A DNA stretch of 50,744 nt, taken from contig JAPPBT010000014.1 of assembly GCA_026702745.1 (NCBI GenBank), positions 1 through 50,744 on the forward strand. The letters run 5' to 3'. The translations under genes were made by a program, and so were the position numbers. Source of the DNA: Gemmatimonadota bacterium. Its GTDB lineage: Bacteria; JAAXHH01. The notes beneath the pieces are model-generated. The model was not told where the DNA came from, made no database searches, and was given only the letters and a program-made list of their open reading frames with translations. Within the stretch, counting starts at the first letter, position 1, and each line of letters begins with the position of its first letter. Positions 1 through 50,744 of this stretch are shown piece by piece.

Positions 1-464
1 ATCACGACCGGTTCCTTCACTTCGGGATACCAGGTCACGTGCTCCTCGCCCTCGAAGAAGCGGAACAGGGCACCACACGCTCCGTTGCACCAGGGGTGGC
101 GGTTGGCGGATTGAGGACCGGATGAGATATCGGTCGCAGCGCCCATTACACTCAATAGTTGTCCATCCAGCCGCTTGACCGGTTCGGGTACCGCCAGTTT
201 GTGTTCTTTCAGGTATGCCAGCAGGTCGAGCTCGTACCGGTAGGCCTCGGGATTGCGGACGTAGAATTCGTGGTCCGTGTAAATCCTGTAGACGTACCGC
301 TGATCCTGCGAGGTAATGATAAAGTTCCGGTTGGCCCCGGGCTCCAGTTCGCGTACATCGACGGGTGGAGCCAGGCCATAGTGCTCCACCAGGTAAGCGG
401 CGACGGCGGAACAGGACTGCTCCGAAGATCCAGCAGATGCGGAAGAATCGGAAGTATTGTTCAT
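1..464 (-). CDS. APH/choline-kinase-like phosphotransferase, N-terminal part (cut by window edge)
   Basis: Reading the minus strand from an ATG at 462-464 gives an open frame to the window edge, about 154 residues. Residues about 43-63 (GANRNFIITSQDQRYVYRIY) look like the glycine-rich nucleotide loop and first strands of aminoglycoside phosphotransferase/homoserine-kinase-like enzymes. They are followed by an E..L...L helix and a VPEPV turn typical of the same family. A later Trp/Cys-rich stretch precedes a LFRFFEGEEHVTWY segment. The catalytic loop and Mg-binding motif lie beyond the edge, so the substrate cannot be judged; family members phosphorylate small alcohols, amino alcohols or antibiotics. 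Weak ribosome site; the start could lie slightly elsewhere. Confidence 0.7.
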   Translation of the reverse strand, partial: MNNTSDSSASAGSSEQSCSAVAAYLVEHYGLAPPVDVRELEPGANRNFIITSQDQRYVYRIYTDHEFYVRNPEAYRYELDLLAYLKEHKLAVPEPVKRLDGQLLSVMGAATDISSGPQSANRHPWCNGACGALFRFFEGEEHVTWYPEVKEPVV

Positions 465-490
465 GATGGGTGCCAATATGAGTCTGCAAA

Positions 491-620
491 CTTGACCAGG
501 GCAACAAGTTTAATTTCATTGCCTGAGCGACCCGATATCGTCGACCTGATGTCTGACCGGCAGCGGCTCGACACGATGAATTGCTTCAGGCTGAACGAGA
601 AATGCCGGACACCGCATATC
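491..620 (+). pseudogene. Relic of a sulfatase 5' end (partial duplicate of the gene at 6061)
   Basis: Bases 523-618 align without gaps to the first about 33 codons of the sulfatase at 6061. The translated relic reads RPDIVDLMSDRQRLDTMNCF against RPNIVVLMSDQQRLDTVSCY. Bases 491-522 also match the sulfatase upstream region 5961-5992. The relic lacks exactly the 72 bases that, in the intact copy, lie between two CATTGC repeats (5987-5992 and 6059-6064), including the ribosome site. This fits a slipped-repeat deletion. Homology ends just before the DUF3500 gene, so no functional sulfatase can be made. Confidence 0.72.
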
Positions 621-634
621 TATCTGAGGAATGT

Positions 635-1756
635 ATGAATACTGCAGGATTCATGAATCGTGTGTTGATTTGCCTTCTCGGTGCAATGATAGTCGTTGCC
701 GCGATTATAGCCTATCTGTTGTTTCGGCCGGATGTTGGGACGCGGATTTTCTTTGGAGTGGGCCCCTCATCGGTAGATATCAAGATTAAGAACGATTACG
801 AGGTCCCCGCCGCGGACGAGAAAACCGAGGCCATCGTGGCGGCTGCAAGGTTATTTCTGGATTCACTGGACGAAAGTCAGAGACAAGCGGCGACATACCG
901 GTTCACCGATAACGCGCAGCGCGCGAACTGGTCCAACCTGCCCGAGGGCATGGTTCCGCGTGGAGGTGTAATGCTTGGTGTGCTCACTGAAGCACAGCGG
1001 GCGAATCTGGATGGGCTTCTTAGCGAACTGCTGAGTGAAGCCGGTATGGAGAACATCACGCATCAACTGGCCGCGGAAGACCTGCTGGTCTCTGGAGACG
1101 TGCTCGGTGTCATGAAATACGGCAGCAGGTACTTCACCGCTGCATTTCTCGGTGAACCGTCCACTTCTGAGCCCTGGATGTTCCAGTTCGGCGGGCACCA
1201 TCTCGCCATAAACGCCACGGTATTCGGACCGAACGTTTCCTTTTCACCTATGCTGACGGGCGGCCAACCGTTGCACCTGCACCTTGACGGTGACGATGTC
1301 TTCGTTACGCGAAGGGAAACTGCGGCGGCACAGGCGTTCTTGGAGAGCCTTTCGGACGAACAGAAGCGACAAGCTGTGCGTTCAGGCCGGCCCATCGACC
1401 TCCTGCTAGGCCCGGGAAAGTATGGCGTTACCATTGCGCCGGAAGGCATCAAGGGAAGCGATCTGACCACCATCCAGAAAACGTTGCTCCTGGATGTCAT
1501 TGAGGCCCGTCTGGGTTTCATGAATAGTGACGATTATGCACAGAAAATGAAAGCCGTGGTGGCCGGTATCGAGGACACGTACTTTGGATGGTGGGGACGG
1601 CAGGATGTCCCGGGCGCCGTGTATTTCCGCGTAACCGGTCCGTCCATCGTACTCGAATATGCGGTTCAAAACGGCGAGGACACCGTAGATCACGTTCACA
1701 GCATGTATCGTGATATAGATAACGACTACGGTTCCGCTTGGATCGGGGCCGAGTGA
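635..1756 (+). CDS. DUF3500 family protein, membrane-anchored or exported
   Basis: A 373-residue protein when started at the ATG at 635, which has a GAGGA four bases upstream; an in-frame start at 581 would run through the sulfatase relic and is rejected. Residues about 8-30 form a hydrophobic N-terminal anchor or signal. The rest matches my memory of DUF3500 proteins: a LDSLDESQR opening helix, the central block WMFQFGGHHLAIN with paired histidines, and a second LESLSDEQKRQA helix. The function of DUF3500 is unestablished; the His-rich core suggests a metal-dependent enzyme, which is inference. It converges on the Sel1 gene at 1825. Confidence 0.75.
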   Translation: MNTAGFMNRVLICLLGAMIVVAAIIAYLLFRPDVGTRIFFGVGPSSVDIKIKNDYEVPAADEKTEAIVAAARLFLDSLDESQRQAATYRFTDNAQRANWSNLPEGMVPRGGVMLGVLTEAQRANLDGLLSELLSEAGMENITHQLAAEDLLVSGDVLGVMKYGSRYFTAAFLGEPSTSEPWMFQFGGHHLAINATVFGPNVSFSPMLTGGQPLHLHLDGDDVFVTRRETAAAQAFLESLSDEQKRQAVRSGRPIDLLLGPGKYGVTIAPEGIKGSDLTTIQKTLLLDVIEARLGFMNSDDYAQKMKAVVAGIEDTYFGWWGRQDVPGAVYFRVTGPSIVLEYAVQNGEDTVDHVHSMYRDIDNDYGSAWIGAE

Positions 1757-1824
1757 ATGTTGCTAGCGTGTTTAAACGTCTAGGCGTTCGAAGCGATCCG
1801 TCCGGTCTGCACGATCCATATCAC

Positions 1825-3597
1825 TTACCTCGAAGGATCGATCCGTTCCCGAATCAATTCCAATAGTTCCTTAGCTTGCTCCAGCATGCCTTCAGTCATA
1901 TTCTGTTTGACCAATTCCAGGTTGTGAACGGCGATACTGTCTCCACGCTCCGCTGCCAGACTGATCCAGGCATAGGCCTTGACGAGGTCCCTCATGGAAC
2001 TGTCGCCATTGAAGTGGACGATTCCCATATTGGTCATGGCTTCAATCTTTCCCTGTACGGCGGCCATCATATACCACCTGACCGCCTCTCCGTCATCTTC
2101 CTGCACTCCTCTACCTTTGTCGTAGGAAAGCCCGAGATTGTACTGGGCCATTTCATGACCCTGGTCCGCAGCCAGGCGAAACCAACGTATTGCTTCAGTA
2201 TGGTTTGTCGGCCTACCTTCACCGAAAGCGTACATTACTCCCAGATTGTACCGAGCGCTTGTATGGCCGGCCTCCGCAGCCATGCGATACCAACGATACG
2301 CTTCAATCCAATCCTGCTCCACGCCGTCTGCGAGATGGTACATGTATCCGAGTCTCTCCTGGGCATCATCGACACCCTGTTCGCCCGCCAGAGTGTACCA
2401 CCGAACCGCCTCTTCATTGTCCTCGGGAACGCCGTCGCCGTGATCATACTTGTAGCCCAGGATGTACTGAGCCGATTTGTGACCTTGTTCACCGGCTTTG
2501 CGGTACCAGTGAACGGCTTCTTCGACGTCTCCAATAACGCTGACCTCATCATCATACAGAACGGCAAGGCTGAATTGTGCTTGCACGTGATCCTGCTCAG
2601 CCGCCTTGCGGTACCAAAGTGCTGCCTTAGTAGTGTCCTCCGGTACACCATCGCCACGGGCATACCGTGCAGCAAGATTGTACTGGGCTTCCACATAGCC
2701 TTGTTCGGCAGCTTTATAGTACCATTCAACCGCCTTGCCTGCATCCTTCGGTACACCATCACCCCGGGTATAACGTGCGGCCAGATAGAACTGGGCTTGT
2801 GCATTGCCCTGCTCGGCAGCTTTACGATACCAAAAGGCCGCCTGGGTGGCATCCTTTGTGACGCCCTCGCCCTGTGAATACATAATGCCCAGGTTAATCT
2901 GGGATGCGTCATGGTCCTGCTCGGCAGCCTTCCGGTACCAGTATACCGCTTTCTCATCATCTACAGGAACACCATCACCGGTATCGTAGATAAGACCGAC
3001 GAAGTACTGCGCGGAATAATGTCCCAGTTCTGCAGCCTTGATGAACCAGATGAGTCCTTTTCCCGGGTCTGCCTCCACTCCGATCCCATACTTATACATG
3101 TATCCAAGTCTGACTTGAGCGTCCGCATCTTCCTGAACGGCGGCTTTTTGAAGCCAGCCAAATGCCTCGGAGGGATTCTCATCGACCCCGTCGCCATTCA
3201 GGTACATGGCGCCCAGTCTATACTGGGCTCTCACATGGTCCTGTTCCGCAGCACTTCGGTACCACTGCATGGCCCTGGCAACATCTTCTTCCACACCCCT
3301 GCCGCGGGCATACATAAACCCGAGCATGTACTGGGCTTTCGCGTGATCCTGCTCGGCAGCTTTCGAGTACCACTTGAACGCTTCCTCGTAATCCTGTTCC
3401 ACATCCTTGCCGTCATAGTAGATCTCGCCCAGTTCATATTGCGCCTCGGCGTCACCAGCCACCGCCGCCTGGCGTGTTTCCTCCAGGCTGGCTTCGATTT
3501 GCCCCTGCACGTGCACCGGCACGAGAACCATAACCACGAGAGCGAGTATCATGGATCCTGCCAACAACCGAGTCCGAGTTAAGGTCTGCTCACCCAT
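1825..3597 (-). CDS. Secreted Sel1-like repeat protein (about 15 repeats)
   Basis: A 590-residue protein with an N-terminal signal peptide (basic start, hydrophobic residues about 10-30, cleavage probably after VQG). It is followed almost entirely by 36-residue Sel1-like repeats of the form A..WYRKAAEQGH..AQY.LG.MY..G.GV..D. I count about 15 units; the last three are more degenerate. Sel1 repeats form TPR-like superhelices that scaffold protein-protein contacts. No enzymatic domain is present. The next gene upstream on the same strand is a second protein of the same design, 124 bases away, suggesting duplication and divergence. Binding partners are unknown. Confidence 0.9.
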   Translation of the reverse strand: MGEQTLTRTRLLAGSMILALVVMVLVPVHVQGQIEASLEETRQAAVAGDAEAQYELGEIYYDGKDVEQDYEEAFKWYSKAAEQDHAKAQYMLGFMYARGRGVEEDVARAMQWYRSAAEQDHVRAQYRLGAMYLNGDGVDENPSEAFGWLQKAAVQEDADAQVRLGYMYKYGIGVEADPGKGLIWFIKAAELGHYSAQYFVGLIYDTGDGVPVDDEKAVYWYRKAAEQDHDASQINLGIMYSQGEGVTKDATQAAFWYRKAAEQGNAQAQFYLAARYTRGDGVPKDAGKAVEWYYKAAEQGYVEAQYNLAARYARGDGVPEDTTKAALWYRKAAEQDHVQAQFSLAVLYDDEVSVIGDVEEAVHWYRKAGEQGHKSAQYILGYKYDHGDGVPEDNEEAVRWYTLAGEQGVDDAQERLGYMYHLADGVEQDWIEAYRWYRMAAEAGHTSARYNLGVMYAFGEGRPTNHTEAIRWFRLAADQGHEMAQYNLGLSYDKGRGVQEDDGEAVRWYMMAAVQGKIEAMTNMGIVHFNGDSSMRDLVKAYAWISLAAERGDSIAVHNLELVKQNMTEGMLEQAKELLELIRERIDPSR

Positions 3598-3621
3598 ATC
3601 ACAACTCCGATTTAGTCTTGA

Positions 3622-3690
3622 TGTTTGACGCTCCGCTTGTTCGACGTTCAGTTTATTTGAAGCTACAGGTGTTCGATGCTCCGCCTGTTC
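3622..3690. repeat. Imperfect 21-bp direct repeat between the two Sel1 genes
   Basis: Copies at 3622-3642 and 3670-3690 share 18 of 21 bases around the core GCTCCGC.TGTTC. The unit lies in the short spacer between the Sel1 genes. It may be an operator or a trace of slippage; no function can be assigned. Confidence 0.5.
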
Positions 3691-3721
3691 AATCCGGGAC
3701 GACTGTTAATCGTACCCGATA

Positions 3722-5701
3722 TCAAGGCTGAGCATAGATTCGCTCTCGATACGTCTCGGCGAGCTTCTCCGCCTGCTCGATCTGGTTGGTGGACATGAAC
3801 ACCCTGAAAGCCTCGATGTTGCTATTGGCCAGACTGTCTCCCTTTGACGCGGCGACTCGAGTCCAGGCGTAGCCCAGGATTTCGTTCTCGGGTACTCCTT
3901 CTGCATAAAAATACATGTATCCCATGTTTATCTGGGCATTCACTATTCCCTGTTCGGCAGCCATTCTATACCACAGAAGCGCTTCCTCTTTATCTTTTTG
4001 AACGCCCTCACCGTTGTCATACATAACCCCGAGACTGTACTGAGCATCTCCATTGCCTTGTTCAGCAGCCTTGCGAAACCATGAAACCGCCTTTTCGTCG
4101 TTTTCCGGTACGCCTGTACCGGTATCGTACATCATACCTAGATTGTACTGAGAGCTCGAATGCCCCTGCCCTGCCGCTCTTGCGTACCAACGTGCGGCTT
4201 CAGTGTAATCCTGAGGAACGCCCATCCCGTTCTCATACATGTATCCGAGATTGTTCTGGGCGTACGGTTCGTCCTGGTCGGCAGCCTGCCGATACCACCT
4301 AACGGCTTCATTCAAATCTATGTTAACTCCATATCCATAATGATAAATGATCCCCAGGCCGAACTGCGCATCTGCATCGCCCTGGTCGGCAGCCTTGCCG
4401 AACCAGACCGCCGCCGTGGAATCGCTCTTTGCAACACCTTCACCAAACCTGTACATCACGGCAAGTTCGTACTGGGCGGACACGTAGTCCTGTTCTGCAG
4501 CACGTTGAATCCACTGTGCGGCCATCGATTTGTCCAATTCAACACCCTGTCCGTTCTGGTACAGAAGCCCCAGATTGTACTGTGACAGCGCGTTCTCCTG
4601 TTCCGCGGCCCTCCTGTACCATCTTGCCGCTTCGGCTAAGTCCTTTGGAACCCCCTCGCCGTTTTTGTACATCACGCCCAAATCATTCTGAGCATCCGCG
4701 TCCCCCTGCTCGGCGGCTTTGCGATACCAGTAAACGGCCTCATCTTTTTGTTCCGGAACCCCCTCCCCATAATCGTACATGACGCCGAGGCTGTATTGCG
4801 CATCGGCGTTTCCCTGCTCAGCGGATTTCCGATACCATTTCACTGCTTTCTCGTCGTCTACTGAAACACCGCGCCCTGTGTCATACATGGCGCCGATGGT
4901 GTACTGAGCGTCTGAGTCTTCCTGTTCGGCAGCGAGCCGATACCACTTAAACGCTTCGGATTCGTCCTTTGGAATCCCAGCACCACCGCGCTCATACATC
5001 AGTCCCAGATTGTACTGTGCGTTCAGGTTTCCTTGCTCGGCCGCACTCCGGTACCACTTGACGGCCTCGGCATCATTTTCCGCTACACCTGACCCTTCAT
5101 CGTACATGAGACCCAGGTTATTCTGCGCGAGTTTATGTCCCTGTCCAGCGGCTTTGAGATACCATTCGACGGCAAGTGATTCATCCTGCTCAACATGCTG
5201 GCCATTCGCATAGAAGACACCCAGAGCGTACTGTGCATCAGCATTGTCCTGCACGGCAGCCATATGAATCCACCGGATACTCTCGGACGGATCCTCCTGA
5301 ATGCCTTTACCATACAGGTACATGAGGCCCAGGTCGTACTGGGCGTCCGGATAGTCCTGACTTGCGGCCTTTGTATACCATTCCACTGCCTTCGCATCGT
5401 CTGTGGTTACACCTTCGCCAACATCGTACATGACACCAATCCTGTGCTGGGCTTTCGGGTGGCCCTGGTCCGCTGCTTTTCGATACCACTCCAGTGCCTT
5501 CGCATGATCTTCTGCCACGCCACTTCCGTGATAGTACATATCACCGAGGGAAGTTTGCGCCTCGGCATCGCCCTGATCGGCTTTCTGCAGGATTTCTTCG
5601 AAATCCGGAGATTCCTGGGCGGATATGTCGACAGTGCAGGTAACGCAGGCGGCACAGGTAATCAGCATCGAAAGTGCAAGGTAGAATTGCCATTTAATCA
5701 T
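3722..5701 (-). CDS. Secreted Sel1-like repeat protein (about 17 repeats)
   Basis: A 659-residue protein with a signal peptide (hydrophobic core about residues 6-20, likely cleavage after ISAQ). About 17 consecutive 36-residue Sel1-like repeats follow, highly regular (WYRKAAEQGNADAQYSLGVM is one core), with one 37-residue unit. It is probably periplasmic or outer-surface. It lies upstream of, and in the same direction as, the 590-residue Sel1 protein, so the two may be co-transcribed. No catalytic domain is visible. The near-identical repeats invite slippage, so copy number may vary among strains. The exact role is unknown. Confidence 0.9.
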   Translation of the reverse strand: MIKWQFYLALSMLITCAACVTCTVDISAQESPDFEEILQKADQGDAEAQTSLGDMYYHGSGVAEDHAKALEWYRKAADQGHPKAQHRIGVMYDVGEGVTTDDAKAVEWYTKAASQDYPDAQYDLGLMYLYGKGIQEDPSESIRWIHMAAVQDNADAQYALGVFYANGQHVEQDESLAVEWYLKAAGQGHKLAQNNLGLMYDEGSGVAENDAEAVKWYRSAAEQGNLNAQYNLGLMYERGGAGIPKDESEAFKWYRLAAEQEDSDAQYTIGAMYDTGRGVSVDDEKAVKWYRKSAEQGNADAQYSLGVMYDYGEGVPEQKDEAVYWYRKAAEQGDADAQNDLGVMYKNGEGVPKDLAEAARWYRRAAEQENALSQYNLGLLYQNGQGVELDKSMAAQWIQRAAEQDYVSAQYELAVMYRFGEGVAKSDSTAAVWFGKAADQGDADAQFGLGIIYHYGYGVNIDLNEAVRWYRQAADQDEPYAQNNLGYMYENGMGVPQDYTEAARWYARAAGQGHSSSQYNLGMMYDTGTGVPENDEKAVSWFRKAAEQGNGDAQYSLGVMYDNGEGVQKDKEEALLWYRMAAEQGIVNAQINMGYMYFYAEGVPENEILGYAWTRVAASKGDSLANSNIEAFRVFMSTNQIEQAEKLAETYRERIYAQP

Positions 5702-6060
5702 GTAGCGAACTCCGTAAATGACGAATTCCGTGCATTACGTTCTGGGCAGCGGGATGTTCAGGAAACTCGGAATGTTAATAGGTTTACCTGGTAATAAGTG
5801 GGGTGCTCTACGTTTCGGCAACTCGAATAGTACCGCATGCTGGATTTTCATTCGTGATTGGCGGGTTTATGAGGCAGGACTTTGCAAACAATCCGCCCGT
5901 TGGTGTATCTCAGTCACCGAAGCACCGAAGGAAATCACGACCGGTTTATGAGGGAGTATCCTTGACCGTGACAACAGGTTAAAGTTCATTGCTTGAACTG
6001 CATTAATATGGAACACTGTGTGTTACGCAGCATAACCACCGCCGCAGAGAGGAGTACCCA
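5702..6060. other. Intergenic region, divergent between Sel1 and sulfatase genes
   Basis: No supported gene. A 77-codon plus-strand frame (5718-5951) has no recognisable domain and odd composition, so I do not call it. The region contains the sulfatase ribosome site (GAGGAG at 6049-6054) and the two CATTGC repeats whose recombination explains the relic at 491-620. It also has a near-palindrome GTTACGCAGCATAAC around 6022-6036 that could be an operator. Confidence 0.5.
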
Positions 6061-7521
6061 TTGCCCAAGCGACCCAATATCGTCGTCCTGATGTCCGACC
6101 AGCAGCGGCTCGACACGGTGAGTTGCTACGGGCTGAACGAAGTGTGCCGGACGCCGCACATCGACGCCCTGGCCGCGCGGGGCGTGCGTTTCGACTGGGC
6201 GTTCACGCCGACGGCGATCTGCTCGCCGGCCCGCGCCTCCTTCTACACGGGCCTCTATCCGCACAATCATGGGGTGACGGCCAACGGCCTGTGCCTGAAC
6301 GAGGGCGTACGCGGTATCAACCACTACCTGTCGGATGCAGGTTACCGCTGCGGGTACGCCGGCAAGTGGCACGTGGACCAGGAAACCGGTCCCACGGGCT
6401 ACGGGTTCACCGGCAAGGATTTCATGGGCTACGGCTTCCCCGGTGGGAATCTGCTGCCCGGCCTGCAGTTCGGCGGCAGCCTGAGCAGCCACAATTATTA
6501 CGCCGACTATCTCAAGGAGAAGGGTTTCGACCCGCCGCCCACGGTCTCGCACCGTTACGTCGGCACGAATCCCTCGAACCAGCGCCAGGAGATGTTCGCC
6601 CTGCACGAAGGGCCAGTCGAGTCGTGCATCGAGTACTTCGTCGCGGAGGAAGCCATCCGCGTGCTCGACGAGGTGGCCGGCGGCGAGGAACCCTTCTTCC
6701 TGTGGGCCAATTTCTGGGGTCCGCACAGCCCTTCGCTGGTCCCGGAGCCGTACTTCTCCATGTACGACCCGAAGTCCATTCCCGAGCATCCGGGGTACGC
6801 CGAGACCTTCGAGAAGAAGCCCTATCGCCAGAAGCTCATCGAAAACCTCTGGGGGCTGGGCGACTACGGCTGGGAAGGATTCCAGGAAATCGGCGCACGC
6901 TATTTCGGGCACTGCACACTCCTCGACGACATGGTGGGACGCGTCGTGGCGCACCTGGAGAAACTGGGCGAACTCGACAACACCATCATCGTATACACCG
7001 CCGACCACGGCGACTGCCTCGGCGCGCACAAGCTGATCGAGAAGGGCGAATTCATGTACGACGAGATCTACCGCATCCCCCTCGTCATTGCCCATCCCGG
7101 CTGTCATGCGCCCGGCACGGCCTGCGAGGAGTTCGTCTACCTCCACGAAATCATGCTCTCGTCCCTCGACGCTGCGGGTGTCGAAGTGCCCGCCGATCTC
7201 GATGGCCAATCCTTTCTCCCGGCCATCGAAGGACGCCCCTTTGCGAATGGACGCGAGGAAGTCTACTGCGTCTTCGACCGCCACTTCACCGTCGCCAATC
7301 AGCGCATGGTCCGCACCCGAACCCACCAGTTCACCTTTAATTCGGCCGATCCCGGCGAGCTGTACGATCTGCTGCGCGACCCCTACCAGCTCGACAACGT
7401 GTACGGGGAACCGGAATATGAAACTGTAAGACAGGATTTAATGGGTCGGATGGATCGCTACATGGAGAAAATGGGTGATCCACTGCACGGATGGTTCGGG
7501 CGAATCAAGGGGGCGTATTAG
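6061..7521 (+). CDS. Sulfatase family hydrolase (formylglycine type)
   Basis: A 486-residue type I sulfatase. It starts at a TTG at 6061, supported by GAGGAG seven bases upstream and by the RPNIVVLMSDQQ strand that normally opens these enzymes (metal ligand Asp13). The signature CSPAR at residues 54-58 gives the cysteine converted to formylglycine, and TADHGD (Asp315, His316) supplies further metal ligands. There is no signal peptide, so it is cytoplasmic or exported by another route. Family members hydrolyse sulfate esters of sugars, phenols or choline; the substrate cannot be told. No maturase (FGE/AtsB) is in the window. A PhyH dioxygenase converges on its 3' end. Confidence 0.93.
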   Translation: MPKRPNIVVLMSDQQRLDTVSCYGLNEVCRTPHIDALAARGVRFDWAFTPTAICSPARASFYTGLYPHNHGVTANGLCLNEGVRGINHYLSDAGYRCGYAGKWHVDQETGPTGYGFTGKDFMGYGFPGGNLLPGLQFGGSLSSHNYYADYLKEKGFDPPPTVSHRYVGTNPSNQRQEMFALHEGPVESCIEYFVAEEAIRVLDEVAGGEEPFFLWANFWGPHSPSLVPEPYFSMYDPKSIPEHPGYAETFEKKPYRQKLIENLWGLGDYGWEGFQEIGARYFGHCTLLDDMVGRVVAHLEKLGELDNTIIVYTADHGDCLGAHKLIEKGEFMYDEIYRIPLVIAHPGCHAPGTACEEFVYLHEIMLSSLDAAGVEVPADLDGQSFLPAIEGRPFANGREEVYCVFDRHFTVANQRMVRTRTHQFTFNSADPGELYDLLRDPYQLDNVYGEPEYETVRQDLMGRMDRYMEKMGDPLHGWFGRIKGAY

Positions 7522-7571
7522 CCGGGGCCATGCATATTAACCCGGGCTATTTGGGAAGCGGGAACTGGAAA

Positions 7572-8486
7572 CTAACCTTCGGCGATTCGCTCCGCCCACT
7601 CGCGGAGCGGTACGTCGTCCTTGTCTTCCGACATCCAATGCCGTGACGCGGGGTGGTAGTCCGGGTCCGGTCCCATCGGATCGCCCTTTGGTGAAAGGGC
7701 GCCCAGCAGCTGCCGCCGGACGGGCGAGCTTCTTTCGATGAGTCCGGGATCCTGCTCGTTGTAATCGGTCGGCCGAAGCCAGCGGTAGTGGTATCCCACG
7801 TGCATGATCTTGCGCGTCTTCCGCGAGAGGTTGGGGCCGACGCAGTGCCACACCGCGGTGCGCCACAACACGGCCGAGCCGATGGGCAGTTTGAGCTCGA
7901 CCGCCCCATCCGGATCCGTCCCGTTATCGCGATTCCGTAGTTCGTCCATCCTGAGCCGGTGACTGCCCGGCACCAGCCACAGGTTGCCGCAGTTGGATTC
8001 GGTCATGTCGTAGAGCACGTAGAAGACCTTGATCTCCATGAACGGCAGGCGCCCATCGAGGGAAGGCCCCAGGAACAGGTCGTCGCTCGCCAGGTCGGGA
8101 TGCCAGCCGACGTTGCGGTATCCCGCCTGGTGGTCTTCGCCCTTGCCGACGCCCGAAATGCGGTCCTTCAGGTCCTCGGGATAGGGCGGACGGTAGTCCA
8201 GGTGCGTAGTACGGATCTGGATGTTACAGCCGATTGCGTCCACCACCAGGGGCAGCATGCGCGGGTGGTCGATGAGATCGAGAAAGGCCTCGTGATGGGC
8301 TAAGGCGTTGCGCACGGCATAGGGGTCATCGGGGCCCAGGTCCTTCTCTGATCTTATCCGGTCGCCCACCTCGTCGATGGCCGCAAGCAACCGGTCGAGT
8401 TCGGTCTGGTCGAAGAATTCCTCGAGAACTATAAAGCCCTTCTCGTCAAAGTCTTGGGCCTGCTGGGGCGTCATTGCAAGGGGCAT
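7572..8486 (-). CDS. Phytanoyl-CoA dioxygenase (PhyH) family protein
   Basis: A 304-residue non-haem Fe(II)/2-oxoglutarate dioxygenase. The start ATG at 8486 is preceded by GAGGAAA. The double-stranded beta-helix residues are visible: the HxD pair in GWHPDLAS, a distal His in WHCVGPN, and a following Arg in RKTRKIMHVGYHYRW for 2-oxoglutarate. The N-terminus (FDEKGFIVLEEFF) is typical of PhyH. Members hydroxylate diverse small molecules, and paralogue expansions are common in Latescibacteria and Poribacteria. It converges on the sulfatase with a 50-base gap. The substrate is unknown. Confidence 0.9.
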   Translation of the reverse strand: MPLAMTPQQAQDFDEKGFIVLEEFFDQTELDRLLAAIDEVGDRIRSEKDLGPDDPYAVRNALAHHEAFLDLIDHPRMLPLVVDAIGCNIQIRTTHLDYRPPYPEDLKDRISGVGKGEDHQAGYRNVGWHPDLASDDLFLGPSLDGRLPFMEIKVFYVLYDMTESNCGNLWLVPGSHRLRMDELRNRDNGTDPDGAVELKLPIGSAVLWRTAVWHCVGPNLSRKTRKIMHVGYHYRWLRPTDYNEQDPGLIERSSPVRRQLLGALSPKGDPMGPDPDYHPASRHWMSEDKDDVPLREWAERIAEG

Positions 8487-8534
8487 TTAGGTTTCCTCAC
8501 CGGGACGGTGGCCGGTCGTGCGATGGAGTGTCTC

Positions 8535-8594
8535 CTCACCGCGCCAACCACGTGCTGATGGACGGCCTAGCTCACCGCGCCAGCCACGTGCTGA
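8535..8594. repeat. 24-bp direct duplication of the solute-binding gene 3' end
   Basis: The sequence encoding STWLAR and the stop codon (minus strand, 8571-8594) recurs at 8535-8558 with one mismatch, 36 bases away. It looks like a small tandem duplication, or the last remnant of a third gene copy, beyond the stop codon. Confidence 0.7.
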
Positions 8595-9666
8595 AACGCT
8601 CGTTCATCTCTTCGCCGTTGTCGCTCCACCATTCCCAGTCGTTGTGCAGGGCGCGCGCCACGTTCTCCAGGGCCGTGGGCATGTGCGGCCTCATGTCCAC
8701 GCCCGTCTCGGCGTGGGTCGAGATCAGGGGCATGGCGGAACGGCGCGTCGGGCTGTAGGCGATGTACCGGGCGAGGCTGGCCATGGACTCCGCCCGGCTG
8801 GAGAATTCGAGAAACCGGCGCGCGGCATCGAGGTTGCGCGTGCCTTCGACAATGCCGTACCCGCTCGTATACAGAATCTGGCTGTCCCAGAGTATGATGA
8901 AGGGTTGTCCCTCAAGCTCCTGGGCGTTGAAAATACGTCCGTTGGCTGCCGTGGTCATCGTAACCTCGCCGTCGGCCAGCATCTGCGGGGGATGGGCAGC
9001 CGTCTCCCACCATACGATCTGTTCCTTGATCGTGTCCAGTTTGCGGAACGCACGGCGTACCCCTTCCTCGGTGTCCAGCGTGGTATACACATCCTCCCGC
9101 GGAACGCCGTCAGCCATTAGGGCAAACTCGAGATTGGCCACGGGCGAACGTTTCATTCCCCGTCTGCCCGGAAACTTTTCCAGATCGAAGAAGTCGGCTA
9201 TTATGGTGGGTTTCAGGTCGCCAATTCGCGCGTCGTTGTACGCGATCATCCTCGAAAAAAACAACTTGGTTACGCCGCATTCGGTGATCGTACCCTCGAC
9301 GAAATCATCCGCTGCGGACGCGCCGTCGGCGCCCTCGGGCAGGTCGTCGATACTGACAGGAACGAGCAGCCCTTCGTCGCAACCCCGGACGAGTTCGGGC
9401 ATATTCAGATCGACTACATCCCAAAACACGTTGCCCATTTCCACCTGGGCACGGATCTGCGCCAATCCTCCGGTGTAGTCCTCCAGGTTGATGCCTATGC
9501 CTGTTTCCGCCTCGAACCGTTCGTGGTAGGCTATATCGCAGGCCCGGGCGTAAGAACCGCCGAAGCTGACGACGGTGATCGTCTGGTTTTGGGCGGATGC
9601 CTGGCCCGGTGGATATGCAGAGAGCCAGGCCAATACTACCAGGGCCGAAAGGACTATACGAATCAT
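8572..9666 (-). CDS. ABC transporter periplasmic solute-binding protein (PotD-like), copy 1
   Basis: A 364-residue extracellular solute-binding protein. I place the start at ATG 9664-9666 because it begins a clean signal peptide (MIRIVLSALVVLAWLSAYPP, cleavage near SAQN). A longer frame to 9765 overlaps the upstream gene and is rejected. Conserved features are TITVVSFGGSYARAC at the mature N-terminus, FWDVVDLN, and the C-terminal IAYSPTRRSAMPLIS block, typical of the spermidine/putrescine-type family. It is a tandem paralogue of 9699-10790. No permease or ATPase gene is adjacent, so the transporter must be encoded elsewhere. The ligand is unproven. Confidence 0.9.
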   Translation of the reverse strand: MIRIVLSALVVLAWLSAYPPGQASAQNQTITVVSFGGSYARACDIAYHERFEAETGIGINLEDYTGGLAQIRAQVEMGNVFWDVVDLNMPELVRGCDEGLLVPVSIDDLPEGADGASAADDFVEGTITECGVTKLFFSRMIAYNDARIGDLKPTIIADFFDLEKFPGRRGMKRSPVANLEFALMADGVPREDVYTTLDTEEGVRRAFRKLDTIKEQIVWWETAAHPPQMLADGEVTMTTAANGRIFNAQELEGQPFIILWDSQILYTSGYGIVEGTRNLDAARRFLEFSSRAESMASLARYIAYSPTRRSAMPLISTHAETGVDMRPHMPTALENVARALHNDWEWWSDNGEEMNERFSTWLAR

Positions 9667-9698
9667 GGAGAAACTGCTCGGTATACGGTCTTCTCTCT

Positions 9699-10790
9699 TC
9701 ACCTCGCCAGCCAGGTGCTGAAACGCTCGTTCATCTCTTCGCCGTTGTCGCTCCACCATTCCCAATCGTTGTGCAGGGCGCGCGCAGCGTTCTCTGGGGT
9801 CGTGGGCATGTGCGGTCTCATGTCCACACCCGTCTCGGCGTGGGTCGAGATCAGCGGCATGGCGGAACGGCGCGTCGGGCTGTAGGCGATGTACCGGGCG
9901 AGGCCGGCCATGGACTCCGCCGTGGCGGCGAAGTCGAAGAACCGGAGCGCGGCATCAAGGTTGCGCGTGCCTTCGACGATGCCGAACCCGCTCGTATCCA
10001 GGACCTGGCCGTCCCAGACGATGACGAATGGCTGATCCTCCAGCACCTGGGCGTTGAAGATGCGCCCGTTGTAGGCCGTGGTCATCACGACCTCGCCGTC
10101 GGCCAGCAACTGCGGCGGATGGGCCCCGGTCTCCCACCATATGATGTGTTTCTTGATGGTATCCAGCTTGCGGAAGGCCCGGGCGATGCCCTCCTCGGTG
10201 TCCAGCGTGGTGTACACCTTATCCAGCGGCACCCCGTCGGCCATCAGCGCGAATTCGAGATTGACCCGCGGAACCCGCCGCATGCCCCGGCGGCCCGGGA
10301 ACTTTTCCAGGTCGAAGAAGTCGTCGACGGTCTTGGGCTTTACGTCTCCGATGCGTTTGTCGTTGTACGCGATAACCGTCGAAAAGAATAGGGTCGTCAC
10401 GCCGCATTCCGAGATCGTACCCTCAACGAAGTCGTCCACGGCCTGCGTGCCATCAGCACCCGGAGAAAAATCGTCGATGTTGATTGGAACGAGCAGTCCT
10501 TCATCGCAACCCCTGACGATATCGGCCACATTCATGTCAACTACGTCCCAGTATACGTTTCCCACGTCCACCTGCGCGCGGATCTGCGCCAGCCCGCCGT
10601 TGTAATCCTCGAAAATGATCTTGATGCCCGTTTCCGCCTCGAACCGCTCATGGTAGCCCTTCTCACAGGCACGGGAGTAGGAGCCGCCGAAGCTGACGAC
10701 GGTGATGGTTTGGTTTTGGGCTGATACAACTCCACTGTACCCCAAAATCAGTAAGAGCCCTGCTATCAATGAAGAAGACTTGACTATCAT
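9699..10790 (-). CDS. ABC transporter periplasmic solute-binding protein (PotD-like), copy 2
   Basis: A 363-residue protein with a signal peptide (hydrophobic core about residues 7-22, cleavage near SAQN). It is closely related to the downstream copy along its whole length. The last about 210 bases are almost identical between copies, including third codon positions, whereas the middles have clearly diverged, which suggests recent gene conversion. The mature protein carries the same VVSFGGSYSRAC and YWDVVDMN motifs, so ligand class is probably shared with shifted specificity. It lies immediately outside the AT-rich defence island. Confidence 0.9.
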   Translation of the reverse strand: MIVKSSSLIAGLLLILGYSGVVSAQNQTITVVSFGGSYSRACEKGYHERFEAETGIKIIFEDYNGGLAQIRAQVDVGNVYWDVVDMNVADIVRGCDEGLLVPINIDDFSPGADGTQAVDDFVEGTISECGVTTLFFSTVIAYNDKRIGDVKPKTVDDFFDLEKFPGRRGMRRVPRVNLEFALMADGVPLDKVYTTLDTEEGIARAFRKLDTIKKHIIWWETGAHPPQLLADGEVVMTTAYNGRIFNAQVLEDQPFVIVWDGQVLDTSGFGIVEGTRNLDAALRFFDFAATAESMAGLARYIAYSPTRRSAMPLISTHAETGVDMRPHMPTTPENAARALHNDWEWWSDNGEEMNERFSTWLAR

Positions 10791-10956
10791 GACGTTTCGA
10801 CCTGCATACTCCTATGTATCCTGTCGTTTTTAGTTAAAAACTAGTTGTTCAATAAACCAAGAATCTGCTCGAGTACGATATAGCACTTTGAATTGTGAGT
10901 TTGATGGATGAAAGCAAAAAACTATACTAGAAAGGTCTTCACATTTTACATCTTGA

Positions 10957-10985
10957 TTGACATAATTCAAAAAAGGAATGATTAC
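10957..10985 (+). promoter_or_regulatory. Possible promoter of the five-gene defence operon
   Basis: A perfect TTGACA at 10957-10962 is followed after 17 bases by GATTAC (or, one base later, ATTACT) as a weak -10. It lies about 90 bases before the methyltransferase start in the AT-rich spacer 10791-11073, where no gene is apparent. That spacer also holds a near-palindrome GTTTTTAGTTAAAAAC at about 10827-10842. Confidence 0.3.
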
Positions 10986-11073
10986 TGCAATCTAGATCAT
11001 CTATAAACTGGAGTGTAAACTACAAGTAGGGTGCAATTACTTAAACCAATGTAGATCCGAATCAGAGACAACA

Positions 11074-11904
11074 ATGAACTTGATTGTAAATATAGCCTGT
11101 GAAGATAACCTTCGTTTTATGAAAAAACTGCAGGACAGTTCCATCGATCTGATCGTAACTTCGCCTCCTTACAACATCAAGAAGGAATACGAAAAGCGCA
11201 GATCTCAAGACGTTTATATCGAAGAGCAGGCGGCATGTATATCTGAAGCAGTAAGATTACTTTCACCTACCGGCTCAATTTGTTGGCAAGTTGGTAATCA
11301 CGTAGATTCCGCAGAGGTTTTCCCACTGGATATCTTATTGTATCCACTTTTTAAATCACACGGACTACAGTTGCGAAACAGGATAGTATGGACATTTGGT
11401 CATGGATTGCATTGCCAAAAGAGATTCTCAGGACGCCACGAATCGATATTATGGTTCACGAAGTCAGAACAATTTACATTCAATCTTGATGCTGTACGTA
11501 TCCCCTCCAAATACCCGAACAAAAAACACTTCAAAGGACCGAATAAAGGGCAGTTATCCGGAAACCCTTTAGGAAAGAACCCCTCGGATGTTTGGGATAT
11601 ACCTAACGTTAAGTCCAATCATGTTGAAAAGACAGAACACCCTTGCCAGTTTCCAGTTGGTTTGGTTGAACGGTTGGTTCTTGCACTAACAAATCCAGGT
11701 GACAATGTACTTGATCCTTACCTTGGAGTTGGATCAACAGTGATTGCTGCATTAAAGCATGACAGACATGCCTTTGGCTGTGACAAAAATAAGCACTACT
11801 ACAACATTGCCTGTGAACGTATTCGGATGTTTCGTGAAGGCGAATTACGCACTCGGCCAATGAATAAACCAGTTTACAGCCCGAAGGCGAAAGGCAAGTC
11901 ATGA
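11074..11904 (+). CDS. DNA methyltransferase, beta class, N4-cytosine type signature
   Basis: A 276-residue SAM-dependent DNA methyltransferase. The catalytic motif VTSPPY (residues 28-33) comes first and the SAM-binding motif DPYLGVGS (residues 214-221) comes near the C-terminus, which defines the beta class. [LIVMF]TSPP[FY] is the signature of N4-cytosine enzymes rather than the NPPY/DPPY of N6-adenine enzymes. Residues about 135-190, rich in Lys and Asn, probably hold target recognition. The last four bases overlap the next start (ATGA), so the pair is translationally coupled. It probably protects host DNA from the nuclease(s) of this operon. AT-richer than flanking genes. Confidence 0.88.
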   Translation: MNLIVNIACEDNLRFMKKLQDSSIDLIVTSPPYNIKKEYEKRRSQDVYIEEQAACISEAVRLLSPTGSICWQVGNHVDSAEVFPLDILLYPLFKSHGLQLRNRIVWTFGHGLHCQKRFSGRHESILWFTKSEQFTFNLDAVRIPSKYPNKKHFKGPNKGQLSGNPLGKNPSDVWDIPNVKSNHVEKTEHPCQFPVGLVERLVLALTNPGDNVLDPYLGVGSTVIAALKHDRHAFGCDKNKHYYNIACERIRMFREGELRTRPMNKPVYSPKAKGKS

Positions 11905-12365
11905 AACTTGCTTTCACTGATGAAACTCACCATAACGCTGGAATTGAATGGGAAAACCGCATGTTAATGGAATGGATCAAAGGGGTTTTCGAGTCGCCAA
12001 TGATCAAAATCGAAAGACAGTGTTCGTCGAATATCCGACAGCATGTAGAAACTATATTCATCAACGACGGCTGGGCGCTTAATGTTGATGTAGCTCAGCA
12101 CCACCGTTTGAAAGTGTTTGCGCAAAAGGATGATGTAGCGTTCCAATTACAAACTGGTAACATGAGTCGAGCACCATACGATCTACTCAAACTTCAGTAC
12201 CTCTTTCAAAAAGAGAGAATCAAAGTTGCGGCAATAGGCCTACCGACACTAAACGCCTCAAAACTGATAGGCGACAATATAGCCAATGCAGATCGAATCG
12301 TAAGAGAGTTAAAGCTCTTTAACCAGGTTATAACAGTACCCATCCTTGTGTTAGCATTTGATTAA
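11901..12365 (+). CDS. BglII-like restriction endonuclease fold protein, active-site Glu replaced
   Basis: A 154-residue protein overlapping the methyltransferase by four bases. From memory of BglII, the segment FQLQTGNMSR (residues 81-90) aligns with the catalytic VEVQFSN strand. The tail KVAAIG...RELKLFNQVITVPILVLAF aligns with the BglII C-terminal core (QLNSLAEYNVFDVPIRL). BglII uses an unusual E-x-Q in place of E-x-K; here Gln84 is kept but the metal-binding Glu is Gln82. It may use another acid (Asp77/Asp78 are adjacent), be inactive, or serve as a DNA-binding subunit. Coupling to an m4C methyltransferase, as in BglII and BamHI systems, supports the call. Confidence 0.6.
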   Translation: MKLAFTDETHHNAGIEWENRMLMEWIKGVFESPMIKIERQCSSNIRQHVETIFINDGWALNVDVAQHHRLKVFAQKDDVAFQLQTGNMSRAPYDLLKLQYLFQKERIKVAAIGLPTLNASKLIGDNIANADRIVRELKLFNQVITVPILVLAFD

Positions 12366-12379
12366 GTAGGAGGTACAAG

Positions 12380-13720
12380 GTGAGTTTCAGTATTGAGGTA
12401 AAACCACGATCTGAGCGCAAAGCACTTATTGAACAGCGTACCGAAAACTCGAGCGATTTAAGTGAGATTATTTACGACTTTAGAGGCGATTCAAAAACTC
12501 TTCCTGTGATCTCACTACCGATCGAAGTTCCAGTATATCGGATGGAGAACTGCCGAGCATTCAGTGCCCAACAGACAGAAATCGCAACAAAAAACTTGGA
12601 ATCTGATTTTTTTGCCAAGGGTCAAGAACTGTCGGAGACTAATCAAATACAGCACCGCATACTTTTTAAGTTGGCTGATGAAGAAAGAGCTTCAGTTGCA
12701 TCCATATTAAAAGTGTTGAAAAGTGAAGGGCAAAGAGAACCACTGCTAATCACAAATACCGGAGTAGTGGTCAATGGGAATCGTCGACTAGCAGCTATGC
12801 GAGAACTGTTCCGAGAAAACGATGGCTCAGTTGATGAGCGATTTCGTTATGTGAAGTGTTCAGTGTTACCGTCAGATACAACTGCCGATGAGATTGATGA
12901 CATTGAAGCAGATCTCCAGGCGAGACCTCAAACTAAACTAGAATATGACTGGATTGGAGATGCTCGTCTTATTCGTCGTCAAATAAGCAAGGGAAGATCG
13001 TCCAAAGAAGTTGCAGACCGACTTCGTAGAAGTAAATCCGACATCGATAACACCCTACAGGCACTTGATGAGGCAGACCTCTATTTGAGTGAATGGATAG
13101 GGCGCCCTGGAAACTACGATCTTGTAAGTGCTGATGGTCAACAGATTTTCAGTGACATTCCCAAAAACATCAAGAATAAGAATACAGTGTTGCAGAATGC
13201 TAGTCGTGCAATAGCATGGTCACTTTTCGAAAACCGAGATAAAACTTCCGGTCGAGTATATAGGTTAAATGCCGCCTTTGGCAAGCTTGCTCCAAAAGTT
13301 CTAGACATGTTGGCAGAACAACTCGATCTCCAAAATGTGTCAGTAAATGGCGATATCAAAGGAGATGGGTTCGATATAGAAATAGATTCTGGCGAGCAAG
13401 ATGATGATTACACGAATATCATTGAAGCATTGCGCAGTGAAGAAACAAAAAATGAAGCTGTCGAGACTCTCATAGAAGTGTGTGAGACTGCGATAGAGCT
13501 TGATAAAGAGCAAACCAATGAAAAAGCCGCGCTAAAAGCGTTGTCTCAGGCTAACGCAAAGTTGTCTGGAATCAACGTAGATTCAGCTGGAATAAACACA
13601 TTGTCATCGATGCTCAGTCAGATTAAGACTATACGAAACGTAGTATCTAAAATCGAGGCTGGTATAAAGAAGAGACAAACTAGCGAAGCTGACACTGATG
13701 GTTCAATAACTGAAAGGTGA
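12380..13720 (+). CDS. ParB/sulfiredoxin-fold protein of the defence operon
   Basis: A 446-residue protein starting at GTG 12380, with AGGAGG about 6 bases upstream. Residues about 95-145 form a ParB/Srx-like domain (ILKVLKSEGQREPLLITNTG then NGNRRLAAM at 132-140), the motif that binds nucleotides in ParB-type CTPases/nucleases. A following region (about 180-230: ADRLRRSKSDIDNTLQALDE) resembles the helix-turn-helix ParB uses to contact DNA. The C-terminal third is helical and acidic, ending in a likely coiled coil (about 385-435). It sits between the BglII-like and SNF2 genes. It could load or license the helicase on DNA; that role is inferred. Confidence 0.72.
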   Translation: MSFSIEVKPRSERKALIEQRTENSSDLSEIIYDFRGDSKTLPVISLPIEVPVYRMENCRAFSAQQTEIATKNLESDFFAKGQELSETNQIQHRILFKLADEERASVASILKVLKSEGQREPLLITNTGVVVNGNRRLAAMRELFRENDGSVDERFRYVKCSVLPSDTTADEIDDIEADLQARPQTKLEYDWIGDARLIRRQISKGRSSKEVADRLRRSKSDIDNTLQALDEADLYLSEWIGRPGNYDLVSADGQQIFSDIPKNIKNKNTVLQNASRAIAWSLFENRDKTSGRVYRLNAAFGKLAPKVLDMLAEQLDLQNVSVNGDIKGDGFDIEIDSGEQDDDYTNIIEALRSEETKNEAVETLIEVCETAIELDKEQTNEKAALKALSQANAKLSGINVDSAGINTLSSMLSQIKTIRNVVSKIEAGIKKRQTSEADTDGSITER

Positions 13721-13730
13721 AGTAGTCTTC

Positions 13731-15629
13731 ATGACAACACCAGTAGAAATCCATTACAGCCCAGAAAACACTGGGTGTTTTGTTGTGCCAATTGAGTACT
13801 TAAATTCGTCGATATGGGCCCGACTGAAACTAGCAATAAGGACGAAAAACCTTGAGCATAAGATAATAGGTGGACGCATAGTTTTATCGTGGTCCGACAC
13901 ATTAGGGGTCGTTAGGGAACTTGGTAGTCGCCAGATACAGAATACGCTGGATTTCAGATTCCATCCTCAAGGTGATGCAGTACCGAAGTTACAGGAATTT
14001 GTAATTCAATTAAAAAAAGAAAGAAAACAACGTAAAGAAATCACCCTAACTTTAACCGAAGATGAATTAGATAGTCGTCTAATGGAACTAGGATTCACAA
14101 AGCGTCGACTCAAACCCTTTCAACGCCGAGATCTCATACATTTGTTGTCATTGGAAAATGGAGCGAATTTCTCTGTACCGGGGGCAGGGAAGACAACAGT
14201 AACTTTTGCACTTCATATCCTTACGCGAAAACCAGGTCGACACCTACTCATTGTTGCCCCAAAAGCAGCAACACAAGTGTGGTTGGATATCGTCACAGAT
14301 TGTATGGAAGAACATGCCCCGAATAATGGAAATGAATCTTTCACCGTTCTTGCCGGTACTGAAAGAGAAACATCCGAGACACTAAGGTCAGGTGCAACTC
14401 GCTTTATAATCTCCTATGATCTTATGGTTCGACAACAGGACGTGGTTACTTCGCATCTTTCTTCAACTCCTACGCATCTGATTCTAGATGAATCACATAG
14501 GATGAAAGCAGGTTGGCAATCACAAAGAGGATCGATTCTGCTTAACATTGCTTCGTTACCTGAGCGAAGAGACATCCTTACCGGTACACCTATGCCGCAG
14601 GACGCTCGAGACATCGAATCTCAACTTGATTTTCTTTGGCCAGGGCATGGTCTCGGACTAGAGATATTGCAGGGCAAGTCGCCTCGTGAAGTATTGGGTA
14701 ATCTATATGTACGTACGACTAAATCGGAACTTGGTTTGCCATCAGTACGAAAACACTTCATCGACATTGACATGCAACCTGGTCAATTGGCACTATACTC
14801 GATTGTGCGTAACGAGTTTCTTCGGGACTATTCAAGAAAACTTAGTCAAGGATTTGCTAGTGCACAGTTCCTACGTGCACGTCGATCAGTTATGCGTTTG
14901 CTTCAGTTATCAGTTGATCCCATTCTCGCTCTTAATGCAATGGCAAGTGAAGACTTTGAAGTGGAATCTTCAATTGTGGATCAAGTTTTGGAAGAAGGAA
15001 ATTCGGCTAAGATGATCGCAATAGCCGAGCATGTACGAAAACTTGCACTAAAGGGAGAGAAATCTGTAATCTGGACGATATTCACAAACACAATACATAA
15101 TTTCGTAACTTCACTAGCGGATCTAAATCCTGTCTACATTCATGGTGGAGTTCCAGTAGGCGATGTAAATGATCTTGATTCTCGAGAAGCCCAGTTACGG
15201 AGATTTCATACCGATAGCGAGTGCTACGTATTGGTGGCAAACCCCGCAACAGCGGGTGAAGGAATAAGTCTTCACACTGTTTGTCATAATGCTCTCTATG
15301 CGGATAGAAGCTATGTGTCGACACACTATCTTCAATCAATAGATAGAATCCATCGGCTGGGATTAGAACCCGATCAGGACACTAATGTATATGTCTATCG
15401 ATCAAAGGCTCCATCAGTAATCGGTAGTATTGATTTATCGGTTAGTAGACGTCTAATTGAGAAGATACATAACATGCAGCAGTTGCTGAACGACCCGGAT
15501 TTACATGAGATTGCATTTGATGAAGAGCAAGCTGATGATCCCATCAGCTACGACGTCGAACTTAAAGATATCATTGACCTTATATCAGAACTTGAAGGCA
15601 GAGGTGGTGAGGTTCCTCCTGAGGAATAA
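13731..15629 (+). CDS. SNF2-family DNA helicase/translocase
   Basis: A 632-residue superfamily 2 ATPase. An N-terminal region of about 125 residues of unknown type precedes the Q-motif-like LKPFQRRDL. Walker A is PGAGKT (150-155), motif II is DESH (253-256), and TGTPMPQ is motif III. The second RecA lobe carries ANPATAGEGISLHTV and the motif VI-like QSIDRIHRLG, with SNF2-type spacing. Such proteins move on double-stranded DNA without strand separation. It starts 10 bases after the ParB-like gene and its stop abuts the DUF3883 start. In restriction systems SNF2 enzymes scan or translocate DNA for a nuclease. Role here inferred. Confidence 0.88.
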   Translation: MTTPVEIHYSPENTGCFVVPIEYLNSSIWARLKLAIRTKNLEHKIIGGRIVLSWSDTLGVVRELGSRQIQNTLDFRFHPQGDAVPKLQEFVIQLKKERKQRKEITLTLTEDELDSRLMELGFTKRRLKPFQRRDLIHLLSLENGANFSVPGAGKTTVTFALHILTRKPGRHLLIVAPKAATQVWLDIVTDCMEEHAPNNGNESFTVLAGTERETSETLRSGATRFIISYDLMVRQQDVVTSHLSSTPTHLILDESHRMKAGWQSQRGSILLNIASLPERRDILTGTPMPQDARDIESQLDFLWPGHGLGLEILQGKSPREVLGNLYVRTTKSELGLPSVRKHFIDIDMQPGQLALYSIVRNEFLRDYSRKLSQGFASAQFLRARRSVMRLLQLSVDPILALNAMASEDFEVESSIVDQVLEEGNSAKMIAIAEHVRKLALKGEKSVIWTIFTNTIHNFVTSLADLNPVYIHGGVPVGDVNDLDSREAQLRRFHTDSECYVLVANPATAGEGISLHTVCHNALYADRSYVSTHYLQSIDRIHRLGLEPDQDTNVYVYRSKAPSVIGSIDLSVSRRLIEKIHNMQQLLNDPDLHEIAFDEEQADDPISYDVELKDIIDLISELEGRGGEVPPEE

Positions 15630-16475
15630 ATGAGTACAAGTATACCTACTGAACGCTTATTTAACTTATCATGCTTTGAAGGACTCCGTTTACTACGTAG
15701 TTATCATTCACAGTATCCTGAATGCAGTACGACGGAACTTATTCCAATTATCGAGAATATAGAAGCTGATGGCAGAAGTTTAGACTTGGATGCGTCAGCT
15801 TATCTCGGATCAATTGTTGGATCTAACTGTCCAAGCGATGGAATTCAATTCTATCAAGCATGTATTAAGGCAGTTATTGTAAGTCATCAACCGATCTGGT
15901 CAAAATCTATCAAACAAGGACGCACAAGGTTTATTGGATCTCTTAATCAAAATGAAAGAGACGTATTTGCAGCAGCTGGCTTGTTAAATGATCCTCCTTC
16001 TACAGAAGTGGTATTTTGGTGGGATGACTTATCTGGCCATGCACGATTAACCCAAAGTCAGGAAAAGATGGAACAAGCACGTGCAGCTGAGTTACTAACT
16101 CTAAATCTTGAAACAGATCGACTGATTAAACTTGGAATCGACAGGCAACCTGAATGGCCAGGCCTAGACAACAACTATGCAGGATATGATGTATTATCGT
16201 ATGATTTGGTCAATCAACACGTGATAGTAAATCGTTTGATAGAAGTAAAATCCACAACTGTATCACCGCTTCGTTTTGTTGTTACAAGTAATGAATGGAG
16301 GCAAGCACAAAGGTCAGGTGATGCATACTGTTTTCATGTATGGGATATGGCAAGAGATACGCCATATCTGCATGTGCGATCAGTAAATGACGTTGCACAA
16401 CATATACCAACTGACAACGGTAGAGGTAAATGGCGAGAGGCTGAAATCCCTGTAAGCACACCGGCGACGTGTTAA
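15630..16475 (+). CDS. DUF3883 (NO VEIN-like) PD-(D/E)xK nuclease-fold protein
   Basis: A 281-residue protein whose ATG directly follows the helicase stop codon. Its C-terminal half carries the DUF3883 pattern: AGYDVLSYD (about 184-192), then the catalytic IEVKST (Glu205, Lys207), then TSNEWRQA and YCFHVWD. This is the nuclease-fold domain found in many restriction and defence loci. Residues 1-140 are helical and unrecognised. As the only canonical nuclease site in the operon, it is the likeliest DNA-cutting effector, presumably delivered by the SNF2 partner. It is the last gene; the IS256 relic begins 50 bases later. Confidence 0.8.
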   Translation: MSTSIPTERLFNLSCFEGLRLLRSYHSQYPECSTTELIPIIENIEADGRSLDLDASAYLGSIVGSNCPSDGIQFYQACIKAVIVSHQPIWSKSIKQGRTRFIGSLNQNERDVFAAAGLLNDPPSTEVVFWWDDLSGHARLTQSQEKMEQARAAELLTLNLETDRLIKLGIDRQPEWPGLDNNYAGYDVLSYDLVNQHVIVNRLIEVKSTTVSPLRFVVTSNEWRQAQRSGDAYCFHVWDMARDTPYLHVRSVNDVAQHIPTDNGRGKWREAEIPVSTPATC

Positions 16476-16525
16476 TAGTTAAGCGCTCGGTGGTTTATTT
16501 GTATCATGTATTTTATGTGATTTGA

Positions 16526-16550
16526 GTCTGTAACATGTTTTGTGTAACTG
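16526..16550 (+). repeat. Left terminal inverted repeat of the IS256-like element
   Basis: The 25 bases begin GTCTGTAAC and end TTTTGTGTAACTG; they match the complement of 17526-17550 at 21 positions. Confidence 0.8.
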
Positions 16551-16587
16551 GCAATAGCGTATATCTTGCTCACAAGGAAGAAGTGCT

Positions 16588-17519
16588 ATGGCCAGAGACA
16601 AAAAACCGGCAAGCAAGATCGACCGTCTCCTCGACGAGTTGATGGAAGACGGGGGTGGACGCTGACGATCTGTTCGGCGAAGACGGCCTGCACAAGCGCA
16701 TGAAGAAGCGCATGGCCGAGCGGATCCTGGAAAACGAGCTCACCGATCATCTCGGTTACGAGAAGTATGCCCCCGACTGCAGGAACCACGGCAACAGCCG
16801 CAACGGCAAGACCACCAAGACGCACAAGGACGAGACAGCGGCAGCATCCGGAACAAGGCGGTCTACCTGGCCTTGGGCGTCAACCTCAAGGGCGACAAGG
16901 AGTTCCTGGGCCTCTGGATCGAGCAGAACGAAGGGGCAAAGTTCTGGCTCAACGTCCTGACCGAACTGAAGAACCGCGGCGTTGCCGACATCTTCATCGC
17001 CTGCTGCGACGGCCTATCCGGCTTTCCGCAGGCCATAGTGACGGTCTATCCCAGGACCCAGGTGAAGCTGTGCATCGTCCACATGGTGAGAAGCAGCCTT
17101 ACCTACGTCTCCTGGAAGGAGCGCAGGCAGGTGGCAAAGGACCTGAGGACGATCTTCCAGGCCGCTACGCTGGAGCAGGCCGAGACCGCGCTGGATCGCT
17201 TCGCCGAGCGCTGTGACAAGCAGTATCCCACGATCAGCCGGCAGTGGCGCAGGAACTGGGACCACGTGAGCCCGTTCTTCGCCTTCCCCCAGGAGACCAA
17301 AAGGTCATCTACACCACCAACGCCATCGTATCCATGAACCGGGGACTGCGCAAGATCATCAAGACCAGGGGTGCCTTCCCCACCAACGAAGCGGCCAAGA
17401 AACTGCTCTACCTGGCCCTGCTCAATCTGTCCCGCAGGTGGACACGGCCCCTTACCAACTGGACGGCCGCCATCAACCAGTTCATCATCATGTACGAGGA
17501 CAGAGTGCCCATGCCATGA
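16588..17519 (+). pseudogene. IS256-family transposase, frameshifted and internally deleted
   Basis: Starts MARDKKPASKIDRLLDELME at 16588, then changes frame around 16660 into GEDGLHKRMKKRMAERILEN and HLGYEKYAP. Around 16840 it jumps directly to NKAVYLALGVNLKGDKEF in another frame, having lost about 100 residues that normally hold the first catalytic Asp. It continues through IACCDGLSGFPQAI (second Asp) and CIVHMVRSS, and shifts again near 17300 into VIYTTNAI and the C-terminal end at 17519. Three frame changes plus the deletion make it certainly inactive. The family assignment is secure from the ordered motifs. Confidence 0.9.
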
Positions 17520-17525
17520 GAAAGT

Positions 17526-17550
17526 CAGTTACACAAAAACCGTGACAGAC
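17526..17550 (-). repeat. Right terminal inverted repeat of the IS256-like element
   Basis: The complement reads GTCTGTCACGG...TGTGTAACTG and pairs with the left repeat at 16526-16550. It ends one base before the HerA stop codon. Confidence 0.8.
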
Positions 17551-17551
17551 C

Positions 17552-19747
17552 CTAAAAAGGTAACTCATCGTCCTGTTCATCGTCGTTTGTATCTGTCAAT
17601 TTATCGGTTTCACCTTCTTCTCTCGATTTTTCCTCCATGTTGTAGTCCTGAGTTCCTTCCTGCCAATCTTCTGCAATTTCGTCCCAGTTTATCTCCCGTT
17701 TTTCTCTACCCGTCCATATACTCCAAAACTCTGGATCGTCGGAACGCGGTTGTTGGTTCTTGGGCAGGTCGTTCATTTTCACTAGAACAGGTAATTCCGA
17801 TGCCCAACCGAGTAGTACCGCATTCTGAGAGGGCAGAGAGGGTAACTCGCGAAGAAGCCCTCTCAGGTTGTCTGGGACAAGCCGGTGTACAATCTCTTGG
17901 TCACGATCGTTGTTTATTCGGTGGAGAAGAAAGGTATTGCACTGAGACAGCACAGTTGATGAAAGCTCCGACGGCCGCTGCGACGATAGAACCAATCCCA
18001 GTCCAAATTTCCTTCCTTCGCGTGCAATACGTTCGAAAACCTGACAGCAGACGGCTGCCACTTCCGTATTGTCAACATCATCCTTGTAACGTTTGATAAA
18101 TGTATGTGCTTCCTCCATCACCAACACTGTAGGTAGTGCGACACTTTTCAATTTGACATATCGCTGATGTGCTTCGAAAACCATGCGTGCAATTACCGCC
18201 GTTACGACATGCACAATATCGGTTGGCACAAGAGACAGGTCAATTACAGACACACAGCCACCCTTGGCCTCATTGTCTCCGATATAGTCCGTAAGCCACT
18301 GAGGAAGTGTAATACCATCGGTATCTTCGATAATCGCTTGCATCTTAGGATCTGACATAAACGTACGGATGCGTGCAATCAGGAAGTCTAAATACTGTTG
18401 TACATTTTCTTGGTTCGACAGAATCTCAAGATGGTCCGCAAGGTCCGTACCACTGAATCGAAGTGGGACATCTTCGTTAGGCCCTTCATGGTATACGATA
18501 CCCCCAAGTCGTTCGATGGACTCCCCGAAAGCTTCAATTACTCTCCTGATTTGATCTTCCGTGAAGGCGCGAAAATACTCAATAGTTTCCCCATCCTTTT
18601 GAAATGATCTGTGCGTTTCTTCTAATGCTTGCATGATCACATTTCTTATCTCTGCAATATGATAATCAGGGAATTCCGTGGCCCTTATCTCCAAGTCACT
18701 TGCAATGGCTTTTAAACGAAAGCCGAACTTACTTTCGTCCGTTTGGATCTCGCCCAAACGAAATGCGTCCCGTATAGAGATTAATCTGGACGAAAGATAC
18801 CTGCGTAGTTCAAGTTTCTTTTGCTCATCATTAGATTCGACATCTCCAGAACGTCCGGATCTAACCTCCCGTAACGCTCGCCTGAGTAGTGGTCGCTGTG
18901 TCCTTGTACTTGCCTGCATGAAAGAGCACCATTCTGCGCTATTCCAAAACCACAAGGGTACTTTCAATGTGCTTTTGCTGACATCAGATCCTACTTTAAA
19001 AACTCGTGCTTTTATCGCAGAGCCTCCATCACCAAAGGCTCTCGAATACTCGCCGTTCGGATCTAGGACTATAAACCTAGCGTTGGGAGGTGACATTTGA
19101 CACTGTTTAGGTTCCTTGACTTCAGAAAGGTCGACACGAGCCCTTTGAGCTTCTTCAATACTCCATCGAATAAGTCCTGCTACGGAACAGGATTTGCCAC
19201 TACCGGTATTGCCTAGTACAGCCAAATGGCGACCAAACAAACGATTTGGATCGACGTAGACATTGGCATCTCCTGCTATGGGACTTGAACCGATCTTAAC
19301 TTGTCCCTCCGTAGCAGATGTTATTATTGATCTTAGTTGGGGTTCCGTCGGCAGTAACACAACTGAACCAACTGTTGGTAGTGATTCTGCACCTCTATTG
19401 AAGACAAAAAGATCATCAACTGTCTTCTGCAGTGTACCTAGCGGATTAAGGCGCAGTCTGCGCAGAGGATAAGGCAAATCCACAAGGCCAAAGTCTTGCA
19501 TCCCTCGACGCTTAGGGAAGGGCGAACGCTCAATTGTAATCCATTCAACCTGTCCAACTAGGAATCCGTCGTCTACTGAAACCAACAAATAGCCATTGAC
19601 ACGTGGGAATGGTTGAGGCGTACCAGTATTTAGAGCTACAGATTCTGGTGCATCGATTTCGATAGCGACTTTGATCTCGTCCGGGGACACGAATTCTACA
19701 GTGCCAATCCGAAGATTTCTAGACTGTTCCATTGGTAACTGAGTCAT
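17552..19747 (-). CDS. HerA-like ATPase (DUF87) of a SIR2-HerA defence pair
   Basis: A 731-residue HerA/FtsK-type translocase. An N-terminal beta-barrel-like HAS domain (about 1-130) precedes Walker A GNTGSGKS (179-186). An LDPNGEYSRAF strand follows, then Walker B LVMEEAHTF, then an SSQRPSELSSTVLSQCNT segment including the sensor/arginine-finger region. HerA forms hexamers that pump DNA or regulate a partner. It lies 26 bases downstream of a SIR2-like gene in the same orientation, the arrangement of known SIR2-HerA anti-phage systems. The C-terminal tail is acidic and ends DDELPF, resembling the SSB C-terminal tip. The stop codon abuts the IS relic. Confidence 0.9.
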   Translation of the reverse strand: MTQLPMEQSRNLRIGTVEFVSPDEIKVAIEIDAPESVALNTGTPQPFPRVNGYLLVSVDDGFLVGQVEWITIERSPFPKRRGMQDFGLVDLPYPLRRLRLNPLGTLQKTVDDLFVFNRGAESLPTVGSVVLLPTEPQLRSIITSATEGQVKIGSSPIAGDANVYVDPNRLFGRHLAVLGNTGSGKSCSVAGLIRWSIEEAQRARVDLSEVKEPKQCQMSPPNARFIVLDPNGEYSRAFGDGGSAIKARVFKVGSDVSKSTLKVPLWFWNSAEWCSFMQASTRTQRPLLRRALREVRSGRSGDVESNDEQKKLELRRYLSSRLISIRDAFRLGEIQTDESKFGFRLKAIASDLEIRATEFPDYHIAEIRNVIMQALEETHRSFQKDGETIEYFRAFTEDQIRRVIEAFGESIERLGGIVYHEGPNEDVPLRFSGTDLADHLEILSNQENVQQYLDFLIARIRTFMSDPKMQAIIEDTDGITLPQWLTDYIGDNEAKGGCVSVIDLSLVPTDIVHVVTAVIARMVFEAHQRYVKLKSVALPTVLVMEEAHTFIKRYKDDVDNTEVAAVCCQVFERIAREGRKFGLGLVLSSQRPSELSSTVLSQCNTFLLHRINNDRDQEIVHRLVPDNLRGLLRELPSLPSQNAVLLGWASELPVLVKMNDLPKNQQPRSDDPEFWSIWTGREKREINWDEIAEDWQEGTQDYNMEEKSREEGETDKLTDTNDDEQDDELPF

Positions 19748-19773
19748 CAGGTTTGTGGATCCTTATATACCGA

Positions 19774-21156
19774 TTATTCTACGGACGGATCGTGTGCACC
19801 TTCGCTCGATACCCCACGGTTCTTAAGTAGTTCTGCCATGCGGATGGTAGTTCGGTCGATCGATGGCTTTGGAAGGTAGTGATCCGCTAATACTTGGATG
19901 TCACCAAGATGGTCCCCGATCAACAGAGTAAACTGAGCGTGCCTACCCAGACTGTCGTAAAGACTCATGATTTTATTAAGAGGATCGTCGTACGAGATTA
20001 CCACTAAATGTGCAGACGGGATTGTAAGCATGTCTCTTATCACTCGATTGATGTGATCGTCACCAAAGCTATACCCGTAACAGACCAGAGTGCTATTCGG
20101 CCGACAGATTGCCGCGGCAAAGTCACGAAATAACTCGACATATGGATAGAAAGTGGTCTCTTGGTCCTTTGAGGAATTTGGGTAGATCATGAGCCGGTTC
20201 ATGTCTAAGGAATCAGACCCGTAGATGGTAAGATAGGGTGTTGCATCTTGCGCTCCGAACGGGAGCCCAATACGTTGAATTGCTCCATCATAGTCGATCC
20301 AGTCAACTGATCCATGAAGTTTCGTAAAGCGGGCCACACCTTCCAAATAGCGCGGTTCACCACGAATCCCGGGCGGGTTGTAGTGTAAATCAATGTTGAG
20401 GCGGGACGACCGAAACACTGGCGCCAGCGTTCCAACAAAACGGTCAATCATGCGTAATCCTGCCACATCCGCACCGGCTTCTAAGTACCGGTCGTAATTT
20501 GTTGTGAAAATATGCAATCTTTCACGTGTACCTGATCGACTAGCGAAACTCATCAGAAAACTCACGAGGTAATTGACTGCCTGTTCGCGCTTTTCAGGTG
20601 ACGCAGTGGAGAGTCTATACTCCCCATCCAAAATCGAGGTAGTAAATGATGAAATCGCATTGTTCAGCCCTTCACGCAAGGCTGCAACTTGCTCACTACC
20701 AGACCGTCCGTCCAAGATGTCCGAAGGCGGAAAAATCTCCAGACCGCGAAGTAGATCGTTTGCTACGCGAATCAGATCTTCAAGATTTCCGTCCTTTCTC
20801 CCTGTAGCTTTTGCGAGTTTTTTTGCTGCTACTGATATCTCATTGTCGAATATTCCAAACTGGAGCGTTTGCATCCCTGGTAATTCCTCAGATCTAGCTA
20901 TTCCATGAACAGCATGGGTAAGGCCTGATCCAACCAGCAAAGACAAATGCTCCGACTGAAAAAGTGCGGTTAGCCACGGCTCGATACGTGAACGAAGCTT
21001 CAGTATGTCAACGTGTTTACCAGATTCTGCCCATGAGCACTTCGCATCTTCTGGCAATACAAAAGGTGACTCAACCGAACTCTCATCACGAGATAATTGA
21101 ACAATTGAGTGGTCATCACGGGTCTTGATAATCTGATAATTTCGCTTCTCAGTCAT
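19774..21156 (-). CDS. SIR2-like NADase of a SIR2-HerA defence pair
   Basis: A 460-residue protein with GGGAG seven bases before its ATG. Sirtuin-fold landmarks are LLVGSGLT (73-80), TTNYDRYLE (Asn220 and Asp222, NAD pocket), KLHGSVDW with the catalytic-type His281, and CYGYSFGDDHINRVI near the end. Residues 1-60 are an added N-terminal segment. In SIR2-HerA systems, known from the literature, the SIR2 subunit degrades NAD+ (some also act on DNA) when phage infection is sensed, halting the cell. It is first in the operon; HerA follows. The trigger is not evident. Confidence 0.88.
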   Translation of the reverse strand: MTEKRNYQIIKTRDDHSIVQLSRDESSVESPFVLPEDAKCSWAESGKHVDILKLRSRIEPWLTALFQSEHLSLLVGSGLTHAVHGIARSEELPGMQTLQFGIFDNEISVAAKKLAKATGRKDGNLEDLIRVANDLLRGLEIFPPSDILDGRSGSEQVAALREGLNNAISSFTTSILDGEYRLSTASPEKREQAVNYLVSFLMSFASRSGTRERLHIFTTNYDRYLEAGADVAGLRMIDRFVGTLAPVFRSSRLNIDLHYNPPGIRGEPRYLEGVARFTKLHGSVDWIDYDGAIQRIGLPFGAQDATPYLTIYGSDSLDMNRLMIYPNSSKDQETTFYPYVELFRDFAAAICRPNSTLVCYGYSFGDDHINRVIRDMLTIPSAHLVVISYDDPLNKIMSLYDSLGRHAQFTLLIGDHLGDIQVLADHYLPKPSIDRTTIRMAELLKNRGVSSEGAHDPSVE

Positions 21157-21597
21157 ACCCTAACTCCCATCAGTTGTTCCAACAACCCTCTGTCAGAGAT
21201 CGTATAAACTTTGGCTTATAGTAGTATTGCGTAAAAAGACTTCGTATCCGATCCGCTAGCGGGTTGGTACAAGTGTCGGCTACATTGGAAGAAACTTCCG
21301 TTGTAGAATAGATTCGACACCTCCTATACCTGGAACGAGATCTGTTCGGTGTCGTGCAGATCAGAATCTGACTAGAGAACCACCATAGCCGGTTTACCAT
21401 CATTTTCGACTTCAACAGGCTTTGTTGTAGTTGGCGTAGGTCTCGGCGTTTATCTCCAGCAAGACCATCAGTTTTATAGTATCCTTTGGCATCCAAAGTA
21501 CTACGACTTCCTCGTTTCTCTTTTGAAACTCCGTATCTATTTCAGCCTTAATCGTGAAAATCGTAACATATTAACCAATCGAAATATGACGAAACCT
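21157..21597. other. AT-rich spacer between SIR2 and DUF262 genes
   Basis: Contains the SIR2 ribosome site and an inverted repeat GTTGT-N4-ACAAC at 21173-21186 just upstream of it, a possible operator. A minus-strand frame (TTG 21496 to 21170, 108 codons, basic) is not recognised. It could be a gene remnant, since neighbouring frames also read open for short stretches (for example 21440-21570 minus, ending NYNKAC). I do not call a gene. Confidence 0.4.
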
Positions 21598-23475
21598 CTA
21601 TGAAGCCACTCCTAATTCTTCGAACTCAGGTTCCTCATCGTACTCGCCTTCAGCTATACCTGCGTCGGTCAAAGCTGTGTTAAAGATGTCCCTTCCACTA
21701 CCGAGATCTCGGCCCATGGCTTGGCCGATCAGGTCCAGCATCCTCTCGCCTCGGGTTACAAAAGCCTGTGCAAAATCGTCTACACGCAGGAGGGCCGGAT
21801 CTATCCAATGAGATAAAAGCACATCATCCACACTGACGGGAGATAGATCCTTCTGAAGTGAAGTCAAATAAACTGAAGGAGCCTTTCGACCTATAATTCG
21901 ATTTGTCACAGCGTCGATGGGCGTCTTGTTGATAACCGAGTTGTAAAGACGTGATGGCACTGCTGGAGTGCCATCGTCTTCACACCAGGCCACGGGAAAG
22001 ATATGGTGTATGTCTATGTACCGATCAACAAACAACATAAACGTTAGAGGTTGGTTAGTGCGCCAATCGACTGCTCCATTCTTCATTTGAAGCGCGTAAA
22101 GGCCTTTGTACGCAGCACTATTACGTGTACGCAGTGTCAGAAGTCTTTCCGGGGTGAATGTTGCTTCAACCACGAGTCGAGGGCTAGGCCCTCCACGTAT
22201 CCAACGCGCTACTTCCTCCAGATCCAGAGCGAACTGTGTCTCGACAGTGCCGCCATACGCTTCTCCGAACACCCCTGACCAGTACCATTGTTCGAGCTTT
22301 CGCTTCGCGTTGTATGGGTCTAGTTCTTTCTCCAACTCCACGAATAGAACTGCTAGCGGTACCAACTGTGTACCGTAGGGTACGTTACGCTTTCCGAACA
22401 CAAACTGGGAAACAAGAAAGCTACCGGCATCGATAAATCCCTGCTCGACCTTGTCTGCCCAATTAAGGTAATCGTCCAGGTTCAGGCTGAGTATGTCACG
22501 TCTTCTACATCCGATCGCCGGGGCTTGGGGGCCGGTTTTACCCTGGGAAGTAGCAACTCTACGATCCTCTTGTGTCTTTAATAGCGCGACAGCCTGTAGA
22601 AACTGATTCCCGTCTACACCTTGAAGCACGCCGCCGAGTGAATTGTACAGACGCCTTTTCCTTTTCTCCCAGTCATCTCTGAGTGAGAAATGCTCCGCGT
22701 CCGCAGCAAATGACGCGGTAGCCAGTTCAAAAACATTAAGGGTCACTCCACCTGTATTGACCTTTTCGAATACTGCGCATACTGCTTCCTTGGGGGTTTC
22801 CTTACTCAGGCTAATCACCGGTAGTTGATACTTGGAAAACTGCGACACCACAGTCTGTGTGAAACTGTTGGCGATTTCAGGGGCGTCACAGCCTGGTGAT
22901 GCCTCTTCTTTCCAGTAGTTTAGGTAGCCCATTATCCATTCTAAAGGATTCATTATCTGTTCTGTCGGTATTTTGTGTTCCTTGTATTCCAGTTCCAAAG
23001 TTGAAAGGTTGAGGACTTCCTCCCTTCCGAAATCCCTTGTTATCCTTTTATCCTCTGGTACGCTCATTACGAATCCATCAGGATCTGCGTCCGGTTCTGT
23101 CGCTACCTTCATGTCAATGTAATACCATCGCTTGATTCTTTTGTTGCGGGAGTCGTGAGTATCTACAGGACCGGGGTAGCGCAATGCCTGGTAGAGCGAA
23201 GTCAACCGTTGTTGTCCGTCAAGCAGATAGATGTCCGGAGACACAGCGGATTCTTCGTCCACGCCTTCAATTGGCCGCGCTTTCAAACGAATCTCACCGC
23301 CTGCCGACAAGGTCATTACTGCGCCAATTGGGAAACCTCGACAAATGCTGATCAGTAGCCCCTTTATTCTGTCATCGTCCCACACCCAACCCCGTTGAAA
23401 ATCCGGAAGTTGGATGTCGCCCTTGTCCACTTGATTGAGTAAATTATCCAGAAGCACTGGATTGGTTTGAAACAT
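21598..23475 (-). CDS. GmrSD-like DUF262/DUF1524 restriction protein
   Basis: A 625-residue protein from the ATG at 23475 (GGAG seven bases upstream); a longer TTG start at 23526 is less likely. The N-terminal DUF262 domain shows LPDFQRGWVWDDDRI (about 23-37) and the ParB/Srx-type DGQQRLTSL (86-94), the nucleotide-using motif of GmrS. The C-terminal DUF1524-like domain has DIHHIFP and later NSVINKTPIDAVTNRIIG, the His-Me finger nuclease core of GmrD. GmrSD enzymes are type IV restriction systems that cut modified (often glucosylated hydroxymethylcytosine) phage DNA. Here both parts are one fused chain. It is likely an independent third defence gene of the island. Confidence 0.85.
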   Translation of the reverse strand: MFQTNPVLLDNLLNQVDKGDIQLPDFQRGWVWDDDRIKGLLISICRGFPIGAVMTLSAGGEIRLKARPIEGVDEESAVSPDIYLLDGQQRLTSLYQALRYPGPVDTHDSRNKRIKRWYYIDMKVATEPDADPDGFVMSVPEDKRITRDFGREEVLNLSTLELEYKEHKIPTEQIMNPLEWIMGYLNYWKEEASPGCDAPEIANSFTQTVVSQFSKYQLPVISLSKETPKEAVCAVFEKVNTGGVTLNVFELATASFAADAEHFSLRDDWEKRKRRLYNSLGGVLQGVDGNQFLQAVALLKTQEDRRVATSQGKTGPQAPAIGCRRRDILSLNLDDYLNWADKVEQGFIDAGSFLVSQFVFGKRNVPYGTQLVPLAVLFVELEKELDPYNAKRKLEQWYWSGVFGEAYGGTVETQFALDLEEVARWIRGGPSPRLVVEATFTPERLLTLRTRNSAAYKGLYALQMKNGAVDWRTNQPLTFMLFVDRYIDIHHIFPVAWCEDDGTPAVPSRLYNSVINKTPIDAVTNRIIGRKAPSVYLTSLQKDLSPVSVDDVLLSHWIDPALLRVDDFAQAFVTRGERMLDLIGQAMGRDLGSGRDIFNTALTDAGIAEGEYDEEPEFEELGVAS

Positions 23476-23532
23476 GGTATTCTCCAAACTCGAAGAAGAA
23501 TCCCTTTGAAGGGACTTGGTCGTCAATCGTAT

Positions 23533-23575
23533 AGAAAACTATTCTCAGCATTAGAATGTTTTCTAACAGAATAGT
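23533..23575. promoter_or_regulatory. Repeated motif AGAATaGTTTTCT upstream of the DUF262 gene
   Basis: Arms AGAAAACTATTCT (23533-23545) and AGAATGTTTTCT (23553-23564) are an inverted repeat with one unpaired base. A third partial copy, AGAATAGT, sits at 23568-23575. The cluster lies just upstream of the DUF262 start, in the 300-base divergent spacer shared with the DUF4143 gene, and looks like a repressor-binding array or a strong hairpin. No regulator gene is adjacent. Confidence 0.4.
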
Positions 23576-23781
23576 TGAACAAGTTATTCAATGTGTAACA
23601 GCAATGCAAGATCGTCCGTTACCAAGCCTTGAATTAACTTCAACGAATCAATATGAGTTGCATGGAAAGAGGTAAGAAAGAGACCTAGGTAGATAAACCA
23701 CACCAAGCTATACTTGACAATTTATGAAATTTGTATACCTTGTTGTAAAATAACTATGAAAAATGATGACAAGGTTTACAA

Positions 23782-24933
23782 ATGACAATCTCCAGGATAT
23801 TCGAACCGCCGACCAGAAGCTTCTTTCTTCTTGGACCGCGAGGTGTGGGCAAAAGCACGTATCTGCGAAGTGCGTTTCCCGATGCCCATGTCGTCGATCT
23901 GCTCTCAGAAGCTACCTACCACCGCCTGCTTGCGAATCCAGGACTGCTGGCCTCGGAGTTGCGTGCCGTACCTGAAGACCGCTGGGTCATTTTAGATGAA
24001 ATACAGCGGCTGCCTTCCCTGCTGAACGAAGTGCATCGTTTCATTGAGGAACGGAAGCTGCGTTTCGTCCTGTGCGGGTCCAGCGTAAGAAAACTCAAGC
24101 GGGCTGGCGTGAATCTGCTGGCGGGTCGGGCATTGCGCCGCGCGATGCATCCCTTCGTACCCGATGAACTGGGGAAACGATTCGACCTTGAGGACGCAAT
24201 GCGAAACGGGTTGTTGCCCATTGTCTGGGATTCGGAGGACCGGTCGGAGACGCTCTCCGCCTATACGCAGATGTATCTCAGGGAAGAGATTCAGTCCGAA
24301 GCACTGGTGCGCAACCTGCCCGGATTCGCGCGGTTTCTTCCCGTTGCCGCGCTTTTTCACGGTCAGGTGCTGAACGCCACCAACATAGCCAGCGAAGCAC
24401 AGGTTTCACGGCCGACAGTGACCAATTACCTGGATATTCTCGAGGAGACGCTGCTGTGCTTCCGATTGCCGGCGTTCGAGGCAAGACTGCGTGTGAGGGA
24501 AAGGAAGCTGCCCAAATGGTTCTGGTGCGATCCGGGCATAGTGCGTGCCATGAAAAACCAGAAGGGACCGGCAGCACCGGAAGAACGTGGCGTCCTGTTC
24601 GAAGGGTTAGTCGCACAGTTGATCCGGTCGTACAAGGACTACCGTGACCTTTGCGACGAGTGGTACTACTGGGCGACGGCCATTCAGAATAGAACGGAAG
24701 TGGATTTCCTGCTTGAACGCGGAGGTGCGTTTGTGGCTGTCGAAGTAAAATCCGGCGGCACGTTCTCACGGTCCTGGTGCACAGGATTGAGAGCGGTGGC
24801 CGACCTGGACGGCCTTTGCCGGCGGATCATTGTCTACCCCGATGGACCGGAGCTACAGACCGAGGACGGTATCGAGGTCCTGCCTTTTTCGGTTTTCTCT
24901 AACATACTGGCTGATGACAATCTGTGGCCGTGA
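23782..24933 (+). CDS. AAA ATPase with DUF4143 domain
   Basis: A 383-residue protein. The N-terminal ATPase has Walker A GPRGVGKST and Walker B WVILDEIQ, followed by FVLCGSSVRKL (sensor region). The C-terminal DUF4143 domain contains a winged-helix segment (SEAQVSRPTVTNYLDILEE) and a PD-(D/E)xK-like core EVDFLLE...VAVEVKSG. Members are widespread in prokaryotes with poorly defined roles. A TTGACA at 23714-23719 and a short inverted repeat (ACCTTGT/ACAAGGT) lie upstream. The gene has the GC content of the chromosome, so it marks the right border of the AT-rich island. Confidence 0.88.
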   Translation: MTISRIFEPPTRSFFLLGPRGVGKSTYLRSAFPDAHVVDLLSEATYHRLLANPGLLASELRAVPEDRWVILDEIQRLPSLLNEVHRFIEERKLRFVLCGSSVRKLKRAGVNLLAGRALRRAMHPFVPDELGKRFDLEDAMRNGLLPIVWDSEDRSETLSAYTQMYLREEIQSEALVRNLPGFARFLPVAALFHGQVLNATNIASEAQVSRPTVTNYLDILEETLLCFRLPAFEARLRVRERKLPKWFWCDPGIVRAMKNQKGPAAPEERGVLFEGLVAQLIRSYKDYRDLCDEWYYWATAIQNRTEVDFLLERGGAFVAVEVKSGGTFSRSWCTGLRAVADLDGLCRRIIVYPDGPELQTEDGIEVLPFSVFSNILADDNLWP

Positions 24934-25033
24934 TCCGACCAATGCCCTGACATCAATTTCCCGCTGAACGATCCTCTTTCGAGGTTCCTGCCCTTTTTGA
25001 GTCTCCTGCCTTTCCGTCTAATTTACCTCACAC

Positions 25034-25819
25034 TTACCGCAGCAGTTCGCCCGGAATCCTGGACCCGAGGTATTCCGCCTCGGGGTCGCGCTCGGCGATG
25101 ATCGCCGGCACCGGATCGGTCCAATAGGCCGGAACGGTGTCGGGGCGCCGGTGCCAGGCCAGCACCAGGGTGCGGCGCTCGTCGGTCAGGTTCCGATGCG
25201 CCGAGTGCAGTACGCGGGCATCGGCCAGCACCAGGTCGCCGGCCTTGACGCAGACCTCGACCTGATCCGGGTGGTCGCTGAACATGGTGGGATGATCTTC
25301 GGCAATGAATCGGGCGCCTTGCTCATGGGCCGGCACCAGCTGGTCGTGCAGCGGGATGCGCTTCAGGTGAGTGCCGGGGATGATCTTGAGACATCCGTTC
25401 TCTCGCGACGTATCGCTCAGGTAGTAGGACACGAAGATGATCTGCGGCCAGGGCGAGCAACTCATCGGATCGTTCCACTGCATCCAGTCCTGGTGCCAGT
25501 ACAGGGCCGGTTCTCCGGGATCCTTGGTGAGGAGGATGATACCGCCGGTGCTGGCGAAGTCGCCCAGACCCATCTGTTCAAGGGCGCGCCGTGTGGCCGG
25601 CCAGTCGAGCAACTTCTGGATGGTCGGGTTATCAGTCCCCTGCGCGGTGACGTGCTGGCCCTGGTACCTGACGTCGGGTGGCGGCACCCAGTCTTCCATC
25701 ATGCGCTCGGTTTCGATACGCAACTCCTGAAGGAAGGTGTCGCTGAGAATATCGTCGACCACGCAGAAGCCGTCGCGCATTAGTTGTTGGCGTTTTTCAA
25801 TAGCTTGTTCGGGGGACAT
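25034..25819 (-). CDS. Phytanoyl-CoA dioxygenase (PhyH) family protein
   Basis: A 261-residue Fe(II)/2-oxoglutarate dioxygenase. The start at ATG 25817-25819 is set by GAGGA four bases upstream; the frame extends to 25915 without a ribosome site. Metal ligands appear as the HxD of LYWHQDWMQW and the distal His in HSAHRN; the Arg in LVLAWHRRP would bind 2-oxoglutarate. It differs clearly in sequence from the PhyH at 7572, so is not a recent duplicate. It is probably monocistronic. The substrate is unknown. Confidence 0.9.
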   Translation of the reverse strand: MSPEQAIEKRQQLMRDGFCVVDDILSDTFLQELRIETERMMEDWVPPPDVRYQGQHVTAQGTDNPTIQKLLDWPATRRALEQMGLGDFASTGGIILLTKDPGEPALYWHQDWMQWNDPMSCSPWPQIIFVSYYLSDTSRENGCLKIIPGTHLKRIPLHDQLVPAHEQGARFIAEDHPTMFSDHPDQVEVCVKAGDLVLADARVLHSAHRNLTDERRTLVLAWHRRPDTVPAYWTDPVPAIIAERDPEAEYLGSRIPGELLR

Positions 25820-26191
25820 GGAATCCTCGTAAGAGTGTGGTGAAGCCAGGAACTTTCGGACTAACCCATCCAGGGATACGGTGAACAAGGTATCTACAAA
25901 GTATACACGAAACAAGATCGACTAGTGACCCAATCGTAGATTCCCACTTCCGGGTCCGCTTTTTACTCTCCAATTGCGCCCGCAATATAACCCTCGCCTA
26001 TATCCGCTTTGTGAATCCACAGAACAGTCGCCTCAGTCACGCAAGCCTGCACAAAAAACCCAATTTTCGCACGATTGTTACCAGATTTGCTGTGATTTCT
26101 ACGACTGATTCGTAAAGCAGCGTTGGTCGCGCACATCGATTCGACGCTCGAACGAGACCATTCACCTAAACTGCATGGGAGGAAATTGAAC
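25820..26191. other. Divergent intergenic region between PhyH and small-protein cluster
   Basis: No gene is seen. It holds a perfect 6-bp-arm palindrome ATTGCGCCCGCAAT at 25973-25986. The ribosome site GGGAGG of the first small membrane protein is at its right end. Promoters for both directions presumably lie here, but none is close to consensus. Confidence 0.4.
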
Positions 26192-26416
26192 ATGGAACTC
26201 GCTCAACTTCTCATTTCGCCGGGCATGTTGCTGGCAGCCTTCATCTTCTTTTGGAAGCAGAACAGAATCATCATCGACGAACTGAAGAGTGAGATCGTGC
26301 CGCTACGCAAGGAGATCACATCCATCCGGGAAGAAATGCACGATATGAACGGACGCCTCGGCCGCGTCGAAGGCTTGTTGATGACCCTGGACTTTGAAAA
26401 ACTGCATAAGAAGTAG
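26192..26416 (+). CDS. Small membrane-anchored coiled-coil protein, paralogue 1
   Basis: A 74-residue protein; ATG 26192 has GGAGG upstream. One N-terminal transmembrane segment (LLISPGMLLAAFIFFW, about 6-21) is followed by a charged helix and the conserved C-terminal block REEMHDMNGRLGRVEGLL. This is the shortest of three tandem paralogues. The family is not one I recognise. The single anchor plus heptad-like helix suggests oligomers at the membrane, like small phage- or Slp-type spacer proteins; that is inference. No enzymatic residues stand out. Confidence 0.78.
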   Translation: MELAQLLISPGMLLAAFIFFWKQNRIIIDELKSEIVPLRKEITSIREEMHDMNGRLGRVEGLLMTLDFEKLHKK

Positions 26417-26501
26417 TCGATTCCCAACCGGCGCATGGGCCGGAACGAGAGTGTCGGACACGCCTGCCGAACCAGGTTACTCACAAATTGGAGGTAAGGC
26501 C

Positions 26502-26792
26502 ATGGAACTCGCTCAACTTCTTGTCACACCAACCACCTTGTTGATGGCCTTCATCTTCTTTTGGAAGCAGGCCAAAACCGGCAGAGAAGAACTGAGACGT
26601 GAATTGAAATCGGACATTAAGGACTTGAAGTCAGATATGAAGGGAATGAAGGAGGAGTTAAAGGAAGAAATAGCTTCGGTTCGCAACGATGTCGCTTCCA
26701 TCCGGGAAGAAATGCACGACATGAACGGACGGCTCGGTCGCGTCGAGGGTCTGCTGATGACCTCCGACGTTGTTCGATCGAGCAAAGAGTAA
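26502..26792 (+). CDS. Small membrane-anchored coiled-coil protein, paralogue 2
   Basis: A 96-residue protein with GGAGG before ATG 26502. It has the same opening (MELAQLLVTPTTLLMAFIFF) and the same C-terminal block as its neighbours. In between is a longer Lys/Glu-rich coiled coil with repeated DIKDLKSDMKGMKEELKEE units. The length difference is therefore confined to the coil, as if the coil acts as an adjustable spacer. It is 85 bases after paralogue 1 and probably in one operon. Confidence 0.8.
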   Translation: MELAQLLVTPTTLLMAFIFFWKQAKTGREELRRELKSDIKDLKSDMKGMKEELKEEIASVRNDVASIREEMHDMNGRLGRVEGLLMTSDVVRSSKE

Positions 26793-26880
26793 CGACAGTA
26801 AAAAAGGTGTAAGTGTATGACAAACGGACATGTAATAACTGCCGGACTGCGCCCCCTATCGAAGAGGAGGAAGGATTGTG

Positions 26881-27135
26881 ATGGAACTCGCCCAGCTTCT
26901 CCTGACACCCGTTACGCTGCTGTCGGCTTTCATCTTCTTTTGGAAACAGACCAAGGCCATAACCAACGAACTGAGAATGGAACTGAAGGCAGATATGAAG
27001 GAATTGAAGGAAGAGTTAAAGGAAGAGATTGGGTCCGTGCGCACGGAAGTTTCCTCCATGCGGGAGGAAATGCACGACATGAATGGAAGGCTCGGACGTG
27101 TCGAGGGCCTGCTGAAGATCACGGATTCCGGTTGA
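26881..27135 (+). CDS. Small membrane-anchored coiled-coil protein, paralogue 3
   Basis: An 84-residue protein; AGGAGG lies upstream and an in-frame GTG at 26878 directly precedes the ATG. The transmembrane segment is LLLTPVTLLSAFIFFW. A coiled coil of intermediate length (ELKADMKELKEELKEEIGSV) leads to the conserved REEMHDMNGRLGRVEGLL block. It is last of the triplet and converges on gatB. Each of the three genes has its own strong ribosome site. Confidence 0.8.
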   Translation: MELAQLLLTPVTLLSAFIFFWKQTKAITNELRMELKADMKELKEELKEEIGSVRTEVSSMREEMHDMNGRLGRVEGLLKITDSG

Positions 27136-27150
27136 TTTCCGGGATCGGTC

Positions 27151-28671
27151 TTAACCTTCCGCCAGCTTCTTCCGGAGCAACTCGTTCACCATCTTCGGAT
27201 TCGCCTTGCCCTGGGTCGCGCGCATGACCTGGCCCATGAAGAAGCCGAGGAGCTTGGTCTTGCCGGCCCGGTATTCGGCCACGTCGTCGGGATGTTCGGT
27301 GAGGATGCCGGCGACGACGCCTTCGAGTTCGCCGGTATCCGAGATCTGCACGAGGCCCTGCTCCTCGATGACCTGGGCCGGCGCCTTGCCTGTTTCAGCC
27401 ATGATGTCGAGGACGTCCTTGCCGATCTTGCCGCTGATCTTTTCTTCCTTGATCTGCCCGAGGAGCTGGGCCAGGTGATCGGGCGGTATACGGGCTTCGA
27501 GGGTCTCCTGGTCCATGTGGTTCTCGTGCTGGACGCGCAGCAGTTCGCTGAGCATCCAGTTGCTTACGGTGCGTGCTTCTTCGGCCGTTCCTCCCGCTGC
27601 TTCACCGGATGCTCCGACAGCCACTTCGCCGGCCGCATAAGTGACGCATGTCTCAAAGTAGTCGGCCCGGGTGCGGTTCTCCGTCAGTTGCCGCGCCATG
27701 TCCTGCGGCAGTCCGTATTCATCGACGAAGCGCCGCATGCGCACGTCGGGGAGTTCGGGCAGGTCTTCGCCGATCTCGTCCACCCAGGAACGGGCGATCT
27801 CGACGGTGACGAGGTCGGGATCGGGGAAGTAACGGTAGTCGTGGGCTTCCTCCTTCGACCGCATGGGGAAGGTCTCCCGTTTCTCCTCGTTCCACAACCG
27901 GGTCTGGCGCACGACGGTACCGCCGTCATCGAGCAATTCGGACTGCCTTTCGATTTCGAACTCGAGCGCCCGTTCCATGGAGCGCATGGAGTTCATGTTC
28001 TTGATCTCGACGAGTTCGCCCAGGGGATCGCCGGGCTTGCGGATGGACACGTTGGCGTCGCAGCGCAGGCTGCCCTCATCCATGTTGCCGTCGCAGACGC
28101 CGATGTACTGAAGGATTTGCCGCAAACGGGCGAGATAGGCCGAGGCTTCGCGGGGGCTGCGGATGTCCGGTTCGCTGACGATCTCCATGAGGGGCACGCC
28201 CGTTCGATTGAAATCGATGTAGCTCAGGTCGGGATCGTACCCGGGTTCGTTGTGGATGGACTTGCCAGCTTCTTCCTCCAGGTGGATCCGCCGGAGCCGG
28301 ACGAAGCGGGGGCCGTCCTCGCCCTCGATCTCGATGCCGCCAGCCAGGGAGATGGGCTCGCCCGCCCGGTCGTACTGCGAGATCTGGTAGCCCTTGGGCA
28401 GGTCCGGGTAGAAGTAGTTCTTGCGGGCAAAGGCGCTGGTTTCGGCCACGCGGCCATCCACGGCCAGCGCCATGCGGATCGTGTATTCGACGGCGCGGCG
28501 GTTCAGGACGGGCAGGACGCCGGGCATGCCGAGACAGATGGGGCAGACGCGGGTATTCGGTTCGCCGCCGAAGGCCACCGGGCATCCACAGAAGATCTTC
28601 GAGTTGGTCAGAAGCTGGGCATGCACTTCCAGCCCGATCACGGATTCGTATTTCATGGCCGCGTCGCTCAT
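27151..28671 (-). CDS. gatB: Aspartyl/glutamyl-tRNA amidotransferase subunit B
   Basis: A 506-residue GatB. It binds misacylated Glu-tRNA(Gln) or Asp-tRNA(Asn), phosphorylates the acyl group and, with GatA ammonia, forms Gln- or Asn-tRNA. Visible are the N-terminal [13 protein letters not shown], the zinc-type cysteines Cys28, Cys30, Cys43 and Cys46 (FCGC...CPIC), [16 protein letters not shown], and the C-terminal YqeY-like tail. The start overlaps the gatA stop by one base. A Gly/Ala-rich insertion (about residues 361-378) interrupts the helical domain just before SNWML. gatC is not adjacent. Confidence 0.97.
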
Positions 28672-30212
28672 TACTTCGTCGACTCCTCGAAGGCGTAGGC
28701 CGCCTGCAGAATCCGTTCCTCGCCAAAATGCGGCCCGATGATCTGCAGGCCGATGGGCATGCCGTCTGGGTCCGTTCCGCAGGGCAGGGAGATGGCCGGC
28801 ACGCCGGCGAGGTTGATGGGCACGGTATATACGTCGGACAGGTACATCTGCAGCGGGTCGTCGATCTTCTCGCCGATGCGGAAGGCGGTGGTGGGCGTGG
28901 TGGGCGCCACCAAAAGATCGACCTTTTCAAAGGCCTGGTCGAAGTCGCCCTTGATGAGCGTTCGCGCGCGCTGGGCCTTGTCGTAGTAGGCGTCGTAGTA
29001 GCCGGCGCTGAGCACGTAGGTACCGAGCATGATCCGGCGTTTCACCTCGGGGCCGAACCCCCCGCTGCGGGTCGATCCGTACATGGTGTCCAGGCGGTCT
29101 TCGGGTGCGAGCGCAGGCGCGCCGACCCCGGCTCCGACTTCGGTTTCCGCCGCCGACGCGCCGCCTGATCCTCCAGCCGTCCCTTCAGCGGTCGACATGC
29201 CCCCATCCACACCCCGATACCCGTACTTCACCCCGTCATACCGGGCCAGGTTGGAGGAAGCTTCCGCGGTGACCAGGATGTAGTACGCGGCCACGGCGTA
29301 TTCGGTGTGGGGCAGGTGGACGCTTTCCACGCGGGCGCCGAGGGATTCCATGCGTTCGATTGCCTGGGTTACGCTTTCCTTCACGGATGCGTCGAGACCC
29401 TCGGCAAGGTATTCATCGGGCACGCCGATGCGCACACCCTCGATGCCCTGCTTCAGGTCTGCCGTGTAGTCCGGCACCGCTTGCGATGCCGACGTGGTAT
29501 CCATGGGGTCGTGGCCCGCGATGACGCCCAGTAGCTGCGCGCAGTCTTCCACGTTCCGCGCCATGGGACCGACCTGGTCGAAGGAGGAACCGTAGGCGAT
29601 GATGCCGAAGCGGGAGACCCGTCCGTAGGTGGGCTTGAGTCCCACGACGCCGCAGAAGGCCGCGGGCTGGCGGATCGAACCGCCCGTGTCCTCACCCAGG
29701 GCGAGGACCGCCGTGCCTGCCGCCAGGGCCGCGGCGGAGCCTCCGCTCGATCCGCCCGGTACGCGGGACGTGTCAAGGGGGTTCCGGCAGACGTCGAACC
29801 CGGTGTTTTCGTTGGAAGACCCCATCCCGAACTGGTCCATGTTGGTCTTGCCGACGATCACGGCGTCCGCCGCGCGCAGCCGGGCGATGACCGTGGCGTC
29901 GTAGGGCGGCACGAATCCCTCGAGGATCCGGGAAGCACAGGTGGTTTCCAGGCCCTTCGTGCAGATGGCGTCCTTGATGGCAATGGGCACGCCGGCCAGC
30001 GGTCCGGTGGCTTCGCCGGCAGCGATACGCCGGTCCACGTCCCGCGCGTCTTCGATCACCGCCTCCCGGTCGACCGCGAGGTAGGCGTTTATGGTGGGAT
30101 CCTTCTCTTCGATAAGGCGCAGGACTTCACTGGCCACCTCTTCCGCGGCGACCTCGCCCGACTGGATCCGCGGCGCCAGTTCGTAGGCCGCCATATCGAT
30201 TAAATTCGCCAC
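28671..30212 (-). CDS. gatA: Aspartyl/glutamyl-tRNA amidotransferase subunit A
   Basis: A 513-residue amidase-signature protein that releases ammonia from glutamine for GatB. Catalytic Lys80, cis-Ser155 and Ser179 are in place within [26 protein letters not shown] and [11 protein letters not shown]. Near residues 345-380, where other GatA proteins run straight from YGYR to the DMY.STR motif, there is a Gly/Ala/Ser-rich insertion of about 35 residues (starting [11 protein letters not shown]). It is probably a disordered surface loop. Located 61 bases after the VCBS gene and probably in the same long operon. Confidence 0.97.
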
Positions 30213-30273
30213 GCGTTACTCCAGATCTTCAGCTATTGATCCGCTGCTCGATGTATCCTACCCGGCCGACTCT

Positions 30274-32265
30274 TCATCGCGCGATCAGCAGGGTCACGCG
30301 GTGAGACTCCGTCCCCGGCAATTCCATCGGCGCCCCGTGCGCGTCCCGTTTCGAAAAAAGATGATGCATGACGAAGTCCTGGCGGCCGTCCCGGTTGAGG
30401 TCCGTCATCCAGGCGAATTCCTCGTCATTGGGTAGTTCGACCGCCGCCTTCTGTGGCTCGTCCGCAAACAGGCCTGGTCTGGACTCGCCGGTGTAGACAT
30501 GCAGTTCCCGGTGGGTCCACTCGATCAGCAAGTCGGCGCGGCCGTTCCCCGTCACGTCCCCAATGAACTGGTTCTTGTTGAACGCGCGCGAGTACGGTTC
30601 GCGGTCCCTTCGCTTCGCGTGCTTCCCGCCCTGCAGCACGACGGCCAGGGGAACCCAACCCGGCTCCCGCGGACTCGGGGCACCATCCAGTTGGATGCGC
30701 CGCGAGGCCGTGGCGCGGTCCGGGATGCGTCCGTCGCGCACGTGGTAGAAATCGAGGTTCAACCAGACGTCATCACCCATGAATCCCTTGATCCGCTTGA
30801 AGAGGCTGCCTTCGAGGTACTTGTTCTCGATCGAGGTGACGACGAGGTCCCCTACGTCGTCCCCGTCGAGATCGCGGTGCTCCATAGCGAGCTGGACCTG
30901 GTTTTCGGTCTGAATCGTTACATCCGGACTGGACGCGAACTGGATAGTGCTGCCGGAACCGGGCGAGCCATCGGATCCACCCGCGCCACCAGATCCGCGC
31001 GAGCCATCGGATTCACCTGCGCCAACAGGTCCGCGCGAGCCACCAGTTCCGCCCGCGCCATCAACGCCGAGCGCGCCAAAATACACTTCGTAAGCGGACC
31101 GTTTGTCTTTGATCCGCGCTCCTTCGAGGACGTAGACCACCATGTCGGCGATGCTGTCGCCGTTCAGGTCATCGAACGAGTGAAGCGCCCGGCCCGTCAT
31201 TTCCCCGACGGCAAGCGAGGTGACATCATCGGTATCGAAACGCACGTCGGTGGTGAAGGTCAACGGATCGGGGTCGAAGAGGCCCTGTTCGTCCTGTACA
31301 TGCGCTTCGAAGTGGTTTCCGTTCCAGGACACCAGGTCGACGCGGCCGTCGCCGTTACCGTCGAATTCGTGGATCCGGCTCACGCTCCTGGGGTCGAACC
31401 GGTATCCGTCGGCGCCGAGGATCGGGTCGAAGTTGGGAGGAGGACCGGCTTCTATCGGATCGGCGAATGTACCGCCTTCCAATTGTACGTAAACCTGGAA
31501 TCCACTGTCGCCGGGAACGACCAGGTCGATCCGGCCATCGCCGTTAGCGTCCCAGGTGACGTCCACGTGAGGTACCTCACCCTCGCGAGGTGCCTGGAAA
31601 CCGGCCGCGGCGGGCGTTACAGCCGCGACGGGCGTTACAGCCGTGGCGGGCGTTACAGCCGTGACGGCCGTGGCGGTCGCGACAGACACGAGTTCGTATA
31701 CCGTGTCCGAACCGGGATCCCACGCGTTGATCCGCCCGGGTTCGCCGGTTATCAGGTGATCGCGGCCACCGATACGGGCAACATCCACGAAGGTCACACC
31801 GGGACGCAACCGCGTATCCATCCTCAGGGCCCAGGTTCCCTCGGCCGAGGACGACGTGCGCGCTTCAGCCTTCCTCGGCTCACCTTCATTGGGTTCTGCT
31901 TCGTAAGCATAGATACGCAGGCGGCGACTACCATTTTCCTCGACCTTTATCACGGCCAAGTCCGCCACTTCTCCACCCAGCAGGTATCCCGTCAACACCG
32001 TCTGCCGAACCGCCGGGCCGATGTCGATTTCGTGCCGGTCGAATGCGTAACCGGCGGGCTGCGCGGCATCGGACACGGTTTCGGCGGGTTGCGCGGCAGC
32101 GTTTCCCTGGCCGGCATGACCATAGCTGCCCGCGGGAAACACCGCGACGGCCACAACCAGGATCAACAACCGTTCAAGACGCCTGTTCGAACGCCGCTGG
32201 TGGTTGTTAGTCGAGATCAGGAAACTTCGGAATGGATGGATAAGGCTGGAAAGTGGTTTCGTCAT
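30274..32265 (-). CDS. Exported VCBS/FG-GAP repeat protein
   Basis: A 663-residue protein with a basic N-terminus and hydrophobic segment (about 33-48), an export signal or anchor. The body contains at least six calcium-loop FG-GAP/VCBS units of the D.NGDG..DLV type (for example WDANGDGRIDLVV, FDGNGDGRVDLVS, TDLNRDGRQDFVM), predicted to fold as a beta-propeller. Two low-complexity inserts are present: an Ala/Val/Thr/Pro stretch around residues 200-225 and a Gly/Ser/Arg stretch around 405-440. No catalytic domain is evident. It is unusual to find it inside an operon with lipid and tRNA genes; its role is unknown. Confidence 0.85.
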   Translation of the reverse strand: MTKPLSSLIHPFRSFLISTNNHQRRSNRRLERLLILVVAVAVFPAGSYGHAGQGNAAAQPAETVSDAAQPAGYAFDRHEIDIGPAVRQTVLTGYLLGGEVADLAVIKVEENGSRRLRIYAYEAEPNEGEPRKAEARTSSSAEGTWALRMDTRLRPGVTFVDVARIGGRDHLITGEPGRINAWDPGSDTVYELVSVATATAVTAVTPATAVTPVAAVTPAAAGFQAPREGEVPHVDVTWDANGDGRIDLVVPGDSGFQVYVQLEGGTFADPIEAGPPPNFDPILGADGYRFDPRSVSRIHEFDGNGDGRVDLVSWNGNHFEAHVQDEQGLFDPDPLTFTTDVRFDTDDVTSLAVGEMTGRALHSFDDLNGDSIADMVVYVLEGARIKDKRSAYEVYFGALGVDGAGGTGGSRGPVGAGESDGSRGSGGAGGSDGSPGSGSTIQFASSPDVTIQTENQVQLAMEHRDLDGDDVGDLVVTSIENKYLEGSLFKRIKGFMGDDVWLNLDFYHVRDGRIPDRATASRRIQLDGAPSPREPGWVPLAVVLQGGKHAKRRDREPYSRAFNKNQFIGDVTGNGRADLLIEWTHRELHVYTGESRPGLFADEPQKAAVELPNDEEFAWMTDLNRDGRQDFVMHHLFSKRDAHGAPMELPGTESHRVTLLIAR

Positions 32266-32277
32266 CTCGTCAGGGAG

Positions 32278-32553
32278 CTAGTACCAGCGATAGTAATAGG
32301 TGGCGAAACCGATCCCGAGGATGCTGATGACGTTCACCTTGACCGTGAAGCCGAAGGTGACGGAGAGTATGACGAGCGGCAGCGTGGCCGGCGGGAAGGT
32401 GTAGACGAAGGCTTCCAGGAAGAACTTCTCCACCATGCTTCCGGGCATGAAGTGCCCGAACAGGAGGCCGATCAACTCACCGACCACACCGCCGACGATG
32501 GCGCCTACCAGGATGTAGAACACCAGCAGACCCATCCCTTTACGCTGTGCCAT
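32278..32553 (-). CDS. DUF4321 family membrane protein
   Basis: A 91-residue protein with about three hydrophobic segments and the closing pattern LSVTFGFTVKVNVISILGIG that I associate with DUF4321. The N-terminal GAIVGGVVGELIGLLFG is glycine-zipper-like. Function unknown. It is separated by 12 bases from both pssA and the VCBS gene, so it is co-transcribed with phospholipid synthesis genes. Confidence 0.75.
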   Translation of the reverse strand: MAQRKGMGLLVFYILVGAIVGGVVGELIGLLFGHFMPGSMVEKFFLEAFVYTFPPATLPLVILSVTFGFTVKVNVISILGIGFATYYYRWY

Positions 32554-32565
32554 GGACGGACTCCC

Positions 32566-33324
32566 TTACTCTTCCACGGATAGCGCCATGTCCTCGTCGT
32601 GACGGACCATGTGGACGCCCCAGGCCGCGATGCCTGAGAGGATATACAGCAGCACGATGGGGAAGATCGTGAGCTGCGGATTCCAGACCAGGGCCACCAG
32701 GGCCACGGCGATGGCGATCAGCTTCAGGATGGACCATTTGCTCTTGAAGGCGAGAGAAGGCAGGGTGCGATAGGACAGGGGGCTGATCATGAGAATGGAC
32801 AGTACGAGCATGAATCCCATGAACGGACCTTCCAGGTGCAGTTCCTCCCACCGATCCCAGCAGAAGATGACGTAGGACGCCACGGCGATGGCCGCCACGG
32901 GAATCGGCAGTCCAATGAAGTTGTCCTTCTCCTGGTTGATCCGCTCGACGCGGCGCAGCGTCATCACGTTGAACCGGGCCAGGCGGATGGCGCCGCACAT
33001 CAGAAAGAGCAGGCAGAGCACCCAGGTGATCTCGCCGAAGGGCTTCAGCGTATACACGAGAACTATTGGCGCGACCCCGAAGGAGATCACGTCCGCCAGG
33101 GAATCCAGTTCGATGCCGAACCGGGTCGCCCCCTGGCTGTAGCGCGCGACCTTGCCGTCGATGCTGTCCAGGAGGGCGGCGGCAATGATGAGCCATGGCG
33201 CGCGGCCGGGGTCGCCGGTCAGGGCGTTGAACCCGTCGATACAATAGAAGATGGCGGAAACCCCGCAGAAGATGCTGCCCAGCGTGAACACGTTCGGTAA
33301 CGCGACGCGCACCCAGTTTTTCAT
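32566..33324 (-). CDS. pssA: CDP-diacylglycerol-serine O-phosphatidyltransferase
   Basis: A 252-residue integral membrane CDP-alcohol phosphatidyltransferase that makes phosphatidylserine from CDP-diacylglycerol and serine. The full family motif D-x2-DG-x2-AR-x8-G-x3-D-x3-D is present (Asp53, Asp56, Gly57, Ala60, Arg61, Gly70, Asp74, Asp78). Several transmembrane helices follow. It overlaps psd by four bases (ATGA), placing both steps of phosphatidylethanolamine synthesis together, which favours the serine enzyme over a glycerol-phosphate relative. Confidence 0.95.
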   Translation of the reverse strand: MKNWVRVALPNVFTLGSIFCGVSAIFYCIDGFNALTGDPGRAPWLIIAAALLDSIDGKVARYSQGATRFGIELDSLADVISFGVAPIVLVYTLKPFGEITWVLCLLFLMCGAIRLARFNVMTLRRVERINQEKDNFIGLPIPVAAIAVASYVIFCWDRWEELHLEGPFMGFMLVLSILMISPLSYRTLPSLAFKSKWSILKLIAIAVALVALVWNPQLTIFPIVLLYILSGIAAWGVHMVRHDEDMALSVEE

Positions 33325-33962
33325 TTAAGTACTCCCAGTATCGTTTCGCCGCCCCGGACCCGGTCTCCGTTCTTAACCCGGATTTCGGCGCCGGCCGGCA
33401 CGATGACGTCTATTCTCGATCCGAAGCGTATCAGGCCGAACCGGTCGCCTATACGCACTTCGTCGCCCTCGTTGACGTTGCAGACGATCCGACGGGCTAC
33501 GAAACCGACGATCTGCTTGATCAGGACCCGGCCCTTTTCTCCTTCGATGCCCAGGACCAGCTGGGCGTTGTCGCCCGAGGCCTCGTCCTTGAAGGCGAGC
33601 TTGAACTTCCCTTCGATCCGCCGGCGCAGTCTGACCACGCCGGTAATGGGAATCCGGTTGACGTGCACGTCCACGATGGACAGGAACACGCTGATCTGCG
33701 TGGCCGGTCCGCCGATGAAGGCGTCGTTCTCGATCTCCTCGACGGTCACCACCTTGCCGTCGCCGCCGGAAATCACCAGTCCGTCACCCGGGGGCACCTG
33801 CCTTGCCGGGTCACGGAAGAAGAACGCGACGAACAGAGCCAGGCCGCCGAACGCCGACGCCAGCACGATCCAGACCGCACCGGGGGCCAGGTAGCCGATC
33901 ACCACGCTGACGGCCGCAAGCGCAGCCAGGGGGACGACCATGACCCAACCGTCACGTACCAT
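33321..33962 (-). CDS. psd: Phosphatidylserine decarboxylase, short type
   Basis: A 213-residue proenzyme that decarboxylates phosphatidylserine to phosphatidylethanolamine. Two N-terminal hydrophobic helices are followed by the catalytic domain: FLSIVDVHVNRIP with conserved His residues, and IRFGSRIDV, where cleavage between Gly181 and Ser182 would create the pyruvoyl group. It is the short, archaeal-like class. GAGGA lies ahead of the ATG; it starts 8 bases after the protease stop and overlaps pssA by four bases. Confidence 0.95.
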   Translation of the reverse strand: MVRDGWVMVVPLAALAAVSVVIGYLAPGAVWIVLASAFGGLALFVAFFFRDPARQVPPGDGLVISGGDGKVVTVEEIENDAFIGGPATQISVFLSIVDVHVNRIPITGVVRLRRRIEGKFKLAFKDEASGDNAQLVLGIEGEKGRVLIKQIVGFVARRIVCNVNEGDEVRIGDRFGLIRFGSRIDVIVPAGAEIRVKNGDRVRGGETILGVLK

Positions 33963-33970
33963 TCATTTCC

Positions 33971-35326
33971 TCACAACTCGGCGATATGCAGGACCAGGGG
34001 CATGAGGCGGCCGTCCCGCTCGACCTCCAGTTCGATGGAATCGCCCACCAGGCTGCCGTACAGCGCTTCCCGTGCTTCGGGATAGCTGGCGATCACTTCC
34101 CCGTTGATCTTCCTGATCACGTCCATGACCAGGATGCCGGCCACGTCCGCCGGGCTGTCCGGATCGATCTCGTTCACCAGCACGCCCAGGCGGTTGTCGA
34201 TGTTCAACTCCTGGGCTACGTATTCCGTGATATCGATCACCGACAGGCCTGTCCATCCCCGTCTCGTTCCGCCGTACTGGATCAACTCGTCCGCGACGCG
34301 CCGTACCCGTTCGATGGGGATGGCGAAACCCACGCCCTCTGAGCCGCCGCTTTCGGACAGGATGAACGTGTTGATGCCGATGACCTCGCCGAAGGCATTG
34401 ACCAGCGGACCGCCGCTGTTGCCCGGGTTGATGGTCGCGTCGGTCTGGATCATGTCCCGGTAGACCGTCCTCGACCCCTGCTGCCGGCGGAAGTTCCGTC
34501 CCAGCGCGCTGACCACGCCGACGGCCACGGCCGGCTGGGCGTCCTCCACGGCAAGGCCCAGCGGATTGCCGATAGTGATGGCCCATTCGCCGGTCATGAT
34601 GTCGTCGGAACGGCCCAGTGCCGCCACCGGGAGGTCTACGCCCTGCACGTGGAGCACGGCCAGATCCGACATGACGTCCACGCCCACCAGGGTGCAGGCC
34701 AGGCTTCGTCCGTCGGTCAGCACGGCCCGGATTCGCCGGGCCGTATAGTCACCGAGCTGAACCACGTGGGCGTTGGTGACGATGTAGCCCGCTTCGTCGA
34801 TGATCACGCCCGACCCCGTGTTCGGCTCCTCGCGGGTGTATAGCCGCGGCACCACGAAATGGCCGAAGAAGGGGTCGTCGAACATCGAGGAGAATCCGCG
34901 CCGCCGCATCTGGAACGTTGCGACTATGCTCACGACGGCCGGTCCCGCCCGTTCCACCGCGGATACGATGGAAGTGCGGCGGGACGTGCTTATCGCTTCG
35001 TTGGCGGCGATAAGTCCCGCCGGCGAACGCCGGGATTCCGCGCGGGGATCCGCGATACCGCCGGCCCCCGGCGCCCCTGTAGTACCGCCAGGTCCGGCTG
35101 ATCCGGGCTGGCCAACCGATTCCGGACTTTCCGATATTGACGATGGCGACGAGTTCGCGTTCCCGGCCGCTCCCCCACCCAGCGTGCTCAGTGCTTCGGG
35201 ATAGGCCACGACCAGGAAGACGATACCCAACAGCGCACCAACGAAGGCCGCCAGGATGTACCAGACCGCCATCGGGGTCCGTCTGGCCGTCGCGTAGCCC
35301 GTATGGCGTTCTCCCATGTTCTGCAT
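33971..35326 (-). CDS. HtrA/DegP-like trypsin-fold protease with PDZ domain
   Basis: A 451-residue membrane-anchored serine protease. A single transmembrane helix (about 20-42) leads to a Gly/Pro/Ser-rich linker and then the protease domain, with catalytic His187 (TNAHVV), Asp221 (SDLAV) and Ser304 (NPGNSGGP). One PDZ domain (about 345-445) follows. This is the DegS/HtrA layout with one PDZ: quality control or regulated proteolysis in the periplasm. ATGs at 35326, 35317 and 35272 are all possible starts. It heads the operon that continues into psd and pssA, downstream of the promoter at 35472-35500. Confidence 0.92.
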   Translation of the reverse strand: MQNMGERHTGYATARRTPMAVWYILAAFVGALLGIVFLVVAYPEALSTLGGGAAGNANSSPSSISESPESVGQPGSAGPGGTTGAPGAGGIADPRAESRRSPAGLIAANEAISTSRRTSIVSAVERAGPAVVSIVATFQMRRRGFSSMFDDPFFGHFVVPRLYTREEPNTGSGVIIDEAGYIVTNAHVVQLGDYTARRIRAVLTDGRSLACTLVGVDVMSDLAVLHVQGVDLPVAALGRSDDIMTGEWAITIGNPLGLAVEDAQPAVAVGVVSALGRNFRRQQGSRTVYRDMIQTDATINPGNSGGPLVNAFGEVIGINTFILSESGGSEGVGFAIPIERVRRVADELIQYGGTRRGWTGLSVIDITEYVAQELNIDNRLGVLVNEIDPDSPADVAGILVMDVIRKINGEVIASYPEAREALYGSLVGDSIELEVERDGRLMPLVLHIAEL

Positions 35327-35471
35327 CGATCGGCACCGGGCATCCGCACCGCAACCTTGCAGATCTGAACAACGCTGATTTCAGTCGGAAATGCCTGGAA
35401 TAGTCGTTCATCTGAAAGACCCGGAAACACCACGCTGCAATCGGGTTTCCGGCGCCTGAAACAGTTACCTC

Positions 35472-35500
35472 ATTATATGCGCGGAGGGGTATATAGTCAA
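35472..35500 (-). promoter_or_regulatory. Near-consensus sigma-70 promoter for the protease-psd-pssA-gat operon
   Basis: On the minus strand TTGACT (35500-35495), a 17-base spacer and a perfect TATAAT (35477-35472) are present, about 145 bases before the protease start. The surrounding sequence is GC-rich, which makes this match stand out. Confidence 0.75.
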
Positions 35501-35580
35501 TACCTTTTTCCGGGGATTGAAGTGTCGTAAACCGCGCCGAAGCCGGGCGAGATCTCACGTCGCGACCGGCGTGATGCACG

Positions 35581-35755
35581 GTATCCGAACCGGGCCGACA
35601 ACGGGGAACGGACCGGGCAGCTGACGGTATCCGAACCGGGCCGACAACGGGGAACGGACCGGGCAGCTGACGGAACACGAACCGGGCCGCCAACGGGGAA
35701 CGGACCGGGCAGCGGTCGGCATCCGAACCGGGCCGCCAACGGGGAACGGACCGCG
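35581..35755. repeat. Tandem repeat, 46-bp unit, nearly four copies
   Basis: Units start at 35581, 35627, 35673 and 35719, each with the core CGAACCGGGCCG.CAACGGGG followed by AACGGACCGGGCAGC. The last unit diverges after about 35752. The period is not a multiple of three and no frame is consistently open, so it is non-coding. It lies in the 665-base divergent spacer between the protease operon and glnA (35327-35991), which holds no other recognisable gene. Confidence 0.92.
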
Positions 35756-35797
35756 GGGCGTACAATAAAAAAAAGCAAGTTAACAAGGATTTAACCT

Positions 35798-35813
35798 CGG
35801 GGAAACACTTGCG
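35798..35813 (+). promoter_or_regulatory. Possible sigma-54 promoter of glnA
   Basis: GG at 35799-35800 and GC at 35811-35812 are exactly 10 bases apart, and the downstream element reads TTGC. The upstream element lacks the CAC of the consensus. glnA is a classic sigma-54 target, but the match is only partial; the start codon is 180 bases further on. Confidence 0.25.
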
Positions 35814-35991
35814 AAACAATGACCGTGTACATTAAGTTCGCTAGGTTGTTCCAGTGACTGCGTGTACGGAGAGGTACAAGTACGAAGAAGCACAAATCGA
35901 CGCGGTGATCCGGAGGACCCGCCTGGTCCTTTCCGGGTTCGGTTTACCGGTCACCGATTCATCGTGTAATCAACAGGGAGGAGCTATACTC

Positions 35992-37407
35992 GTGACCCCA
36001 ATTGACGTAATCGCATTTGCAAGGGACCAGGGCGCGGAAATGGTCGACTTCCGGTTCATCGACGTACCGGGAACCTGGCAGCATTTCTCCGCGCCGATCG
36101 AAACGTTGGAGGAAGACACTTTCGAAGAAGGTGTCGGGTTCGACGGTTCGAGCGTCCGGGGATTCCAGACCATCGACAAGAGCGACATGATCCTGATCCC
36201 GGACCCGCTGTCGGCCAAGATCGATCCCTTCATGGAGGCTAAGACGCTGATCCTGGTCTGCAACGTCAAGGATCCGGTGACGCTTGAAATGTATACACGC
36301 GACCCGCGGTACGTCGCCCAGAAGGCCGAGGCCTACATGCAGTCCGTGGGCATCGCCGACACGGCCTACTTCGGTCCGGAGGCCGAGTTCTACATCTTCG
36401 ACGACGTGCGGTTCGCCCAGAAGCCGAACGCCAGCTTCCACCGGGTCGACGCCGGCGAGGGCTGGTGGAACACGGGACGCGCCGAGAGCCCCAACCTCGG
36501 CAACAAGATTCCCTACAAGCGCGGGTATTTCCCCGTGCCACCCAACGACACCCACCAGGACCTGCGCACGCGCATGGTGCTGACGCTCCGGAGCATGGGC
36601 ATCGAGTCGGAAGTGCACCATCACGAGGTGGGCACGGCGGGGCAGGCCGAGATCGACATCCGCTTCAACACGCTGCTGCGCATGTCCGACGACCTGCTCA
36701 TGTACAAGTACATCGTCAAGAACGTCGCCCGGCAGGCGGGCAAGACGGTGACCTTCATGCCGAAGCCGATCTTCGAGGACAACGGTTCAGGCATGCACGT
36801 GCACCAGAGCCTCTGGAAGGAAGGCAAGAACCTCTTCTTCGAGGCCGGCACGTACGCCGACCTGAGCGACATGGCCCGGCACTACATCGGCGGCCTGCTC
36901 CATCACTGCGCCTCCGTACTGGCCTTCGCCGCGCCGACGACGAACTCCTACCGGAGGCTCGTCCCGGGTTACGAAGCGCCGATCAACTTGATCTACTCGC
37001 AGCGCAACCGAAGCGCCTGCGTACGGATCCCCATGTATTCGAAGAGCGAGAAGGCCAAGCGGATCGAGTTCCGCACGCCGGATCCGGGCGCCAATCCCTA
37101 TCTGGCCTTCACGGCCATGATGATGGCCGGCCTGGACGGTATCGAGAACCGGATCGAGCCGCCGGAGCCGATTGACCTCGACCTCTACGATCTCGAGCCG
37201 GAACAGGCCGCGGAAGTGGCCCACACGCCGCAGGACCTCGGCGAGGCGCTGGACGCCCTGGAGGACGATCACGACTACCTCCTCAAGGGTGACGTGTTCA
37301 CGCCGGACCTGGTCGAGACCTATCTCGATTACAAGCGGGAGAACGAGCTGGACCAGATTCGCCTGCGTCCGCACCCGTGGGAGTTCGGTCTCTACTACGA
37401 TATCTAG
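35992..37407 (+). CDS. glnA: Glutamine synthetase, type I
   Basis: A 471-residue dodecameric-type glutamine synthetase that makes glutamine from glutamate, ammonia and ATP. I place the start at GTG 35992: GGGAGGAG lies about 9 bases upstream and the protein then begins at the normal [13 protein letters not shown] frame extending to 35854 adds 46 non-conserved residues. Landmarks are [17 protein letters not shown], the [12 protein letters not shown]/metal strand, and NRSACVRIP. Tyr399 in LYDLEPEQ matches the adenylylated tyrosine (397) of E. coli, so the beta-type adenylylation site is kept. A half-length GlnE follows after a terminator. Confidence 0.97.
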
Positions 37408-37442
37408 TTCGGATCGCAGGGCAGTAGCGTTTCATTGTAACG

Positions 37443-37483
37443 CGCGCCTCCTCCGTTTCGACGCGGGGAGGCGCGGTCTTTTT
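37443..37483 (+). terminator. Rho-independent terminator after glnA
   Basis: Stem CGCGCCTCC (37443-37451) pairs with GGAGGCGCG (37467-37475), with a 15-base loop and a T-run at 37479-37483. It lies between glnA and the glnE-like gene, so glnE may be expressed only by read-through or from its own promoter. Confidence 0.85.
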
Positions 37484-37553
37484 GAGGCAGACCAGGCAGG
37501 GGACTCCGGCGGACCGCACCCATGAACCGCGGCGAGCCAGGCAGGCCACGACC

Positions 37554-39125
37554 ATGACGACCCTTTCATTTGACCGCAATACGCTTTCCTCGCCGTTGCC
37601 GGCCGCGGTAAACGACCACCTGCGCAACTCCGGATTCGAGCAGCCGGAAGACGCCTGGCGCATGTTGGGACAGATCGATGCGAGACTGTCCCCACTCGGC
37701 GCCCCGGAGAACCTCATGCCGGCGCTGGTCGAGGCGGCGGGCAACTCCCTGCAGCCAGACCGGGCCCTCATCAGCCTGCACGCGGTTATTACGCGAAGCG
37801 GCGATGAACAGATCCCGGCCCTGCTGGACCTGCTGGCCGTGCCGTCGGCGTCCCGGGACGCGCTGCTCACGATCCTTTCGGCCAGTCCGTACCTCACCAC
37901 GACCCTCGTCCAGGACGCGGGGTTCCTGCTCGGAACTTTCGCCGGCGACGCGTGGCGCACGCTGCAGCCGGCGGAGGAACTGGACGCGGCATTGACGGGC
38001 ATGCTCGACGGCGTGTCTACGCCCGACGAGGCCATGAAACCCCTGCGCACGTTCAAGCAGCAGGCCTACCTGCGGATCGCCGTGTGCGACCTGATGCGGC
38101 AGTCCGGAACGCCGGCGGTCCTGGAACGGCTCACGGACGTGGCCGACCTCTGCCTGCAGGCTGCCCACGATGTGTGCGGCGCGAAACTGCAGGCCCGTCA
38201 CGGAAGGCCGATGCTCGAGGGATCGAAGCCGAGTGGTTTCGCCGTCATCGGCATGGGCAAACTCGGTGGCAGGGACCTGAACTTCAGCTCGGATATCGAC
38301 CTGCTCTATGTCTACGACGTCACGAACGGGCGCACCGAGAAGGACGGGACCTCCACCTACGAGTACTACCCCAAGCTGGCCCGGGCCATCACCGACCTCA
38401 TCAGCCGGCTCACGCCGGACGGGCAGGTGTTCCGCGTCGACCTGCGCCTGCGTCCGGAGGGGCGGGCCGGCGACATCGCCAACTCCATCGAAGGCTACCG
38501 CTGGCACTACGAGATCCAGGGTCAGGCCTGGCAGCGCCAGGCGCTCCTGAAGGCCCGGTTCTCGGCGGGGAGCAGCGAGGTGGGCCGGCGGTTCATTGAC
38601 ACGATCCAACCCTTCGTGTTCTACCCCGCCCTGGACCAGCCGTTGATCCTCGAGGATATCAACCACATGCGGGAGCGCATCGCAAAAGCATTGATCGAAC
38701 GGGGCAGCGGCGACTACCACGTCAAGCTGGGAAAGGGCGGCATCCGGGAGATCGAGTTCATCGCCCAGGGATTTCAACTCGTATACGGCGGAATCCAGGG
38801 TTGGCCCTGGGAGCGTGGCACCCGCCGGATGCTGGCCGATCTCGCGGATAAGGGGTACCTGTCGGACTCCGAGGCGGCCGACCTGGACGAAGCCTATCTC
38901 TTTCTGCGGGACCTGGAGAACCGCATCCAGATGACCTCGGGCCACCAGACCCACGAGATCCCCAGGGAACACGGCGCACAGGCCGTCCTGGCCGGCATGA
39001 TGGGACTGTCGGGGCCGACTCTCGAAGAGCGGCAGGCCGCGCCGGACAAGATGCTGGACGCCTACGGGAAGCACACCGCCCGCGTCCACCAGATCTACGA
39101 CCGGGTCTTCTACTCGGCGATGTGA
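37554..39125 (+). CDS. glnE: GlnE half-protein: adenylyl-removing (N-terminal) half only
   Basis: A 523-residue protein from ATG 37554; an upstream TTG at 37482 lies in the terminator and is unlikely. It matches the N-terminal half of GlnE: a helical lead, then the nucleotidyltransferase core GMGKLGGRDLNFSSDIDLLY with Asp247 and Asp249. VFRVDLRLRPEG and KLGKGGIREIEFIAQGFQL follow. Ordinary GlnE is about 940 residues with two such halves: the first removes AMP from glutamine synthetase and the second adds it. Here the reading ends cleanly after QIYDRVFYSAM, with no second half downstream. A separate transferase elsewhere, or loss of adenylylation, is possible. Confidence 0.88.
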   Translation: MTTLSFDRNTLSSPLPAAVNDHLRNSGFEQPEDAWRMLGQIDARLSPLGAPENLMPALVEAAGNSLQPDRALISLHAVITRSGDEQIPALLDLLAVPSASRDALLTILSASPYLTTTLVQDAGFLLGTFAGDAWRTLQPAEELDAALTGMLDGVSTPDEAMKPLRTFKQQAYLRIAVCDLMRQSGTPAVLERLTDVADLCLQAAHDVCGAKLQARHGRPMLEGSKPSGFAVIGMGKLGGRDLNFSSDIDLLYVYDVTNGRTEKDGTSTYEYYPKLARAITDLISRLTPDGQVFRVDLRLRPEGRAGDIANSIEGYRWHYEIQGQAWQRQALLKARFSAGSSEVGRRFIDTIQPFVFYPALDQPLILEDINHMRERIAKALIERGSGDYHVKLGKGGIREIEFIAQGFQLVYGGIQGWPWERGTRRMLADLADKGYLSDSEAADLDEAYLFLRDLENRIQMTSGHQTHEIPREHGAQAVLAGMMGLSGPTLEERQAAPDKMLDAYGKHTARVHQIYDRVFYSAM

Positions 39126-39200
39126 CGGCACGAGTACGGTCGACCGGCCATTCCGAATAAACCCTACCAGAACGTCAGCATCGTTGGTGCTTATGGGTGA

Positions 39201-41480
39201 ATGCCTATGAGCGAATCCAATCTCTCTTCACTGGTCGTCCGTGCCCAGACCGGCGACCGCGCAGCCTACGACGACATCGTCCTCCGGTTCCAGGACATGG
39301 CCGTGGGCTACGCCTCCGCCCTGCTGGGCGATTTCCACCTGGCCGAAGACGCCGCGCAAGAGGCCTTTGTCGGCGCCTGGACCGAACTGCCGCGCCTGCA
39401 CGAACCAGCGTCATTCCCAGGATGGTTCAAGCGGATCGTCTTCATGCGCTGCAGCCGTGTATTGCGCAGGCGGCAGCCCGTCGCCATTGAACACTCGGCG
39501 GCGGAATCGCTGGTGGCGGCGGAATCTCTGGTGACGGCTGAGTCGCCTATGGTGGCGCAATCGCTGGCCACGGCCGACCCCGGCGAGGAACTGGAATCGC
39601 GTGATGAGAAAACCCGGGTCATGGCCGCCATAGGCCGGCTGCCCGACGAAGAGCGCATGTCGGTCCTGCTGTTTTACATTTCGACTTATTCGCACCGGGA
39701 AGTCGGATCGTTCCTGGGCCTGTCGGCGTCGACGGTCAACAACCGGCTGCGCTCGGCCCGCAAACGTCTACGAAGGGAGATGCTGAAAATGGCTGAACGA
39801 GCATTGCCGGGACAGGCACCCTCGCGCGACGAGCGCTTCGCGCAACGGGTCGCGTATCTGCTCCAGCCCGAGGACATGAAGACCGAGCGCTACCAGTACG
39901 GGATTGAAGCCGTGGACGGCCACCAGGCCTGGGCGCTCTTCTGCGCAAGCGGTGCCGGCGACCTGGCGCGCGTCAACGCGTTGCTCGACCGGGATCCCGG
40001 TCTGGTAAACGCCCAGTACTGGTACCAGTTCCCGATCCACATGGCGGTTCGCGAGGGCCATGCCGAGGTGGTCCAGCTGCTGCTGCAGGCCGGCGCCGAC
40101 CCGGGACAGTCCCGTTATACCTATAATTCATGGGACAAGCTGCTCGCCACCGCCGAGGAGCGTGGCTACAGCGTCGTGAAGGCGCTGCTGGAAGCGGCGA
40201 TGCGGGAGCGATTCGGTTACGAACCCGCCTTTATCGAATTGTTCGAGGCGATCAGTGGCCGTGACCGGGCCGGGGTAGAGACCGTTTTGGACGGCCATCC
40301 CGAATTGATCCACGCCGCCGACGCGCTGGGCAACGGTCCGCTGCACTGGGCGGCGCTGACGCGGCAAATCAACCTGGTGGATCTCTTTGTCGCACGCGGC
40401 GCCAACCTGGAAGCTCGCCGCGCCGACGGTCAGACTCCGCTGCTGGTCTCGCTCAACGGGGACTACTGGTTCCGTTCAAGTGATTTGCCCGAAGAAGCCC
40501 CGAAAGACACCTGGGTCATCACGCGGCACCTTCTCGCCTGCGGTGCGGAGTACGCCCTGAGTATCGCGTGTGCGGCTGGCGATGAGGACAGGGTCGATGC
40601 GGTTCTGGCTTCCGATCCGGTCCAGGCCCGCATGCTTGACGCCGGTAGGCGTAGTCCGCTTGCCTACGCTGCCGGCAGGGGACACACCCGGATCGTCCGG
40701 AAATTGCTGGATCTGGGGGCCGACCCCAACCTGCCGGAAGAAAACGCGCCACGCGGCGGGGCACTCTTCGGCGCCTGTACGGACAACCACCTGGAGACGG
40801 CCAAACTGCTGCTCGAACGAGGGGCCGATCCCAACGCCGAGGTTGACTCATCCGGCTCATGCTTGACCACGGTCGAGTACAATCACGGCGAGAAAGGCCA
40901 TCGGATGCAGGCCCTGTTGCGCGAATACGGGGCTGTGACGCCACCCTATGCCATGATGGACGATTCGGAACTGGAACGGGCCTTGCGCGAGGGGGACGGC
41001 ATCGTTGCGCATCCACAGTTTCTGCACGAACTCATGGGACGGAACAATGCCGAGCTCATCCGCGTCTTTTTGGACATCACGCCAAACGTGGGCGATCTAT
41101 TCCGTCTGACGGACATCTGGGGCGGAAACTACCCTTCGGATCCCGATACGATCCGCGTCCTGGCCAGCCACGGCCTCGACCTGTGCCGCGCCAACTGGAT
41201 CGGCCGGACCTTCCTGCACGGCTGCGCCGAAAAGGGCGATGTCGCGGCGGCCCGCGTCTTCCTGGAGTTGGGGGCCGACATCGATGCGATCGAGCTCGAA
41301 TACGGGGGAACGCCCCTTGCGGCGGCCGCGCGCAGCGGGAAGGCCGATATGGTGCGTTTCCTGCTGGATCAGGGCGCCGACACGAACTTGCCGGCCGGGT
41401 CGGTCTGGGCTCAACCGCTCTACTGTGCCGAGAAGGAAGGTCACGGAGAGGTGGTGGGGATACTCAAGGCTCGTATGTAA
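39201..41480 (+). CDS. ECF sigma factor fused to a long ankyrin-repeat domain
   Basis: A 759-residue fusion. Residues about 10-85 are sigma region 2 (DIVLRFQDMAVGYASALLGD, AEDAAQEAFVGAW, FPGWFKRIV). A short linker has degenerate AAESLV repeats. Residues about 140-205 are sigma region 4 (AIGRLPDEERMSVLLFYISTYSH, then VGSFLGLSASTVNNRLRSARKRL). From about 230 to the end run about nine ankyrin-type repeats (PLHWAALTRQ, LLLERGADPN, TPLAAAARSGKADMVRFLLD). No frame break separates the parts. The ankyrin part may hold the sigma domain inactive or bind a signal protein in place of an anti-sigma factor; that is inference. ATGs at 39201 and 39207 are both possible starts. Confidence 0.9.
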   Translation: MPMSESNLSSLVVRAQTGDRAAYDDIVLRFQDMAVGYASALLGDFHLAEDAAQEAFVGAWTELPRLHEPASFPGWFKRIVFMRCSRVLRRRQPVAIEHSAAESLVAAESLVTAESPMVAQSLATADPGEELESRDEKTRVMAAIGRLPDEERMSVLLFYISTYSHREVGSFLGLSASTVNNRLRSARKRLRREMLKMAERALPGQAPSRDERFAQRVAYLLQPEDMKTERYQYGIEAVDGHQAWALFCASGAGDLARVNALLDRDPGLVNAQYWYQFPIHMAVREGHAEVVQLLLQAGADPGQSRYTYNSWDKLLATAEERGYSVVKALLEAAMRERFGYEPAFIELFEAISGRDRAGVETVLDGHPELIHAADALGNGPLHWAALTRQINLVDLFVARGANLEARRADGQTPLLVSLNGDYWFRSSDLPEEAPKDTWVITRHLLACGAEYALSIACAAGDEDRVDAVLASDPVQARMLDAGRRSPLAYAAGRGHTRIVRKLLDLGADPNLPEENAPRGGALFGACTDNHLETAKLLLERGADPNAEVDSSGSCLTTVEYNHGEKGHRMQALLREYGAVTPPYAMMDDSELERALREGDGIVAHPQFLHELMGRNNAELIRVFLDITPNVGDLFRLTDIWGGNYPSDPDTIRVLASHGLDLCRANWIGRTFLHGCAEKGDVAAARVFLELGADIDAIELEYGGTPLAAAARSGKADMVRFLLDQGADTNLPAGSVWAQPLYCAEKEGHGEVVGILKARM

Positions 41481-41517
41481 CATCGCCAGAACGTTTATTT
41501 GAATCGACTTAAACCAG

Positions 41518-41562
41518 AAACGCCCGGTACTGGGCTGAACGATTCCAGGACCGGGCGTTTTT
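41518..41562 (+). terminator. Rho-independent terminator, probably bidirectional
   Basis: Stem AAACGCCCGGT (41518-41528) pairs with ACCGGGCGTTT (41550-41560), with a 21-base loop and T-tract. A-rich sequence precedes it, so it could serve the ankyrin-sigma gene and the convergent RND gene alike. Confidence 0.88.
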
Positions 41563-41600
41563 CTGTATACAGACTGTGCTTGCGCGCTACCCCTTCACGC

Positions 41601-44600
41601 TTACGCCCAGGCCCGCTTTACGCTCGAAGTGACCCAGTTGCTCAGGTCTTCGAAGATGGTGTAGACCGTCGGCAGCAGGATGAGTGTCAGGATGCCGGAG
41701 GTGGTCAGGCCGCCCACCAGGGCCAGGCTCACCGGGCCCCACTGGTTGGCGCCACGGTCTTCCACGGGGCCGAAGAACTCGGGGAAGAAGAGGGGGGCCA
41801 CCATGGGCAGCAGGCCGAAGATGGTCGTCAGCGACGTCATCAGGATCGGCCGCAGCCGGTGCCGGCCGCCCAGGAGCAGGGCCTCCGTACGGGTCATCCC
41901 CTCCCTGCGCAAATGGTTCACGTGGTCGATGAGCACAATGGCATTGTTGACCGCCAGCCCGGACAGCACGATGACGCCGAGGTACGAGTTCGTGTTCAGC
42001 GTCGTCCCCGACAGGTAGAACACGATGAAGGCCCCCACCAGTCCGCAGAGCACCGACAACAGGATCGTGAAGGGCTGGATGAAGGACTCCGATATGGCCG
42101 CCATGATCAGGTAGATGAGGACCACGGACAGCATAATGGCGAAGAGGAACTCGCTCTGGGACTCCCGCATCATGTTCCAGTTCCGGCCCATGCTCCACGA
42201 ATAGCCCGGCGGCAGTTCCATGCTTTCCATCATCTCCGTCACCTGGGTGTTAATGGCACGTGTGCCCGGTCCCGTCGTGTTGCCGCCCACTTCCACCTGG
42301 GATTCCCGGTCCTTCCGCTCTATGGCGTCGGGCCCCTTCTGCTTGGTAAAACTGGCCAGGTTCCCCACGGGGATCATGCCGCCTTCGGCCCGCTCGAACG
42401 TCATATTCTGGAGCTTCTGCATGCTCGCGCGGTCCGCTTCCTCGAGTTGCAGCAGGATGTCCACCTCGCGGTCGTCGGCCTTGAACTTGCCCCGCGCTCG
42501 GCTGCTCAGTGCGGCCTGCACCGTACGGGCTGCCTGTCTCGGCGAGATCCCGTATGTCTGCGCCACGGCACGGTCGACCTGTACCTGGATCTCTTCGTCG
42601 CCCCGCTCCAGGCTCGTATCCACGTCCTTGAGACCCGGAATGACCTCCATCCGGTTCCGGATGTCCTCGGCGATATTGGAAAGCACCGCCATGTTGTCGC
42701 CCTTCAGCTCGACGTCCACACCCGATTGCCCGCCGCCGTAACGCCGCATGCGACCGGGTCTCCACTGTACGCCGGCGATTACAGGCAGCGCGCTGGTGAT
42801 CCGGGTCTGCAGCTGCGTGGCCGACTCCTGCCGTTCCTCCGGCGGAGTCAGCACGATGCGGATATTGGCCCGGCGCAGGCTGCCGTAGGACGAGATGGAC
42901 TCGATGTGGAAGTCCTCCTTGCGGTCCAGCAGGAGCGCCTCCACGTCCGTGAAGACGGTCTTGACGTCTTCGATGCTGTAACTACTCGGCAGATCCGCGG
43001 CGATCGCGATGTCCCGCGTCGGCGCCATGGGCTGGAACTCCGTCTCGATGTTCTGGTACAGCCAGTAGCTGCCGTAGAGGATCGCGGCGAAGGAAACCAC
43101 CGTAACGAACCGGTGCTTGAGGTTCCAGGCGAGGACCGCCGTGTACAGCCCCGACAGCCTCGCGAAGAACGCCGAAGGCTTGCCCAGCGGCCGGTTGAAC
43201 AGCCTGGAAGATACCAGCGGAATCAGCGTCAGCGCGATGAAGACCGCCGCCACCATGACGATGCAGAAGGTGACGACGAAGTCCTTCATGAAGAGCATGA
43301 ACCGGCTGCCGCCGCCCAGGAAGACCAGGGGCATGAATACGCAGAGGGTCGTCGCAGTAGCCGCGATGATGGCCATGGTCACCTCGCGGGTGCCCACGAC
43401 AGCCGCGATCCGCGCCGGCAGGTTGCCCTCCTGGCGATGGCGGTAAATGCTTTCGAGCACCACCACGGCGGCGTCAACGAGCATGCCTACCGCTAGCATC
43501 AGGCCCATGAGCGAGATCAGGTTGATGGAAACCGTGGACCCGGCGCCCTGGCGCAGCAGGTACATGAAAGTGAAGGTGCAGATGATCGAAATGGGGATCG
43601 CCAGGCTGATGATCAAGGTGCTGCGCACGTTCCGGAGGAAGAGGAACAGCACGATGACGGCGAGCATGCCGCCAAGCAGTCCCGTGTTCCGCAGGTCCGA
43701 AAGCCGGTCCGTTATGCTCTGCGACTGGTCGAAGAATACCCGCGTATCCAGGTCCGCGAACTGGGGCTGCGTCTGGAGTTCATCCAGCACGAGCTGGGTG
43801 CGCTGCGCCACGTCCACGATGTTGGCCGTGGACGTCTTGTACACCCGTATCGTGACCGCGTCGACCCCGTTCAGCCGCTGGAAACTGTTGTCTTCCGGAT
43901 AGTCGAAAGTCACCTCCGCCACGTCGCGGAGCGACAGGGTCGTACCCGGTATGGGCAGGTTCGCCACCTCTTCGGCGGCCCGGTACTCGTTCACGGAGCG
44001 CACCGAGTACTTCTTTCCGCCCTCGGTGACGGTCCCGGCCGTCATGGTGACGTTGTTCTGCGTCAGGGTCTGGCTGAGATTGAACAGATCGAGGTTATGG
44101 GACTGCAGCTTCTCGCTGTCCACGTGCACGAGCAGCTGCTTGTCGATCATCCCGCTGATTTCCACGTTCGCCACGCCGTCCACGCGCTGGATGCGCGGCT
44201 GGATCACCTTGGTGACGATGTTGTAGAACTCGGCGGGGTCCCCGTTCCATGCGACGCTGAAGTTGTAGATGGGCATATCGTTCGGGTTCCAGCGCCGGAT
44301 GCGGATGCGTTCCACGTCGGCCGGCAACTCGCCCCGGACCTGGTCGATCCGGTCCCGGACCTCCATGGCCGCCATGTTCATGTCCGTCCCGGTCTCGAAC
44401 TCGATGCGGACCCGCGCGTTGTCGTCACTGGAATTGGACTCCATGCTCTTCATGTTGCTGAGCGTCCCGAAGGCGTCCTCCAGCGGCCGCGTGATCAGCC
44501 GTTCCACTTCCTCGGGCGACGAGGAGGGATACGGCACGCTGACGTTCAGGGACGGGAAGGACATGTCCGGCAGGAACATCAGCGGCAGTCTGGTATAGGA

Positions 44601-44681
44601 AATCATACCCAAGGTGACGACACTGACGATGATCATGATCGTCGTCACCGGTCGGTTAACGGAAAACTCGGCAATGCTCAT
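41601..44681 (-). CDS. RND family efflux transporter (AcrB/HAE-like), second pump subunit
   Basis: A 1026-residue resistance-nodulation-division inner-membrane transporter with the usual duplicated plan: TM1, periplasmic loop, TM2-6, second loop, TM8-12. Landmarks are FSVNRPVTTIMIIV at the start, the proton-relay helix AVGMLVDAAVVVLESIYRH, and GLAVNNAIVLIDHVNHLRREG in the C-terminal bundle. It is proton-driven and works with the membrane-fusion protein at 48108 and an outer-membrane channel not seen here. The start overlaps the stop of the other RND gene by four bases (ATGA), as in MdtBC-type hetero-pumps. The substrate is unknown. Confidence 0.93.
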   Translation of the reverse strand: MSIAEFSVNRPVTTIMIIVSVVTLGMISYTRLPLMFLPDMSFPSLNVSVPYPSSSPEEVERLITRPLEDAFGTLSNMKSMESNSSDDNARVRIEFETGTDMNMAAMEVRDRIDQVRGELPADVERIRIRRWNPNDMPIYNFSVAWNGDPAEFYNIVTKVIQPRIQRVDGVANVEISGMIDKQLLVHVDSEKLQSHNLDLFNLSQTLTQNNVTMTAGTVTEGGKKYSVRSVNEYRAAEEVANLPIPGTTLSLRDVAEVTFDYPEDNSFQRLNGVDAVTIRVYKTSTANIVDVAQRTQLVLDELQTQPQFADLDTRVFFDQSQSITDRLSDLRNTGLLGGMLAVIVLFLFLRNVRSTLIISLAIPISIICTFTFMYLLRQGAGSTVSINLISLMGLMLAVGMLVDAAVVVLESIYRHRQEGNLPARIAAVVGTREVTMAIIAATATTLCVFMPLVFLGGGSRFMLFMKDFVVTFCIVMVAAVFIALTLIPLVSSRLFNRPLGKPSAFFARLSGLYTAVLAWNLKHRFVTVVSFAAILYGSYWLYQNIETEFQPMAPTRDIAIAADLPSSYSIEDVKTVFTDVEALLLDRKEDFHIESISSYGSLRRANIRIVLTPPEERQESATQLQTRITSALPVIAGVQWRPGRMRRYGGGQSGVDVELKGDNMAVLSNIAEDIRNRMEVIPGLKDVDTSLERGDEEIQVQVDRAVAQTYGISPRQAARTVQAALSSRARGKFKADDREVDILLQLEEADRASMQKLQNMTFERAEGGMIPVGNLASFTKQKGPDAIERKDRESQVEVGGNTTGPGTRAINTQVTEMMESMELPPGYSWSMGRNWNMMRESQSEFLFAIMLSVVLIYLIMAAISESFIQPFTILLSVLCGLVGAFIVFYLSGTTLNTNSYLGVIVLSGLAVNNAIVLIDHVNHLRREGMTRTEALLLGGRHRLRPILMTSLTTIFGLLPMVAPLFFPEFFGPVEDRGANQWGPVSLALVGGLTTSGILTLILLPTVYTIFEDLSNWVTSSVKRAWA

Positions 44682-47600
44682 GCCTCTACCACCTCCTGGG
44701 ACACCGGTTGCCCGGCGGTTCTTGTAAACAGCCCGTACACGCTTGCCATAGCCGTTTCTATCGTCATGTAGATGAGCGGCACCAGGACCAGCGTCACCAT
44801 CGTTCCGGCGATCAGGCCGCCGATCACGGTGATGGCCATGGGCGCGCGTAACTCGGCGCCTTCACCGACGCCGATGGCCATCGGCAGCAGGCCGAGGACC
44901 GTGGTGGCCGTCGTCATCATAATGGGCCAGAGGCGCGTCTGCGCCGCCTCGACGATGGCCTCCTGCAGTTCCGTGCCCCTCCGTCGCAGCTGGTTGATAT
45001 AGTCCACCAGTACGATGGCGTTGTTCACCACGATCCCGGTGAGCATGATCACCCCGATCAATACGACGACGCTGATCGTCTGTCCCGTGAGCACCAGCGT
45101 CGCGACGACGCCGATGATCGAGAAGGGGAAAGTGAACATGATCACGAAGGGATGGAGCAGCGATTCGAACTGGGACGCCATGACCAGGTAGACGAGAAAG
45201 ATCGAGAGCAGAATGGCGAACTGCAGGCTTGCGAACGCCACCTGCATTTCCTCGTTCTGCCCCTTGATGCCCACCACGAAATCGATGGGCAGCATGAAGC
45301 CGTCTATGATCCCCTGGATGTCTTCGGCCGCGTCACCGAGCGAACGGCCCGTAAGACCCGCGGATACGATGGCCACCCGCTGCTGGTTGACCCGCCGGAT
45401 CTCGCTCGGGCCCTGGGCGACGCGGACTTCCGCCACGGCCGCCAGCGGCACGGGCACCGTGCCCTCCGGGTTCACCACCAGCCGCCGTATGGCGTCCAGG
45501 CTGAGCCGGGTCTCGTCCTCCGCCCACACGCGGATGTCGATCTTTCGGTCTCGGCGGGTGAGCTCCGTGGCCACGTTGCCCTGGACCTTGTTCTGCACGA
45601 TCTGCGTGACCGTGCCCAGGTTGAGTCCCAGGTTGGCGAGCTTCCGGCGGTCGAAGAGGATCTGCACTTCCGGATTCCCGCCCTCCATGCTGGCTTTCAC
45701 GTCGGTCAGGCCGGGTACCGTGGACATCTCCGCCGCGAGTTCCTCGGAAACTTCCGTGAGCCGGGTCAGGTTGTACCCGCTGACTTCCACTTCCACCGGG
45801 TTCTTGAAGCTGAAGAGCGCGGGACGGGCGAACTCGGGCGCTTCGATGCCCGGAATGGGCGAAAAGCTGTCCCGCAGGCGGTTCATGACGTCCTCTTCCG
45901 CCGCGCCGCGAAGGCCCGGTTCCAGCCGGATGTGCAACTGCCCGATGTTCTCCCGCTCCTCGCCCGCGTTGCCGCCGGACTGGCCCATGGTTCCCGCCAG
46001 TACGTACACCGTGCTTACTTCAGGGTAGTCCCGGGCAATCTCCGACATGTGATTCAATGCGTCCTCGGTAGCGGGCAGCGGCGTGCCCACGGGCAGCTTC
46101 ACGTTGACGAAGAACTCGCCCTGGCTCATCTGGGGGATCAGCTCGATGCCGATCGTGGGGACGACATAGAGGGAACCGGCCAGCAGGGCGGTCCCGGCGA
46201 ACAGCGTAAGCACGCGGTTGGCCAGGGCCCAGCGGAGGAAGGGCGGGTAGGCCCGGCGGATGATCGGGAAGATCCGGTCGAACACCCAGCCCGCGGGCCA
46301 GAGCGCGACGCGCACCAGTCCCCAGACCGAAAAGAGCACCCACCTGACGAGGTAGAATACGCCGGTTACGACGTAGCCCAGTCCGCGGGAGAATACGTTC
46401 CAGACGGTCCCGATCACGGACCGGACCTTGCCCATCGCCGTGGTCGGATCCTGTGCGGACGGGTCGTCCCCGCCGACCGGGAGCACTTCCCGGTCGCGAT
46501 GCAGGATCGACGATATGACCGGGATCAGGGTGACGGCCACCAGGGTGGCCACGATGAGCGAGAAGGTGACGGCCAGCGCCAGGTCCCGGAACAGCTGTCC
46601 GGCGATGCCTTCCACGAAGACGATGGGCACGAACACGCACACCGTGGTCAGCGTCGCGGCCACGACGGCCTGTCCTACCTCGGACGCGCCGAGGCGCACC
46701 CGTTCCGCGACGGGCTGGTCGCCCCCTCGCCTCCGGTGCCGGTCGATGCCTTCCAGGACCACGATGGAGTTGTCCACCAGCATCCCGACCCCCAGGGCCA
46801 GGCCGCCGAGGGACATGATGTTCAGCGAGACGTCGAAGGCGTAGAGGAAGAAAAAGGTGGTGACCACCGAAATGGGGATGGACACGCCGATAATGAGACT
46901 GCTCGAACTGCGCAGGAACAGGTACAGGACCAGGATGGCCAGTATGCCGCCGTACATGGCCGTCTTGAGCACCTCGTCCACCGACTGCTGGATGAAGATC
47001 GACTGGTCGAAGACGACCTCCAGGTTCACCCCGGAGGTGAGTCCCGTCACGGTTTCCCGCACCGAATCCAGCCGGTCCTTGACCACGCGACCCACCTGGA
47101 TGGTATTGGTCCCGGCTTCCTTGTAGATGGCGATCTCGATGCTCTCCCGGCCGTTGATGCGGGCGGAAAGCTTGCGTTCCTTGTGACTCTTCGTAACCGA
47201 GGCGACGTCGGAAAGCAGGATGGGCACGGTGTTGACCTGCCCGACGATGATGTCGCCGATCTCGTCCACGGCCTGGAACTCGTTCAGGATGCGCACCAGG
47301 TATTCCGTCTCGCCGTCCTTGATGGTGCCGCCCGCGAGATTGACGTTCTCCTGTTCGAGCCGGGTGGCCACCTGGGTGATGGGTATGCCGAGGCTGGCCA
47401 GCCTGGACTCGTCCAGCTCCACGTGGATTTCCTCTTCCAGGCCGCCGCTGATCTTGACGGCGGCGACGCCTTCGAGGGCTTCCAGCTCACGCTTGATCTC
47501 CTCTTCCGCCATGATCCGCAGGGCCGTGAGGCTCTCGTTGCCGGATAGGGCGATGCGCAGGATGGGGTCGAGGCTCGGGTCGAACCGGAGCAGGATGGGT

Positions 47601-47968
47601 TTCTCCGCCGCCTGGGGCAGGTTGAGCAGGTCGATCTTCTCCCGCACGTTCAGGCTGGCGAAATCCATGTTGGTGCCCCACTCGAACTCCAAAATGACGT
47701 CGGACCGCTCGGGGCGGGAAACGGAGCTGACGCGCACCACGCCGGTCACCACGCCCACCGCTTCCTCGATGGGCTCGGAGATGAGGTTCTCGATCTCGTT
47801 CGGCGCGGCGCCGACGTACTCGGTGCGTACCGTCAGGGTCGGGTACGTGATGTCCGGGAGCAGATTGATGGGCAGCCGCGAGAAGGCAATGGTGCCGAAG
47901 AGCAGCATCGCCGTCATCAGCATGATGATCGTTACGGGCCTGCCGATGGAGAAACCGATGATTTTCAT
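44678..47968 (-). CDS. RND family efflux transporter with an extra central hydrophobic segment
   Basis: A 1096-residue RND transporter. Typical motifs are GRPVTIIMLMTAML, LGVGMLVDNSIVVLEGIDRH (proton-relay helix) and IVVNNAIVLVDYINQLRRRG. Between transmembrane helices 6 and 7 it carries an insertion of about 80 residues (roughly 505-585) with a hydrophobic stretch (VVTGVFYLVRWVLFSVWGLV) absent from its partner, possibly an added membrane hairpin or amphipathic helix. It lies 139 bases downstream of the fusion-protein gene and overlaps the second RND gene by four bases, so the two are co-produced. Confidence 0.93.
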   Translation of the reverse strand: MKIIGFSIGRPVTIIMLMTAMLLFGTIAFSRLPINLLPDITYPTLTVRTEYVGAAPNEIENLISEPIEEAVGVVTGVVRVSSVSRPERSDVILEFEWGTNMDFASLNVREKIDLLNLPQAAEKPILLRFDPSLDPILRIALSGNESLTALRIMAEEEIKRELEALEGVAAVKISGGLEEEIHVELDESRLASLGIPITQVATRLEQENVNLAGGTIKDGETEYLVRILNEFQAVDEIGDIIVGQVNTVPILLSDVASVTKSHKERKLSARINGRESIEIAIYKEAGTNTIQVGRVVKDRLDSVRETVTGLTSGVNLEVVFDQSIFIQQSVDEVLKTAMYGGILAILVLYLFLRSSSSLIIGVSIPISVVTTFFFLYAFDVSLNIMSLGGLALGVGMLVDNSIVVLEGIDRHRRRGGDQPVAERVRLGASEVGQAVVAATLTTVCVFVPIVFVEGIAGQLFRDLALAVTFSLIVATLVAVTLIPVISSILHRDREVLPVGGDDPSAQDPTTAMGKVRSVIGTVWNVFSRGLGYVVTGVFYLVRWVLFSVWGLVRVALWPAGWVFDRIFPIIRRAYPPFLRWALANRVLTLFAGTALLAGSLYVVPTIGIELIPQMSQGEFFVNVKLPVGTPLPATEDALNHMSEIARDYPEVSTVYVLAGTMGQSGGNAGEERENIGQLHIRLEPGLRGAAEEDVMNRLRDSFSPIPGIEAPEFARPALFSFKNPVEVEVSGYNLTRLTEVSEELAAEMSTVPGLTDVKASMEGGNPEVQILFDRRKLANLGLNLGTVTQIVQNKVQGNVATELTRRDRKIDIRVWAEDETRLSLDAIRRLVVNPEGTVPVPLAAVAEVRVAQGPSEIRRVNQQRVAIVSAGLTGRSLGDAAEDIQGIIDGFMLPIDFVVGIKGQNEEMQVAFASLQFAILLSIFLVYLVMASQFESLLHPFVIMFTFPFSIIGVVATLVLTGQTISVVVLIGVIMLTGIVVNNAIVLVDYINQLRRRGTELQEAIVEAAQTRLWPIMMTTATTVLGLLPMAIGVGEGAELRAPMAITVIGGLIAGTMVTLVLVPLIYMTIETAMASVYGLFTRTAGQPVSQEVVEA

Positions 47969-48084
47969 GAATGGATTACCGTGTTACTTTCCCGAAATGT
48001 GAATTGGTACGCGTTGATTTTCGGTATGACGTAAAGCGTCTTCCGTGAAACGTCGCCAGGCCACTGCGACGAGCCCCCTCGGCG

Positions 48085-48120
48085 CTACCGCGGCGGGCGC
48101 CTCCGCACTACCGCGGCGGG
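48085..48120. repeat. 13-bp direct duplication at the fusion-protein 3' end
   Basis: The CTACCGCGGCGGG that holds the stop codon and last residues of the fusion protein (48108-48120) recurs at 48085-48097. A looser similarity continues for about 23 bases per unit. It is like the terminal duplication seen after the solute-binding gene at 8535. Confidence 0.6.
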
Positions 48121-49604
48121 CCCCCTCCGCGCTGCGCACGCATCTGGCGCATTTGCTGGATCAGGAAAGTCCGCTGCCTTTCCTCGTCCTCCGCGAAGCT
48201 CGGGTCTTCTTCCACCTGCTTGTCATAGGCCGCCTTGATGTCCGGGTTCTGGAACATCCGCTCCTTCATCTGATCAAGGTCCATGGCCATCATGCGTCCG
48301 CCCATGCCTCCTTGCCGGCCGCCGCCTTCTGTCGCCGATTGCGCGGCGGGCGTCTGGGTCGCTTCATCGGCCGAACGGCCCATATCCGTCGGTCGGTCGC
48401 CGGTTCCTTCCTGCGCCGCCGGTCGGCCACCTGTTCCGCCGTTCGAACCTTCGGGCCGGCCGCCCATGCCCGCCGGTCCACCGCCCATGCCTTCCGCGGC
48501 GGGCGGAATCTGTCCCGCGATTCGGACGGGCGCGCCGTTTCGGAGTCCCTCCTGGCCCACGGTGATGATGGAGTCGCCGTCGGACAGACCCGAAAGCACC
48601 TCCACGTAATCCCCTTCCGAGATACCGATTTCAAGGAGCCGCTTTTCGGCCGTGCCGTCCTGGAACAGAAAGGCGTAGGATCCCTCGGCCTCGGCCACCA
48701 GGGCCTTCTTCTCGACCTGCAGTACGTTCTCCTGTATCGCGATCACCAGGTTCACCGTGGTGAACATGCCCGGTCTCAGCGTGCCCATCCGATCCCGGAT
48801 TTCCACCGTGACCTTGACCGTGCCGCTCTCGGGATCCACGATGGGACTGATCAGGGAGACCCGGCCCGTGTGAGTCTGGTCCGACCCTTCCACGTTGATG
48901 CGCACCGACTGTCCCGGCCGGACCTGTCCGATGTCCTTCTCGGGCACGTAAATACGGGCGAGCAGTGGATCGAGGTCCGCCGTACGGAATACCACGTCAT
49001 TCGCGTTCACCAGGTTGCCCACCTCCATCAGCCGCTCCGTGACGATGCCGGAGAATGGACTGCGGATCGTGGCGTACTCCAGTTGAAGTTTCGCCGACTC
49101 GTACTGGGTTGCGGCAGCCTCGTACTGGAACTTGGTCTGTTCGAATTCCTGGCTGCTGAGCAGCTCCTGCTCCACCAGTTCCTGTGACCGATTGTAGTTC
49201 GATTCCAGGCTGTTCATGTTCACTTCCCGCTCCCTGAGCGTCAGTTCCAGGGCGTCGGTGTCGAGCTGGGCCAGCGGCTGCCCCTCGGTCACGCGGTCTC
49301 CCTCCTCGACCAGGATGGTCTCTACAAGCCCCTGCGTGCGCGAGACCACGTCCACGTGCCGCTCCGCCTCGAGCGACGTGTAGGTCAGCAGCGTCGCGGC
49401 GATGTTGCCGCGGCCCACGGTCTTCACCTCGACCGGTATGGATGCGCCGGTGCGCGCCATGGCGCCCATGCCGGGCCGGCCGCCGCGCTGACTCTGCGCC
49501 GCGTCTTCCGACTCCTCTTCACCGCCGCCGCAGGCGAGGGCGCCTGCCATCACCAGTACAACCGGCCAGTACGCCAGTTTACTTATCCCAAGCCGCTTGA
49601 ACAT
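48108..49604 (-). CDS. RND membrane-fusion (HlyD-type) lipoprotein with Gly/Met-rich tail
   Basis: A 498-residue periplasmic adaptor. The lipoprotein signal ends ALAC (Cys25). A lipoyl-like half (VVSRTQGLVETILVEEGDRV) and an alpha-hairpin (about 110-170) come next. The second lipoyl half is ATIRSPFSGIVTERLMEVG, and a beta-barrel domain (about 210-300) follows. The last about 130 residues are unusual: a Gly/Met/Arg-rich linker (MGGGPAGMGGRPEG, GGRMMAMDLDQ), then a charged helix (QMKERMFQ...IQQMRQMRAQR). It links the RND pumps to an outer-membrane channel. First of the three pump genes in transcription order. Confidence 0.92.
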   Translation of the reverse strand: MFKRLGISKLAYWPVVLVMAGALACGGGEEESEDAAQSQRGGRPGMGAMARTGASIPVEVKTVGRGNIAATLLTYTSLEAERHVDVVSRTQGLVETILVEEGDRVTEGQPLAQLDTDALELTLREREVNMNSLESNYNRSQELVEQELLSSQEFEQTKFQYEAAATQYESAKLQLEYATIRSPFSGIVTERLMEVGNLVNANDVVFRTADLDPLLARIYVPEKDIGQVRPGQSVRINVEGSDQTHTGRVSLISPIVDPESGTVKVTVEIRDRMGTLRPGMFTTVNLVIAIQENVLQVEKKALVAEAEGSYAFLFQDGTAEKRLLEIGISEGDYVEVLSGLSDGDSIITVGQEGLRNGAPVRIAGQIPPAAEGMGGGPAGMGGRPEGSNGGTGGRPAAQEGTGDRPTDMGRSADEATQTPAAQSATEGGGRQGGMGGRMMAMDLDQMKERMFQNPDIKAAYDKQVEEDPSFAEDEERQRTFLIQQMRQMRAQRGGGPPR

Positions 49605-49723
49605 GAACCACTCCTCCGATGGTAAGAACCTTGCAATCCGGTTTCAAAATCTTCACTGGCTGACCCGCGGGCTATTGCCGGACGCCCTGCAGGTTTTCCC
49701 GGGCGTTCCCGCGGCCAGCCCTG

Positions 49724-50182
49724 TTACCTTCGACGGTATCCGCTTCGGAACCGTTCCTTGATCATCGTAAAAAACTCCGTCTGCTGTTCCGGGGTCAGCA
49801 CTTCTTTGTGTGCCACGATATAGTCGAAGACGATGGCTTCCCGCTCCGCCTGGAGCGAATCCATCTGCGCCTTGACCCGGTCGACCTCCCCGCGGTCGGC
49901 ATCCGGTGCCATGAGCAGATCGTACAACTGGTTCCGTTTTTCACGGTAACCATCCCGATAGGGCGTCAGGCGATCTCCGAGCTCGGTCCGCATCTGCCTG
50001 ACCTGCTCCACCTGGGCTTCGGTGAGGCCGAGTCTTTCGGTGATGGACATCCTTGCCTCGCGCCGGTCCTCCCTGCTGCGGCGCTCGTCGTCACCCCAGC
50101 GGTGGTATGCGCGCGTCGCCAGCGAAGCCAGGTTGATGACCGTCAGCAGGACCACGCCCCATATGATCAGCTTCTTCTTCAT
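49724..50182 (-). CDS. Periplasmic LTxxQ (Spy/CpxP/CnrX-like) stress or metal sensor protein
   Basis: A 152-residue protein from ATG 50182, with an N-terminal hydrophobic anchor (about 4-22). The helical periplasmic part carries two LTxxQ-type motifs (GLTEAQVEQV and VLTPEQQTEFF), the signature of Spy/CpxP chaperones and of CnrX-like metal sensors. An Arg/Asp/Glu-rich stretch follows the anchor. It starts 16 bases after the anti-sigma-like gene and precedes the efflux genes, so it probably co-regulates the pump or acts as periplasmic chaperone. The ligand is not evident, as no dense His/Met cluster is seen. Confidence 0.82.
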   Translation of the reverse strand: MKKKLIIWGVVLLTVINLASLATRAYHRWGDDERRSREDRREARMSITERLGLTEAQVEQVRQMRTELGDRLTPYRDGYREKRNQLYDLLMAPDADRGEVDRVKAQMDSLQAEREAIVFDYIVAHKEVLTPEQQTEFFTMIKERFRSGYRRR

Positions 50183-50198
50183 CTGCCCGAATCTATCC

Positions 50199-50684
50199 TC
50201 AATCGTCCGCGGTTTCGACCCAGTCCAACAGCAGGAATTCCTGTTCCACCGGCTCGGACGAGATTTCCTGCAGGTCATTGGCGAAGGAGTAAGCCACTAC
50301 GCCGGTTTGCACGGGTAATGGTTCGATCCCCGCCGTATCTCCGTTGGTGCCGCTGCCGAGATAGGCCCCGATCAGGATGCCCGCGACCAGCGTAACGGCC
50401 ATCAGTGCCGGCCGGGCGAGCCATGCGAGCCCTGTTCCCACCGTCGATCCGGTTTCGACGTGGTCCTCGCCCCGGAGCGCCGCTTCGAAACGCGTGCGCA
50501 GCCGCAGGGTGGGCCCGGTCACTTTCAGCAGGTCGTCCGAATGCCAGGCCTTCCGCAGCGCGTCGACCCGCTCGAGGTATTGCGGGTGGGTACGCAGGTA
50601 TTCGTCGCACCGGGCCTTTTCGTCCGGCGGAAGATCTCCGTCAATATACCGAATGATCCGGTCTTCGAGGTACCGATGATTCAT
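50199..50684 (-). CDS. Anti-sigma-factor-like membrane protein
   Basis: A 161-residue protein. Its N-terminus (RIIRYIDGDLPPDEKARCDEY, about 9-29) follows the pattern of anti-sigma domains (YLDGELP..E), but the zinc-binding His/Cys set is incomplete. A transmembrane helix lies at about 93-110 (ALMAVTLVAGILIGAYLG). The periplasmic tail is about 50 residues and ends acidic. Its start overlaps, as ATGA, a reading frame entering from the right edge. It probably sequesters an ECF sigma factor encoded there and responds to envelope stress. Confidence 0.72.
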   Translation of the reverse strand: MNHRYLEDRIIRYIDGDLPPDEKARCDEYLRTHPQYLERVDALRKAWHSDDLLKVTGPTLRLRTRFEAALRGEDHVETGSTVGTGLAWLARPALMAVTLVAGILIGAYLGSGTNGDTAGIEPLPVQTGVVAYSFANDLQEISSEPVEQEFLLLDWVETADD

Positions 50685-50744
50685 GATGTTCGCCCGCTGG
50701 TTCGTTCTGAGCGACTCGCCGCCCGAGCGCGACGTGGAATGGAC
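50681..50744 (-). CDS. Possible C-terminus of an upstream gene (sigma factor?), cut by window edge
   Basis: One minus-strand frame from the edge ends at TGA overlapping the ATG of the anti-sigma-like gene, giving about 20 Arg/Ser-rich residues. ATGA coupling and gene order would fit an ECF sigma gene, but too little sequence is present to identify it. Another frame is also open here. Confidence 0.3.
   Translation of the reverse strand, partial: SIPRRARAASRSERTSGRTS

Follow-up and report, generated by a model that had tools for sequence, protein, structure and literature searches.

The window, by which we mean the whole stretch of 50,744 nucleotides analysed, contains a gene, sigAnk-A, that encodes an ECF sigma factor and an array of ankyrin repeats in a single protein (Table 1). 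The DNA of the window is GC-rich and abounds in long antisense ORFs, so the length of an ORF is, on its own, weak evidence for a gene. The matches of sigAnk-A to the Pfam models of sigma2, sigma4 and ankyrin repeats all exceed the curated cut-offs, with Ank_2 extending across the C-terminal part at 7.5e-40, and the sigma70-ECF model TIGR02937 gives 74.1 bits against a cut-off of 42.9. The sigma–ankyrin fusion proposed in a first-pass annotation is thus real: one uninterrupted gene of 759 codons, found in five further species, in which sigma2 and sigma4 run without a stop into an ankyrin domain of about 520–530 residues.

Table 1. Features at and around sigAnk-A (window positions)
Feature	Position	Strand	Basis and remarks
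Half-length GlnE-type adenylyltransferase, upstream neighbour	37482..39125	+	Pfam; conserved neighbour
Upstream footprint TACCAGA[AC]-N13-GGTGC, candidate regulatory element	39165..39190	+	conserved across carriers
sigAnk-A, sigma–ankyrin fusion gene	39201..41480	+	759 aa, ATG to TAA, no internal stops
Sigma region 2, residues 27–92	39279..39476	+	Pfam PF04542 Sigma70_r2, 8.5e-11
Sigma region 4 with helix-turn-helix, residues 139–190	39615..39770	+	Pfam PF08281 Sigma70_r4_2, 6.4e-11
Hinge, residues 197–240, motif APSRDERFAQRV	39789..39920	+	flexible 201–210, then helix 211–221
Ankyrin solenoid, residues 240–758, about 12–13 units	39918..41474	+	Pfam, AlphaFold2, PDB ankyrin/DARPin matches, helix-pair count
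Hairpin with T-run	41515..41568	+	fold -28.5 kcal/mol, z -5.6
RND-type transporter gene, convergent downstream neighbour	41601..44681	-	sequence inspection; conserved neighbour

Sigma2 and sigma4 are present and sigma1.1 and sigma3 absent (only Pfam PF04542 and PF08281/PF04545 match), which places the protein among the ECF (sigma70 group 4) factors; with an extra domain in frame after sigma4, it has the build of a one-component ECF. The best PDB matches for the sigma part are the ECF factors SigW, SigE, SigH and RpoE, and the core-binding and helix-turn-helix positions of sigma2 and sigma4 are conserved. The AlphaFold2 model, built on an alignment of 29 relatives, has a helical sigma2, a low-confidence linker (92–134), sigma4 to about residue 201, and an ankyrin solenoid in which pLDDT is mostly 80–97. 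Twelve clean ankyrin helix pairs and one pair with a long insert (413–446) make up the solenoid, so the ‘about nine’ repeats counted earlier were too few. Among solved structures Foldseek places ankyrins and DARPins nearest, although the TM-scores support the ankyrin fold only: they were computed over the whole chain, and comparing a flexible multi-domain protein in one go keeps them low. Translation may start at Met3 (39207), 7 nt upstream of which stands GGGTG.

The fusion recurs, uninterrupted and at 85–87% identity, in five other species of the genus, and every segment of it is under purifying selection. Across the six copies dN/dS (Nei-Gojobori) is 0.08 for sigma2 (residues 1–91), the most constrained segment in the window's genus, 0.19 for sigma4, 0.22 for the hinge and 0.15 for the ankyrin part; values so low in each segment indicate that translation crosses the junction and that both halves are kept. 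A second, diverged in-frame sigma–ankyrin fusion, 39–41% identical, lies on another contig (C83) of the same genome. It is present in all genus genomes searched, in one of them only partly on the contig, and its dN/dS values are 0.15 (sigma2), 0.09 (sigma4) and 0.13 (ankyrin).

In all carriers of sigAnk-A the GlnE-type gene lies upstream and the convergent RND-type gene downstream, and HtrA-like and GlnA genes lie farther upstream wherever the analysed stretch extends so far. No anti-sigma gene adjoins sigAnk-A in the window or in any syntenic carrier, the adjacent genes being those for GlnE and RND, though one may still lie elsewhere in the genome. The GlnE-type neighbour is itself odd: only 547 aa long, it comprises one adenylyltransferase half, sits directly 3' of GlnA, and is conserved across the genus and the order.

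The TACCAGA[AC] element of the upstream footprint, which we regard as a candidate regulatory site, is found at -36 in all six carriers, at -40 in one relative with a broken sigma frame (L051), and at -45 in three sigma-less sisters; 0.011 occurrences per 160 bp are expected by chance. When ACCAGAM-N13-GGTGC was sought as a regulon signature in ten genus genomes, the only consistent site was that at sigAnk-A itself, and the rest were at about the level of reversed controls. A scan of the sigAnk-A region for standard sigma70 promoters gave no match. Nor did a strict terminator scan of the same region; the downstream hairpin, which has a longer loop, emerges on folding. The hairpin is also found at sites that lack the gene, and so is independent of sigAnk-A and part of its surroundings. 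It is likely to be the shared terminator of the glnA–glnE side, and at the empty sites to end glnE transcription.

Such empty sites show that the whole gene is dispensable. It is missing from half of the genus, and in six genus genomes the RND gene is the next one after GlnE. Between the neighbours in two of these genomes (G001 and G005) a 25-base piece remains that matches sigma codons (window 39431–39455) at 25/25 and 24/25 positions, which indicates that the gene was deleted. The sigma head can also be lost alone. Three sisters (L048, L049 and L059) encode ankyrin proteins, about 81% identical, with starts that align with Met194/Met197 of sigAnk-A, and just 5' of the start they keep shreds of the codons for the sigma4 recognition helix (GTCAACAATC...CTACAAAAGG). 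Shuffled sequences reached the alignment score of these relics in 4 (L049), 9 (L048) and 31 (L059) of 2000 trials, and farther upstream all three have the TTTACCAGACC element known from upstream of intact genes. The deletion of sigma in this sister lineage, close to the branch of the window, is thus directly visible in the DNA. Sigma is absent, too, in L050; L046, which is nested among the sigma-less sisters and lies near a contig end, retains it only from codon 45; and in L051, L052, L054 and G213 the frame is broken within sigma while the ankyrin frame stays open. Some of these breaks may be assembly errors, as L052 and L054 contain runs of N. In the sigma-less sisters, with L046, the ankyrin part has a dN/dS of 0.12, and this constraint implies that the array does something without sigma.

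Matches to the family occur in 16 of 16 genomes of the phylum examined. Fusions of this kind extend to other phyla: intact ones of 720–865 codons are present in genomes from the phylum of G103, a MAG labelled Poribacteria (three in G166, and others in G151, G165, G125 and G139), and from the phylum of G102, a MAG labelled Gemmatimonas (G191, G217 and others). Stand-alone ankyrin relatives (L053, L055, L056, L057, L058 and L060; 47–63% identity), from Gemmatimonadota and Planctomycetota MAGs, are as widespread as the fusions. The homologue search therefore yielded a mixture of fused and separate forms, rather than the uniformly separate genes that would have spoken against a fusion. The two forms are intermixed in the ankyrin tree and require at least seven changes of state, a tree that by itself cannot separate gain from loss of sigma. 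One locus, L161 (G194:C25), has a sigma frame (3087–3746, minus strand) and an ankyrin frame (1519–3357, minus strand) that overlap, the break falling just after sigma4; the two genes may be genuinely split, or the sequence may contain a frameshift error. A search of a plasmid collection returned partial matches only, none covering 80%.

sigAnk-A belongs to a modular, little-noticed family, whose members combine related sigma heads with tails that can be exchanged. The heads usually have a PSRDxxF hinge, and the tails are GNAT-like (L105, L117 and L181), TPR (L112), TPR with HATPase (L184), HEAT (L185), LRR (L177) or FliM-like (L178); ankyrin repeats with an ATP-synthase-type nucleotide-binding tail occur in L179 and L188, and other ankyrin arrays in L115, L170 and L180. 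Of the ECFs collected, 47 of 77 whose tail is longer than 150 aa have the hinge motif PSx[DNR]xx[FL] after sigma4, versus 1 of 21 whose tail is shorter than 30 aa, a contrast that is indicative only, because the sequences were gathered with a fusion-based profile and are biased towards hinged proteins.

Related heads are also joined to an AAA+ domain and even to metabolic enzymes. In L174 (1–1476, plus strand; G166:C40) an ECF sigma70 head is joined to a sigma54-activator-type AAA+ domain with its lid, which unexpectedly brings the two transcription systems together. In L176 (1008–3077, plus strand; G166:C129) an ECF sigma is joined to a seemingly complete adenylosuccinate lyase (PurB); no other ADSL_C match turned up in G166. 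Three in-frame fusions of ECF sigma to SAICAR synthetase (PurC) come from three different ECF parents: L153 (1432–2889, plus strand; G167:C24), L201 (817–2343, plus strand; G125:C58) and L195 (847–2349, plus strand; G166:C311). G167 and G125 have a stand-alone PurC in addition; in G166 no other PurC was seen. Tentatively, and with the odds somewhat against us, we suggest that the sigma–hinge unit might be an exchangeable transcription-output head, gained and lost in evolution by binding proteins of the cytoplasm and even by metabolic enzymes (ankyrin, LRR, HEAT, GNAT, AAA+, adenylosuccinate lyase and SAICAR synthetase). Proteins of this build might make up a class of one-component sigma regulators that has gone unrecognised, in phyla of the Latescibacterota/Gemmatimonadota type and their neighbours, and their transcriptional output would directly report the state of the protein attached. 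If real, sigma heads on PurB and PurC would tie metabolic enzymes directly to promoter choice.

An anti-sigma is usually missing where an ECF has a C-terminal extension; in ECF42 the TPR tail, and in ECF41 the SnoaL tail, controls the fused sigma (PMC9023288, PMC8999054). The 2021 ECF reclassification, in the form in which it is summarised later, has 19 groups with extensions of 50–200 residues (PMC9023288). sigAnk-A resembles ECF42 in its ECF head, helical-repeat C-terminal tail, lack of an obvious anti-sigma and sigma4-proximal segment (PMC8999054, PMC9023288), the counterpart of which in ECF42 is required for activity (PMC9023288, PMC8999054). Its domain content sets it apart: the tail is ankyrin rather than TPR, of which Pfam finds no match, and is about 530 aa long versus about 200. 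With ECF57 and the WD40 ECFs of Gemmataceae it shares an ECF head on a long protein-binding repeat domain (PMC8999054, PMC8567305, PMC11032199), but theirs is a WD40 propeller and its own an ankyrin solenoid, and Pfam detects no WD40-like repeats. ECF41 and ECF56 are likewise one-component ECFs with a fused domain, which is regulatory there (PMC3426412, PMC7730460); their SnoaL tail, however, is a small ligand-binding fold and that of sigAnk-A a repeat solenoid without a SnoaL-like match in Pfam. The model for MzaA (NCBIfam NF041931), a protein of the MZA anti-phage system named as sigma-70 family, matches ankyrin residues of sigAnk-A, but the score is 55 bits, where 800 is the cut-off, and the match covers ankyrin positions 13–88 of the model only; no mza neighbours occur among the window genes examined, and PADLOC gave ankyrin-matching models only. 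By its domains or by these cut-offs sigAnk-A is neither an MzaA nor a member of ECF41, ECF42 or ECF57. Stand-alone ankyrin proteins such as L048, L053 and L060 have the orthologous ankyrin domain, 47–81% identical, without the sigma head. The first-pass annotation knew of no ankyrin-regulated ECF group, and we too found no ankyrin-tailed ECF described in the literature searched, a body that leaves out the 2021 reclassification itself (Casas-Pastor 2021). The best reading is that sigAnk-A is a one-component ECF of a known sort with an ankyrin payload that we have not found described.

We therefore favor, at a probability of about 0.55, the view that sigAnk-A is a soluble, anti-sigma-free, one-component ECF factor and modular-family member, whose ankyrin array would be a fused input module, the tail having a job of its own besides. 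The sigma2–sigma4 unit would bind core RNA polymerase and recognize a promoter, and a short hinge would link it to the rigid solenoid; binding of a cytoplasmic partner protein to the solenoid would then alter the availability or activity of sigma, a way of working like that of ECF41, ECF42 and ECF57. The gene might regulate itself through the upstream footprint. That AlphaFold2 joins sigma and solenoid by a low-confidence hinge fits this reading. Against it, the hinge is conserved in sigma-less proteins too and may serve to cap the ankyrin array instead of coupling to sigma4, the gene is missing from half of the genus, in two cases through deletion, and the footprint has no second consistent site in the ten genus genomes. 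The suggestion that the protein includes its own regulator or signal receptor accordingly stands as the best reading by analogy with one-component ECFs, but is incomplete, since sigma-less orthologues keep the ankyrin part under selection. We propose that the tail outlives sigma because of its own job.

Rather unlikely, though to be reckoned with, is the converse: that function resides chiefly in the ankyrin protein, which would be a scaffold or a binding protein, that sigma is a dispensable output controlling only its own gene, and that the array does not regulate sigma at all. The repeated erosion of sigma—deleted, absent, truncated or frame-broken—beside an ankyrin ORF that is open throughout and, in the sister group, constrained, argues for this, as does a footprint whose sole consistent site is the one immediately 5' of the gene. 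But sigma2 is the most constrained segment in the window's genus, several distant genomes still have intact fusions, and some of the frame breaks are perhaps those of the assemblies. The array could instead be a tethered anti-sigma that folds back on sigma2/sigma4 until a partner releases it. ECF41, whose SnoaL tail holds sigma closed (PMC9023288), is a precedent, and sigAnk-A has no anti-sigma gene nearby. We consider this improbable, however: the contacts between ankyrin array and sigma2/4 that the first-pass annotation proposed to look for find no support as a fixed interface in the AlphaFold2 model, which has a low-confidence hinge and no inter-domain error matrix behind it, and the array is conserved where sigma is gone, so that something besides contact with sigma must constrain it.

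Stand-alone orthologues begin exactly at Met194/Met197, and AAGGGAG stands 9 nt 5' of Met197. These facts would suit two products, the full-length protein and a free ankyrin protein made from the internal start or by cleavage at the hinge, were it not that the AAGGGAG bases encode conserved sigma4 residues, so that their likeness to a ribosome site may be due to chance; we think such a pair of products very improbable. Less probable still is a eukaryote-like ankyrin effector for host association. Ankyrin proteins are common in sponge symbionts, and the orthologues are from MAGs of lineages known from sponges, but the N-terminus is occupied by an intact, selected sigma factor and shows no export signal, and Gemmatimonas and planctomycete MAGs also have stand-alone relatives. 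That two genes were merged by a frame error or in assembly, as the existence of separate forms might suggest, retains practically no probability and is already refuted by the present data: the same in-frame junction recurs in six assemblies, five of them from the further intact species, dN/dS is low through the junction with its hinge codons constrained, and the diverged paralogue on C83 is fused in frame as well.

Described ECFs with built-in sensors have small tails or tails of TPR or WD40, and an ankyrin-tailed class adds to them. The natural sigma-less and differently tailed relatives are ready comparisons for how a fused domain controls sigma. Some genomes carry at least three sigma–ankyrin genes, which may make this a main mode of signalling in poorly known lineages.

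The genome of the window contains further proteins of related build. The region around the second fusion (G000:C83:25000–80000; L011, L012 and L013) has many ankyrin genes, relatives of the sigAnk-A ankyrin domain among them, and a fusion of a bacterial globin to ankyrin repeats (L012 13474–15081, minus strand). On yet another contig (G000:C51) L005 (1384–3309, plus strand) encodes another long-tailed ECF, whose tail, about 440 aa in length, has no Pfam match; similar proteins of 626–649 aa occur in most genus genomes.
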